DNA of 32,386 nucleotides from Candidatus Woesearchaeota archaeon (GTDB lineage: Archaea > Nanobdellota > Nanobdellia > Woesearchaeales > GW2011-AR4): assembly GCA_016192955.1 (NCBI GenBank), contig JACPTD010000016.1, positions 1-32,386 of the forward strand. Reading direction: 5' to 3'. Shown piece after piece: positions 1 through 32,386 of this stretch (positions are counted from its first letter, which is position 1; each line of letters opens with the position of its first letter). The notes below the pieces were generated by a model. That model was given only the letters and a program-made list of their open reading frames with translations, did not search any database and was not told the origin of the DNA. The position numbers and the translations under genes were made by a program.

Positions 1-1615
1 CTGTCTGGTTTCAAATATACCTGTTAACCTGAATTATTGCAACCCAAGCTTAAATCAAGTATGTGTAAATGGCAACAGCTTATGCGGCGTATCAGCTGTT
101 CAACAGCCTTCTTGCACTGACACTGACAATGGTTTGAATTATAATGTTAGAGGCACTGTTACACAAGGAAGTTTAAGCTACACAGACTATTGCGAACTTG
201 GCAACAATCTATTTGAAGGTTATTGTGCAGCTAATGGCAGCATAATAACAAACTACCTGTATGTATGCCCAAATGGTTGCAGCGATGGCGCGTGCTTGAG
301 TGCGACACCTGTAATAAATCAAACTAGTCAAACGCCACCGCTTCCAGATTTGATAGTCTTAAATATTTCCATTACACCTTCTAATCCAACAAATCAAGAT
401 AGAGTAACATATAGAATAACTGTTAAAAATATTGGAACAGCCGCTTCAGGAATATCCACGTTATGGTTTAATAATTCACGAGTGATTGGAAGATTATTTC
501 CTGATAGTATTGCGCCTGGTTCCACCTATACGACAGTTGATCTGGGAGGGAGTAGTTTAGCAGGAACGAGAACTATTACTGTAATAGCTGATGCAGACAA
601 TACAATTCCAGAGTTAAATGAAAACAACAATGTGTTAGTTAAAACCTATACAGTGGCACAAGCACCTCCAGCCCTTAACGTACCAGATAATATACGAATA
701 ACAACGAGTGCGGAACTTAGAAGTGCACCTTTTATCTACGGTAACTATATTGTATGGCGTGACTTTAGAGATGGCAACTACGAAATTTATATGTACGATT
801 TGTCAACCAACCAGGAAAGGCGGCTGATAACAGGTACAATAATCCAATCTGTTGCCAGTATATACGAGAATAATATCTTACTGCAGCGCTTAAATAATAC
901 CAACAATAGTATTTATCTATACGACCTATCCACAAACCAGGAAAGGCGTATAACACTTGGCAATCATGACCACCGTTCTCCTTATATTTACGGTAATAAA
1001 ATTCTTTGGGAGGATTACAGAAAATTTGACTATAGGCTTGGGGGCATAAAAAATACAGACATCTACATGTATGACTTGTCAACAAACCAGGAAAGGCAGA
1101 TAACAACAAATCCTTTAGGCCAATATTACCCCCATATATACGGTGATAAGATAGTATGGTATGACCTAGTAGATGTAATAAATTCAATTTATGACATCTA
1201 CATGTACGATTTGTCAACCAACCAGGAAAGGCGGATAATAGCAAGGACAGGGTCGTCTCCTTCCATCTACGGTGATAAGATAGTATGGTCTGACAACAGA
1301 AATGGTATCCTGAATTCCGACATATACATGTATGACCTGTCAACAAACCAGGAAAGGCAGATAACAACAAATAATGCGGGCCAGGGTGGTGCCATTATAT
1401 ATGCTGATAAGATTGTATGGACAGACAATAGAAATGGCAACTACGACATATACATGTATGACCTGTCAACAAACCAGGAAAGGCAGATAACAACGGATGC
1501 AGCAGCTCAAGTTAGCCCTTCTATCTACGGCAATAAAATTGTATGGGCGGATAGTAGAAACGGTCACACTTTGCCTTTCTGGAAATATGATATTTACATG
1601 GCAACAATCTCCTAA
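1..1615 (+). CDS. Secreted CARDB/seven-bladed beta-propeller protein, 5' end outside window
   Basis: The frame is open from base 2, so the gene begins upstream and only its last ~537 residues are seen. Order of parts: Cys-rich segments (NYCNPS, YCELGNN, CPNGCSDGAC) of a type common in large archaeal surface proteins; a CARDB-like Ig domain (starts near PDLIVLNISITP, ends NTIPELNENNNVLVKTY); then seven repeats of ~36-46 residues with the pattern IYGDKIVW..D.RNG..DIYMYDLSTNQERQIT. Seven repeats match one seven-bladed TolB/PD40-like propeller. The last blade stops at YDIYMATIS with no anchor, so the protein may be released or held by its missing N-terminus. Blades 3-6 are very alike at DNA level, which suggests recent duplication or gene conversion. 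Function is probably adhesion or surface binding (inference); no catalytic motif is visible. Confidence 0.8.
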   Translation, partial: CLVSNIPVNLNYCNPSLNQVCVNGNSLCGVSAVQQPSCTDTDNGLNYNVRGTVTQGSLSYTDYCELGNNLFEGYCAANGSIITNYLYVCPNGCSDGACLSATPVINQTSQTPPLPDLIVLNISITPSNPTNQDRVTYRITVKNIGTAASGISTLWFNNSRVIGRLFPDSIAPGSTYTTVDLGGSSLAGTRTITVIADADNTIPELNENNNVLVKTYTVAQAPPALNVPDNIRITTSAELRSAPFIYGNYIVWRDFRDGNYEIYMYDLSTNQERRLITGTIIQSVASIYENNILLQRLNNTNNSIYLYDLSTNQERRITLGNHDHRSPYIYGNKILWEDYRKFDYRLGGIKNTDIYMYDLSTNQERQITTNPLGQYYPHIYGDKIVWYDLVDVINSIYDIYMYDLSTNQERRIIARTGSSPSIYGDKIVWSDNRNGILNSDIYMYDLSTNQERQITTNNAGQGGAIIYADKIVWTDNRNGNYDIYMYDLSTNQERQITTDAAAQVSPSIYGNKIVWADSRNGHTLPFWKYDIYMATIS

Positions 1616-1617
1616 AT

Positions 1618-1627
1618 AATTTTTATT
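1618..1627 (+). terminator. Oligo-T stretch after the propeller gene
   Basis: A T-rich tract (AATTTTTATT) lies directly after the stop codon. Archaeal RNA polymerase typically terminates on T-tracts without needing a hairpin, so this is a plausible terminator. Confidence 0.35.
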
Positions 1628-1690
1628 AACGGATAATACGAAAAATTTATATCCACACTCTTTACTTAATTCTTTAAAAAGAGGCATTAT

Positions 1691-1732
1691 AGCAAATCAC
1701 ACAAATATTTGAGCATAAAAATGTGATTTGCT
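1691..1732. repeat. Stem-loop element a (11-bp perfect stem, 20-nt loop)
   Basis: AGCAAATCACA at 1691-1701 is the exact reverse complement of TGTGATTTGCT at 1722-1732, with an AT-rich 20-nt loop. It lies between the propeller gene and the pilin-like block. TATA-like TTTATATC (1646-1653) sits upstream, so the hairpin could lie in the 5' leader of the downstream operon or be a 3'-end signal of the gene before it. It resembles elements b-d in design. Confidence 0.7.
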
Positions 1733-1781
1733 TATTACGAACGAGCAGGTATTGCTCAATTAATTATGCGAGTGAGTATAG

Positions 1782-2489
1782 ATGAATTCTAAATCCCAAG
1801 CATGGTATATGGACTTTGCAATAGGGTTGTTGCTTTTTACATTCACTTTGGTTGTTTATTTCAGCTATACCAATAATTTTCAAAGGCAGGAAAAGGACAA
1901 CCTTGACGTCCTGCTAAATGACGCAAAAGCAGTGTCAACTTCCCTTGCCCTGCCAGGCTACCCTCTGGACTGGAATAATGACACTGTGCTGAGGATAGGC
2001 ATATCAAACGATCAGGAAATCAACGCGACAAAAGTAAAGCAATTCAAGCAGTATAACTATACAATGAGCAAGGCAAAGTTTGGCACGCAGTATGATTATG
2101 TTGTGTTTTTTACAAACGACAAGGGCGAGGTTTTAAACATAAACAGCGTATGTGCTGTTGGCTACCCGCTTGTTAATGCAAGCTACAACATCAAAGCGGC
2201 TTATTATTATCAGGATCCTTCTGATTCTTTCCTAAAGGATTTTATGAACAATACTCTTAATGCTGATATTTATTTTAAAAACGAGAATAATGACATTTAT
2301 AAGCTGGAAGGCTTAATGAGCAACATAAGCAAATACAGCCTAATAGTGTTCGAGCATCCTTTGCTGAGCGGCGGAGACTACAATGAATACTATAGGGAAC
2401 TCAATAATTACACGGCAAGCGGCGGATTTTTTTTAATCAGCGGGGAACTGGCAACAAGCCAAGGAAGAGTTCTTATCTTTAAATGTTAA
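1782..2489 (+). CDS. Pilin-like membrane-anchored protein, N-terminal part of a frameshifted gene
   Basis: A short polar N-terminus (MNSKS) is followed by QAWYMDFAIGLL and a hydrophobic helix to about residue 27, as in class III prepilin-like minor pilins. An extracytoplasmic domain with several NxS/T sequons follows. The sense reading ends near LISGELATSQ, about residue 227. The frame then continues with a short unrelated tail (GRVLIFKC) to a stop at 2489. The natural continuation lies in the +1 frame and runs to 2874. Joining them by removing one base gives exactly 364 codons (363 aa). The start ATG follows a GTGA-containing sequence. It is probably co-transcribed with the VWA gene. No family is recognised; a minor pilin role is inferred from the N-terminus and neighbours. 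Confidence 0.7.
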   Translation: MNSKSQAWYMDFAIGLLLFTFTLVVYFSYTNNFQRQEKDNLDVLLNDAKAVSTSLALPGYPLDWNNDTVLRIGISNDQEINATKVKQFKQYNYTMSKAKFGTQYDYVVFFTNDKGEVLNINSVCAVGYPLVNASYNIKAAYYYQDPSDSFLKDFMNNTLNADIYFKNENNDIYKLEGLMSNISKYSLIVFEHPLLSGGDYNEYYRELNNYTASGGFFLISGELATSQGRVLIFKC

Positions 2490-2874
2490 GGATGAGATTA
2501 CATTCAACCAGTATTATTATGTGACAAACAGCACATCGCTTCCTATAGAAGAAGACCCGGATGATGATGATTACAACCCATTTCCTGCAGCTGAATTCAA
2601 GCTAATTGCCTCATTTAACAAGACTCCGGAGGATTATGCAATCGCCACATGGCATTATGGCAATGGAACTGCATATTTTTTCAGCGATTTCGATGTTACA
2701 GAATTTTCCGGAAATTTTTTACAGGTTGTGGAGGGATTGGCAACAAGCTTTATCGAAGGCACGTGCAATCCCATCAATGCCTCTGTTATAAACAAGAAAA
2801 AGCTTGTCAAGACCGAGCGCTATTTGAATTATAAGTCAAAAATCGCCAAGATGGTGGTTTATTTATGGCAATGA
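2461..2874 (+). pseudogene. C-terminal part of the frameshifted pilin-like gene
   Basis: This frame reads on as EEFLSLNVKDEITFNQYYY and then an acidic patch (EEDPDDDDY). It continues through ATWHYGNGTAYFFSDFD, typical of a ThuA/GATase-like or Ig-like fold end, and finishes at YLWQ. The earliest alternative start in this frame is a GTG at 2521, but there is no ribosome binding site and the domain would be cut in half, so separate translation is unlikely. The stop at 2874 overlaps the ATG of the VWA gene (2865), which indicates translational coupling and argues that the full-length product is, or recently was, functional. See the frameshift finding. Confidence 0.6.
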
Positions 2875-5621
2875 AAAAAGGGATATTTTTCACTATCGAT
2901 GCTTTGCTTGCATCAGGCATTATCATAATTGCAATTTTGCTTATTTCAAATTTTTACTCTGTGGAGCAGCAAAAAGCCAATGTGAACTACGCTTCCCAGG
3001 ACTTGGTCAGGGTTTTTTCAACAATGACTGTCGGCGAGTCAGACAATGAATACGCAAGGGCGCTGATTGCGCAGGGACAGGTAACAAACATTAACAACAC
3101 AATATTTGAGCAGGTTGGGGATTTCTGGGCGAACAACGACATAGTGCTTGCAAAAAACCTGATAACAAACCTCAGCGATGCCATAATCCCAGGCAATTAC
3201 GGCTTCAGCGTGCTTGTAAACGGGGAGGAAATCTACTCAAGGAACATCCCTGTAAAAAGGGTGCTTGTTTCGTCAAGAAAAATAGTAAGCGGCATAGCAA
3301 AGGCAAAGCCTACAGAAGGGTTTACCGCAAGGGCTTTGCTGAGCGGGATAAAAAGCAAGAAGACAAACGCTTATGCTTACTTCGGAGGCTATGAAGGCGA
3401 TGGCAATTTAACAAAAAAACTGACTTTGCCGAATGATGTGATTTCTTTCAACAGCTCTTATCTTGAGGTTGATGCCGGCGGGAATTTCAACCTTTATATT
3501 AATGGATTTTTTTCAGGCAGCTACGCAAAAGGCTCAGGCGGCGGTGGCGATATGCGCGCTGACAAGTGGAATTTAAGCGATGATTATCTTGCAAATTTCA
3601 GAGCAGGGGAAAATAAGATAAACATAAATTTCACATCAGGCGGCAGCTATATTGCAGGCGGATTTTTGAGAGTGGCTTACATCACTTCTTCCCTTAATGA
3701 CACGCAGACTCCTGGCTATGAAAAATACATGTTTCCCGGCATTGAAGGGACTATAAACCTGTACTCGTCAGTTTATGTGCCAAACTCATTAAACGATATG
3801 AGCGTATTTCTCAATTATTCAAGCAATTACACAATGTTCCTGAGGCTTGGAAACACGACAATATACGAGAATAACACAAATGGCACAAAAACAGAGATAA
3901 CCTTGGCAAACTCAACATTGAGGGATTTGATTGACTATTCAATATTCAACCAAAATACCATTCCATTGAGAATGGGCTTGGCAAATGCAACAAGCCTCAG
4001 CGGAACAGCAGACGCTGTGCTGGTCAGCGATGTGAGCGGGAGCATGGAGTTTTGCTCGCAGACAAGCAGTTGGAGCGGTCCTTTTTCTCAAGGTTATTCT
4101 CCAACAAGAGGGTGTATATACAATGGTATGTGGCGTGGTAATGAGTTATGGTATTGGGTTTACTACAATGGAAACCCAACAGGTTACGCAGAAGCAAATC
4201 AAACAAACTGGAATAATGGATTGAACGATTTATGTGGATGCAGATGGAATACAAATTGTGGGACTGACGTTACTAAATTATCAATCTACAAAACTGCTGC
4301 TGATAATTTTGTTAACATTTCCTTGAATATAACCGGAAATAAGGTAGGCCTAGTTGATTTTAGCGAAACAAATCCGTGGCCGGTTTATATAAACACCTGT
4401 TCAAGACGTTCTTCCACCACAACAATCTTTCCAGATTCAATTGCAAGAACAAGTGACTTAACAAACAGCAAATCTCAGATAAGCGACATGATTAATGCAA
4501 CAGAAAGTTGGTGGGGAACTTGCACATGCTGCGGGATAAATAAAGCTGTTGAAATGCTAAACTCTCAGAGTGGTAGCCAAAGAGAAAAATACATAATTCT
4601 AATGAGCGATGGTGAAGCAAATGTACAATGTTCACAACAGTCAAACGGCACAGCAATCAGGGATGCTGTCCAATCAGCATGGGACGCATGCAACCAAGGG
4701 ATTAGCGTTTATTCCATCGCTTTCGGTGCTGACGCAGACACTGCTACAATGCAGAGGATGAACTGCAGCGGAGGAAGATATTATAATGCAGTTGATGCGT
4801 CTAATCTTCAACAAGCTTATAATGAGATCGCAGGCGAGATTAACAAATTAAGCTATAATGAACAAACCATTAATACTTCGAATTTAGCAAAATCTTTTGT
4901 CCATCCAAGCTCCTACATAGAATTTAACTACACGGCTTCAGATACACAATTCAACAAGTTGCCTTTATCTTTTGAGACCGACAGGTTTGAGAACAACATT
5001 TCGACTGGAACATTGACAATTTATGCAAATACTTCTGTTTTAGATGCAAAAGTAACCTCTTACTCAGGAAGCAAATGGACTGACAATTTGGTTGTCAATA
5101 GCAACACTATTTACAGATTAAGCGATTACGGAGATGATTACCAAATCCTAGGCGATCCATTTGCAGTAAACATTCCAATAAGCAGCATAAACCAAGGAGC
5201 AAACAGCATAACAATAAGCACAGGATTAAACTCAACATACACAACAAACGGCTCAAGCGATGATAGGGTTATCTACACATTATTATTGAATGGGTTTTCT
5301 GATTACAGCGCTGTTGTCGCCAAGTCTGACGGATGCTCGTGGAATGTGGCTTTTGAAGACGAGACATTCTCAACAATAAAAATTCCCGCAGGATACGCTG
5401 GAAGCGATGCTTGCAGCTATACGAGCGCAACAAAAACTTACGATTCAAATGACGCCTTAGACAGCACGGTTTATCAATTGTTCAATAACTTAGACCTTGA
5501 CAAGGACGGAAAGCTCGAGGTAAAAATAGACGAGAACAGCCTTGATTTCAGCACTTTGACAATATCAAAAGTCCCTTCATTGTGGGGGCCTGCAATAATA
5601 GAGATAAGGGTGTGGGAGTAA
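2865..5621 (+). CDS. VWA-domain minor-pilin-like adhesin (918 aa)
   Basis: The N-terminus MAMKKG-IFFTIDALLASG plus a hydrophobic helix to about residue 27 looks like a prepilin signal (basic, Gly, then hydrophobic). Residues ~30-380 are an all-beta extracytoplasmic region rich in NxS/T sequons. A von Willebrand factor A domain follows: MIDAS D389-x-S391-x-S393, later ILMSDGEA and YSIAFGADAD. A Cys/Trp/Tyr-rich insertion sits directly after the MIDAS motif (CSQTSS to CGCRWNTNCG). Near the C-terminus, D877-x-D879-x-D881-G is an EF-hand/dockerin-like calcium loop. The protein ends EIRVWE with no C-terminal anchor. This architecture fits a pilus-tip or pilus-associated metal-dependent adhesin (inference). 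It overlaps the upstream gene by 10 nt. The alternative start ATG at 2871 (MKKG) is also possible. Confidence 0.8.
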   Translation: MAMKKGIFFTIDALLASGIIIIAILLISNFYSVEQQKANVNYASQDLVRVFSTMTVGESDNEYARALIAQGQVTNINNTIFEQVGDFWANNDIVLAKNLITNLSDAIIPGNYGFSVLVNGEEIYSRNIPVKRVLVSSRKIVSGIAKAKPTEGFTARALLSGIKSKKTNAYAYFGGYEGDGNLTKKLTLPNDVISFNSSYLEVDAGGNFNLYINGFFSGSYAKGSGGGGDMRADKWNLSDDYLANFRAGENKININFTSGGSYIAGGFLRVAYITSSLNDTQTPGYEKYMFPGIEGTINLYSSVYVPNSLNDMSVFLNYSSNYTMFLRLGNTTIYENNTNGTKTEITLANSTLRDLIDYSIFNQNTIPLRMGLANATSLSGTADAVLVSDVSGSMEFCSQTSSWSGPFSQGYSPTRGCIYNGMWRGNELWYWVYYNGNPTGYAEANQTNWNNGLNDLCGCRWNTNCGTDVTKLSIYKTAADNFVNISLNITGNKVGLVDFSETNPWPVYINTCSRRSSTTTIFPDSIARTSDLTNSKSQISDMINATESWWGTCTCCGINKAVEMLNSQSGSQREKYIILMSDGEANVQCSQQSNGTAIRDAVQSAWDACNQGISVYSIAFGADADTATMQRMNCSGGRYYNAVDASNLQQAYNEIAGEINKLSYNEQTINTSNLAKSFVHPSSYIEFNYTASDTQFNKLPLSFETDRFENNISTGTLTIYANTSVLDAKVTSYSGSKWTDNLVVNSNTIYRLSDYGDDYQILGDPFAVNIPISSINQGANSITISTGLNSTYTTNGSSDDRVIYTLLLNGFSDYSAVVAKSDGCSWNVAFEDETFSTIKIPAGYAGSDACSYTSATKTYDSNDALDSTVYQLFNNLDLDKDGKLEVKIDENSLDFSTLTISKVPSLWGPAIIEIRVWE

Positions 5622-5626
5622 GAAGA

Positions 5627-5654
5627 TTTAAATAGTACCTGTATGTATAGTACT
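5627..5654 (+). promoter_or_regulatory. TATA box and inverted-repeat operator of the toxin-antitoxin module
   Basis: TTTAAATA at 5627-5634 is a strong archaeal TATA box. The inverted repeat AGTAC (5634-5638) / GTACT (5650-5654) lies between it and the expected transcription start near 5655. That is where an AbrB-type antitoxin could block initiation. Autoregulation is inferred from position and from habits of toxin-antitoxin families. Confidence 0.55.
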
Positions 5655-5668
5655 TATGGGTGTTACAT

Positions 5669-5869
5669 TTGGCTATTAAATACAGCAAACATGCCAGAGA
5701 GCAGATGGTTGCCAGAGGCGTATCGGAAAAAGAGATTGAAGACGGCATCAATAGGGGCTCCAAAGAACTTCAAAAGCCAAATAAGATTTTATCGTATTAT
5801 AAGTATTATTGTGTTGTGTACAAAAAAATAGGAAAGGATATTTATGTCATAACTGTTAAACCAAGGTGA
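5669..5869 (+). CDS. DUF4258 protein, putative toxin of a type II toxin-antitoxin pair
   Basis: The 66-aa product (from TTG at 5669) has the DUF4258 pattern: YSKHAREQMVARGVSEKEIE near the start, then YCVVYKK and the beta-strand end DIYVITVKPR. The family is often paired with YgiT-type zinc-finger proteins and is predicted to be RelE/BrnT-like, cutting or blocking RNA (family knowledge; no catalysis shown here). I prefer TTG 5669 because GGGTG (5658-5662) is spaced well as a ribosome binding site. A GTG at 5660 would overlap that site and give 69 aa. Its stop codon (TGA 5867-5869) lies inside the ribosome binding site of the next gene, so the pair is translationally coupled. Confidence 0.75.
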   Translation: MAIKYSKHAREQMVARGVSEKEIEDGINRGSKELQKPNKILSYYKYYCVVYKKIGKDIYVITVKPR

Positions 5870-5875
5870 TGAGAA

Positions 5876-6202
5876 ATGAGATGCCCGGTTTGTGAAAAAG
5901 GGACTTTAAAAAAAGGAAATATTGAGGAAACCATGTTTGGCGTGTACTTGGGCAAGTTTCCTGCGGAAATATGCAATAAATGCAATGAGTCTTTTACGGA
6001 CCAGAAAACCACAGGAGCAATACAAGAAGCGGCCAAGAAAAAGGGAATATGGAACTTAGGGAAAAAGACTAAGATAACAAAAACAGGGAATTCTTTGGCT
6101 GTTAGGATACCAAAAGAGATTGCAAATTTCCTGAAGTTAGAAGAAGGCAATGAAGCTTATATACACCCAGACAAGGGTAAGTTAATTGTAGAGTCCATTT
6201 AA
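5876..6202 (+). CDS. YgiT-type zinc finger/AbrB-MazE fusion, putative antitoxin
   Basis: Two parts are visible in 108 aa. Residues 1-40 hold two CxxC knuckles (C3-x-x-C6, C33-x-x-C36), a YgiT/MqsA-like zinc ribbon that normally contacts the toxin. Residues ~62-108 (TKITKTGNSLAVRIPKEI) form a SpoVT/AbrB swapped-hairpin DNA-binding domain. Fusion of a zinc ribbon to AbrB replaces the HTH of classical MqsA. GGTGAT (5865-5870) is an excellent Shine-Dalgarno site 5 nt before the ATG. It probably binds the AGTAC repeat upstream of the operon. The module interrupts a run of pilin-like genes, which suggests later insertion. Confidence 0.85.
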   Translation: MRCPVCEKGTLKKGNIEETMFGVYLGKFPAEICNKCNESFTDQKTTGAIQEAAKKKGIWNLGKKTKITKTGNSLAVRIPKEIANFLKLEEGNEAYIHPDKGKLIVESI

Positions 6203-6251
6203 ATAGAGAGCCTCTCTTGATAACGAAATCGAAAGGCTTTCACAATTTAAC

Positions 6252-7211
6252 ATGCTAAAAAAAAGGGGCATTTTTTACACAATATCCGCAATCGCCTTGA
6301 CAATAGTCATAATCACAACTTACAGCGCCTATACAACATACAGGCTAAGCGATAAGATGGAAGTGATAGGCACAAGGATTGAAACAGTTAATTTTTTCAT
6401 AAAAGACGTTGAAAGGGACATAAACAAAGGAGCTTCGATTGCAACATTCAGGACTTTATTGAGCTTTAACCAGTTCATTGCAAATAATGGAAGCTTCATT
6501 GACAATGTAAATGACAGGTTTAAAGAGTCATTTTTAAATGGCACTATAAAACAGCAGCCATTAAGCTTGATGAAAGACTCAACTTTCACTGACTGGGCTG
6601 ACAAGATTTCTGCAGAAGCTGACAAAATCGATATAAAATTCAATTTCACAATAAATGATGTTAAGATAAACCACACAGCCCCTTGGAGTGTGACTGTTGG
6701 AGTAAATTTAACACTTGATGTAAGAGATAAACGGAATACCAGTTATTGGGTGCGGGAAAGGTATCTGGCTAATACAATCAGCATTCTGGATTTTGAAGAC
6801 CCTCTTTATATTGTCAACAGCAAGGGAAGAGTTACAAATACAATAGTCAAGTCTAATATAACCCAGTTTTTTGTTGAAGGAAAAGTTGACAATTTATTGT
6901 TTCATATGAACAATTCTTATTACATAGCGCATGATGACAGCCCAAGCTTTTTAATGAGATTTGAAGGAAATCTTGGAAATTCAACTTATGGAATTGAAAG
7001 CCTTGTCAATCTTGCTGAATTCCAAGAACAAGGGTTGCAATTAAAGGATAGAAGCATTGTTGATTACATTTATTTTGGAACTAAGCCAACAACAAATTTT
7101 AGGATAAATAACACTCCAGAATGGTTTAAGATAGACGGAAGCTTGCCTGCGCCTGGTGTTGACAAAGGAGAGCATCTAGATGTTTATCAGGTTAGGAATA
7201 TAACTATTTAA
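6252..7211 (+). CDS. Minor-pilin-like membrane protein (319 aa)
   Basis: The N-terminus MLKKRG-IFYTISAIALTIV closely matches the VWA protein's MKKG-IFFTIDALLASG, so both probably use the same prepilin-like export and assembly route. After one hydrophobic helix (about residues 7-26) comes an extracytoplasmic domain with many Asn and NxT sequons. No recognised catalytic domain is seen. A short charged region (IETVNFFIKDVERDINKG) follows the helix, like pilin alpha-1C segments. It ends 1 nt before the stop of the convergent 528-aa gene. Function is inferred only from the N-terminus and neighbourhood: a structural minor component of the pilus-like apparatus. Confidence 0.7.
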   Translation: MLKKRGIFYTISAIALTIVIITTYSAYTTYRLSDKMEVIGTRIETVNFFIKDVERDINKGASIATFRTLLSFNQFIANNGSFIDNVNDRFKESFLNGTIKQQPLSLMKDSTFTDWADKISAEADKIDIKFNFTINDVKINHTAPWSVTVGVNLTLDVRDKRNTSYWVRERYLANTISILDFEDPLYIVNSKGRVTNTIVKSNITQFFVEGKVDNLLFHMNNSYYIAHDDSPSFLMRFEGNLGNSTYGIESLVNLAEFQEQGLQLKDRSIVDYIYFGTKPTTNFRINNTPEWFKIDGSLPAPGVDKGEHLDVYQVRNITI

Positions 7212-7212
7212 G

Positions 7213-8799
7213 TTAGATGCCTCCAGGTGGTGGAGGGGGTGGAGGGGGCGGTGGAGCGCCGCCATCATCTCCTGACGTGCCTGTGCCTGATCCGTCTGGA
7301 GCGACTGTTACATTAACCCTTGCGGTAGCAGGATTGCTTGTTGCTCCTGACCAATCAACTGCAATAGCCCCTACCTCATATATTCCGGAATTTAGGAATC
7401 TTATCCTTGGCTCAAAAGAACCAGGGTTTGAATTTGTTATAGAAAAGGTGCTAGGCGCTGGACCTCCTAACAGAGTTCTAATGGTAACTTGTACATCCTT
7501 AATGTCTATGATTCCATCGGGGTCCGTACAGCTATATGAAGGAACGAAAGTACCGGGACCCATATTATATATTCCAGAACTAGTTGTTGGATTTACAGTC
7601 CTGCAAACAGGGGCTGAATTAGGAACTATGATCATGCCATATAGCTGCTCCGGGACTCCACTAGTCAATCTTACCGCCCCTAGTGGATAAACCTTTGAAT
7701 CAGTCGGAACAAATGTTGCAATTCCGTTATTCAAGGAAGTGTCTAAAGGCCCATGTGTCAACAAAAAGGTACTCATTGGACTATCATTATGGAAACTAAA
7801 AGTACAAAGCTGATATTTTCGGCATACTGCGGTGGTCGAACTTGCTCTTGGAAAACTACCATCTGCAAGTCCCAGTGACAGCAGCCCTTCCAGCCCATCA
7901 GGATTGTTCTGCCCTGTTTGATTGCTTGAAGTGATTTGCATACCAGGAATTCTGACTCCTCTATTGAATTGTACGCTTAAGTCCAAATCTAAGGTTCTTA
8001 ACACAACAGGTTCATTAAATAATAGCTTTCTTTCTACGCTACCTGGACCGTATACTGGTATTTCACCTATATCGCTATGAAATCCTTCAGCGCGAAGTAT
8101 TCTGACTCCATTTTGATCTACCAATCCTTCCAAGCGAGCAACTGGAAATCCAAACACCTCTTCAGCCAAACTTGTGACGTCAGCTATGTACTGATGATTT
8201 TTTCCATCCAGCATGTGCATCCTGCCAAATCTATCAGCTACAAAAATTCTATAATAATCGGTGCCGTTAAGATTAATCTTTAGTTTTCCTACACTTGCAC
8301 CCTCAGAACCAATCTTTCTAGCAATATAAGGTCCTACGTCTATTCCATCAGCATCCTGTCCATATAATAAAGTCCTAATTGTCGGATTTCCATTATTATC
8401 CGGTACAACGCTTCTAACTAAATAATAAGGTGAATCCCTGCCTTTTAATCCTAATTCTGTTACAGCAAAAGGTATTTTTCCGCCTTCAGTGAATCGCCTT
8501 GTTAGTTCTGGATTGGTCTGTGCAGGCATATTTCCATAAACCTCCCGCACCACAACCGGGCTTGTTTGCTGCGCATATGTGCTGTTTGCCCAGATACCCT
8601 CTACTATTCCTGTCAATCCAACGCTACCGAGAAAACTAGCCAATGCTCTTTGCCATTTAGTATGACTGGAACCTCCCTCCCCGAACACGTGTTGTAGATA
8701 GAAGTATGCACCTATAGTTGCATGCTTTATTCCAGGAGGTAAGTTTCTTGGATCTGCTATTCTTGAATAAGCATCTAGAACCTTGTTTACTATTGTCAT
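7213..8799 (-). CDS. Uncharacterised exported protein with polyproline C-terminus (528 aa)
   Basis: I do not recognise a family. The first ~60 residues are polar and amphipathic (GIKHATIGAYFYLQHVFGEGG). A hydrophobic stretch (ALASFLGSVGLTGIVEGIWA) ending near an STYAQQ cleavage-like site follows, so a long N-terminal signal or single anchor is possible. The middle has beta-rich segments. The last ~130 residues look Ig/PKD-like (CTDPDGIIDIKDVQVTIR ... IYEVGAIAVDWSG). The tail is GTSGDDGG, then ten consecutive prolines, then GGI. TATA-like TTTAAATAT on the minus strand (8821-8829) is ~25 nt from the start, giving a nearly leaderless mRNA. It stands alone between two plus-strand blocks. Confidence 0.7.
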   Translation of the reverse strand: MTIVNKVLDAYSRIADPRNLPPGIKHATIGAYFYLQHVFGEGGSSHTKWQRALASFLGSVGLTGIVEGIWANSTYAQQTSPVVVREVYGNMPAQTNPELTRRFTEGGKIPFAVTELGLKGRDSPYYLVRSVVPDNNGNPTIRTLLYGQDADGIDVGPYIARKIGSEGASVGKLKINLNGTDYYRIFVADRFGRMHMLDGKNHQYIADVTSLAEEVFGFPVARLEGLVDQNGVRILRAEGFHSDIGEIPVYGPGSVERKLLFNEPVVLRTLDLDLSVQFNRGVRIPGMQITSSNQTGQNNPDGLEGLLSLGLADGSFPRASSTTAVCRKYQLCTFSFHNDSPMSTFLLTHGPLDTSLNNGIATFVPTDSKVYPLGAVRLTSGVPEQLYGMIIVPNSAPVCRTVNPTTSSGIYNMGPGTFVPSYSCTDPDGIIDIKDVQVTIRTLLGGPAPSTFSITNSNPGSFEPRIRFLNSGIYEVGAIAVDWSGATSNPATARVNVTVAPDGSGTGTSGDDGGAPPPPPPPPPPGGI

Positions 8800-8820
8800 A
8801 ACCTAAACAAACAAATATCA

Positions 8821-8829
8821 ATATTTAAA
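8821..8829 (-). promoter_or_regulatory. TATA box of the 528-aa gene
   Basis: The minus strand reads TTTAAATAT about 25 nt before the ATG at 8799, which fits a leaderless archaeal transcript. Confidence 0.5.
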
Positions 8830-8888
8830 CCTTTCTATCTAACTCACTTGAAAGTAGTAAGAAAAGATTTCAATTTTAAAACATAACA

Positions 8889-8896
8889 TTTTTAAA
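8889..8896 (+). promoter_or_regulatory. TATA-like box of the pilus assembly operon
   Basis: TTTTTAAA lies ~28 nt before the ATG at 8922, with no clear Shine-Dalgarno site, so the operon probably starts as a leaderless mRNA. Confidence 0.45.
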
Positions 8897-8921
8897 CAAG
8901 CAAAAACAAAAATTCATCAGG

Positions 8922-10067
8922 ATGGAAATAGCAAGCAGCGTTATAGAGACAGGAGTTGACAAATTAGTTAGCATTGTCAAGCAAAGGGGAAGAATCGCTT
9001 TGCTGGATGCTGCAAAAGAGCTTGGGGTAAGCATTACCGTAATCCAGGAATGGGTTGAATTTCTTGAGGAGGAAGGAATAATAAGCGTTGAGTACAAATT
9101 AACAAAGCCCTATCTTGTTGACAGAAAGCTCACAAAAAAGGAAGTTGAGTCAAAGGCAAAGGAATTCGCAAGCAAAAAAGACGTTTTTGTAAGGAAAGCT
9201 GAGGTAAGCTTGAGCTTTCTTGAAAAGCATGCTGAGGAATTAAAAAAGGTTAAAATAGAGTTTGATAAGATGAAAGCTGAGCTTGGAATGGAGCTTGACA
9301 CAGTCAGATATGAACTCAAGGAGCTGGAAAAATACCAGCAGATGAGGCAGGATCTCCAGAAGCAGATTGAAGAGCAGAAATATGGCACAAAAGCAAAGAT
9401 TGAGGAGTTCGCAAGGCAGATACTTACAGAGCAGAGAAAATACCAAGAGCTTGTCGCTGACCTGAAGAGAGAAAGGGAAACCTTAAGCAAAGAGAAAGTA
9501 GAGGCAAATTCAATAGAAGAGAGCGAGAAGATACTCAACAAGAAGCTTGCAGAGCTTAAGAACATGATAGTCACCATAGAAAAAAGAGTATCTGATGAGG
9601 ATGATGCAATAAAAAATTCCGAATCGCACATAGAAAGGCTCAACCTGCTGATGGAAGACATAAAGCAGCATGTTGATCAGGAAAAGTCATCAATTGAGCC
9701 GCTTGTGCTGAAGAGCAAAGAGCTTAAGGACAAGATGATGGAGCTGCAAAAAAGCATAGTGAAAAAGCTCTCAGAAAAGCAGAAGAGCGCTGTCAATATC
9801 GATGGCATGACAAAGAAAGTGAATAATTTTTTTGAAAGGAAGCTGGCTGTTGTCAATCTTGTGGACAAGGTGAATAATGACAGTGATGAACTTGAAAAAA
9901 GCCTTATTGAGCTGATAAAAAAGGCCAAATCGTTCCAGCTAAGCGCCAAGGGAAAAGACATGGGCAGGGAAATGATTGAGCTTGAGAAGAAGTTTGAAGA
10001 TGTTGATAAAAAGAAAAGCGTGTTTGAGGAGGAGCTCAAGAAATTTAGTTCCTTTTTCAAAAAATAA
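8922..10067 (+). CDS. Winged-helix/long coiled-coil protein of the pilus locus (381 aa)
   Basis: Residues ~10-65 form a winged helix (LVSIVKQRGRIALLDAAKEL, then GVSITVIQEWVEFLEEEGII) followed by a basic wing. From about residue 75 to the end the sequence is almost entirely Lys/Glu/Leu heptads (KYQQMRQDLQKQIEEQK and similar), a long coiled coil. There is no membrane segment, so it is cytoplasmic. It is the first gene of a run leading to the secretion ATPase 26 nt downstream. It may scaffold or regulate the apparatus (inference). Coiled-coil proteins next to archaellum/pilus ATPases occur in other archaea (FlaCE-like partners), but no homology is claimed. Confidence 0.75.
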   Translation: MEIASSVIETGVDKLVSIVKQRGRIALLDAAKELGVSITVIQEWVEFLEEEGIISVEYKLTKPYLVDRKLTKKEVESKAKEFASKKDVFVRKAEVSLSFLEKHAEELKKVKIEFDKMKAELGMELDTVRYELKELEKYQQMRQDLQKQIEEQKYGTKAKIEEFARQILTEQRKYQELVADLKRERETLSKEKVEANSIEESEKILNKKLAELKNMIVTIEKRVSDEDDAIKNSESHIERLNLLMEDIKQHVDQEKSSIEPLVLKSKELKDKMMELQKSIVKKLSEKQKSAVNIDGMTKKVNNFFERKLAVVNLVDKVNNDSDELEKSLIELIKKAKSFQLSAKGKDMGREMIELEKKFEDVDKKKSVFEEELKKFSSFFKK

Positions 10068-10093
10068 CTGGCATAAAAAAAGAGGTGTGATAT

Positions 10094-11926
10094 TTGGTTA
10101 AGTTCATACATACAAAAAAAGAGGAGAAAGCAGCTGATAAATCCAAAACAAGAGATTCAATACTGCGCAAAATAGAAGACAAATTTCTCCATGGGCATCC
10201 GGAAGCCAAGCCAAAGGACAAGAAAGTTGAAGAGCACAGGCGCAGCTTGTTCGGCGTATTCAAGGCTTTTCAGTCAAAAAAAGCCCAAGAAAAAGAAAAC
10301 ACTGAGGTAAAAGGCATAAGCGCCGTGCATCTGCCTGCAACTGAAAAAAGTGAGATAAAGGTCACTGGGCTGCCGCCAATTGTGCCAAAAGAGGAAACTA
10401 AAACCAAGGAAGAACCGAAACGCGGCGTATTGCCTGCTAAAAAAGAGGACGTAAAAATACTTGCAACATACAACTTTGTTTCTGACAACATACCAATAAC
10501 AATCAATATATACAAAAAAAAGGGCGAATTCGTGCCTATATATGATGTGTCGATATCAAGCATAAGCAAGACAACTGAGATAATCCTTGAGAAGATAAGG
10601 GAGGAATTGACAGCGCAGGTAAGCCTGGGCATGGTTGACATTCTGCAAACAAAAGACACAGGAGTCATAGAGCAAAGGTTCATGGATGCAATAACAAATC
10701 TTGTCAGCAAGCATTTTCCTGACGCTGATGAAAAGACAGAAAACTTTTTGAAATCCTACCTGATACAAAGAAGCCTTGGGCTTGGAAGCATTGAAATCCT
10801 GATGGACGACGTGAACCTTGAAGAGGTGGCAATAAATGACGCTGAAGATCCTGTATGGGTATATCATGTGAAGTTCGGCTGGCTGAAGACAACAATAATG
10901 CTTGCAAGCGAAGAGCAGACAAGGCACTATGCAACAATGATTGGCAGAAGGGTTGGGCGCCAATTGACAATTTTAGAGCCGTTAATGGACGCCCATCTTA
11001 AAGGCGGCGACAGGGTGAATGCAACTCTCGAGCCCATATCTGTAAAGGGCAACACAATAACATTGAGAAAATTCGCAGCCAAGCCATGGACTATAACAGA
11101 TTTCATACAGGACAGCACAATCTCGCCGGAAGCGGCTGCATTGATATGGCTCGGAGTGCAATACGAGCTTTCAACACTGATTTCAGGAGGAACCGCAACC
11201 GGAAAAACTTCTATGCTTAACGTGGTGGCGAATTTTTTTCCTCCAAACCAAAGGGTGATAAGCATAGAAGACACAAGGGAAATCCAGCTGCCAAAATTCC
11301 TGCACTGGGTTCCCATGGTCACAAGGCTTCCAAATCCTGAGGGCAAGGGCGAGGTTTCCATGCTCGACCTTCTTGTGAATTCATTAAGGATGAGGCCTGA
11401 CAGGATTATTGTCGGCGAGATAAGAAGGAAAAGGGAAGCTGAAGTGCTGTTTGAGGCCATCCACACGGGCCATTCTGTTTATGCAACAGTGCACGCAAAT
11501 GACGCGCATGAGACGATAACAAGGCTCACAAATCCTCCTATTGAGATTCCGAAATCCTTGCTGCCTGCCATATCCATGATAGTTGTCCAGTACAGGAACA
11601 GGCGAACAGGGGTAAGAAAAACGTTCCAGATAGCTGAAATACTCCCCGATGCAGAGCCCAATGTGCTTATACAGCTTGACATAAGAAAAAGCATCCTGAA
11701 AAAAGTCGCAAACTCAAAAGCCCTGCTGGGCACAATAGAGCTATTCACAGGATTCTCAAGAAACGAGCTGAGCAGGTCTTTAACAGAAAAAGAGGCTGTG
11801 TTGAAATGGCTTGTAAAAAATAAGATTAACACTGTTGACACTGTTGGAAGGGTAATGGCGGAGTATTACACAAACACTGACAATTTGATGGCTCATGTAA
11901 GAAAAAACAAGCTTCTTGGTGATTAA
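10094..11926 (+). CDS. Type II/IV secretion system ATPase (TadA/VirB11/PilT superfamily)
   Basis: This 610-aa cytoplasmic hexameric motor hydrolyses ATP to drive pilus assembly. Residues 1-115 are a charged, probably disordered extension. A mixed N-terminal domain follows (SLGLGSIEILMDDVNLEEVAI), then the RecA-like core. Walker A is GGTATGKT at ~365-372, the Asp box SIEDTREIQL, Walker B-like RIIVGEIR at ~437-444 and the His box HTGHSVYATVHAND. The start is TTG at 10094, chosen because GGTGTGAT (10084-10091) is the only good ribosome binding site. The two TadC-like genes follow at 20 and 37 nt. No peptidase gene (EppA/PibD) is in view. Confidence 0.93.
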   Translation: MVKFIHTKKEEKAADKSKTRDSILRKIEDKFLHGHPEAKPKDKKVEEHRRSLFGVFKAFQSKKAQEKENTEVKGISAVHLPATEKSEIKVTGLPPIVPKEETKTKEEPKRGVLPAKKEDVKILATYNFVSDNIPITINIYKKKGEFVPIYDVSISSISKTTEIILEKIREELTAQVSLGMVDILQTKDTGVIEQRFMDAITNLVSKHFPDADEKTENFLKSYLIQRSLGLGSIEILMDDVNLEEVAINDAEDPVWVYHVKFGWLKTTIMLASEEQTRHYATMIGRRVGRQLTILEPLMDAHLKGGDRVNATLEPISVKGNTITLRKFAAKPWTITDFIQDSTISPEAAALIWLGVQYELSTLISGGTATGKTSMLNVVANFFPPNQRVISIEDTREIQLPKFLHWVPMVTRLPNPEGKGEVSMLDLLVNSLRMRPDRIIVGEIRRKREAEVLFEAIHTGHSVYATVHANDAHETITRLTNPPIEIPKSLLPAISMIVVQYRNRRTGVRKTFQIAEILPDAEPNVLIQLDIRKSILKKVANSKALLGTIELFTGFSRNELSRSLTEKEAVLKWLVKNKINTVDTVGRVMAEYYTNTDNLMAHVRKNKLLGD

Positions 11927-11946
11927 AATAAAGATTAGCGACTAAA

Positions 11947-12774
11947 ATGAAGGCAGGATTTTTAAGCACAATCTTCCAGAGAATTGCAAAAGCGTCCCCT
12001 GGGCTGAAATTAAAGCTGAAGCAGGCGGGAATGGACGACAAGCCTGAAGATTTCATAAAAAAAACATTCATTTCAGCCTTTTACATGACAACAGGCTTGT
12101 GTGTTTTTTTGTTTTTGGTTCTCGCAAAATTAAATGTTCTTAAGGGTGTGCTGTTTTTTATTGTGCCCGTAATATTTGCTGTAATGTTCTTTTACATGAT
12201 AAGGCTGCCTGATGTCAGGATATCAAGAAAGGAGAAAGAGATAAGCAGGGAAATTGTTTTTGCAGGCAGGTTCATTATAATAGAGCTTGAATCCGGAGTC
12301 CCTCTGTACAACGCCATGCTGAATGTCTCAAAAAATTATGATATCATAGGCAGGTATTTCAAGGAAATAACAGACAAGGTTGATTTGGGGACGAGCATGG
12401 AAGACGCATTGAATGAGGCAGTTGAGTTCATCCCTTCAAATGACTTCAGGAAGATTTTGTGGCAGATTATAAACTCGATGAGGACAGGCTCCAATGTGGC
12501 AAAATCGCTTTATTCTGTCATGGAGCAGGTAACAAAAGACCAGATTACTGAAGTCAACAAATACGGCAAAAAGCTCAACCCATTGGCAATGTTTTATATG
12601 ATAGTCGCTGTCATTTTGCCTTCTTTGGGGATGACAATGCTGATAATACTTTCATCATTCATAAAGTTTGAGATAAGCCTGACTGTACTGCTTGCTCTTG
12701 CAGGCTTCCTGGGATTTGTGCAGTTTATGTTTATTTCCATGGTAAAGTTCTCAAGGCCTGCAATTGAGTTTTAA
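11947..12774 (+). CDS. Type II secretion system F-family membrane protein (TadC-like), first copy
   Basis: This 275-aa inner-membrane platform protein of the pilus assembly machine should partner the upstream ATPase. Hydrophobic segments lie at about residues 42-60, 62-80, 215-235 and 238-265. The cytoplasmic T2SSF domain between them includes FAGRFIIIELESGVPLYNAM and INSMRTGSNVAKSL. Archaeal pilus loci often carry two such proteins, as here. It starts 20 nt after the ATPase stop, so the same operon is likely. Confidence 0.9.
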   Translation: MKAGFLSTIFQRIAKASPGLKLKLKQAGMDDKPEDFIKKTFISAFYMTTGLCVFLFLVLAKLNVLKGVLFFIVPVIFAVMFFYMIRLPDVRISRKEKEISREIVFAGRFIIIELESGVPLYNAMLNVSKNYDIIGRYFKEITDKVDLGTSMEDALNEAVEFIPSNDFRKILWQIINSMRTGSNVAKSLYSVMEQVTKDQITEVNKYGKKLNPLAMFYMIVAVILPSLGMTMLIILSSFIKFEISLTVLLALAGFLGFVQFMFISMVKFSRPAIEF

Positions 12775-12811
12775 GCCTTTGCGAGAATGCTAAAATGCCA
12801 GTTTAAATGCA

Positions 12812-13915
12812 ATGTTCAGCATAAAAAACCTGTTCAAGAAAAAAAGCGGCGCAGCCCAGCCTGAGAGAAGAATTGATTTCTTCAAAAAAAAATACAAAAA
12901 AGCCCGGCAAAAAAAATTAACCGCACAGGAGAGAAAGCAAAGGCTGAAGGATTACCTTGAAAGGGCTGGCCTTCAGGTGAACACGCAGAAGCTTTTCAAA
13001 ATCTTTTTCAACACAGCTATTTTGATAAATCTAATAATATCAGGCTATCTTATTTATTATTTCTCTGCCACATACGGCATATCATGGGGGACTGTGGTTG
13101 CATCCATGCTTGTGCTCTGGGTTCTTGTCTTCATACTGCTGATATTTGCAATGTGGATTGCATTCTACATTGCTGTGGACCTAAAGATTTTCAAGAGAAA
13201 GGTTGACATTGAGGAGGTTTTGCCTGACTTCCTGCAGCTTACAGCCTCAAACATAAACGCAGGAATGACTATTGACAAGGCTTTGTGGTTTGCGGTAAGG
13301 CCCAGGTTTGGGGTCTTGGCAAAAGAGATAGAGGCAGTTGCAAAGGAAACAATGAGCGGAGTTGATCTAAAAACAGCCCTGGAGAAGTTTGCTGCCAGAT
13401 ACGACTCAGTTGTCTTAAAGAGATCTATAAGCATGATTAATGAGGGCGTGGAAGCTGGCGGCGAGATAGGGAATTTGCTGAACAGGATAGCTACAAACAT
13501 ACAGGAGCAAAAGGCAATGCTAAAGGAGATGTCTGCCAATGTGACAACTTATGTCATATTCATAACCTTTGCCTCTGTGGCTGCTGCGCCGTTTTTGTTT
13601 GCATTGTCGGGCGTTTTAATAGAGGTGGTGCAGAATCTCGGCTCTGCCCTGGGAAGCACGACAAATGTTGCTGCAACATCTGGAATCAGCCTGAGCTTTT
13701 CAGGAACAGGAGTGACACAATCCGATTTCAGGATCTTCGCAATTGTGTCCTTGGTAATAACCTCGCTGTTCTCGGCAATGATGATCTCAACCATAAAAAA
13801 AGGGAACATAAAGTCAGGCGTGAAGTACATCCCCATTTTCATATTCATATCGCTGGCCCTCTATACAATTGCGCAGGGATTGGCAGGAAAACTGCTTGGA
13901 TTTTTTATATCGTGA
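12812..13915 (+). CDS. Type II secretion system F-family membrane protein (TadC-like), second copy
   Basis: This 367-aa paralogue of the preceding protein has a longer, strongly basic N-terminus (residues 1-55, many Lys/Arg). Two adjacent membrane helices follow (about 70-90 and 96-125). The T2SSF domain reads EVLPDFLQLTASNINAGMTI ... INEGVEAGGEIGNLLNRIA. Further helices lie near 245-270, 305-325 and 340-362. The pair probably forms a heteromeric platform. It lies 37 nt after the first copy. Confidence 0.9.
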   Translation: MFSIKNLFKKKSGAAQPERRIDFFKKKYKKARQKKLTAQERKQRLKDYLERAGLQVNTQKLFKIFFNTAILINLIISGYLIYYFSATYGISWGTVVASMLVLWVLVFILLIFAMWIAFYIAVDLKIFKRKVDIEEVLPDFLQLTASNINAGMTIDKALWFAVRPRFGVLAKEIEAVAKETMSGVDLKTALEKFAARYDSVVLKRSISMINEGVEAGGEIGNLLNRIATNIQEQKAMLKEMSANVTTYVIFITFASVAAAPFLFALSGVLIEVVQNLGSALGSTTNVAATSGISLSFSGTGVTQSDFRIFAIVSLVITSLFSAMMISTIKKGNIKSGVKYIPIFIFISLALYTIAQGLAGKLLGFFIS

Positions 13916-13952
13916 ATATAACATAACCAGCGCAATTATCTATATGAAAAGA

Positions 13953-14009
13953 TTTATATATTAGTTATTCAATTTGTATTCAAAATAAAATTATTTTAAA
14001 AAGAAGGTG
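13953..14009 (+). promoter_or_regulatory. Pilin promoter (TATA box) and ribosome binding site
   Basis: TTTATATA at 13953-13960 gives an expected transcript start near 13983. GGTGA (14006-14010) is the ribosome binding site for ATG 14016. A separate strong promoter fits the need for far more pilin than assembly proteins. Confidence 0.6.
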
Positions 14010-14015
14010 AAATTA

Positions 14016-14465
14016 ATGAAAATTACCACACAACATAAAAAAGCCCAAGCTGCAATGGAGTTCCTGATGACTTATGGCTGGGCCATACTTGTCGTGCTTG
14101 CTGCAATCGCTGCTCTTGCTTATTTTGGCGTTTTAAGCCCAGAGAAATTTTTGCCAGAGAAATGCATTTTGCAGCCTGGAATCGCTTGTGTCAGCCACAA
14201 GGTAGAGCCTTCAAAAGTCACGCTTGTCATATCAAACGGCATGGGAAGGACAATGATAATAAACAGCATAACTGTAGGGAGCTGCAGCGGCACATTCAAC
14301 CAGACATTGCTTAGCGGAACTGATTATACATTTGTAGTAGGGGGAGCATGCAACAACGGCATCTCAAAGGACAAATTCAAGGGGGATATAACCTTAGCTT
14401 ACACTGAAAAAGACACTAACCTTACCAAAACAGCATTTGGCAATCTTAACACAAAAATTGAGTGA
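14016..14465 (+). CDS. Class III signal peptide pilin 1
   Basis: The 149-aa major-pilin candidate begins MKITTQHKKA then QAAMEFLMTYGWAILVV. The pattern basic-Ala/QxxxE is the class III motif cut just before Q by an EppA-type prepilin peptidase, leaving Q at +1 and E at +5. The hydrophobic helix runs to about residue 38. The mature head has four Cys (CILQPGIAC near the start, two later), suggesting disulfides, and several N-T sequons. I prefer ATG 14016 over GTG 14007 because the GTG lies inside the GGTGA ribosome binding site. Its close twin follows directly. Confidence 0.9.
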   Translation: MKITTQHKKAQAAMEFLMTYGWAILVVLAAIAALAYFGVLSPEKFLPEKCILQPGIACVSHKVEPSKVTLVISNGMGRTMIINSITVGSCSGTFNQTLLSGTDYTFVVGGACNNGISKDKFKGDITLAYTEKDTNLTKTAFGNLNTKIE

Positions 14466-14492
14466 GCATTGGCAAAAAAGAAGGTGAAAATT

Positions 14493-14960
14493 ATGAGCAA
14501 AAAATCACAGGCAGCATTGGAATTCTTAATGACTTATGGCTGGGCCATACTTGTTGTTCTTGTTGCAGTAGGCGCCTTGGCTTATTTTGGGGTTTTAAGC
14601 CCTGACAAGTTTTTGCCTGCCAAATGCATTTTGCAGCCTGGAATTGCATGCTTAGACCACAAAGCAACTTTGACATCGCTTGTGGTTAGAGCCCAGAATT
14701 CTGGTGGGTATGACCTAACTGTTAATAATGTAAAGGCAACTGGTTGCACATGCCAGTCAAATCCTATAGCAGGAGATTGCACTTTACTATCAATTGGAAC
14801 AACGCTTGCAAACGGAGGAGCTGCAACATATACATTAACCTGTGCAAATTTAGGCTTATCAAAGTATAATGGGCAGTTTAACATCACTTACACCACATCA
14901 ATTGATTTAGGTGGAATTCAGCACACTAATGTAGGTCAGATAACAACAAGGATAGAATAA
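14493..14960 (+). CDS. Class III signal peptide pilin 2
   Basis: The 155-aa paralogue of pilin 1 begins MSKKS then QAALEFLMTYGWAILVV, with the same Q+1/E+5 processing site. The first ~55 mature residues are almost the same as in pilin 1 (GVLSPDKFLPAKCILQPGIA), whereas the heads differ. This fits tandem duplication with diversification of the exposed part. ATG 14493 is preceded by GGTGA (14483-14487). The in-frame TTG at 14469 would add eight residues and ignore that site. It is probably co-transcribed with pilin 1. Confidence 0.9.
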   Translation: MSKKSQAALEFLMTYGWAILVVLVAVGALAYFGVLSPDKFLPAKCILQPGIACLDHKATLTSLVVRAQNSGGYDLTVNNVKATGCTCQSNPIAGDCTLLSIGTTLANGGAATYTLTCANLGLSKYNGQFNITYTTSIDLGGIQHTNVGQITTRIE

Positions 14961-14965
14961 GCGAT

Positions 14966-14990
14966 TGTTTCTTTTTTATTGTTTTATTAT
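14966..14990 (+). terminator. T-rich tract after the pilin pair
   Basis: TTGTTTCTTTTTTATTGTTT directly follows the second pilin stop. Several T-runs without a hairpin fit an archaeal terminator. Confidence 0.45.
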
Positions 14991-15152
14991 ATTCCACCAA
15001 ATACACTCTAACTTTGTTCTGGCATACTCATTGAGTCTGTCCAATCTCCATATTCACTTACTGCGTCCATGACCATTATCATTCCAAAACGAACCTCCAC
15101 AATTCCTTTTTGATGCAAGGGTATTGTTGAATATCAAGCGAGCAAGCACTCC
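14976..15152 (-). pseudogene. Possible gene relic in the pilin/surface-protein gap
   Basis: The minus strand carries a frame reading LARLIFNNTLASKRNCGG and then, after one in-frame TGA, RLDRLNEYARTKLECIWWN to a TAA at 14976. Just upstream, another frame reads VVVGLATPKYIILRLRL. The residue mix looks like decayed protein sequence (perhaps a mobile-element remnant), but I recognise no family. It may be chance reading of a structured region. Confidence 0.2.
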
Positions 15153-15367
15153 AGTTTTTTATTGGGGCTTAACCTGAGCCTTAGAATGATGTATTTCGGG
15201 GTAGCTAAACCCACAACAACAGAAAATAGCTCGCTGTGCCGATTGCTTCAAATTTGAAGTAACCTCTTGTAATTAACCACCCATGGGAGAATCTTTTAAA
15301 ACCCACTCTTGGCTTTTTCTCAAAAAGCACTTGTTAAAAATAAAAGAAATAAGTTAAAAACAAAGAT

Positions 15368-16642
15368 TTACTCTCCTTTCTTCTTCTGCCACATGAAGTA
15401 GCCTAGTCCAGCTGCAATAACTATAATAGCAACAACTATCCATGCAATCGCTGTGCTGCTTAGCTTTTTCTCCATGACCTCAGGTGGAACTGGCGGAACT
15501 TCTGGTGGCACTGCCTGTGGAACTTCTGGCGGCAGAACTTCTGTTGGCGGAACTTCCCCAGATGGCGCTACTAATACCGGAGCTGCTTCCCTGCTTCCTA
15601 TGGCAAATGTGCTAAATCCTGGAGTTGTTGCTTGGTACAATACGTTATTTGCATCATCGCCTGTCTTTGCTGTTAGAAGCGCATTCCACTTGCCTTCGCT
15701 GTACCTGTACAGCAAAACATCAGCTTCCGCAACCCCATTGCTTGTCAGCCATGATTTTGGCACTTTAAAGTTGACTGAAATCTTTGAGGTGTCTGAATCA
15801 GCGATATTTGATTTAGTCAATTGCAAGTACTGGTAGACTTTTGCTGCAGCTGGTGTTGATATCGGGTTTGCAGTCAAGCTTGCAACTTTTATCTCAGCAT
15901 TTGCAACAGTATTCTTAACATCAACTATGACACCTGTAACGGCTATTTTTTCATTATTAACTGTTATAACCCCGCTTGAGCCAGCTGCCAGACTGTCCCA
16001 TTTTCTTGATGTGCTTGCTGCTTCAGCGCTTGGCACAGCTGCTCCTCCACCTCCACTTGATGTTGATGCGGCGGCGGCTGCGTCTGCGGCGGCGGCTGCG
16101 TCTGTTGTGAAGCTAAATACTGTTGTGTTTGTCTTGCAGTTTTCATTAAAGTCACATACAGTTACATTAAAGTAATATGTTGTGGATGCTGATAAACTGC
16201 TTAAGGTTACAACTTGTGTTTCGTTAAAATCAGTTTCCATTGCTGAAGATGTCAAAGATGTGTTAGTAGTGCCAAAAGCTACTGTTGCATTGACAGTTTC
16301 ATTTGTGCCTGTGATTGTAACTGTTGCGCTTGTTGTGCTTGGTGAAGATGTAATTGCTCCATTATTTGGTGGAGTATTGTCAGTCACATTGAACTTAAAG
16401 AGATAAGTGTTAATGTTGTTATTTGCGTCTATTGTAAAGAAAGTAAAGTTATTCGGCGCTCGAGTGTCATTGTAATTTTTGAACCGTTCTGTACTGCCAA
16501 GGCACACATTTCCTGTTTTTACCATGGAGAAGTTGGCTGTTGTAACATTATGGGTGTATAGGCATGTAACTGTATCTTCTGAAACTGTTATATTTGGAAT
16601 AAACATGCCTACGCTATGATTCATTGAAGAGGGTGTTGTCAC
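15368..16642 (-). CDS. Surface protein, C-terminal part (FnIII, PGF-pre-PGF, membrane anchor)
   Basis: This is the last frame of a minus-strand gene spanning 15368-20568. The frame reads sensibly from ~16675 (SYGGFPTINVTTPSS). The GTG at 16642 is internal, not a real start. Order: an Ig-like end; a fibronectin-III-like domain (about residues 90-180 of this piece, TTYYFNVTVCDFNENC); an Ala/Ser/Gly linker; the PGF-pre-PGF domain of archaeal surface proteins (about 215-350, ending PGFSTFAIGS); a Pro/Val/Glu stalk; a membrane helix (IAWIVVAIIVIAAGLGYFMW); and basic KKKGE. It is anchored by the helix; no PGF-CTERM archaeosortase signal is present. Probably heavily N-glycosylated (many NxS/T). Confidence 0.85.
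   Translation of the reverse strand: MTTPSSMNHSVGMFIPNITVSEDTVTCLYTHNVTTANFSMVKTGNVCLGSTERFKNYNDTRAPNNFTFFTIDANNNINTYLFKFNVTDNTPPNNGAITSSPSTTSATVTITGTNETVNATVAFGTTNTSLTSSAMETDFNETQVVTLSSLSASTTYYFNVTVCDFNENCKTNTTVFSFTTDAAAAADAAAAASTSSGGGGAAVPSAEAASTSRKWDSLAAGSSGVITVNNEKIAVTGVIVDVKNTVANAEIKVASLTANPISTPAAAKVYQYLQLTKSNIADSDTSKISVNFKVPKSWLTSNGVAEADVLLYRYSEGKWNALLTAKTGDDANNVLYQATTPGFSTFAIGSREAAPVLVAPSGEVPPTEVLPPEVPQAVPPEVPPVPPEVMEKKLSSTAIAWIVVAIIVIAAGLGYFMWQKKKGE
16068..16103 (-). repeat. 18-bp tandem repeat, two copies, in the surface-protein linker
   Basis: GCGGCGGCGGCTGCGTCT occurs twice back to back (16068-16085, 16086-16103). It encodes two (D/A)AAAAA linker units between the FnIII and PGF-pre-PGF domains. 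Its copy number could vary by slippage. Confidence 0.8.
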
Positions 16643-16643
16643 A

Positions 16644-19600
16644 TTAATTGTAGGAAACCCACCATAACTCCTGAGCTGTTCCAGTATTAGTCGTTTTTGA
16701 TATGTTCACTGGCCATTCAACAACTCCAAAGTAGGAGTCATTGCTTGGCAGGAATTCCTCAAGCGAGTTATTGAAGCTTACAGACATGAGTACTGAATTT
16801 GTCCAGTTATTTCGAAGATGTGCTATTGCTGTTGACCTATTAACAAGGGGTGTAAAGTTTATCTTGTCCCAGTTGGCACTTGAACCGTTGAAATCTGTAA
16901 TTGAGACATTTGTTTTATTCGAATTTTGTATAGTGAATAAAATTTCATAAATGGTTTCAGATGATATGTTACGCTGACCGCTGCCGCTTTTTGCCGTAAA
17001 GACTCCTGAGTCTGCTTTTGCCCTTATAGTAACATTCATGATAGCAGGGCCATAAGGTCCTGCAGAATAATTTGAAGAGCTTTCACTCAGATTGCCAGGG
17101 TCTAACAATCCGGTACTCTTAAATGTTATAACACTGCTGTTCCTGACATTTCCCAATGTGTCATTTACCGATATCTTTATTGTGTGTGTTCCTGGCGTAA
17201 AGTTAACTAGTCTGCTTATGATTGAGGTGTTTTGTCCAGTGCCTCTTGTTAAGTTCGTAGTTTCGTTAATTGAATGGTTTAGCACTGTATTTATGCCATC
17301 CAAATAGTAAAATATTGAATCTACGTGGCTTTCACTGTCAAATGCTGATACGTTTACAGATGTCAAGTTATCAAAAATCGAGCCTTCTGTAGGTGTATGG
17401 AAAACTAAACTCGGAGCTTCATTGTCAACTGTAAACCCAAATACGGTTGTATTGGAATTGCCTGCTTTATCTGTTATTGTGATTGTTAATGTCCGGTTGC
17501 CTGATGTGGTTGGGCATGTTGATTCATTAAATGGGTAGATAGCAGTTGCATTTTTTGTGAGCACAGTTGCTGATGTGTTGCAACTTGAAACATAGGTAAG
17601 ATTTTCAATGCTTACAGCACCACCTGTTCCTGAGAAAGTGAGTCCCATTAACGAGGTTATAGGTGTGTTATTAACTGGGTTGTGCTTTTCAGAAATGTTC
17701 CTATTGTTTAATAAGTCAGTTATATTGTTTAGCACCAGCCCAGGGACACTTCCGCTTTGAACTGTAAATAGATGGGATGTCTGGTTAACATTGTTCCAAG
17801 TGTCAACCACTCTTACAGTTATATTGTGTGTGCCGTTGCCTAATGTGCATGCAGGATCATCTGCAATCTGGAATGAAGAGTTTCTGAATTTTTCTATAAA
17901 ATTAGTGCCAACTGTTCTGTCAAAAAATGCAGATTTCTGGCAGCTGCTTTCAACACCTACACCTGCTCCTACAGTACCGTCAACACTTACGTTTATGCTG
18001 GTCAATTGGTTTGGCTCATTTAAAAACCAGCTTATTATTGGCCTTGTGTCGGTGGTATTAAGCCCATTTACACTAATAGTGCCATTTATGGTTACAAGAG
18101 CAGGGGTTGTGTCATTAATCTGTATTGTTATGTTTCTAACAATAGCTGAATTATTAATATTGCCTAATGTGTCATTTACAAGAATCCTAAAGCTTACATT
18201 TTTTCCTTCAAACGCATCATTATGGCCTGTAGATGGCACGAAGCTAAAATTAGCAGTTGCATTTGTCCTTGTTCCAACATTGGTTAGATTAAATTGGTTG
18301 CCGAACTGGTTAGTGCTTGCATTTACCGTCTGCCAGCCAGGTGTGCTAGCATTATAGAACTGCAGTACCGCATTAAATGGCTGTGTCAAGTTATCTGTAT
18401 AGTTTGCAAGCGCAAATAGCTTTCTTCCTTGTGCCCATGTGCCATCTCCGGCAGCAGGAACAGTTGCTGGGTCTTGTCTGCCTAAAGATGCGGTAGTATC
18501 ATACACAGAACTATTTGAAAAGTTTAAGGTTAGTAAGACAGGCGGTATCTGGTCAACTATGATTAATACAGAAGTCACATTCCTATTTGAGTTATTGCTT
18601 GCATCTACAGCTGTAACAGTTATATTCTTAGTTCCATTTGTCAATGCTGAAACTGTAACAGTGCAATTTACACCATCAGTTAAATTGCCCATGGCATTTT
18701 CACCAGTTATATTGAAGACGCTTGAGTTTGTTGCAAATCCAACAGGAAAACAAGTCAAATTTCTGCCTATGCCGCTTATAAAGAATACCCCAGCACTCAA
18801 TCCTGTATCGCCTGCAGGCACAACAGTAACATTAATGGTATTATTAATAGACATATTGATCCCTGTGCTGTTTAAGTCTGCTACTGTAAAATTAATCACA
18901 ATGGAAGTGCCTGTTGTATTAAAGATTGATACATCAGATGGAGGAGTTTGATGCCTTGTCCTGCCACCATCGTTGTTGATTAAGCTTCCATGCAATTGTA
19001 TTTCTGGAGCGCCTGTATCATTGCCAACTGTGCCTTGGGAGAAGTGACTTACAAAAGTGTATGTTTTTCCTGTTGTTAATGCAACACCATTTAATTGTGC
19101 TTTGTCACCCTCAAGCCAGCATGCACTTGCCCCCCCTACTGTTGAATTTGTAAAAATTGTATTCAACACAGCTGAATCATTATTAGCTCCAAATGCTGTT
19201 GCATTACATCGGTTAATTGCTGTGCAATTTGGGCTGCTGAAAAGGTCTGATCCTGAACAATACATATGCTTATCAAATCCAACGCCAGCAAGCTCTATGA
19301 CGCCAAATTTATATAGCACGAAGCTTGGGATGAATTTGGCAAATTCGCCTCCTGCCATTGTGGTTGCAAACCCGCTTCCTATAGCCTGAGTGACGCCTTT
19401 TTGAGCAGTTGTAGTGAGATTTGCATTGCTTAAATTTCCTAGTTGGTTTTCATCAACTCTCAAGCCAACAATGTATATCTTAGTTGTTGCGCTAGTGTTA
19501 AATATAAAAGTGTAGTTTCGAGCTAGCGGGTCAAAAAAGCTCGCTGCAGCAGGCGTGCCTGCGCCTCCTGTAGAATCTGCAGCTGAAGGGATTTCTGTTC

Positions 19601-20006
19601 CATTTCCAAATGTTATGTTTATTCCTACTGAGCCTGCTGAGCCAAAGCTTTGCAATGTCTCTTCGAATTGTGTTATATTGCCGCCTGTAACCAAAAAGTC
19701 ATAGGAACCTATGCATCTTGAATTGCCAGCGCTGTCATTTGCGCAGAATATAACGCTATGAGCTCCCGGACCTCTCCAAGTGCTCGAAAAATTTAGTGAA
19801 ACGTTGATTGTATACGTCTCCATTACGTTGATATTGGTGCTGGTAATGGACCTCAGCATTGATATATTTTTAACCGAGTTGCTTTGGCCAATGCTAAATT
19901 CCGCGTTGACACTGCTATTCTCCAATTGGCCGATTGTAGAAAATGTTGACGCTAAAAGTGATTGGCCATCCTGTGAAATTTCCAGTTGATCCTCCCCATA
20001 AACCAT
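16644..20006 (-). CDS. Surface protein, central part (Ig-like repeats), frameshifted at both ends
   Basis: This is the middle frame of the same gene. It holds a long series of bacterial-Ig/cadherin-like units, each ~90-100 residues, with recurring motifs such as TINGTISVNG, VNDTLGN, VDNEAPSL and ITDKAGN. NxS/T sequons are dense. Sense reading starts near DGQSLLASTFS; the preceding residues from ATG 20006 belong to the out-of-frame overlap. It ends near NTGTAQ, after which ELWWVSYN is an out-of-frame tail. Removing one base at each junction gives a continuous protein of 1732 residues, since 5201-2 is divisible by 3. The role is a surface-layer or adhesion stalk (inference). Confidence 0.8.
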   Translation of the reverse strand: MVYGEDQLEISQDGQSLLASTFSTIGQLENSSVNAEFSIGQSNSVKNISMLRSITSTNINVMETYTINVSLNFSSTWRGPGAHSVIFCANDSAGNSRCIGSYDFLVTGGNITQFEETLQSFGSAGSVGINITFGNGTEIPSAADSTGGAGTPAAASFFDPLARNYTFIFNTSATTKIYIVGLRVDENQLGNLSNANLTTTAQKGVTQAIGSGFATTMAGGEFAKFIPSFVLYKFGVIELAGVGFDKHMYCSGSDLFSSPNCTAINRCNATAFGANNDSAVLNTIFTNSTVGGASACWLEGDKAQLNGVALTTGKTYTFVSHFSQGTVGNDTGAPEIQLHGSLINNDGGRTRHQTPPSDVSIFNTTGTSIVINFTVADLNSTGINMSINNTINVTVVPAGDTGLSAGVFFISGIGRNLTCFPVGFATNSSVFNITGENAMGNLTDGVNCTVTVSALTNGTKNITVTAVDASNNSNRNVTSVLIIVDQIPPVLLTLNFSNSSVYDTTASLGRQDPATVPAAGDGTWAQGRKLFALANYTDNLTQPFNAVLQFYNASTPGWQTVNASTNQFGNQFNLTNVGTRTNATANFSFVPSTGHNDAFEGKNVSFRILVNDTLGNINNSAIVRNITIQINDTTPALVTINGTISVNGLNTTDTRPIISWFLNEPNQLTSINVSVDGTVGAGVGVESSCQKSAFFDRTVGTNFIEKFRNSSFQIADDPACTLGNGTHNITVRVVDTWNNVNQTSHLFTVQSGSVPGLVLNNITDLLNNRNISEKHNPVNNTPITSLMGLTFSGTGGAVSIENLTYVSSCNTSATVLTKNATAIYPFNESTCPTTSGNRTLTITITDKAGNSNTTVFGFTVDNEAPSLVFHTPTEGSIFDNLTSVNVSAFDSESHVDSIFYYLDGINTVLNHSINETTNLTRGTGQNTSIISRLVNFTPGTHTIKISVNDTLGNVRNSSVITFKSTGLLDPGNLSESSSNYSAGPYGPAIMNVTIRAKADSGVFTAKSGSGQRNISSETIYEILFTIQNSNKTNVSITDFNGSSANWDKINFTPLVNRSTAIAHLRNNWTNSVLMSVSFNNSLEEFLPSNDSYFGVVEWPVNISKTTNTGTAQELWWVSYN

Positions 20007-20568
20007 TACTTGTCAGAGTCGCATTTGGCGTTAGGGCAACCAATCTTGGCGGGGCTGTGTCAATATAAATTGAGCGATTCCCCGAGAATGTCAATCCACT
20101 AGCAACGCTTGCATTAGTAAAGTTATAACACGCAATTGCAAACGTATAATTTCCATCTGCGCTGAATGTATGATTCACATAACTTATTGTCTGATTGGAT
20201 ATATTAGCGTCTTCAGTTGGTGAATCTATAGTAATATTTTTTGCAATATCCCATTTTATGACATTGGTAGTGCTGTTTATCCACAGACTGCAATTCGACC
20301 TATTTTCATGTAAATCTGCTTGCCCTGCTGCATCACCAAAACTCCAAGTGGCATTATATGTAATGTTAACCTTTCTAGAAGCTGTGTTATTAAAAATTGT
20401 AAAATTTAATCCATGTGGGGTGCCAGGTGATATAATATTAAGAGTCATTGCCTCGACATAGACTACACTTAAAACAAAAATCAAAACTATAGAAGCTAAC
20501 AGCACTAAATTTACCTTGCCCTCTCGAGAATTAAAAAAACTACTGTAACCCTCTTTTTTCATCATCAC
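19915..20568 (-). CDS. Surface protein, N-terminal part with membrane/signal segment
   Basis: This is the first frame of the surface-protein gene. A basic N-terminus (KKEGY ... REGK) precedes a hydrophobic segment (VNLVLLASIVLIFVLSVVYV) acting as signal or anchor. An Ig-like domain with sequons follows (NITYNATWSFGD). The sense reading ends near GGSTGNFT, about residue 196. From there this frame runs into an out-of-frame tail ending IGE at 19915. GTG at 20568 overlaps the ribosome binding site GAGGAGTGAT, so ATG 20565 or 20562 is the likelier start. A minus-strand TATA box lies at 20626-20635. Confidence 0.8.
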   Translation of the reverse strand: MMMKKEGYSSFFNSREGKVNLVLLASIVLIFVLSVVYVEAMTLNIISPGTPHGLNFTIFNNTASRKVNITYNATWSFGDAAGQADLHENRSNCSLWINSTTNVIKWDIAKNITIDSPTEDANISNQTISYVNHTFSADGNYTFAIACYNFTNASVASGLTFSGNRSIYIDTAPPRLVALTPNATLTSNGLWGGSTGNFTGWPITFSVNIFYNRPIGE

Positions 20569-20625
20569 TCCTCTTATATATGTATAATATGTGGCAAATA
20601 ATTAAAGATTATTGGTTTGGCAGCA

Positions 20626-20635
20626 TATATTTAAA
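20626..20635 (-). promoter_or_regulatory. TATA box of the large surface-protein gene
   Basis: The minus strand reads TTTAAATATA, about 65 nt before the start. This gives a ~40-nt leader that contains the strong ribosome binding site GAGGAG. Confidence 0.5.
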
Positions 20636-20785
20636 TCTTTTGATTTATAACATAACCTGCATGTAAAAATTCTAGCTAATAACGTAAAATTTGAAACACA
20701 AAACCCCCTTTGGATTTCAAAAAATCAGAGAATATTTAAACTTTGTTATATTGTATATCCTGCAATACATATATTTAACAAAATG

Positions 20786-20795
20786 TTTTTATAAA
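20786..20795 (+). promoter_or_regulatory. TATA box of the DUF192 gene
   Basis: TTTTTATAAA is centred ~27 nt before ATG 20818, fitting a leaderless transcript. Confidence 0.45.
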
Positions 20796-20817
20796 CATAC
20801 TTCAACCGAATTTTAAG

Positions 20818-21162
20818 ATGTTGGTCAGGAACACAACAAAAGGCAGGGTTGTCCAGCGCGATGCCGAGCTAATTGAGGATATTCTATCAAAATTTATCGG
20901 CTTGATGTTCTCTGCAAAACAAAAAAAGGCTTTAATTTTCAAATTTGACAAGGAAAAGGTGATTGCACTGCATATGCTTTTTGTTTTTTACCCGATAGAT
21001 GTTTTATTTCTGGACAAAGGCAAGATTGTCGTGGATAAGAAAGAGAATTTCAAGCCATTTGCATTTTACAATTCCAGGAAAAAGGCGATGTACGCAGTTG
21101 AATTGCAGAATGAAGCTATAAAAAAGTCTAAAACAGGAGTAGGCGACAAAATTGAATTTTGA
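20818..21162 (+). CDS. DUF192 (UPF0127) family protein
   Basis: The 114-aa protein shows the DUF192 pattern: GLMFSAKQKKALIFKF, then MLFVFYPIDVLFLDKGKIV, then AMYAVELQNEAIKKSKTGVG and a closing DKIEF. The family is a small beta-barrel-like domain whose role is not established. Many members are exported, but this one lacks a signal peptide. Length is typical for the core domain. It is transcribed alone, converges on the 115-aa gene, and is followed 10 nt later by stem-loop element b. Confidence 0.85.
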   Translation: MLVRNTTKGRVVQRDAELIEDILSKFIGLMFSAKQKKALIFKFDKEKVIALHMLFVFYPIDVLFLDKGKIVVDKKENFKPFAFYNSRKKAMYAVELQNEAIKKSKTGVGDKIEF

Positions 21163-21171
21163 TTTATAGTC

Positions 21172-21203
21172 AGCCACAAAAATAATTGGGTATAGTTGTG
21201 GCT
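21172..21203. repeat. Stem-loop element b (8-bp stem, 16-nt loop)
   Basis: AGCCACAA (21172-21179) pairs with TTGTGGCT (21196-21203) just after the DUF192 stop. The loop begins AAATAATT, similar to the ACAAAGTAATT start of elements c and d. Confidence 0.65.
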
Positions 21204-21209
21204 TCCTAA

Positions 21210-21259
21210 TAGTCGACAACAAATCATAAATAACACCTAATTACTTTGTTAGTCGACTA
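21210..21259. repeat. Stem-loop element c (14-bp stem with one bulge, 21-nt loop)
   Basis: TAGTCGACAACAAA (21210-21223) pairs with TTTGTT-A-GTCGACTA (21245-21259, one extra A). The right arm encodes the last residues YSRLTK of the minus-strand 115-aa protein. Its minus strand shares the 13-mer AACAAAGTAATTA with element d. Confidence 0.75.
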
Positions 21260-21588
21260 TATTTCATATTTTTGAATAAAATTGATATAAAGCATGCCAG
21301 CAAGTACACCAAAACCAAATTCAACGCAAAAGCCACCGGGTTGAACAAAAAGCCCCCAAACCTGCCAAAATATTCTCCAAGAAAAAATTTATTTGCGTTG
21401 CTAGAAGCCCCTTCGATGCCCCCTGTTATCATGTATTGAAAAGGAAATCCGTGGGCGTTGTAGCAAAATGCGAAGAAAAAGCTTACTGCGCAAACGCTTT
21501 CTTTTGCAAAATAGGAGTATACAATGCCTATAAACAAAAATATTAATATTTTAAGGCCAGATGGTTTTAAGAACTCTTTTACATTCAT
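21241..21588 (-). CDS. Small integral membrane protein, unknown function (115 aa)
   Basis: I do not recognise a family. There are hydrophobic segments at about residues 13-28 (ILIFLFIGIVYSYF), a possible short one at 30-45 and a long one at 82-106 (FNPVAFALNLVLVYLLACFI). Between them lies a loop with CYNAHGFPF and FFLGEYFGRFGGF. The last residues SRLTK come from stem-loop element c, so the original C-terminus may have been replaced. A minus-strand TATA-like TTTTAAATA (about 21610-21618) suggests a leaderless transcript. It is a single-gene unit. Confidence 0.6.
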   Translation of the reverse strand: MNVKEFLKPSGLKILIFLFIGIVYSYFAKESVCAVSFFFAFCYNAHGFPFQYMITGGIEGASSNANKFFLGEYFGRFGGFLFNPVAFALNLVLVYLLACFISILFKNMKYSRLTK

Positions 21589-21644
21589 AAAAAATGAAGA
21601 ATATCTTTTCTATTTAAAATTTTGCAATAAGCAAATCAACAACC

Positions 21645-21652
21645 TTTAAATA
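21645..21652 (+). promoter_or_regulatory. TATA box of tRNA-Trp
   Basis: TTTAAATA lies 26-33 nt before the mature tRNA 5' end, a typical archaeal tRNA promoter position. Confidence 0.55.
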
Positions 21653-21677
21653 ACTAAAACAAATTCTCTATGTTGGC

Positions 21678-21840
21678 GGGGACGTCGTATAAAGGAGCAA
21701 TCCGTACAACCTGGTTATTATCGCCGGCTCCAGTATTGGAGCGTTGAGCTTTTAGCGATGAAAGAAAATTGGCGATACCGGCTGATCTTTGCAAGAAATT
21801 GCTAAGAGTCGAAATCAGAGTTCAAATCTCTGCGTCCCCA
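21678..21840 (+). tRNA. tRNA-Trp(CCA), intron-containing
   Basis: Acceptor GGGGACG (21678-21684) pairs with CGTCCCC (21833-21839), with discriminator A. The T arm is CAGAG-TTCAAAT-CTCTG (21816-21832). The D loop is AACCTGGTTA. Anticodon stem GCCGG (21723-21727) pairs with CCGGC (21778-21782), giving loop CT-CCA-G...A, anticodon CCA. A 43-nt intron at the usual 37/38 site is 21734-21776; its start (TGGAG) can pair with CTCCA. Two more stretches do not fit a mature tRNA: ~17 nt between acceptor stem and D loop (about 21687-21703) and ~28 nt in the variable region (about 21787-21814). Removing all three leaves ~75 nt. Identity as Trp is fairly sure; the extra insertions as introns are not. I could not fit clean bulge-helix-bulge motifs to them. 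No CCA tail is encoded. Confidence 0.75.
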
Positions 21841-21867
21841 TTTTCTCCATACAAAAAATCAGCAAAT

Positions 21868-23928
21868 CTAATAATAAACTTCCTGTTCTTTGTTTGTTTC
21901 TTCGCTTAAATCCTTATTATTGCCTTGCAAGTATTTAATAACCCCGAAAGATAGGCCTATTAAAGCAAGTATAATGGCAAATCCTATCAAAATCGCTTTT
22001 AAAATGGCTTTGAGACTTGCGCCCAGCAATCCTCTTTTTGCCACAATGACATCCCCTTTTAAATGAATCTGCGCTAATGCCTTTTCATTGTCCTTGATTG
22101 TAACAACAAACGTCTGCTCGCCTATCGCGTTCCCTTTTGAGGAAGCATACAGGTATATTGTCTTTGACTCTTTTGGCTTTATGATAAAGGCGTTTGACTC
22201 CTTCAATCTCAAATCAGCCCAGTTTGCGCCATCCATAAGCAAGGTGTAAGTTTTTGCATCATTCCCCTCATTTGTTAAAATCAGAGGGTATATTACCTCG
22301 CTGCCGTCATTTTTCATGTTTTGTCTTAATAGGGGCGCATTTATCACAAGCCTGTCACTCACAAACTGCCTGGCTTGATCACTCTTGCCTAGAATAAAAA
22401 CAGGAAACTCCTTGACTTCGCTCTCGCTTCCAGACTGGGAAACTATCTCCAGCCTTAGGGTGTAAGTTCCTGTCGGCACATTATCAGAAATTTTCAGCGC
22501 AAAATCTTCTTTTGCTTCAGGAAGCTTGCTGTTTTTAATGTTGCCTAAAAACTTTGTTGATGAAACTTCCAGCTCCGGTATGCTGATCTTTGCGCTTATG
22601 CCGTCAAGGGGAACAACTCCAAGATTTTTAAAATTCAACGTCACAACAAGCGATTTGCCTGCTTCTGCATTGCCCTCAGGGCTTAGTAAAACGCTGCTTA
22701 TAATGAAAGGAAATTTCTTCTGGCTTATTTTCAGGCCGTAAAGCTTCTCTTCTGAATTTCCCTCTGCATCAATAACTTTTACCCTGAGCTTGAAGCTGTT
22801 TTGCTCAAATTGTCCTATCAAAGGCAGCTCAAGGTCTTTAACTGTGTTTTGTCCATCGAGCACGTCAAATGTTGTCGTGGCATCTGCAACAACATCCCCA
22901 TTTTCAAATGCAAGCACAGCGTCAACATGGGCATCCTCAACATCCTCAAGAGATGTAAGCCTTACTTTCAGGTTGAGCTTTTTTTCGCCTTGGTCTATTA
23001 CGACAAAATTATTCTCGCCTTCTGCCAGAATCTTATTTTCAACCTCTACATTGTCTATCGAAACGTCCAAAGCCCTGCCGCCTGCGCCGCCAGCTGTTCC
23101 ATCCCTTCCACGCATTTGCATGCCGTATGTCTGCTGAACAAAATCCCCTTCAGCATCAATAATTTTAACGGTTAATTCAAAAGAATTGCTTTGCCTCAGC
23201 CTGTCTATAAGCTCCAGCCTGAGCCCTCTTGCGAGGGTATTGCCGTCTTGCAGATTGAAATTTGGAGACGAGTCTGCAATAACATTGCCGCTCCTCAAGT
23301 CCCTAAGCACAGCTTCGACACGGGCATTTTCCAGGTCTTCCAGAGCAGTAAATTCAACCAAAACATCAAAATTATCGCTTTCATCAATGAAATTTGGACT
23401 CGATTGCGCAACAACCCTGCCATTTACCCTTACCCTGTCTATTGAGACGTCAAAGGTGCCCCTTCCAATCCTTCCGCCTGTGAACCTTAAGCCGTAATTT
23501 TGCGTCCTTGTATTGCCATCTGCGCCAACAACTCTTATATCAAGCCTAAAATCGCTCTGCCTTCTGAGCGAATCTATAAGACGAAGGCTTAACGCCACTA
23601 CGCTGCTTTGGTTTGTCCTCAGCAGGAAAGTGCCGCTTGAATCGGAAATTGTATTGCCGGTGCTTGAGTCTGTTAAAACAGCCTCGACATGCACATTTGA
23701 AATATCATTTAGAGCTGTGAGGCTTACAACGACATCCAAATCGTTTGTGTCTTGCAGAAAGTTTGTCCTGTCCCGTGCAAAAGTATTGCCATTTACCCTT
23801 ACCCTGTCTATTGAGACGTCAGATGCGGAAAATGAGTCAGATGAAGCAGCAAGGGCATAGGGCGCACTGCTAAATAAAATTCCAAAAGCCAGCAAAAATG
23901 CCGTCAAAGCAAAAATCTTTTTATTCAT
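21868..23928 (-). CDS. Putative S-layer protein with three internal repeats (686 aa)
   Basis: A clean signal peptide (residues 1-27, ending APYALA) is followed by three ~120-residue Ig/CARDB-like repeats, each opening DVSID-V-V (about residues 37, 161 and 289). Each has the pattern LEDLENARVEAVL, then ADSS, then KIIDAEG. Two more beta domains follow, the second with NEGNDAKTYTLLMDGA (COG1470/NEW3-like). A C-terminal membrane helix (about 640-662) and an acidic tail complete it. This layout matches proteins called putative S-layer proteins in DPANN archaea (family knowledge). It should form or anchor the cell envelope lattice. Two repeat starts share 35 identical bases. It is a single-gene unit facing away from the tRNA. 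Confidence 0.75.
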   Translation of the reverse strand: MNKKIFALTAFLLAFGILFSSAPYALAASSDSFSASDVSIDRVRVNGNTFARDRTNFLQDTNDLDVVVSLTALNDISNVHVEAVLTDSSTGNTISDSSGTFLLRTNQSSVVALSLRLIDSLRRQSDFRLDIRVVGADGNTRTQNYGLRFTGGRIGRGTFDVSIDRVRVNGRVVAQSSPNFIDESDNFDVLVEFTALEDLENARVEAVLRDLRSGNVIADSSPNFNLQDGNTLARGLRLELIDRLRQSNSFELTVKIIDAEGDFVQQTYGMQMRGRDGTAGGAGGRALDVSIDNVEVENKILAEGENNFVVIDQGEKKLNLKVRLTSLEDVEDAHVDAVLAFENGDVVADATTTFDVLDGQNTVKDLELPLIGQFEQNSFKLRVKVIDAEGNSEEKLYGLKISQKKFPFIISSVLLSPEGNAEAGKSLVVTLNFKNLGVVPLDGISAKISIPELEVSSTKFLGNIKNSKLPEAKEDFALKISDNVPTGTYTLRLEIVSQSGSESEVKEFPVFILGKSDQARQFVSDRLVINAPLLRQNMKNDGSEVIYPLILTNEGNDAKTYTLLMDGANWADLRLKESNAFIIKPKESKTIYLYASSKGNAIGEQTFVVTIKDNEKALAQIHLKGDVIVAKRGLLGASLKAILKAILIGFAIILALIGLSFGVIKYLQGNNKDLSEETNKEQEVYY
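23418..23821 (-). repeat. 35-nt identical direct repeat inside the S-layer gene
   Basis: The bases 23418-23452 and 23787-23821 are identical; both encode the DVSIDRVRVNG repeat start. Surrounding repeat units have diverged, so either conversion or strong constraint keeps this segment the same. Confidence 0.75.
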
Positions 23929-24020
23929 TATGCTAAAGCGGGAATGTGTTGCCCTTTTTAAAGTTTTCGTTATTGGAGAGTAGGTACAAATTTAGTCATT
24001 TTAGAATGTGCCTTGCATTA

Positions 24021-24028
24021 GGTATATA
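24021..24028 (+). promoter_or_regulatory. TATA box of the geranylgeranyl reductase-like gene
   Basis: TATATAAA lies ~28 nt before ATG 24053 with no ribosome binding site, fitting leaderless initiation. Confidence 0.5.
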
Positions 24029-24052
24029 AACAATAAATAAACACCAAAATCC

Positions 24053-25183
24053 ATGATAGCAATAGTCGGGGCTGGTCCTGCAGGCTCTTATCTTGCTTAT
24101 CTGCTTGCAAGGCAGGGCAAAGATGTGACAATATTGGAAGAGCATGACAGGATTGGGAGCCCTGTCCAATGCACAGGCATTGTCACCCATTCAATTGAGA
24201 AATTCTTCAAGTTAAAAAATGAGGTTATAGCAAAAAGGCTTGACAAAGTGGTTGTTGTGGGCAAAAGCAGCAAAATAAGCGTAAATGTTGATGAGATTGT
24301 CATGTGGCGCGACAAATTTGACATGTTTGTTGCTGAAATGGCCCAGGATGCAGGAGCCAAGATTCTGCTGAATCACCGATTCATTGGCTTTGATGGAAAG
24401 CAGTCAATAAAAGTAAAAGACAGGAAAAACAGCAAGCTGAAAGAAATAAAGGCAGATATAATTGTGGGGGCTGACGGCCCTTATTCTGCTGTTGCAAATG
24501 CTGCTGGAATGGGCTCAAATTCAAAAAATTATATTGGCATGCAGGCTAAAATAAGGCTAAAAATGGACACAACTGCATTTGAAACTTATTTTGGCATTGA
24601 TTTTCCAAACTTTTTCGGATGGGTTGTTCCTGAAAGCGAAGACACGGTAAGGCTTGGAATAGGCTGCTTTGAAAATACCAAGGAATATTTCTATAAATTC
24701 CTTAAAATGAGAACAGGCAAAAAAGACATTTTATGCTGGGAAAGCGGCTTAATTCCTTTATACAACCCAAAAAAAACAATACAGAAAGGCAATGTATATT
24801 TAATCGGCGACGCCGCAACCCATGTTAAAGCCACAACAGGAGGAGGCATAATACCATCGCTTAAGGCAGCGCACACATTATGCGACTGCATTGCCAGCAA
24901 CAAAAACTACAACAGGGAATTCAAAAGGCAGTCTGGAAAAGAACTCCTTTTGCATTTAAGGCTAAGAAATATCCTAAACAAGTTCTCTGACAATGACTAT
25001 GGCAAGCTACTGAGCCTGATGAGCCAGGAAAAGGTTAAAAAAATATTGAAAAAGTATGACAGGGACACGCCAATACCCTTGCTGGCTAATCTGCTGCTTA
25101 AAGAGCCAAGGTTTTTATTATTGCCAACCACAACAATACTTAAAAATTTTTGTGGTTGGAAAGGTAGCCGAACAACAAAGTAA
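24053..25183 (+). CDS. Geranylgeranyl reductase-family FAD-dependent oxidoreductase
   Basis: The 376-aa protein starts with the Rossmann FAD motif GAGPAG (residues 6-11). The family's PVQCTGIV segment comes next (~43-50), then GADGPYSAV (~138-146) and IGDAATHVKATTGGGI (~251-266), which close the FAD site. In archaea this family saturates geranylgeranyl chains of ether lipids (digeranylgeranylglycerophospholipid reductase), a membrane-associated step. The substrate here is inferred. Length is slightly short, and the C-terminal domain looks trimmed. The last residues SRTTK and the stop codon lie in stem-loop element d, so the C-terminus was probably remodelled by that repeat. Confidence 0.82.
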   Translation: MIAIVGAGPAGSYLAYLLARQGKDVTILEEHDRIGSPVQCTGIVTHSIEKFFKLKNEVIAKRLDKVVVVGKSSKISVNVDEIVMWRDKFDMFVAEMAQDAGAKILLNHRFIGFDGKQSIKVKDRKNSKLKEIKADIIVGADGPYSAVANAAGMGSNSKNYIGMQAKIRLKMDTTAFETYFGIDFPNFFGWVVPESEDTVRLGIGCFENTKEYFYKFLKMRTGKKDILCWESGLIPLYNPKKTIQKGNVYLIGDAATHVKATTGGGIIPSLKAAHTLCDCIASNKNYNREFKRQSGKELLLHLRLRNILNKFSDNDYGKLLSLMSQEKVKKILKKYDRDTPIPLLANLLLKEPRFLLLPTTTILKNFCGWKGSRTTK

Positions 25184-25215
25184 TTATGCATTATCAATTG
25201 TTTGTTGTTCGGCTA
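25165..25215. repeat. Stem-loop element d (15-bp perfect stem, 21-nt loop)
   Basis: TAGCCGAACAACAAA (25165-25179) is the exact reverse complement of TTTGTTGTTCGGCTA (25201-25215). The left arm encodes SRTTK at the end of the oxidoreductase; the stop codon opens the loop. The loop length (21 nt) and the 13-mer AACAAAGTAATTA are the same as in element c. Confidence 0.85.
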
Positions 25216-25318
25216 TATTTGCAAAAATGCTTTTTGCTTAAAGCTTAACTTGAACCTTTGCGTTTTTCCTCTATAAGCACTTCTTGATTTCTGACATATA
25301 TTCTATACCACATAAAAG

Positions 25319-25350
25319 TTTATATACTTAAGATATCTATAGATATCTTA
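25319..25350 (+). promoter_or_regulatory. TATA box and 22-bp perfect palindrome before the DUF2080 gene
   Basis: TTTATATA (25319-25326) is followed by a perfect 22-bp palindrome at 25329-25350 (half-site TAAGATATCTA). The palindrome ends one base before the ATG and covers the expected transcription start. It is an apt operator for autorepression by the AbrB-like product. Confidence 0.7.
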
Positions 25351-25351
25351 T

Positions 25352-25513
25352 ATGAAAAAAATAGAATTAAAAAACGAAACTTTGGTGTTAGTAGACAAAG
25401 AGATTCTCGGTTTTATCGAGAAAACAGTAACTCCGTTCGGGACGAGCGCCAAAGTGGACTGCCCACGAAAGTATATTGGCAAACGAGCTTATCTTATTAT
25501 TTGTAAAAAGTAG
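25352..25513 (+). CDS. DUF2080-family small protein ('transposon-encoded', AbrB-like), 53 aa
   Basis: ATG 25352 opens a 53-codon frame: MKKIELKNETLVLVDKEILG, then FIEKTVTPFGTSAKVDCPRK and YIGKRAYLIICKK. This matches the DUF2080 pattern (FGTSAKVxxPRKYIGKRA), a SpoVT/AbrB-like fold found beside archaeal insertion sequences. No transposase gene is intact nearby, so it is an orphan, perhaps kept as a regulator or left from an element. Transcription appears leaderless. The next 120 nt hold only a possible 41-codon remnant. Confidence 0.8.
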   Translation: MKKIELKNETLVLVDKEILGFIEKTVTPFGTSAKVDCPRKYIGKRAYLIICKK

Positions 25514-25636
25514 AGGTAAACTTGTCTTTGCCGATAAAAGATGTTCCAGTTAGATTCAAGGCTCTTCTTTCTTTTTACAAGAAGTGTTTTACAAGACCAC
25601 TAAGTAAGATTTTTATATTACAACAAAAATTAGGTT
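25514..25636 (+). other. Short stretch after DUF2080, possible coding remnant
   Basis: After GAGGT (25513-25517) a TTG at 25522 opens 41 codons (SLPIKDVPVRFKALLSFYKK...). It runs to a TGA overlapping the next gene's start. It is basic and could be a remnant of a mobile-element gene, but no family is recognised. A TATA-like box (25610-25618, TTTTTATAT) ~27 nt before ATG 25637 serves the glycosyltransferase. Confidence 0.25.
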
Positions 25637-26341
25637 ATGATGGTTGAATTAACAGTTGTGATTCCTACTTTCAATGAAGAAAAGCAGATCAAAAAGACTA
25701 TGCAGGGAGTTTATGCCTATATAAAAAAACTGAGATTAAATCCTGAAATATTGGTTATTGACGATAGCACAGACAAAACATACAGTATTTTGAAAAGATT
25801 AATGAAGAGGTATAATAACCTTAAGGTAGAACATAGGACCTATCAAAGAGGTGTAGGCTCAGCAATTAGGTTAGGTATTGAAAAAGCAAAAGGAAGTTAT
25901 ATAATAGTTTATATGGCAGATGCTCCAAATGATGCAAAATATTTTCCTGCTATACTTAAAAAATTGAGAGAAGGATATGATATAGTGCAAACTTCACGAT
26001 TCTTCACGGAATCCAGAATTATAGGCTATCCTTTTAAGAAAAGAATATGCAATTGGTTATGTAATAACTTTATTAAGGTTTTATTTTTTGAGTTTAAATT
26101 AAGAGATTTCAGTAGCTTGTTCAAGGGTTTCAATAAAAAAAGAGTAAAAGCCTTAGGTTTACGAGCAAATGAATTTGACCTTGGGCTCGAGATAGTGCTT
26201 AAGGCAATACGAAAGAACTATAGAATTGTTGAGTTACCGGTCGATTGGAAAGAGAGAGAAGGTGGTGAGAGCAAGCTGAAGCTGTCGAAATATGCAAGGC
26301 ATTATTTCATGAGTGTTATGAAAATACGGCTTACCTATTGA
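25637..26341 (+). CDS. Family 2 glycosyltransferase (dolichol-phosphate mannosyltransferase-like)
   Basis: The 234-aa GT-A enzyme begins VVIPTFNEE (residues 7-15), with nucleotide-binding VIDDSTDKT (40-48) and the acidic YMADAPND motif near 92-99 where most relatives have a DxD-like MDADLQ. An amphipathic middle (CNWLCNNFIKVLFFEFKLRD) and WKEREGGESKLKLSKYARHY follow; the last part resembles the DPM-synthase R-x-x-G-x-SK segment. No membrane helices are seen, so it probably acts at the cytoplasmic face, loading a sugar onto a polyprenyl phosphate for glycosylation (inference). Transcription appears leaderless. ATG 25640 is an equally good start. Confidence 0.85.
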   Translation: MMVELTVVIPTFNEEKQIKKTMQGVYAYIKKLRLNPEILVIDDSTDKTYSILKRLMKRYNNLKVEHRTYQRGVGSAIRLGIEKAKGSYIIVYMADAPNDAKYFPAILKKLREGYDIVQTSRFFTESRIIGYPFKKRICNWLCNNFIKVLFFEFKLRDFSSLFKGFNKKRVKALGLRANEFDLGLEIVLKAIRKNYRIVELPVDWKEREGGESKLKLSKYARHYFMSVMKIRLTY

Positions 26342-26359
26342 CAAATTGCAACAAAAAGA

Positions 26360-26370
26360 TTTAAATATTA
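26360..26370 (+). promoter_or_regulatory. TATA box of the radical SAM gene
   Basis: TTTAAATATTA lies ~55 nt before ATG 26418, giving a short leader. The gene can therefore be transcribed apart from the glycosyltransferase. Confidence 0.45.
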
Positions 26371-26417
26371 ATAGGTGTGTTCATTGCCATAATTTGAAAT
26401 CATAACAATGTAATAAA

Positions 26418-27851
26418 ATGAAAATCCTAGGAATATCATGTCCATTGAAATTAGGCGAGCATGCAAGAATTGTTTCTGTGCATTTTCCTATTGGATTGGG
26501 TGTTTTATTGGCACATCTCAGGAACAATGGTTTTGAAGTGGAGTTATTGGATTATAATGTTGAGACTTACACTGATGAATTGTTTATTCAGAGACTTAAA
26601 CAATCAAAACCAAAGGTTGTAGGATTAGCCGCTACTACTGCTGCTATCAAGAGCGCACATCGATTGGCCACATTAATTAAAAAAAATGCGCCTGAAATTA
26701 TAATTGTCGCCGGCGGCCCGCATGTAGATGCCCTCCCCACCGAAAGTATGGAGGAATTCCCAAATTTCGACATCGTTATCTATGGAGAAGCAGAAGATAC
26801 TTTCTTGGAATTATGTCAACGCATAGAAAAGAACGAATCACTTGATGGCTGCAAAGGCATTGTGCATAGGAATAATGGTGAAATTATAAAGGAAAAACCC
26901 ATGCCATTAATCCAGAACTTAGACAAATTGCCTTATGCTGCAAGAGATCTTGTAAATTTTGATAACTATAAAACAGCTCATGTCCAGAGAGGGATTAGCA
27001 GAAAATTTATGAATATAATGGAGTTTATGACATCAAGGGGGTGCCCAGCAAAGTGCATTTTTTGCGCGTCTGGGGCAAATAAGCCGCCTACTGTAAGGTG
27101 GAGGAGTGTGCCACATGTGGTGGGAGAGATAGATGAATGTATTGAGAAGTATGGAACAACTTATGTAGATTTAATGGATGATACCTTTACTCTGAATAAA
27201 AAATATGTCTATGAATTTTGTGATGCCATGAAAGTTCGTGGCTTGCAATGGGGTTGCTTAACTAGGGTTGATTGTGTTACTAAAGAATTGCTTCAGACAA
27301 TGGTTGATTCTGGTTGCATAAGGGTTTCTTTTGGAGTAGAAAGCGGGTCGCCAAGGATTATGGCGATGAACGGCAAGGCTATTACAATAGACAAAGTCAG
27401 GCAAGCATTTAAATGGGCGCATGAAGTAAAACTCAAAATTATTGACGGCAGTTTCATAATTGGCAGTCATCCGGATGAGAATTATGAGGATATAGAGCAT
27501 ACAATTAAACTGATTAAAGAGGTTAATCCTAATTTTTTTTCTGTGAGTATAATTGTTCCATTGCCCGGCACTGCATCTTACAACATGATGAAATCAAAAG
27601 GGTTGATACTTGCTGACAATTGGGAGAAATTCGTTTATATTGGGGAGAAACCAAGCTGGAGGACTGTATATTTTTCTCCAGAAGAGCTTGTAAGGTTGCA
27701 GAAATACGTCTTGAGGAAAACATATTTCAGGCTGGGCTATATAATTCCGCTCTTTCTTAGGATTCGTAACTTGAATGAGTTAAGATACTTTGCCAATATT
27801 GGCTGGGAATCATTTAAACAGGTTTTGCTGAGCAAAGAAACATGGTATTAG
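26418..27851 (+). CDS. B12-binding-domain radical SAM protein
   Basis: Of 477 aa, residues ~1-140 form a cobalamin-binding-like Rossmann domain (GLGVLLAHLRNNGFEVELLD ... IIIVAGGPHVDALPTE). It lacks the DxHxxG cobalt ligand motif, so binding would be base-off without His. Residues ~195-400 form the radical SAM barrel with C209-x3-C213-x2-C216 (CPAKCIFC) for the 4Fe-4S cluster, then MDDTFT, FGVESGS and IGSHPDE. This BchE/oxidative cyclase-like class does methylations, cyclisations or rearrangements; the substrate is unknown. It lies between a glycosyltransferase and a sugar operon, which hints at modifying a lipid or glycan. Confidence 0.88.
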   Translation: MKILGISCPLKLGEHARIVSVHFPIGLGVLLAHLRNNGFEVELLDYNVETYTDELFIQRLKQSKPKVVGLAATTAAIKSAHRLATLIKKNAPEIIIVAGGPHVDALPTESMEEFPNFDIVIYGEAEDTFLELCQRIEKNESLDGCKGIVHRNNGEIIKEKPMPLIQNLDKLPYAARDLVNFDNYKTAHVQRGISRKFMNIMEFMTSRGCPAKCIFCASGANKPPTVRWRSVPHVVGEIDECIEKYGTTYVDLMDDTFTLNKKYVYEFCDAMKVRGLQWGCLTRVDCVTKELLQTMVDSGCIRVSFGVESGSPRIMAMNGKAITIDKVRQAFKWAHEVKLKIIDGSFIIGSHPDENYEDIEHTIKLIKEVNPNFFSVSIIVPLPGTASYNMMKSKGLILADNWEKFVYIGEKPSWRTVYFSPEELVRLQKYVLRKTYFRLGYIIPLFLRIRNLNELRYFANIGWESFKQVLLSKETWY

Positions 27852-27868
27852 TTTGCTATTTTTCATAA

Positions 27869-28699
27869 TTAAACCACCGGGAATAATTTGTTTAATTGTC
27901 CCATATCCCTTTTTCTAAGGTTCCACCCCGATATCTTAATATTTTCTTTAATATGCTGAAGTGAAGAAGATTTTGTGATGGCAACTACATTTTTGTGTGA
28001 GACTATCCACTTTAATGCAATTTGTGCATTTGTTTTACCATACTTTTTCGAGATTTGGTCAAGTATTTTTATGCCTTTACGCGCAAGTTCTCCTCCAGCC
28101 AAAGGGCGATAAGCTATTACCGTTACACTGTTTTTCACGCAAAACGGAATAAGTTCGCGCTCTGCTTCTCTTCTTATTAGGCTGTACTCTATCTGATTAG
28201 CAGCTATTTTATGTTTTCTAAGATATTTTTGCGCTTTTTTGAGGTCAACAACAGAAAAATTACTAACACCTATAGCCCTTATTTTGCCTTGCTCTGCCAA
28301 ATACTCCATAGCCTTCATAGTCTCTTTCAATGGAATAGCGGTGTTTGGCCAATGCACCAGATAAAGATCAACATAATTTGTTTGTAGCCTTTTTAGACTT
28401 TTTTTCAATGAAATTATTACATTATCATAATTAAGATTAGTTTTCCAAACTTTTGTTGTTATAAACAATTTTTCTCTGTCAAATTTTCTTATAGCTTTCC
28501 CAATCTCCTTTTCTGTCTGGCCTTGACCATAAAGTTCAGCAGTGTCTATGTGCCTTATACCAAAATCAATTGCTTGCTGAATTATTCTTATCTCTTCCCT
28601 TTCCTTGGATGAATCAGCCTCGAAGTTTCCACCTATTCCCCACGTTCCTATTCCAATTACAGGAATCTTCTTGCCATTTGATAATTTTTTGTTTTTCAT
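27869..28699 (-). CDS. Aldo/keto reductase
   Basis: The 276-aa NAD(P)H-dependent TIM-barrel reductase has the tetrad D52, Y57 (HIDTAELYG), K83 (TTKVW) and H116 (LVHWP). The cofactor end reads AITKSSSLQHIKENI. Length is typical. It reduces carbonyls to alcohols; in this setting a keto-sugar or a precursor is a reasonable guess (inference). It lies 15 nt after the methyltransferase in the same minus-strand operon. Confidence 0.92.
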   Translation of the reverse strand: MKNKKLSNGKKIPVIGIGTWGIGGNFEADSSKEREEIRIIQQAIDFGIRHIDTAELYGQGQTEKEIGKAIRKFDREKLFITTKVWKTNLNYDNVIISLKKSLKRLQTNYVDLYLVHWPNTAIPLKETMKAMEYLAEQGKIRAIGVSNFSVVDLKKAQKYLRKHKIAANQIEYSLIRREAERELIPFCVKNSVTVIAYRPLAGGELARKGIKILDQISKKYGKTNAQIALKWIVSHKNVVAITKSSSLQHIKENIKISGWNLRKRDMGQLNKLFPVV

Positions 28700-28714
28700 A
28701 TTAGGTCTAGAGAA

Positions 28715-29929
28715 CTAATCGACAATATGAGGCCATGGAACAGGAACAATAATTTTACCTTTGTAGCCAAGTTTCTTAATTTTTGGGATAAGTTCTTCTG
28801 CTATGTTCCAAGATAATAGTAATGCATAATCAGGCTGCTCGTCAAATAATTGTTTTTCATCAACAATACTAATATGCATCCCTGGAGTGTATAGTCCTAT
28901 CTTTAAATTACTTCTTTCCACTAAGTACTCCATTATATCTGGGGTTATGTTGCAGTAATTGAGTAAAGTATTTCCTTTTGCAGGCGCACCTATCCCTGCA
29001 ATTTTTTTCCCTTCTTTCTTTATCCCTATAAGCATTTCCTGAATTTTGATTTTATGGGCCTTAACTTTTTGGGCAAACTCGTGGAAGGTTTCTTTATTAT
29101 AAAGCCCATAAGATTCCTCCTCCTTAAGAATTTTGGCTATATTATCCGAATTAGGATACATATTCTTTTTGCAAACATAAATCCTTATAGAACCTCCATG
29201 CGTGGTTATCTTTTCTGCATCAAATATATCCATATTAAATAATTTAAATAAATAAATTAACGGCTTTAGACTATAATATCTCAAGTGTTCGTGATATATA
29301 GAGTCCCATTGCATTCCTGTAACAAGACTTAGAATGTGGTGAGATTCACAAATGAATATCCCATCATCGCTCAAAAGTTTTTTTACACCTTCGACAGAAG
29401 ACATAATGTCTTTCACGTGCGCAAAAACATTTGTTGCTGTAACAACTTTTGCCTTTCCATATTTTTTTACAATTTTCATTGGCGTGTCTCTGTTGAAAAA
29501 TTCCTTCATGGTGGGAACCGAATTTTTGATTGCAATTTCTGCTACGTTCGATGGCTCTATACCTAAGATTCGTATATTGTACTTTAAATAGCCTTTAAGC
29601 AATGTCCCGTCGTTAGAGCCTATATCTACAGCAAGGTCCTTTCCAGCAAGTTTGAATCTAGCGACAATTTTATCAACAAGCTCTGCAAAGTTTTTTATCA
29701 GGCTTTTGTTGGTCTGTGTACTATAAACATAATTTCTAAAGAGAATTTCTGGTTTAACTTCATAACCAAGCTGCACCAAGCCACAGTTTTCACAGTAATA
29801 GACATCTAATGGGTAATATGTTTCTGGTTTGTTTAAGCCTTCAAACCTCAAAAACGAATTGCTGGGAGGTTGATGACCTAAAGTTAGAAAGTTGCACAGA
29901 TTCTGATAATTACATATAGAACATTTCAT
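28715..29929 (-). CDS. Zinc-ribbon class I SAM methyltransferase, NDP-sugar C-methyltransferase type
   Basis: Of 404 aa, an N-terminal zinc-binding domain has C3-x-x-C6 and C46-x-x-C49. A SAM-binding core has VDIGSNDG at 101-108. The signature YHEHLRYYSL follows, then the C-terminal Methyltransf_14 domain with AGIGAPAKGNTLLNYC. This three-domain plan is that of TylC3/CloU-like C-methyltransferases acting on nucleotide-linked keto-deoxysugars. The exact sugar is unknown. Its start is 5 nt from the stop of the epimerase gene, so the two are co-translated. It implies a C-methyl branched sugar in the surface glycan (inference). Confidence 0.88.
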   Translation of the reverse strand: MKCSICNYQNLCNFLTLGHQPPSNSFLRFEGLNKPETYYPLDVYYCENCGLVQLGYEVKPEILFRNYVYSTQTNKSLIKNFAELVDKIVARFKLAGKDLAVDIGSNDGTLLKGYLKYNIRILGIEPSNVAEIAIKNSVPTMKEFFNRDTPMKIVKKYGKAKVVTATNVFAHVKDIMSSVEGVKKLLSDDGIFICESHHILSLVTGMQWDSIYHEHLRYYSLKPLIYLFKLFNMDIFDAEKITTHGGSIRIYVCKKNMYPNSDNIAKILKEEESYGLYNKETFHEFAQKVKAHKIKIQEMLIGIKKEGKKIAGIGAPAKGNTLLNYCNITPDIMEYLVERSNLKIGLYTPGMHISIVDEKQLFDEQPDYALLLSWNIAEELIPKIKKLGYKGKIIVPVPWPHIVD

Positions 29930-29934
29930 TTTTC

Positions 29935-30906
29935 TTAAAATTTATCTTTGTACCATTCATAACATTTACTCAAGCCATAGTCAAGATCTATTTTTGCAGT
30001 AAAGCCGAGGTTTCTTAATTTTGTTGTATCAGGACACCTTCTTTTTGAGCTTCCTTCAGGCGCAGGTCTTATATCAAGAGCGGGGTTTACTCCTACAATC
30101 TTAAAAAGCTTTTTCGCTAAATCTGCTATTTTTATTTCGTCATCACTTCTTCCTATGTGTATTGTTTGACCATTTGTTTTTGGGCTTTCCATAACTAGCT
30201 TTGTTGCCTTTAATGCATTATCTATATAACAAAAAGATCTAGTTTCATTGCCACCATATATCACGAAGGGATTTTCTTTTTTAACAATCCTTCTAATGAA
30301 CTGTGGAACCACATGGTCATAGCCCATTCTTGGACCATAGATATTGTGATACCTTATTATTACAAAATCTTTGAGGCTATAAGCTTTCGCATACGAGTGC
30401 ATAGCAACCTCTCCAAGTAGCTTGCTTGCCCCATAGCTCCATCTTACATTTTTTGGATTATCAACAACGAGAGGCACTTCCTCAGGTGTAGGGATAGGGA
30501 ATCTTTTTCCGAGCAATTTTAAAGCTCCGCTATAAGCCTCTGAACTTGAACTGAAAAGTAATTTTCCTTTTTTGCACTTGACAAACCAGTCTAAAATATT
30601 TATAGTCCCTAAAACACCTACTTTTAAAACCCTATCGGGAATTTTGTAGAAATTTGCAGTTCCGTTAATTGCAGCTAGATGGTATATTTGATCATAATCA
30701 TTATCTAATTTATCAAAGGTTTCTGATAACGTGACGTCTCCCTCAATTAATGCTATATTATTTTTGATTACTTCTTCATTTAAATCTGGCTCTTTTGATT
30801 GCCTTTCAAAATTATCGAGGATTGTTACATCATACTCATGATTAGCAAGATAGTTAGCTAAATGAAACCCAATAAATCCAGCTCCGCCAGTTATAAGCAC
30901 TTTCAT
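29935..30906 (-). CDS. NAD-dependent epimerase/dehydratase (extended SDR)
   Basis: The 323-aa protein has the NAD motif GGAGFIG (7-13). Other motifs are HLAA, SSSSEAYSG, the active-site YGASK (near 160) and IRYHNIYGPRMGYDHVVPQF, the usual UDP-sugar epimerase/decarboxylase segment. It could be a UDP-glucose 4-epimerase or UDP-glucuronate decarboxylase. The preceding dehydrogenase makes a uronate, which favours work on a UDP-uronate. A minus-strand TATA box (TTTAAATA, 30942-30949) lies ~40 nt before the start. First gene of a three-gene operon. Confidence 0.88.
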   Translation of the reverse strand: MKVLITGGAGFIGFHLANYLANHEYDVTILDNFERQSKEPDLNEEVIKNNIALIEGDVTLSETFDKLDNDYDQIYHLAAINGTANFYKIPDRVLKVGVLGTINILDWFVKCKKGKLLFSSSSEAYSGALKLLGKRFPIPTPEEVPLVVDNPKNVRWSYGASKLLGEVAMHSYAKAYSLKDFVIIRYHNIYGPRMGYDHVVPQFIRRIVKKENPFVIYGGNETRSFCYIDNALKATKLVMESPKTNGQTIHIGRSDDEIKIADLAKKLFKIVGVNPALDIRPAPEGSSKRRCPDTTKLRNLGFTAKIDLDYGLSKCYEWYKDKF

Positions 30907-30941
30907 AATATATCTTCTGTCCCTTAAAGAACTAATAAAGC

Positions 30942-30949
30942 TATTTAAA
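30942..30949 (-). promoter_or_regulatory. TATA box of the epimerase-methyltransferase-reductase operon
   Basis: The minus strand reads TTTAAATA ~38 nt before ATG 30906. The 91-nt gap from the dehydrogenase gene allows an independent promoter. Confidence 0.5.
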
Positions 30950-30997
30950 TTTTGTTCTTGAGCAATATACCAGGAAATAACTTATTTCATTTAGAGC

Positions 30998-32296
30998 TTA
31001 GTTATGGTTCTTTTTTGCTACATTCCAAAGGTCGATTATTTCAACTCTTTTGGGTATGCGCAGTCCCTTATATGCAGAATGAGGCACCCCCACAACAACA
31101 ACCTCACATGATTTTAGCAATTCTTCTTTTGATACAAAAGTAGGATTTTTCGCATATTCATCTGAATAGTAAACCTTTGCCCCATGAAAACGCAATATTT
31201 TGCCGAGCTTGAATGAAAGCGAGTCTCTGATATCGTCTATATCAGCCTTAAATGCCATTCCAAGGATTCCTATCTTGGTTTTGCTTAAATCATATTTTTT
31301 TCTTAGGTTTTCCACTATAAAATTAGGCAACCCTTCATTAATCATCATGGCTGCATGCCCTAAGAGGAAGTTATTGTTGTTGAAAGCTGCCAACTGCATA
31401 GTGTCCTTTAAAAGGCATGGCCCTGCTGCAAAACCTGCTGTTGGCAAAGTGGCTGTCCTTCCATAGCCATCAGTCATCGCGCGGCGCACCTTGTCATAGT
31501 CAACACCAAAAGCAGTGGCAATCATATAAAACTGGTTTGTCACAGCGAATTGTATATATCTCCAGCCATTTGAAAAGAATTTCACCAATTCTGCTTCGCC
31601 CATTGAGGTTTTTATTATCTTTGGAGAAAGTCTGCCGAACAGGCTTGCAGCATCCTTTACTGCCTTATCGCTCAATCCTGCGACAATCTGCGGCAGTTCT
31701 TTTAGCTCTTTGATGGAGTAGCCTTGAACAATGCGCTCCGGGCAATAAGCAATGTGCCACTCTCTATTATTTCCATTCTTCAATAGATTTAAAACTTGCT
31801 GGCAGGTGTGAGGGTACACTGTGCTTCTAACTATTATTGTCTGTTCCTCGCTCAGATATTTTTTTAAAGCGGTGACGGATTCCAAAAACGCCCTTGTTTT
31901 CGGATTTAAGTACTCATCAACAGGGGTTCCTATGGCAATAATCACGTACCTTGCCTTTGAAACACTGCTTGCATCAAGAGAAATCTTTAGCTTGCCATCT
32001 TTAATAACCTTTTTTAAGATCGGCTCGGCGCCGTACTCAATGAACGGCATTACGCCTTGCTTGACAGAATCTGCCTTTTTAGCGTCAACATCATACAGGC
32101 ACACTCTCAAACCGCTGTCTGCAAAAGCTATGCCCAGAGGCAGCCCTACATGGCCTAAGCCCCCTACAATAACTATATCAAATTCAGGATTAATTTGAGA
32201 TGGCATCTCCTTTGCAGAGGATTTTATCGCTTTAAAAAGCTTATGGAATTCCTTTCTATTGTGAATGCTGATTATTTTTGTCAAAAACAGCTTCAT
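30998..32296 (-). CDS. Nucleotide-sugar dehydrogenase (UDP-glucose/UDP-ManNAc 6-dehydrogenase family)
   Basis: The 432-aa protein oxidises C6 of a nucleotide sugar to a uronate with two NAD+. The Rossmann motif is GGLGHVGLP (near 45-53), then IAIGTPVDE. The catalytic Cys is C294 in GPCLLKD, and the C-terminal UDP-binding half includes ILGMAFKADIDDIRDS. The pattern is closest to WecC-like ManNAc dehydrogenases, but substrate is not decided. It has ~40 residues before the Rossmann strand. An internal ATG (MPSQINPEF) has GGAG too close to be used, so the long start at 32296 is kept. Feeds the sugar operon that follows. Confidence 0.9.
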   Translation of the reverse strand: MKLFLTKIISIHNRKEFHKLFKAIKSSAKEMPSQINPEFDIVIVGGLGHVGLPLGIAFADSGLRVCLYDVDAKKADSVKQGVMPFIEYGAEPILKKVIKDGKLKISLDASSVSKARYVIIAIGTPVDEYLNPKTRAFLESVTALKKYLSEEQTIIVRSTVYPHTCQQVLNLLKNGNNREWHIAYCPERIVQGYSIKELKELPQIVAGLSDKAVKDAASLFGRLSPKIIKTSMGEAELVKFFSNGWRYIQFAVTNQFYMIATAFGVDYDKVRRAMTDGYGRTATLPTAGFAAGPCLLKDTMQLAAFNNNNFLLGHAAMMINEGLPNFIVENLRKKYDLSKTKIGILGMAFKADIDDIRDSLSFKLGKILRFHGAKVYYSDEYAKNPTFVSKEELLKSCEVVVVGVPHSAYKGLRIPKRVEIIDLWNVAKKNHN

Positions 32297-32338
32297 CCAA
32301 AAAATAGATTAACCATCAAATTCTATGATAAAATAAAA

Positions 32339-32367
32339 TGGGTAAGCCGAATATTCGGCTCAACCCA
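32339..32367. repeat. Stem-loop element e (16-bp palindrome with outer arms)
   Basis: AGCCGAATATTCGGCT (32345-32360) is a perfect palindrome, extended by TGGGT/ACCCA arms (32339-32343 and 32363-32367). It may be the 3'-end signal of a gene beyond the window or a leader structure of the dehydrogenase gene. It shares AGCCGAA with element d but lacks the long loop. Confidence 0.55.
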
Positions 32368-32386
32368 CAAATAGACTCTATTCGTA

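Follow-up and report, generated by a model that had tools for sequence, protein, structure and literature searches.

The window analysed here, a 32,386-nt stretch from the genome of a member of the Candidatus Woesearchaeota (1.2 Mb, 84% complete), contains three units (c, d and 1688-1780; Table 1) that very probably belong to a family of IS630-type MITEs, about 93-99 nt long, non-coding, apparently moved in trans and overwriting the ends of genes. The IS630 affiliation is proposed because a resident IS630-family transposon shares its ends with the commonest subfamily. The kind of element is already known; the new member, an IS630-type MITE, comes from an archaeal group that has been little studied, and the literature searched contained no account of MITEs in Woesearchaeota.

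Two-hairpin units at gene ends

The first-pass annotation of the window described c and d as stem-loops of 14-15 bp with 21-nt loops, at which a membrane protein ends in SRLTK* and an oxidoreductase in SRTTK*. Both stem-loops lie where it placed them, and both C-termini are correct by translation. The arms are TAGTCGACAACAAA and TTTGTT(A)GTCGACTA in c, and TAGCCGAACAACAAA and TTTGTTGTTCGGCTA in d, the latter being the top-ranking hairpin of the window. These are, however, only the right-hand hairpins of larger units of about 97 nt, each of which has a second hairpin of 8-10 bp immediately to the left (arms CCAACCACAA...TTGTGGTTGG in d). Folded as DNA, each whole unit is better than 200 of 200 dinucleotide shuffles (z for c is -5.9 on one strand and -6.7 on the other; z for d is -7.6). 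The 13-mer AACAAAGTAATTA shared by c and d occurs three times in the 1.2-Mb genome, each time within such a unit, and its reversed control does not occur.

Table 1. Features of the window discussed in the text
Feature	Position	Strand	Evidence or remark
Third superfamily unit, type A (commonest subfamily), 93 nt	1688..1780	-	Pattern and covariance-model matches
Purine-rich Shine-Dalgarno-like stretch AAAAAGAGG	1676..1685 (approximate)	+	Comparison with L231, L234, L240
DUF192 gene	20818..21162	+	PF02643; orthologues with empty sites
Element c, whole unit, 97 nt	21165..21261	+	98% copy with unrelated right flank; L204, L209, L213 without c
Left hairpin of c (AGCCACAA / 16 nt / TTGTGGCT)	21172..21203	+	Missed by the first-pass annotation
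Right hairpin of c (c of the first-pass annotation)	21210..21259	+	14 bp, one bulged A, 21-nt loop
Element-encoded end YSRLTK* of small membrane protein (21241-21588)	21241..21261	-	Translation
Geranylgeranyl-reductase-family FAD oxidoreductase	24053..25183	+	TIGR02032, 191 bits
Element d, whole unit, 99 nt, net insertion 97 nt	25119..25217	+	Empty and filled orthologues; covariance-model match
Left hairpin of d	25124..25159	+	Loop inverted in place relative to orthologous copy L038
Right hairpin of d (d of the first-pass annotation)	25165..25215	+	15 bp, no mismatch, 21-nt loop; loop inverted in place
Relic of original oxidoreductase C-terminus, TTTGCAAAAATGCTTTTTGCTTAA (FAKMLFA*), now untranslated	25218..25241	+	Matches C-termini of empty orthologues

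The final 20 residues of the oxidoreductase (LPTTTILKNFCGWKGSRTTK) are encoded by d, and the relic TTTGCAAAAATGCTTTTTGCTTAA sits directly to the right of d, downstream of the new stop codon. The 3' ends of ten oxidoreductase orthologues (L064-L073 and the window set) were compared, and a conservative count gives eight empty sites and two filled ones, those of the window and L066, the latter filled at the identical base. Most of the empty orthologues end in FLLF[SG]K[MV][LI]FA* or a near variant. Because the lost codons persist downstream of the new stop, d has evidently replaced the original C-terminus of the oxidoreductase with LPTTTILKNFCGWKGSRTTK.

Element c starts 2 nt past the stop codon of the DUF192 gene and supplies the end of the membrane protein on the opposite strand, orthologues of which without the element end in ..KIKIKT*, ..MSIKS* or ..LSIKS*. 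The c site is empty in the orthologous loci L204, L209 and L213, and the duplicated TA is presumed to be represented by 21165-21166 and 21260-21261. Elsewhere in the same genome (G000:C3:8465-8561), behind a different gene and with an unrelated right flank, lies a 98% identical copy of c, which likewise starts 2 nt past a stop codon. The 23 nt to the left of c (window ~21141-21164) resemble those to the left of the C3 copy (L001 ~1408-1432; GGCGACA-AA-TGA-TTTT-AT), a likeness at two unrelated gene ends that reflects either target preference or chance. In another species the site 2 nt past the DUF192 stop codon holds a different subfamily, 77% identical (L029/L212, G001:C1:126878-126976); this occupation by two subfamilies is either a shared old insertion or a recurrent target.

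The third unit is found at the other end of a gene. It ends 1 nt ahead of the ATG at 1782 and lies between the Shine-Dalgarno sequence and its start codon, separating the two. Orthologues without the unit read AAAAAGAGGTG(C/T)TG(G)-ATG, and the leaders of the empty orthologues L231, L234 and L240 are AAAAAGAGGTGCTGG-ATG, AAAAAAGAGGTGTTGG-ATG and AAAAAAGAGGTGCTG-ATG, respectively. Joined with a single TA, the window flanks give 18 nt, the same spacing as in L231. The frame at 1782-2489 resumes in another frame at 2521-2874, and its orthologues are mostly single frames of ~373-447 aa; the window copy of the 1782-2874 gene thus appears frameshifted, whether truly or by assembly error.

Insertion at TA is shown by d and the 1688-1780 unit, each of which, compared with its empty orthologues, fits one additional TA; the comparison was made on draft MAGs, in which a single locus may be mis-assembled. 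The units have hence inserted at a TA that was duplicated or, equivalently and indistinguishably here, carry one terminal TA of their own.

Other features of the window were recorded alongside the units. At 21672-21840 there is a tRNA-like gene that ARAGORN did not detect and that contains a long insert (GGGGACGTCGTATAAAGGA...GTTCAAATCTCTGCGTCCCC), and similar tRNA-like genes adjoin the DUF192 gene in L210, L211, L212, L216 and L218. A large protein encoded at 134-1615 contains many copies of the propeller-like repeat DIYMYDLSTNQERQIT. Two tandem genes at 14007-14960, downstream of a secretion-ATPase-like gene (10094-11926), encode near-identical N-termini (QAA[ML]EFLMTYGWAILVVL), which are probably archaeal pilin/archaellin-type signal sequences.

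A dispersed family and its likely transposon partner

The genome-wide covariance-model search suggested by the first-pass annotation was run with a model built from 20 copies, and further copies are present: it gave 16 matches in the own genome and matches in 18 of 20 congeneric genomes, with up to 41 in one, figures that include a few places twice, once per strand. The own genome was covered by searches and by samples of individual stretches. Three close copies are present in the own genome, and a DNA search recovered full-length copies of ~74-85% identity in congeneric genomes. The pattern TATACTCACN{15,40}TTCGTAATA occurs in 42 of 381 relatives, spanning 23 genera; the reversed control gave one match. 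Twenty-one matches to the exact end pattern in IMG/VR contigs were taken as chance, those listed being without the family hairpins and the second half. The first-pass description of the element as mobile or copied is thus upheld by the dispersed copies, the 98% copy of c and the orthologous empty sites.

Two hairpin halves of ~47 nt, inverted and diverged, make up each unit, whose outer ends are TATA(C/G)... and ...(G/C)TATA. Terminal inverted repeats are present and imperfect: TATAGTC/GACTATA in c, TATTGCC/GGCTATA in d, alike in the two units, and TATACT../..ACTATA in type A. The last is the largest subfamily, with the layout TATACTCAC-hairpin-GTTCGTAATA-AGTAAAGG..hairpin..CCTTTACTATA; ends of the c/d type read TATAGTC(A/G)..CAACAAAGTAATTAGGTG. 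With a length of 93-99 nt, the units are short, non-coding, multicopy and dispersed, as MITEs are.

IS630-type (DDE_3) genes are encoded in 38 of the 381 relatives, and three are present in the own genome. One IS630-family element, G000:C26:2405-3466 (L255:1906-2967), is 1062 bp long with TA at both termini and two overlapping transposase frames. These frames match the first and second halves of NF033545 (IS630 family transposase, NCBIfam) with 66 and 73 bits; taken singly, neither split frame reaches the whole-protein cut-off of 100. Their HTH_32/HTH_33 and DDE_3 domains score above the Pfam cut-offs. The right end of the element (TATAGTAAGTGACATAAGTTTTTAGACA) is identical to the type A end TATAGTAAAGGACACAAGTTTTTAGACA at 25 of 28 positions, ungapped from the first base. 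Its left end (TATACCTAGTGACATAAGTATTTATACAA) is identical to the type A end TATACTCACGGACAAAAATAATTATACAA at 22 of 29 positions, ungapped from the terminal TATAC. The null maximum for such a match, over 2169 positions in four DDE_3 loci, is 18 of 28. The C/G asymmetry between the outer ends is also the same in the IS and the MITE. On these end matches, the C26 element is the likely partner of the type A units. The pneumococcal RUP was assigned to IS630-Spn1 by the same end-sharing argument (PMC2229807).

Among the 20 DDE_3 loci examined, no transposon had ends that convincingly match those of the c/d type. The c/d subfamily and type A have the left unit (TATACTCAC...TTCGTAATA) and insertion at TA in common, from which we infer that the former too belongs to IS630. 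DDE_3 was found in four of 20 genus genomes and many copy-carrying genomes are without it, so most copies may be relics.

A mechanism can be outlined on this basis. An IS630/Tc1-mariner transposase would bind the ends of a unit in trans, move it and paste it into a TA dinucleotide, which would be duplicated. Where that TA lies at a gene end, translation would run on into the element until its first in-frame stop codon, and the residues so encoded would become the new C-terminus. Replication-linked template switching within the hairpins would homogenise the stem arms and occasionally flip the loops, and could have produced the inverted loops of d and with them the motif shared at both stop codons. 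A MITE would need no host function at the 3' end.

Loop inversion, stem pairing and alternative explanations

Within the unit, the shared 13-mer points one way in c and the other way in d, a consequence of the in-place inversion of both d loops. Compared with the orthologous copy L038, the left loop of d is identical at 14 of 16 positions when inverted and at 9 of 16 as it stands, and the right loop at 20 of 21 and 13 of 26, respectively; flanks and hairpin order are unchanged, and both loops are reverse-complemented in place. In L060 the left hairpin is inverted. Template switching between hairpin arms homogenises the arms and inverts the spacer (PMC8604942), keeping stems paired (PMC8794818). 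Element d carries both signs, perfect arms and inverted loops, and we infer that template switching caused its loop inversion. As a result of the flip, AACAAAGTAATTA reads toward the stop codon on the plus strand in d and on the minus strand in c. The two genes thus owe their common peptide ending to a chance combination of landing site, frame and flip, with no shared design.

The first-pass annotation took the differing yet paired stems as a sign of selection on structure. The covariation is real and far above that of slid controls: 88.5% of cells are paired, and double changes occupy 32 cells against 14.1 after shuffling (score 0.157 versus 0.094). The conclusion drawn from it is only partly supported, since template switching can yield pairing without selection and d bears its signature. 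A structured non-coding RNA or riboswitch-like element whose RNA pairing is under selection would also explain the covariation, yet neither the number of pairs with double changes (7) nor that of pair types (16) rises above the shuffled expectation, an Rfam scan of the window gave zero matches, and copies lie on either strand relative to tandem genes (18 in the same orientation, 27 opposite). Nor do G-U pairs exceed A-C mismatches on one strand (0 versus 8 in the first hairpin and 7 versus 7 in the second, a weak count as the register of the first hairpin of type A is ambiguous in the TCGCAT subgroup), leaving RNA-level selection through a G-U excess unsupported; such a balance is expected if pairing acts as DNA or persists by template switching. 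DNA-level recognition or template switching suffices for the covariation, and we regard an RNA element kept by selection as most improbable. A kissing pair of loops was considered and set aside: the loops are truly complementary, the longest complementary run between them averaging 7.0, against 4.7 for shuffled letters and 6.1 for re-paired elements (maximum of 500 shuffles, 7.0). Complementarity scarcely above that of re-paired elements is best read as the halves being inverted copies.

The first-pass annotation also proposed a 3'-end module with a role in termination, stability or processing. Such a module would have spread by selection for a function at gene ends. The stable hairpins and the start of both c and its C3 copy 2 nt past a stop codon suit such a module. 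Its predicted clustering within ~10 nt of stop codons is absent from the 92 catalogued copies, placed against simple reading-frame calls: 11 of 75 neighbouring 3' ends lie within 10 nt of an element, as do 12 of 72 5' ends. Within 25 nt there is a mild excess (36 of 75 3' ends, 24 of 72 5' ends), perhaps an effect of less accurate start-codon calls. An overlap of more than 45 nt with a predicted reading frame is seen in 17 of the 92 copies. For the 85 copies with genes on both sides, the gaps are tandem in 52 cases, convergent in 17 and divergent in 16, close to the mix of other gaps in the same loci (61, 17 and 22), and the window copy 1688-1780 is in a 5' leader. Most oxidoreductase orthologues are without the element altogether. 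The functional half of the proposal fails because the copies do not favour gene 3' ends, the finding set beforehand as counting against it, and selection for a gene-end role is a very unlikely cause of their spread.

Mobility by another route is the claim of a third explanation, in which the units are REPIN/BIME-like inverted palindrome doublets and their mover is a RAYT- or IS200-like Y1 (HUH) transposase that acts on single-stranded hairpins. The anatomy of REPINs (PMC3116915) is indeed present, with two inverted hairpin units, a variable centre and dispersed, extragenic copies. Y1_Tnp is weakly associated with the pattern (22 of 42 pattern-bearing genomes, 109 of 339 others; Fisher p 0.015), and in L104 a Y1 gene and a copy are ~100 bp apart. 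However, Y1_Tnp (PF01797) is absent from the own genome (84% complete), from G001 and G010, which have five and eight pattern matches, and among the listed matches for G065, G215 and G292. Only one of the 18 Y1 matches in the genus is near a unit, and the other Y1 genes examined have no adjacent copy, save L110 at ~0.9 kb. REP-type TnpA is unreported from archaea, where only subclass 1.1 (IS200-type) has been observed (PMC6006769), and the unit ends match IS630, contrary to a Y1 mover. Movement by Y1 is therefore improbable, and the IS630-type MITE remains our preferred reading.

Other modules, most of them beginning with TGTCG (TGTCG...GACA) or CAAAG (CAAAG...), are present in 26 of 75 type A copies at one central junction, TTCGTAATA^(A/G)G(T/C)AAA, in either orientation and sometimes nested. 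Modules at the central junction of type A and type B units, in several layers, were seen in L047, L056, L076, L082, L087, L096, L098 and others, and no target duplication is evident around the modules inserted at these centres. The unit centre could conceivably be a site-specific docking point and the units a recombination platform, at which a dedicated recombinase recognising single-stranded hairpins keeps loading and inverting modules and so rewriting gene ends, though we consider this unlikely.

Related elements and significance

Several families of small bacterial elements resemble the woesearchaeal units; the comparison is by description. RUP, mobilised by IS630-Spn1, is ~107 bp long, non-coding and intergenic, inserts at TA and has ends in common with a resident IS630 (PMC2229807). 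The woesearchaeal units differ from it in being archaeal, in forming a hairpin from each half and in carrying nested inserts at the exact centre. The Correia/NEMIS elements of Neisseria (~107-155 bp) have TA termini, occur with or without an internal insert and become fused to reading frames (PMC2229807), but pair end to end, whereas the woesearchaeal halves fold separately. CIR of Caulobacter and Brucella likewise consists of two hairpin arms and a linker (PMC2229807) but has no known transposon partner. REPINs and BIMEs are also extragenic, dispersed, inverted doublets of hairpin units (PMC3116915), from which the woesearchaeal units are set apart by a genome without RAYT, by ends that match IS630 and by their TA target. 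Rickettsia palindromic elements (RPE) are palindromic, MITE-like and add residues to host proteins (PMC10969869); RPE fusions are in-frame within proteins, while the woesearchaeal residues are terminal and incidental.

In a DPANN archaeon, the units provide a documented case of miniature transposons overwriting protein C-termini as well as a ribosome-binding site, the proof being the filled and empty sites. They also show that covariation among mobile copies is no proof of RNA function, as template switching can give stems that differ yet remain paired. For annotation, they are a warning: protein ends such as SRLTK or SRTTK come from the element.
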